Notes under the pieces: model-generated
The model's input: the letters and a program-made list of their open reading frames with translations, nothing else
Told to the model about the DNA's origin: nothing
Databases searched by the model: none
Assembly: GCA_023423675.1 (NCBI GenBank)
Contig: JAFAFD010000126.1
Span: 1 to 10,977, forward strand
Source: Pseudomonadota bacterium
GTDB lineage: Bacteria > Pseudomonadota > Gammaproteobacteria > Xanthomonadales > Xanthomonadaceae
DNA: 10,977 bases
Direction of reading: 5' to 3'
Position numbers and translations under genes: made by a program
Shown: positions 1 to 10,977 of the stretch, piece after piece
How positions within the stretch are numbered: position 1 is the stretch's first letter
Layout: every line of letters begins with the position of its first letter

Positions 1-266
1 GCCGCCTGCCGGTCAGCTCTCTGAAAAGTTATGTCGGCCACATGCTGGGCGCCTGCGGCGCGTTCGAGGCATGGGTGACGATCGAGATGATGCGTGCGGG
101 CTGGTTTGCGCCCACGCTCAATCTGGAGCATGCCGACCCCCGTTGCGCGGCGCTCGATCACATCACCGGGGAGGGGCGACGGCTGCAGGCGACGCACGTC
201 ATGAGCAACAACTTCGCCTTCGGCGGTATCAATACGTCCCTCATCTTCAAAAAGTGGTGCGGGTAG
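1..266 (+). CDS. Beta-ketoacyl-ACP synthase, C-terminal part (5' end outside window)
   Basis: Open from the left edge in the frame whose first full codon is at position 3, ending at TAG 264-266; 87 residues are visible. They form the C-terminal thiolase-fold half of a KAS I/II (FabB/FabF-like) condensing enzyme, which extends an acyl chain on acyl carrier protein by decarboxylative condensation. The motif KSYVGHMLGACG matches the family KSxxGHxxGAxG: the conserved Lys is at 24-26 and the second active-site His at 39-41. The closing glycine-rich motif NNFAFGGIN is at 207-233. The active-site Cys and first His lie outside the window. The NNFAFGGINTSLIF ending resembles ketosynthases of aryl-polyene/xanthomonadin pigment clusters, common in Xanthomonadaceae. 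That pathway assignment is inference from memory, and the rest of any cluster would be to the left. Family call is secure, pathway is not. Confidence 0.9.
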   Translation, partial: RLPVSSLKSYVGHMLGACGAFEAWVTIEMMRAGWFAPTLNLEHADPRCAALDHITGEGRRLQATHVMSNNFAFGGINTSLIFKKWCG

Positions 267-386
267 GCTGGCGCGGCCAGACCGGTTTCCAACCGCATGC
301 CACGTGAACGCCATCGCCACATTGCTGAATCCCGTCGGGGAAACGCCGTCGATCGCGCCGCCATCGTCGCCCGCCTGCTTTCCCCG

Positions 387-404
387 GTGTCGGCTTTCCG
401 ACAC
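387..404. terminator. Perfect 7-bp hairpin between ketosynthase and ycgL genes
   Basis: GTGTCGG (387-393) and CCGACAC (398-404) are perfect inverted repeats around a CTTT loop. It sits 120 bases after the ketosynthase stop and 35 bases before the ycgL start. No T-run follows, so it is not a canonical intrinsic terminator. It could be a weak terminator, a protein-binding palindrome near the ycgL promoter, or a 5' UTR hairpin. The rest of 267-439 shows nothing I can name. Confidence 0.35.
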
Positions 405-439
405 AATCATGGCTCTTCCCGGGTTATCGTCCCGCGGAC

Positions 440-700
440 ATGCACGCCTACGTCTATAAAAGCCAACTTAAGCCGGACACCTACGTCTATCTCGCCCGTC
501 GTGATGATTTCAGCGCGCTGCCTGCGCCGCTGGTCACCTCGCTGGGTGCGCTGTCGTTCGTCCTCGAAGTGACCCTGGATGCGCAGCGCCGTCTGGCCCA
601 GGCCGACCCGGACAAGGTCCGCAGCGAGCTGACAGAGCGGGGTTTCTACCTGCAGGTGCCGCCGTCGGTGACCAGCATGATGCGGCGCCACTATGACTGA
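440..700 (+). CDS. ycgL: YcgL-domain small protein
   Basis: An 86-aa protein of the YcgL family, small cytoplasmic proteins of unknown biochemical role widespread in Gammaproteobacteria. Recognised from the family pattern: an N-terminal strand AYVYKS, a second strand DTYVYL followed by RRDDFSALP, a central Leu/Val-rich section, then [17 protein letters not shown] near the C-terminus, all collinear with E. coli YcgL (YRSSKRDQTYLYV, KKDDFSRVP, LTEQGYYLQLPPP). It starts at the conserved core without the N-terminal extension that E. coli YcgL carries. The ATG at 440 has only a weak upstream Shine-Dalgarno, but no in-frame start with better support precedes it. The stop TGA (698-700) lies inside the next gene, whose ATG is at 693, so the two are probably translationally coupled. 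Confidence 0.88.
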
Positions 701-3700
701 GCTGTCGCGCCCACGCGCTCTGTCGATCGCCTTCGTTATCGGCGCCGTGCTGGCGCTCGCCTCGGTCGTGGGCGGGCTGCCCGGTGCCGTGCTTGCCGCA
801 CTGGCGCAGCCGGCGTTCGCGCTGGGCGTGTCCTGGTGGCGGCGCAGCCGCACGCTGCAGGCTCCGAAGCTGATCGCACGGCGGGAGCTGCCGGCGTTGG
901 CGGTGCTGTGGGCTGCGGCCCCGGCAGGCCTGGCGCTGCTGCTGGCATGGCCGCTGGCGGCGCTGCGTGACAGCGGCAGCCTGGCCGCCGTGCTCGGCCT
1001 GAGCGTGCTGGTCAGTGCCGGCCTGCTGGCCGCGTGGCGCACCTGGCCGTTGTGGAACGATGTCGAACGCCTCGACGGCAGTCTCGCCCAGCATTGGCAC
1101 GCGCTGGCCGGGCGTGACCTGACCGCCTGGCGTGGCCTGCTGGTGGCGGCGATCGTGGTCGCCCTGGCCGCGCTGATCGTGCTGCCGGCATGGCCGGGCC
1201 TGTTGCCGGAAGGCGCCGGTTGGCCTGCCGCACTGGCCACCCTGGTGCTGTCGCCGGTCCTGCACCTGCTGCTGCAGCGGGTGGCACCGGCGCCGATGGT
1301 CAGCCTGCGCAGCACTACGCAGGACCTGCCCAGCGGCGATGCCGAAGCCCTGTTCAACGCCGCCGCCGAAAGCACGCCGCTGGAAGCGATGGCACCGCAG
1401 GAGCTGACCCCGGCGCTGTACGAAGCCGCGCGCCACGGCCGCATCGACCGCGCGCTGCAGCTGCTGCAGGCCGGCGCCGATCCGCACGCGCTGCCGGACC
1501 CGAACTGGCGCGACCAGCGCAGCCTGGCCGTGCTCGCCGCCGTGCTGCCGGACCTGCGCCTGCTGCGCGAACTGATCGGTCGTGGCGTTGACGTGAATGC
1601 TCCGCACCGTGGCATGACCCCGCTGCTGGCCGCCACGCGCGACAGCTGGCATGGGCGCCCGGAAGCGGTGATGACCCTGCTCGCCAACGGCGCCGATTCG
1701 CGCGCGATGGACAGCGATGGCAATACACCGCTGCACCACGCCGCGCGCAGTTCCGACCCGGGCGTGGCCGCGCTGCTGCGCGATGCCGCCGCCGAGGTGG
1801 ATGCGCTCAACACCGAAGGCTGGTCGCCGCTGGCGGTGGCCTGCCAGGTCGGCAACTGGCGCCTGGCCCGCTTCCTGCTCGAGCGCGGTGCGCGCAGCGA
1901 ACCCAGCGAAGGCACCCCGGTGCTGCTGGCCGCTGCCGCCACCGAGGACGACGATCCGGCCGGCGTGCAGCTGCTGCTCAAGCACAAGGCGCGCGCCGAT
2001 GCGCGCGACCGCCAGCGTCGCAGCGCACTGCACGAAGCCGCCCTGGCCGGCCATGTCGAGATCATCGGCGTGCTGCTGGGTGCCGGCGCCAACCTCGAAG
2101 CGCGCGATGCGCTGGGCCGCACGCCGTGGCTGGAAGCGGCCCGTGCCGGTCGCGCCGCTGTCATCGAACACCTGCTGCCGCACAAGCCGGACCTGGTGGC
2201 GGTCGATGGCGAAGGCCGCAACGCCGTGCTGCTCGCCGCGATGGCCGAAGATGTCTCGCCGCTGCTGGTCAAGCGTCTGGTCGACCTGGGCATCCCCGCC
2301 GATGCAAGCGATCCGCTTGGCCGTCGTGCGGTGGACTACGCCGCCGAAGCCGGGCGCTGGGCGATCGTGGCCCTGCTGGACCCGTCCTATCCGTTGCCGG
2401 CCGCGGTCAGCGATGGCCTGGCCGAACGCGGTGAAGCCGCCAGCGCCAGCGGCCTGCTGCCCGACCGTCCGCCGCTGACCCTGCTGCGCGAAGCGCTGGG
2501 CTTCGGCAATACCGAAGGCATGGCCGCGCTGGCCAGGCTGTGCCAGCCGGAAGAGCTGGGCGGCCTGCTGCTGGACCCTGAACTGGCGCTGGAACCGCGC
2601 GCGGTCGACTGGCTGCTGGGCCATGGCGCCGACCCGTACGTGCGCGACGCCTGTGCCGATACCCCCATGTTCGCCCTGCTGTCGCGCGGCATCGACGCGG
2701 TGCCGGCGCTGCAGGTGATGCTGCAGCGTGGCCTGTCGCCGGCCGGCCGCGGTGGCCTCGCGCGTTTCCTTGCTGCCTGCGCGCAGCACGATCAGGCCGC
2801 GCGCGGCCTGGAACAGCTGGCGCTGGAACTGCTCGAACGCGGCGCCGATCCATTCGCCGCTTCGCCGGCCGGTGATCCGCCGCTGTCGCTGGCGGTGCGC
2901 CTGGGCTGGCTGCGCCTGCAGCAGGCCCTGCTCAATGCCGGTGTCGATCGCGAAGCCCGCGACAGCCACGGCATGACCGCCCTGCACCTGGCCACCGCGC
3001 TGGCCCGCGAAGGCGCGCTGAAGCTGCTGGTGCAGCACGGTGCATCGCCGGAAGCGCGTGCCGCCGATGGCCAGACCCCGCTGGGCGTGGCGCTGTCGAT
3101 CGGCCGCCGCGACCTGGCCGACTGGCTGGATTGGCGGGTGTGGCCGCTGCCGCGCCGCACCCTGCGCGAAAGCGACCTGCCGGCCGCCGCCATGGCCGGT
3201 GACGTCGATGCCGTGCGCCGTTTGAACGATCTCGGCTTCGCCATCGACGCCGTCGATGCGCAGGGCTGCACCGCGCTGCTGCGAGCGGCCGGTGGTGGCC
3301 ATCTGGCGGTGGTCGACCTGCTGCTGGCGCGTGGCGCGGATCCGCAGCATGGCGCGGCCAGTGGCGCGACTCCGCTGTCGGCGGCGGTCAGCATGCGCCA
3401 GGTGGATATCGTCTCGGCCCTGCTCGATGCCGGCGCCCAGCTGGAACACCGCCTGCCGGGCGGGGTGACCGTGCTGATGCTGGCCTCGGCGCTGGGCCTG
3501 CCGGACATCGTCGCGCGTCTGCTCACCGCCGGTGCCGACGTGCACGCCGGCGATGCGCAGCAGCTGGGCCCGCTGCACTGCGCGGCGCTGTATGGCTTCA
3601 GTGCCCGCGACCGTTCGCGCCTGCTGGCCCTGCTGGATACGCTGTTGCTGGCCGGCGCCGAGCCCGACTTGGCCTCGGCCGGTTCGGTCACGCCGCTGCT

Positions 3701-4031
3701 GCTGCTGCTGGGTGCACGCGCCGAGCCGGGCACCGCCTGCGACGAGCAGGTGGTGATGGCTGCGGTGGAGCGCCTGCTGGATGAGGACGTGAGCCTGGAC
3801 GTCCGTGACCCGCGCGGCTTCGGCCCGCTGCACCTGGCCGCCCTGCACGGGCTGCCGCTGCTGGTGCAGCGCCTGCTGCGCGCCGGTGCCGATCCGGAAG
3901 TACGCGACAGCCTCAACCGCAGCCCGCGCGAGATCGCGGTCATGCGCGGCTTCATCGACGTGGCCGGCGAATTCGAACCGCGCGTGCCGGGCGTGTCCTC
4001 GATGGCCCGGTTCCTGCGCGACAACGGCTGA
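693..4031 (+). CDS. Large membrane-anchored ankyrin-repeat protein
   Basis: A 1112-aa protein. Residues 8-195 are hydrophobic and read as about six membrane helices (roughly 8-27, 30-47, 66-90, 95-113, 148-168, 176-194), with Arg-rich loops (WWRRSRTL...IARRE near 48-65; the 114-147 loop) that would be cytoplasmic, placing both ends inside the cell. From about 237 to 1090 there are about 24 ankyrin repeats, some degenerate; clear copies show [60 protein letters not shown] and [25 protein letters not shown]. Ankyrin repeats bind protein partners, so a cytoplasmic scaffold held at the inner membrane is the natural inference. No enzymatic domain is visible. Its ATG overlaps the end of the ycgL gene by 8 bases. 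Function unknown; no effector or secretion signal was seen. GC and codon use match the neighbours, so recent transfer is not suggested. Confidence 0.9.
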
Positions 4032-4036
4032 GAGCC

Positions 4037-4075
4037 GGGGTCGGATCCCTTTCCAACGGAAAGGGCTCTGACCCC
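4037..4075 (+). repeat. 39-nt dispersed palindrome, copy 1 (terminator-like)
   Basis: Left arm GGGGTCGGATCCCTTTCC (4037-4054), loop AAC, right arm GGAAAGGGCTCTGACCCC (4058-4075). Sixteen of 18 positions are Watson-Crick pairs. Arm position 7 is a G.U wobble in + strand RNA, and position 10 (T opposite C) is unpaired. The same palindrome recurs at 6013-6051 and, reversed, at 7744-7782. It fills the short gap between the convergent ankyrin and antiporter genes, so it may act as a bidirectional transcription stop, but there is no U-tract. Confidence 0.85.
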
Positions 4076-4115
4076 TGCATGGCGACATGCACGATCATCC
4101 ACGCATGGCGTGGAT

Positions 4116-5888
4116 CTACTCGCTATCGGCGTCGGCCTCGAACAGGTGCATCAGGTCATTGCGTGCATCGCGCGAGGTCTGGATCACTGCGGCTTCGTCG
4201 TCATACACCAGGTACTGGTCGCGCAGCAGCTGTTCGTCATGCTCGCGGAACCGCTGCACATGGCGCTGCGCCACGTCCGCCGCCACGCCCAGCGCGGTCA
4301 GCACGCGTCCGCTCATTTCCAGGCTGGTGCCGAACACTTCGCGGAACGGCTCGGCCGACATGTCCATCAGACGCCATGCATGCTGGCGGTTGCGCGCACG
4401 TGCCAGCACCTTCGCATCCGGGTACAGGCGGCGCACCATGCGCACCGCGCGCAGGTTGGTTTCCGGATCGTCCACGGTGATCACGAACACATCGATATGC
4501 TCGCCGCCCGCGGCGCGCAGCATCTCCGGCCGGGTCGGGTCGCCGTAGTAGAGCTGGTTGCCGAAGCGGCGCAGGTCGGCCACGGTGTCCGGGTTCGCTT
4601 CCAGTGCCACGAACGGCACCTTCTGCGCGGTCAGCAGGCGCGCGATCACCTGGCCGAAGCGGCCCATGCCGGCGATCAGCACCTTGGGCTGGTTGTCCGG
4701 GGCCACCTTGTCGGCCGGTGCAGCATCGCGCGGTGCAGGTTTCTCCCGGCCCAGCAGCTTCAGCAGCACCAGCATCAGCAGCGGCGTGATCGCCATCGAC
4801 AGGCCGACGATGGCCACCAGCCGGTCATGGTTGGCGTCGCCCAGCAGGTGCGCGCGCTGCGCTTCGTTGAACACCACGAAGGCGAACTCGCCGCCCAGCC
4901 ACAGCACGCTGCCCAGCAGCAGCGACTGCCGCGACCCCAGTTTGGCGATGCGGCCGATCAGGTACAGCAGGCTGAACTTCACCACCAGCAACGCGGCCAC
5001 GCCGGTGGCGATCAGCCACGGCTCGGCGGTGATGCGGTCGAGGTCGATGCCCATGCCCACGGCGATGAAGAACAGGCCCAGCAGCAGGCCCTTGAACGGC
5101 TCGATCTGCGCTTCCAGCTCGTGGCGGAATTCCGAATCGGACAACAGCACGCCGGCCAGGAACGCGCCCAGGCTGGGGCTGAGGCCGGCTTCCTGCATGA
5201 ACCAGGCGGTGCCCAGCACTACCAGCAGCGCGGTGGCGGTGAACACTTCCGGGCTGCGGGTGCGGGCGATGATGCCGAACACCTTGCGCAGCACCGGGCG
5301 CCCGCACAGGATCACCACCGCCAGCGCACCCAGCGCCACGGCCGCGTCTTCCCAGCGCAGCGTCTCGTTCTTCGCCCCGCCCAGCAGCGGGATGGCGGCC
5401 AGCAGCGGGATCGCGATCAGGTCCTGGAACAGCAGGATGGCAAAGCCCAGCCGGCCATGGTCGCTGTTGATCGCCTTGTGCTCGGACAGCAGCTGCAGGC
5501 CCACCGCGGTGGAGGACAGGGCCAGCGCGATGCCGACCACCAGCGCGCTCTTCCACTGGAAGTGATCGAGCAGCAGCAGGCCACCCAGCAGCAGGCCGGA
5601 CAACGCCACCTGCGCCGCACCCGCGCCGAACACCGAGCGACGCATCACCTTCAGGCGGGCGGGCGACAGCTCCAGGCCGATGACGAACAGCAGCATCACC
5701 ACGCCGATCTCGGCCGCGCCGAGGATGCGATCGGCATCCTGCACGAAGCCCAGTCCGTCCGGACCCAGCACCACGCCAGCGGCGAGGTAGCCCAGCACTG
5801 CGCCGAAGCCGAACTTCTTGAACACCGGCACCGCGATCACCGCGGCCAGCAGCAGCACCAGCGCCAGTTCCAGACCACCGCTATACAT
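4116..5888 (-). CDS. KefB/KefC-type CPA2 potassium/proton antiporter with RCK domain
   Basis: A 590-aa inner-membrane protein. Residues 1-378 are the CPA2 Na+/H+-exchanger fold with many hydrophobic helices: LALSSTAVGLQ (122-132), the ion-path LLFQDLIAIP (152-161, Q155-D156), HELEAQIEPFKGLLLGLFFIAVG (from 256) and GGEFAFVVF (332-340). Residues 402-520 are an RCK/TrkA-N nucleotide-binding domain with AGMGRFGQ (406-413) and YYGDPTRPEMLRAAG (447-461). A short charged tail follows. Length and tail (AQRHVQRFREHDEQLLRDQ) fit E. coli KefB (601 aa) better than KefC (620 aa). Kef systems export K+ and take up H+ when glutathione adducts form, protecting against electrophiles. KefF/KefG ancillary oxidoreductases are not adjacent. 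The start has a good Shine-Dalgarno (AGGA, 6 bases upstream). Convergent with the ankyrin gene and divergent from mgtE. Glutathione control is assumed from the family. Confidence 0.92.
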   Translation of the reverse strand: MYSGGLELALVLLLAAVIAVPVFKKFGFGAVLGYLAAGVVLGPDGLGFVQDADRILGAAEIGVVMLLFVIGLELSPARLKVMRRSVFGAGAAQVALSGLLLGGLLLLDHFQWKSALVVGIALALSSTAVGLQLLSEHKAINSDHGRLGFAILLFQDLIAIPLLAAIPLLGGAKNETLRWEDAAVALGALAVVILCGRPVLRKVFGIIARTRSPEVFTATALLVVLGTAWFMQEAGLSPSLGAFLAGVLLSDSEFRHELEAQIEPFKGLLLGLFFIAVGMGIDLDRITAEPWLIATGVAALLVVKFSLLYLIGRIAKLGSRQSLLLGSVLWLGGEFAFVVFNEAQRAHLLGDANHDRLVAIVGLSMAITPLLMLVLLKLLGREKPAPRDAAPADKVAPDNQPKVLIAGMGRFGQVIARLLTAQKVPFVALEANPDTVADLRRFGNQLYYGDPTRPEMLRAAGGEHIDVFVITVDDPETNLRAVRMVRRLYPDAKVLARARNRQHAWRLMDMSAEPFREVFGTSLEMSGRVLTALGVAADVAQRHVQRFREHDEQLLRDQYLVYDDEAAVIQTSRDARNDLMHLFEADADSE

Positions 5889-5965
5889 GGGAATTCCTGG
5901 TCATCGCGGGGGCCTTTGCTGCGTGCGTGCGGCTGGGGGAGCGCGGCCGTGCAGGCCACCCCATC

Positions 5966-5971
5966 ATTATG
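5966..5971 (-). promoter_or_regulatory. Candidate -10 box for the antiporter gene
   Basis: On the minus strand CATAAT (5971 to 5966) matches five of six bases of the sigma-70 -10 consensus and stands out in GC-rich surroundings, about 78 bases before the antiporter start. A good -35 at 17-base spacing is not evident; TTGTCG lies 20 bases upstream. Weak call. The rest of 5889-6012 holds nothing else I can name. Confidence 0.3.
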
Positions 5972-6012
5972 CGCGCCCGCCTGTGCACGAACGACAACGG
6001 CCACGGAAGGCC

Positions 6013-6051
6013 GGGGTCAGATCCCTTTGCGCCGCAAAGGGCTCTGACCCC
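6013..6051 (+). repeat. 39-nt dispersed palindrome, copy 2
   Basis: Left arm GGGGTCAGATCCCTTTGC (6013-6030), loop GCC, right arm GCAAAGGGCTCTGACCCC (6034-6051). Only arm position 10 (T opposite C) is unpaired. Compared with copy 1, arm position 17 is G-C here and C-G there, a compensatory change that keeps the pair. It lies between the candidate promoters of the divergent antiporter and mgtE genes, upstream of both rather than at a gene end. Confidence 0.85.
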
Positions 6052-6082
6052 ACGGGCACCTGACTGCGAGCCCGGGCCAGGG

Positions 6083-6111
6083 TTGACCAGGCGTGCCGGC
6101 AGGTCCAGACT
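6083..6111 (+). promoter_or_regulatory. Candidate mgtE promoter
   Basis: TTGACC (6083-6088) matches five of six bases of the -35 consensus. At 17-base spacing CAGACT (6106-6111) is a poor -10, with three of six matches. If used, transcription would start near 6118 and give an untranslated leader of about 180 nt, which agrees with the structured leader and the leader ORF downstream. Weak but consistent. Confidence 0.25.
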
Positions 6112-6179
6112 GCCCGCCGCTGCCGGTCGCGCCGTCGTCGAGCGTGTCAGGCAGTACACCCATCCGGAGTCCCCAACCC

Positions 6180-6236
6180 ATGTCCAGCGACAGTAGAAGT
6201 CGACTTCGTTCGACGCCAGCGATGGCTACCGCCTGA
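6180..6236 (+). CDS. Putative 18-codon leader peptide upstream of mgtE
   Basis: ATG 6180 to TGA 6234-6236 encodes MSSDSRSRLRSTPAMATA. GGAG (6166-6169) lies 10 bases upstream, an acceptable Shine-Dalgarno. Codons 5-9 are AGT AGA AGT CGA CTT, all codons expected to be rare in a high-GC genome, which is unlike the neighbouring genes. They end at the base of the long leader helix that starts at 6201, and the stop codon falls in the apical hairpin. A ribosome on this ORF would therefore decide whether the helix forms. This arrangement resembles leader-peptide attenuators, including mgtL/mgtP-type Mg2+ leaders in enterics, but I see no sequence relation to those. Translation is unproven, and so short an ORF can arise by chance; the position and rare codons are the support. 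Confidence 0.4.
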   Translation: MSSDSRSRLRSTPAMATA

Positions 6237-6295
6237 TATCGGGTCGGTTTGCCTGCGTTGGCGTTGCGCGAGGTCGCATCCCCACAAGGCAAGCC
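6201..6295 (+). promoter_or_regulatory. Structured mgtE leader RNA with anti-Shine-Dalgarno element
   Basis: Bases 6201-6221 pair with 6256-6276: 20 of 21 positions pair, with one T/C mismatch (6210/6267). Four pairs are G.U wobbles, so the helix is sound only in + strand RNA, the mgtE direction. Inside it, 6228-6235 pairs with 6240-6248 (one bulged base, 6244) around an ATAT loop. Separately, 6246-6254 (GGTTTGCCT) is complementary over 9 bases to 6287-6295 (AGGCAAGCC), which includes the mgtE Shine-Dalgarno AAGG (6286-6289) and ends one base before the ATG. With the long helix formed, that pairing would be a pseudoknot; without it, a simple hairpin hiding the ribosome site. A regulatory RNA for mgtE is inferred. 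No resemblance to the M-box was recognised. Confidence 0.6.
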
Positions 6296-6296
6296 C

Positions 6297-7667
6297 ATGA
6301 ACCAGAAGCAATTGCTGCGCCCGGTGGCCGACGCCGCTGCCCTCGCCGCACCCCTGGCCAGCTACAACACCGCCGACGCGGTGGAGTTCCTCAACACGCT
6401 CGACCTGGAGCGCGCCGCCGAAACGCTGGCCGCGCTGTCGCTGCCGCGCGCGGTGAAGATGCTCGAAGCGCCCGAACTGCACCGCAGTGGCGAGCTGGTG
6501 GCCGCATTGCCGCCGGCCCGCGCCGCCGCGCTGCTGGGGCTGATGGCCGACGACCGCGCCACCGACATCGTCCACGAGCTGGACGAGGAAGAACGCGCGC
6601 GGCTGATCCCGCTGCTGGGCAGCGATGCCCGCCAGGCCATCCAGACGCTGCTGAGCTACCCGGCAAACACCGCCGGCGCGCTGATGACCACCGAGTTCGT
6701 CGCCGTGCCCGCCACCTGGACCGTGGCCCAGACCCTGCAGCACATCCGCCAGGTCGAGCGTACCCGCGAGACCGTGTACGCGATCTACGTGCTCGATCCG
6801 GCCAGCCAGCAGCTGCAGCAGGTGGTGACCATGCGCCGGCTGATCACCGGCCTGCCGGAGGAGTCGATCCTCGACGTGGCCCAGGTCAATCCGCCGGTCA
6901 CCGTCGATGCCCTGCTGGACCAGGAAGAAGTGGCGCGGCTGATCCGCCGCCACGACCTGCTGGCCATTCCGGTGGTGGACGCGCAGCAGCACCTGCTGGG
7001 CATCGTCACCGTCGACGACGTGCTCGATGCGCTCATCGAGGAATCGACCGAGGATGCGCACAAGTTCGGCGGCATGGAAGCGCTGGACAAGCCGTACATG
7101 CAGATCGGTTTCTTCGAGATGCTGCGCAAGCGCGCCGGCTGGCTGAGCGTGCTGTTCCTCGGCGAGATGCTCACCGCCAGCGCGATGCAGCACTACGAGG
7201 ACGAGCTGGCGCGCGCGGTGGTGCTGACCCTGTTCATTCCGCTCATCATGAGCTCGGGCGGCAACTCCGGTTCGCAGGCCACTTCGTTGCTGATCCGCAG
7301 CCTGGCCCTGCGCGAGCTGCGCCTGAGCGACTGGTGGAAGGTGGCGCTGCGCGAAGTGCCGACCGGCATGGTGCTGGGCGCCATCCTCGGCTGCCTGGCC
7401 ATCGTGCGCATCGTCATCTGGCAGCTGGGCGGCCTGCACGACTACGGCGAGCACTGGATCCTGCTGGCCATCACCATCGGCGCGGCCCTGGTGGGCATCG
7501 TCACGTTCGGCTCGCTGTCCGGCTCGATGCTGCCCTTCATCCTCAAGCGCCTGGGCTTCGACCCGGCCAGTGCCTCGGCACCGTTCGTGGCCACCCTCGT
7601 GGACGTGACCGGCCTGGTGATCTACTTCAGCATCGCCGCCCTCATCCTGCACGGCACCCTGCTGTAA
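6297..7667 (+). CDS. mgtE: Magnesium transporter MgtE
   Basis: A 456-aa inner-membrane Mg2+ channel/transporter. Domains in order: a helical MgtE_N cytosolic domain (about 1-120; ADDRATDIVHELDEEERARLIPLL), a pair of CBS domains (about 126-250; IPVVDAQQHLLGIVTVDDVLDAL ends the second), a plug-helix region, then the five-helix membrane domain (about 280-456). The family signature IMSSGGNSGSQATSLLIRSLAL is present (GGNSGSQ 321-327). The final helix carries PFVATLVDVTGLVIYF, with D436 at the place of the selectivity Asp of Thermus MgtE. In that family the N and CBS domains bind Mg2+ and close the pore when cytosolic Mg2+ is high. The ATG at 6297 is chosen because AAGG lies 7 bases upstream and the length matches the usual ~450 aa; a TTG at 6249 would add 16 residues that overlap the leader helix. 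Stop TAA. Confidence 0.95.
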   Translation: MNQKQLLRPVADAAALAAPLASYNTADAVEFLNTLDLERAAETLAALSLPRAVKMLEAPELHRSGELVAALPPARAAALLGLMADDRATDIVHELDEEERARLIPLLGSDARQAIQTLLSYPANTAGALMTTEFVAVPATWTVAQTLQHIRQVERTRETVYAIYVLDPASQQLQQVVTMRRLITGLPEESILDVAQVNPPVTVDALLDQEEVARLIRRHDLLAIPVVDAQQHLLGIVTVDDVLDALIEESTEDAHKFGGMEALDKPYMQIGFFEMLRKRAGWLSVLFLGEMLTASAMQHYEDELARAVVLTLFIPLIMSSGGNSGSQATSLLIRSLALRELRLSDWWKVALREVPTGMVLGAILGCLAIVRIVIWQLGGLHDYGEHWILLAITIGAALVGIVTFGSLSGSMLPFILKRLGFDPASASAPFVATLVDVTGLVIYFSIAALILHGTLL

Positions 7668-7705
7668 CAAATACGTATGGCCTGGGGTCGGATCCCCGTG
7701 CTCTG

Positions 7706-7729
7706 GTAGGTGCCCACCTTGGTGGGCAC
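7706..7729 (+). repeat. SMAG-type (GTAG) REP element, single copy
   Basis: GTAG (7706-7709) is followed directly by GTGCCCACC (7710-7718), TT, and GGTGGGCAC (7721-7729), a perfect inverted repeat. The 24-bp length and the GTAG head fit the SMAG elements of S. maltophilia, a REP family presumably mobilised by REP-associated tyrosine transposases (RAYTs). It lies inside the composite repeat. Confidence 0.8.
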
Positions 7730-7743
7730 ACAAAGGTCATTCA

Positions 7744-7782
7744 GGGGTCAGAGCCCTTTCCTGCGGAAAGGGATCCGACCCC
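7744..7782 (-). repeat. 39-nt dispersed palindrome, copy 3 (reverse orientation)
   Basis: GGGGTCAGAGCCCTTTCC (7744-7761), loop TGC, GGAAAGGGATCCGACCCC (7765-7782). Read on the minus strand, the arms are identical to copy 1 and only the loop differs (GCA against AAC). It has the same two non-Watson-Crick positions (7 and 10) as copy 1. Confidence 0.85.
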
Positions 7783-7800
7783 GTCGCCGACCCCATCGCC
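7777..7800. repeat. Tandem 12-bp duplication
   Basis: GACCCCGTCGCC (7777-7788) is followed at once by GACCCCATCGCC (7789-7800), differing at one base. The first unit begins inside the end of palindrome copy 3, so the duplication includes the element border. It lies 24 bases before the acetyltransferase start. Confidence 0.7.
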
Positions 7801-7824
7801 ACGGAATTTGGGTACCGTAGGCGC

Positions 7825-10545
7825 ATGAGTACCTACCACCTGCAGTCCGTGTTCCGTCCGCAGTCGGTCGCGGTGATCGGCGGCAGCCCGCGTGAACGCT
7901 CCGCCGGTCGTGCGGTGCTGCGCAACCTGCGTGGCACCGGCTTTCCCGGCAAGGTGGCGTGGATCAACCCGCGTCACGCCGCGATCGATGGCATCCGCAC
8001 GGTCAAGCGCCTCAACGACCTCGACTGGGTGCCCGACCTGGTAGTCATCACCGCGCCCGCGGCGATCGTGCCGCAGGTGGTGCGTACCGCCGCCGAGCGC
8101 GGCGTGCAGGCGGCGATCATCCTCACCGCGCATCTCGGCGAAGGCCCGGGCTCGCTGTCCGAACAGGTGGAAACGGTGGCGCGCAAGCACGGCCTGCGCA
8201 TCCTCGGCCCGCACTGCCTGGGCGTCATCGCGCCGCATGCGCGGCTCAACGCCAGCATCGCCGCGCACTTCCCGCAGGCCGGTGACCTCGCGTTGATCTC
8301 CGAATCCTCGGCCATTGCCGCCGCGCTGGTGGAGTGGGGCGTGGCACGTTCGGTGGGTTTTTCCGCCGTGGTTTCGCTGGGCGACACCATGGACGTCGAC
8401 TTCGGCGACCTGCTCGATTACTTCGCCACCGACTACCGCACCCGCGCCATCCTGCTCTACGTCGAACACATCAAGGACGCGCGCAAGTTCATGTCGGCCG
8501 CGCGTGCCGCCGCGCGCGCCAAGCCCGTGGTGGTGGTCAAATCCGGCCGCGCCGAGCGCGTGCAGCCCGGCAGCGCCGACACCCACGTGCAGGCGCTGGC
8601 CCGCGCCGATGATGTCTACGGCGCCGCCTTCAACCGCGCCGGCCTGCTGCGCGTGAATGCACTGGACGAGCTGTTCACCGCCGCCGAGACCCTCGGCCGG
8701 CTCGGTACCTTCCCGGGCCGCCGCCTGGCCGTGCTCAGCAATGGCGGTGGCGTCGGCCGCCTGGCGGTGGACCAGCTGGTCGCGCTGCGTGGCACCTTGG
8801 CGCAGCTGTCCGACAGCACGGTGGAAACGCTGGACAAGGTGCTGCCGCAGGGCTGGTCGCGCAGCAACCCGGTCGACATCGTGGTCGACGCCGATGGTGA
8901 TCGCTATGCAGCTGCCATCGAGGCGCTGCTGGCCGACAACGAGAACGATGCGGTGATGGTGGTCAACGTGCCCACTGCGTTCACCTCTTCTGCCGATGCC
9001 GCGCAGGCACTGACCCGCACGCTCGGCCTGCGCCCGCGCCACCACCGCGACAAGCCGGTGTTCGCGGTATGGCTGGGCAACGATGACCAGGCCACCGCCA
9101 CGCTCAACGCGGCGCGCGTGCCGACCTATCCGACCGAGGCCGAAGCCGTGCGCGGCTTCCAGCATCTGGTGCGCTATCGCGAAGCGCAGAACGCGTTGAT
9201 GGAAACGCCGCCCAGTCTGCCGCAGGATTTCAGCGTGGATACCGCGCGTGCGCGCGCGCTGGTCGACGCCGCACTGGCCAATGGCCAGCAGTGGCTGGAC
9301 CCGCTGGCCACCCACGATCTGCTCAAGGCCTACGGCATTCCGTCGGCGCCGGTGATGCACGCGCGCGACGCGCACGAAGCGATGGACCTGGCGCAGCCGC
9401 TGCTGGAGCGCGGTGCCACGGTCGCGCTGAAGATCCTCTCACCGGACATCCCGCACAAATCCGAAGTGGATGGCGTGCGCCTCAACCTGGCGACGCTGCC
9501 GGCGGTGCAGAGCGCGGCCAATGCCATCCTCGAACGCGCCCGCCAGCTGCGCCCGGATGCGCGCATCGACGGCCTGCTGGTGCAGCCGACCATCATCCGC
9601 CCGAAGGCACGCGAGATCATTGTCGGCATCGCCGATGACGCCACGTTCGGCCCGGTCATCGTGGTCGGCCGCGGCGGCACCGCGGTGGAAGTGATCAACG
9701 ACAAGGCGCTTGCCCTGCCACCGCTGGACCTGCGCCTGGCCCACGAACTGATCGGCCAGACCCGTGCCTCGCGCATCCTCAAGGCCTACGGCGATGTGCC
9801 GGCCGCCGACGAGCGCGCGCTGGCGCTGGCGCTGGTGAAGCTGGCGCAGCTGGCGGCCGACATCCCCGAAGTGCGCACGCTGGACATCAACCCGCTGCTG
9901 GTGGATGGAAAGGGCATCCTCGCTCTCGACGCACGCGTGGCCATCGCGCCGTCGCGCATCCTGCACAAGGGCCGCGGCCACCCGCGTTTCTCGGTGTTCC
10001 CGTACCCGAAGGAGTGGGAGCGCACCCTCGAGCTGTCTGATGGCGGCCGTGCCTTCGTGCGCCCGGTGCGGCCGGAGGACGATGCGCTGTTCCGCGCGTT
10101 CTTCGCCCGCGTCAGCGATGAAGACCTGCGCCTGCGCTTCTTCCAGTCGGTGAAGCACTTCAGCCACGAGTTCATCGCGCGCCTGACCCAGCTCGACTAC
10201 GCGCGCTCGATCGCGCTGGTGGCGATCGACCCGCGCAACGGCGACATGCTCGGCGCGGTGCGCCTGCACGCCGACGCCGACTACCATCGCGGCGAGTACG
10301 GCATCCTGATCCGCTCGGACCTGAAGGGCCACGGCATCGGCTGGCGCCTGATGGCGATCATGATCGAGTACGCCAAGTGGCTGGGGCTGGACGTGGTGGA
10401 AGGCCAGGTGCTGCGCGAGAACAGCACCATGCTGGCGATGTGCCAGAGCCTGGGCTTCAAGACCCGGCTGGACCCGGACGACCCGACCGTGATGATGGTG
10501 ACCCTGCCGGTGCAGCAGGTCGAAGTGCCTGCACCGGACTTGTAG
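7825..10545 (+). CDS. Pat/PatZ-type protein acetyltransferase (acyl-CoA synthetase-like + GNAT)
   Basis: A 906-aa cytoplasmic protein collinear with E. coli PatZ/YfiQ (886 aa). Domains: CoA-binding (about 8-135; SVAVIGGSPRERSAGRAVLRNL, GPHCLGVIAPHARLNAS), succinyl-CoA-ligase-like domains (about 150-450; ALISESSAIAAALVEWG, SLGDTMDVDFGDLLDY), ATP-grasp (about 494-710; ALKILSPDIPHKSEVDGV, GRGGTAVEV, LDINPLLVDG) and a GNAT domain (about 735-900). The GNAT acetyl-CoA loop is DLKGHGIGWRL (832-842), and E824 aligns with the Glu reported as catalytic in Salmonella Pat. Family members acetylate lysines, notably of acetyl-CoA synthetase, to restrain acetate activation. H254 (DTHVQALARADDVYGAAF) sits where active ADP-forming acyl-CoA synthetases have their phosphorylated His, which E. 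coli PatZ appears to lack. ATG 7825 is preceded only by a weak AGG. The stop TAG lies in a SMAG element. Substrates are inferred. Confidence 0.9.
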   Translation: MSTYHLQSVFRPQSVAVIGGSPRERSAGRAVLRNLRGTGFPGKVAWINPRHAAIDGIRTVKRLNDLDWVPDLVVITAPAAIVPQVVRTAAERGVQAAIILTAHLGEGPGSLSEQVETVARKHGLRILGPHCLGVIAPHARLNASIAAHFPQAGDLALISESSAIAAALVEWGVARSVGFSAVVSLGDTMDVDFGDLLDYFATDYRTRAILLYVEHIKDARKFMSAARAAARAKPVVVVKSGRAERVQPGSADTHVQALARADDVYGAAFNRAGLLRVNALDELFTAAETLGRLGTFPGRRLAVLSNGGGVGRLAVDQLVALRGTLAQLSDSTVETLDKVLPQGWSRSNPVDIVVDADGDRYAAAIEALLADNENDAVMVVNVPTAFTSSADAAQALTRTLGLRPRHHRDKPVFAVWLGNDDQATATLNAARVPTYPTEAEAVRGFQHLVRYREAQNALMETPPSLPQDFSVDTARARALVDAALANGQQWLDPLATHDLLKAYGIPSAPVMHARDAHEAMDLAQPLLERGATVALKILSPDIPHKSEVDGVRLNLATLPAVQSAANAILERARQLRPDARIDGLLVQPTIIRPKAREIIVGIADDATFGPVIVVGRGGTAVEVINDKALALPPLDLRLAHELIGQTRASRILKAYGDVPAADERALALALVKLAQLAADIPEVRTLDINPLLVDGKGILALDARVAIAPSRILHKGRGHPRFSVFPYPKEWERTLELSDGGRAFVRPVRPEDDALFRAFFARVSDEDLRLRFFQSVKHFSHEFIARLTQLDYARSIALVAIDPRNGDMLGAVRLHADADYHRGEYGILIRSDLKGHGIGWRLMAIMIEYAKWLGLDVVEGQVLRENSTMLAMCQSLGFKTRLDPDDPTVMMVTLPVQQVEVPAPDL

Positions 10546-10600
10546 AGTCGAGCCATGCTCGACTGCTCTGCGCACGGCAGTCGAGCAAGCTCGACTCTAC
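10542..10600. repeat. SMAG doublet (REPIN) between convergent genes
   Basis: Two GTAG-type hairpins in inverted orientation: GTAG (10542-10545), AGTCGAGC/GCTCGACT stem (10546-10564, loop CAT), a 14-base spacer, a second AGTCGAGC/GCTCGACT stem (10579-10596, loop AA) and CTAC (10597-10600). The two halves are nearly identical apart from the loops, so the 59 bp can also fold as one long hairpin. TAG of the first GTAG is the stop codon of the acetyltransferase gene. The element lies between convergent genes and may serve as a shared terminator. Confidence 0.9.
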
Positions 10601-10607
10601 GGCCAGA

Positions 10608-10977
10608 CTACCGCAGCGGCTCCACCACCACCGCCGTGCCATAGCACAGCACTTCGGTCAGCCCGGTCATCACATCCGTGGCGTCGTAGCGCATGCCGAT
10701 GATGGCGTTGGCGCCCAGCTGCCGCGCGTGCTTGACCATGTCGCGGTAGGTTTCCTCGCGCGCCTGCTCGCACAGCTCGGTGTAGATGGTGATGTTGCCG
10801 CCGAAGATCGTCTGGAGACCGCCGAGGAAATTGCCGACGATCGAGCGCGAGCGCACGGTGATGCCGCGCACCACGCCGAGGCTGCGGGCCACGCGGTAGC
10901 CGGGCAGCTCGAAGGCGGTGGTGACCAGGGAATCCTCGAAGCGCAGGGCCGGAGGGGAGGGGGTGCCGCTGTTGTAG
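10608..10977 (-). CDS. YbjQ-family (UPF0145) protein, start outside window
   Basis: Stop TAG at 10610-10608; the frame is open to the right edge, with about 122 residues visible. Recognised features of the YbjQ fold: [37 protein letters not shown] near the start and [34 protein letters not shown], then GTAVVVEPL at the end, collinear with E. coli YbjQ ([47 protein letters not shown]). Family members are about 105 aa, form small oligomers and have no settled biochemical role; some databases label them heavy-metal binding. The segment before [13 protein letters not shown] is Pro/Ser-rich and no in-frame ATG is visible. A GTG at 10892 would cut off conserved residues, so the start is probably just beyond the edge. 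Convergent with the acetyltransferase gene across the SMAG doublet. Confidence 0.85.

Follow-up and report, generated by a model that had tools for sequence, protein, structure and literature searches.

A short upstream reading frame and mutually exclusive helices before mgtE suggest a ribosome-read leader in Xanthomonadaceae and some Alphaproteobacteria

The window, by which we mean the whole analyzed stretch of 10,977 nucleotides from a Xanthomonadaceae bacterium (contig JAFAFD010000126.1), carries at positions 6297..7667 of its forward strand, on which the leader elements described below also lie, the gene of the magnesium transporter MgtE. This identity, assumed in the original prediction, is borne out by the family model TIGR00400 (351 bits, cutoff 233), and the protein contains the domains PF03448, PF00571 and PF01769. 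Upstream of mgtE lies a short open reading frame of 18 codons (uORF, 6180..6236, peptide MSSDSRSRLRSTPAMATA, stop TGA), which had been overlooked before. It is preceded by a Shine-Dalgarno (SD) sequence GGAG at 6166..6169, ten bases 5' of its ATG, and by a predicted promoter with the -35 element TTGACC (6083..6088) and the weak -10 element CAGACT (6106..6111), which would place the transcription start near 6118. A generic promoter scan of the window gave nothing and thus missed this -10 element. Repeats in inverted orientation, of type GGGGTCAGA/TCTGACCCC, flank mgtE on both sides (6013-6051 and, found by eye, 7684-7785), and the window also contains an ORF of 1112 amino acids (693-4031) with several ankyrin-repeat model matches, all under the curated cutoffs.

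The RNA before mgtE can adopt alternative pairings. Helix A joins 6201..6221, corresponding to uORF codons 8 to 14, with 6256..6276; 16 Watson-Crick and four G.U pairs in 21 positions with one mismatch are exactly what had been predicted, and as shuffling the 3' strand 200 times never gave an equally strong helix, it indeed lies beyond chance. Its entire 5' arm is contained in the uORF. Helix B joins 6246..6254, the anti-SD strand, with 6287..6295, which includes the mgtE SD, by eight Watson-Crick pairs and one G.U pair, and it ends one base 5' of the mgtE ATG, again as described originally. The caution that helix B alone might be a product of chance was justified for the single sequence of the window, where 18 of 200 shuffles were equally strong. 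A further stem that had also escaped notice, P2 (6224..6235 with 6240..6253), pairs the uORF end with the anti-SD strand as long as helix A is formed, according to the minimum free energy (MFE) structure. The fold of 6180-6310 amounts to -55.3 kcal/mol (z = -3.6), which was reached by none of 200 dinucleotide shuffles. When the uORF is masked, the MFE structure is the closed form with helix B, inside which an imperfect local hairpin (6257..6285, end stem 6265-6268/6275-6278) is formed. The two helices had been regarded as entangled, with a pseudoknot as one option. Both proved genuine and conserved, and each excludes the other; a pseudoknot is unlikely because a loop of 10 nt would have to bridge a helix of 21 bp.

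The uORF is a constant companion of this transporter gene in the family. In the genus of the window, 91 genomes were searched and the upstream region was read in all 87 with an orthologous MgtE, and in the family set of 395 genomes, 88 encoded MgtE at E <= 1e-100, for which all 56 outside the genus were read. A uORF with an ATG start was present in 142 of the 143 Xanthomonadaceae genomes bearing this MgtE. In the one remaining genome (L185) the ATG is replaced by TAG with the frame kept, which provides a natural test case; this leader was left out, and the 142 others together with the window form the set of 143 leaders considered in the following. All of their uORFs are open; 140 are 18 codons and three are 19 codons long, all end with TGA, and 139 have an SD-like motif. 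The promoter TTGACC-N17-CAGACT is found 5' of the uORF in 121 leaders, and a looser pattern, TTGAC[CG]-N17/18 followed by a -10-like hexamer, in 139, both counted without a chance control. The predicted promoter lies upstream of helix A, and none of the observations that the original prediction had named as speaking against it was found.

Conservation within the uORF is concentrated in codons 1-8 (6180..6203), which in the window read ATG TCC AGC GAC AGT AGA AGT CGA and include, judged by codon counts and usage, the rare codons AGT(5), AGA(6), AGT(7) and CGA(8). Codon 4 is GAC in all 143 leaders and codon 5 is AGT in 134, and in 142 of them codon 8 is a rare arginine codon (CGA 102, AGA 40), while of the 246 arginine codons that five of the window's genes contain, one is CGA or AGA. 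Helix A starts at codon 8, at the very end of this rare-codon block. The C-terminal residues differ between genera, and Asp4 is the sole conserved acidic residue of the peptide. Among 26 diverse uORFs, substitutions amount to 0.46, 0.30 and 0.30 at codon positions 1, 2 and 3, so that the third-position excess that is the usual signature of coding sequence is absent, and the conservation may partly act at the RNA level. That the uORF is translated is nevertheless suggested by its conserved start codon, SD, stop codon, frame and constant length, and by codon 8, in which C and A replace each other without changing the amino acid. A short, presumably translated uORF before a magnesium transporter gene is present and conserved.

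The original prediction had proposed to compare the mgtE leaders of relatives, and this comparison showed that both helices are retained and that compensatory changes occur in helix B. In alignment A1 (87 sequences reduced to 72 distinct leaders of the genus, with L087 and 15 identical rows dropped, and with the row of L008 off by 3 nt), helix B pairs in 90.6% of the cells, compared with at most 47.7% for slid versions of the helix. Both sides are changed in 31 of these cells against a shuffled mean of 10.6, a value reached in none of 500 shuffles; the count of doubly changed pairs in helix B is unremarkable (158 of 500 shuffles). Helix A core and P2 pair in 98.0% of the A1 cells against a shuffled mean of 97.1, and five of their pairs show double changes, which occurred in four of 500 shuffles. 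No pair counts were taken on the MAFFT alignment A2, which puts the Xanthomonas anti-SD in the wrong place. Typical helix B variants are GTTTGCC/GGCAAGC, GTTCGCC/GGCGAAC, GCTCGCC/GGCGAGC and GGCTGCC/GGCAGCC, and in the alignment, leaders L084 and L085 deviate from the common type concertedly in three parts, the end of the uORF, the anti-SD and the strand with the SD. In L082, L084 and L085, a small hairpin GCCGACC...GGTCGGC is inserted in the loop of helix B about 20 nt 5' of mgtE, with the pairing intact.

Helix arms were also exchanged between 22 groups of leaders. In 20 of the 22 groups, the own helix A exceeds the average swapped helix in strength (-41.3 vs -33.6 kcal/mol, Wilcoxon 1.6e-5), and it is the best among all swaps in only three; the own helix B is stronger than the average swap in 17 groups (-18.6 vs -15.6, Wilcoxon 7e-4) and weaker in five. 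Shuffles of the 3' strand are beaten at the 5% level by helix A in 18 groups, with four failing, and by helix B in 17, the window's own group being one of the five that fail. Across 139 unique leaders of the two lineages discussed below, the longest own stem measures 7.65 compared with 6.42 for swapped ones, a difference whose significance is overstated by kinship. The sequence around helix A is mostly rewritten among the relatives, with start codon, SD, stop codon, frame and length of the uORF kept, and conserved stretches beyond the uORF start, the uORF stop and the anti-SD/SD strands were not found. The anti-SD starts 3-19 nt past the uORF stop in 27 diverse leaders, and 7-13 nt past it in 23 of them.

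Rfam models gave no match at gathering score, whether in the window, in five relatives or in six loci from alphaproteobacteria, and nothing overlapping 6180-6296 even at E values up to 10. The leader likewise has no M-box match among these models, so that the view that it is not an M-box holds. None of the 395 family genomes had more than one strong match to our model R1, unlike what the many copies of a dispersed intergenic repeat would give. Second R1 matches in a few Stenotrophomonas genomes were much weaker (E 6e-7 to 0.07) or lay on the opposite strand at the same place; the five that were fetched, L138-L142, have no adjoining MgtE and were taken to be unrelated or due to chance, and the weak matches elsewhere, L136, L137, L146 and L148-L156, with no MgtE alongside, were taken in the same way. 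Four of the former (L138, L139, L140 and L141, ~1000-1126 as oriented) are mutually similar and carry a strong inverted pairing that precedes a start codon. With the helices conserved, compensatory changes present and no Rfam match, the central claim of the original prediction, a switch capable of hiding the ribosome site of mgtE, has good support.

Models of folding indicate how such a switch might work. In the free leader of the window, helix A and P2 are predicted to stand and the SD to be partly open, and when the uORF is masked helix B forms and the modeled SD accessibility falls from 0.46 to 0.01. Over 116 distinct leaders, the same masking lowers the modeled mean from 0.35 to 0.13, with a reduction in 103 leaders and one of more than 0.3 in 37. 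Ribosome positions were modeled on random samples of at most 25 sequences per group, from which 16 sequences without a 6-bp helix B were excluded, an exclusion that does not signify absence as the search window misses SDs directly at the ATG. In Stenotrophomonas (24 sequences), the modeled unpaired fraction of the SD strand is 0.47-0.48 as long as the ribosome has not passed codon 8; with the ribosome further on, it is 0.08 and 0.03 at codons 11 and 14 and 0.18 at the stop. The corresponding values for Xanthomonas (25 sequences) are 0.18 free, 0.22 and 0.13 at codons 5 and 8, 0.03 at codons 11-14 and 0.05 at the stop, and for other Xanthomonadaceae (nine sequences) 0.18 free, 0.32, 0.14, 0.09 and 0.06 at codons 5, 8, 11 and 14, and 0.07 at the stop. 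For 21 alphaproteobacterial sequences they are 0.34 free, 0.40, 0.26, 0.22 and 0.19 at the same codons, and 0.27 at the stop. With an alternative SD definition, the values of Xanthomonas and the other genera are flat at 0.2-0.3, and in these the equilibrium fold often prefers helix B without any ribosome. As modeled, the switch logic is clear in the window's genus, weaker elsewhere and weak in the alphaproteobacteria.

The leader is not confined to the Xanthomonadaceae, as had at first appeared. A scan for the codon pattern of the uORF in a collection of species genomes, described as comprising 84,980 species, returned at least 118 stretches, and the 80 listed comprise 22 from Xanthomonadaceae, 21 of them with MgtE and one (L270) cut at the locus end, and 58 from elsewhere. 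The names of 57 of these 58 belong, as we take it, to Alphaproteobacteria, among them Rhizobium, Methylobacterium, Ancylobacter, Mesorhizobium, Brucella, Caulobacter and others, and one is titled just Proteobacterium. Codons 3, 4, 5 and 8 of these loci were fixed by the search pattern and have no value as evidence. Among the 58 matches listed, ORF length ranges over 14-25 codons, with 33 ORFs of exactly 18, and the stop is TGA in 55 and TAG in three. MgtE follows the uORF in 45 of them, 43 by BLAST and additionally L280 and L288, and where at least 300 residues were aligned (36 of the 43 BLAST cases) it is 59-66% identical to the MgtE of the window. The anti-SD/SD layout recurs, for example as GGCTCGCC...GGCGAGCC, and helix B exceeds 95% of shuffles in 43 of the 58 listed loci and does not in the other 15. 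For one locus, L267, the mgtE start was wrongly chosen in this shuffle analysis, in the ribosome-position models and in the comparison of own and swapped stems.

Samples were also drawn around G981, the Rhizobium altiplani genome of locus L254, which was chosen because the leader is present. Of 121 genomes sampled from its order, six contained the pattern and nine this MgtE, the six being all within the nine and each pattern lying directly 5' of MgtE. The other three MgtE genes are preceded by a variant uORF, recognized by eye; residue 3 is Gly in two of these uORFs and Arg8 is missing from one, so that a uORF stands before MgtE in nine of nine cases, or in eight of eight without the seed genome. 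In an even sample of the class the pattern search was positive in one of 289 genomes, G981 itself, and the leader is therefore not general in Alphaproteobacteria. No such uORF with an SD-like motif was found before 40 outgroup MgtE-type loci (at most ~40% identity, two with less than 220 nt of upstream sequence). As the other sampled gammaproteobacterial MgtE-type proteins are at most ~40% identical, MgtE was, judging from these sequences, probably exchanged together with its leader between the two lineages.

In some of the matches listed, other genes stand behind the leader. Seven encode small proteins that by eye appear to have a single membrane span (L258, L273, L282, L299, L304, L316 and L317); they have 50-93 amino acids, and all but L273 possess a V-F-x-P-[IV]-like motif in the span. 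The five that were scanned against Pfam (L258, L273, L282, L299 and L316) had no match, and we regard the leader-linked small proteins as candidates for Mg2+-linked proteins. At L299:4781-6018, leader, small membrane protein and a CorA gene (PF01544) follow in a row. DUF1003 proteins (PF06210) are encoded behind the leader at L294:3026-3586 and L308:1456-2004, which suggests a Mg2+ link for DUF1003. One ABC permease (L315) completes this picture, with L292 (at a contig end), L302 and L307 unclear. The theme of magnesium is hence met twice, with the uORF before MgtE and before the operon of a small protein and CorA.

Taking these findings together, we think that the leader is probably a translational attenuator of mgtE that is read by the ribosome. 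The comparison shows that codons 8-18 can pair with downstream RNA as helix A and with the anti-SD as P2, that the alternative partner of the anti-SD is the mgtE SD in helix B, and that these conserved pairings are mutually exclusive. A ribosome that proceeds beyond about codon 8 would break helix A and P2, and the released anti-SD would close the mgtE start (OFF). If the ribosome is slowed or lost in codons 2-8, or never started, helix A and P2 would stand and mgtE would be open (ON). The presumed slow block consists of codons 2-8 with their rare codons, encoding M-S/P-S-D-S-x-S/P-R. Low Mg2+ would cause an early stalling or drop-off of the ribosome, and the importer would be made when Mg2+ is short, as suggested by the gene context and by mgtL and corL. 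The presumed sign of the control, with uORF translation closing mgtE, is derived from the pairing logic and from these two known leaders, and Mg2+ as the presumed signal from the gene context. The short distance between the uORF stop and the anti-SD is relevant here, as a ribosome parked at the stop could block helix B, which would give the opposite sign.

This last point leads to an activating mechanism, in which a ribosome stalled at or near the TGA by an arrest peptide blocks helix A, covers part of the anti-SD and opens mgtE. In the 27 diverse leaders the anti-SD does begin approximately where a ribosome would have its leading edge when the stop codon occupies its A site, and moving this edge 3-6 nt further raises the modeled accessibility in Stenotrophomonas from 0.28 to 0.46-0.51. 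However, a C-terminus that varies between genera behind a conserved N-terminal block is the opposite of what a C-terminal arrest peptide should show, and we consider this mechanism unlikely. The original prediction had left open whether metal or the ribosome is sensed, and since the conserved uORF contains the 5' arm of helix A, the ribosome option is favored and an RNA that binds a metal less so. Strong nucleotide conservation, switch-like helices and the transporter context would all fit a metal- or metabolite-binding riboswitch with an incidental or secondary uORF, and the Thioalkalivibrio 'mgtE motif' is rated as a strong riboswitch candidate in the sections of PMC11109978 covered here. 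Yet the uORF has been kept in all its translational features while the surroundings of helix A were rewritten, and besides the uORF start and stop and the anti-SD/SD there is neither a further conserved stretch nor an Rfam match, so that we hold a riboswitch to be improbable.

The rare arginine codon 8 of nearly all leaders could alternatively indicate an amino-acid attenuator, or a general sensor of translation speed that responds, for example, to the arginine or tRNA supply and stands before mgtE by chance. A proposal that a uORF of S. meliloti reports ribosome availability, made in the part of PMC12218461 considered, lends this some plausibility. The residue table of 26 aligned uORFs contains, by eye, no run of a single amino acid, and behind the 58 listed loci outside the family, where MgtE prevails, no recognized biosynthesis gene was found (three unclear). 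CGA and AGA are moreover decoded by different tRNAs, which counts against an arginine attenuator, and we regard this alternative as very improbable. A functionless chance hairpin or intergenic repeat, finally, might be suspected on account of other inverted repeats nearby, such as that at 6013-6051. It is contradicted already by the conservation of helices and uORF, and also by the family-wide synteny, by the one strong match per genome that stands before mgtE where fetched and by the conservation in a second class, and it can be practically dismissed.

The ribosome-read attenuator that we prefer resembles known systems. The mgtL leader of mgtA in Escherichia coli and Salmonella is likewise a short uORF with alternative leader structures before the gene of a Mg2+ importer, and it has, as described in the portion of PMC11282234 used here, an early Asp at residue 4 as in the present uORF, its EPDP motif containing Glu2 and Asp4. 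According to the same portion, efficient translation of mgtL leads to the OFF state and drop-off at low Mg2+ to the ON state (PMC11282234). It differs in serving the ATP-dependent MgtA by Rho termination and in its EPDP motif, whereas the leader of the window pairs the SD itself and its peptide lacks an EPDP-type destabilizing motif with two acidic residues; a sequence relation between the two was not apparent by eye. The corL leader of corA in the same enteric bacteria is also a uORF before a Mg2+ transporter gene, and repression accompanies its efficient translation (PMC11552253, in part). Compared on the basis of this partial text, corL differs by its UUG start codon, its link to Rho and its other peptide and RNA (PMC11552253). 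By analogy, the leader may act like mgtL and corL, without a demonstrable relation to them.

The nearest described element, as far as its description in the covered sections of PMC11109978 allows comparison, is the mgtE motif SRC-65-1 of Thioalkalivibrio, which also stands before mgtE and in which a large imperfect stem has the SD and the AUG at its base. In these sections it is known only from Thioalkalivibrio and is treated as a riboswitch candidate, with no uORF named (PMC11109978). The M-box in its M. tuberculosis form with uORFs is a further Mg2+-related leader with anti-SD/anti-anti-SD pairing (PMC12810186, in part), from which the leader of the window differs in having no M-box match. 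Translated 5'-UTR ORFs are reported by ribosome profiling of S. meliloti, in supplementary tables (PMC10117765, in part). A description of the present leader was not found among the titles and abstract openings listed from open-access literature, a scope outside which supplements, preprints and most subscription papers lie, and this manner of controlling magnesium uptake through the ribosome is apparently undescribed. The leader peptides of Mg2+ uptake known to us, mgtL and corL, were described in enteric bacteria.

More tentatively, and with doubt still slightly outweighing conviction, we suggest that the M-[PS]-S-D-S-x-S-R leaders of about 18 codons are a shared ribosome-based Mg2+ sensor of Alphaproteobacteria and Xanthomonadaceae that goes with one MgtE clade and marks a magnesium regulon, to which the operon of small membrane protein and CorA, DUF1003 and the single-span proteins would belong. 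If this holds, the leader points to new proteins of magnesium homeostasis, and it could be used as a marker for further magnesium genes. Compared with mgtL and corL, the attenuator proposed here would combine another peptide and another transporter family with direct pairing of the start site, in two proteobacterial classes, and its conserved rare-codon block is a short, testable element. If the proposal is true, the reading of Mg2+ through the progress of the ribosome would not be a peculiarity of enteric bacteria, and would have arisen or spread more than once.
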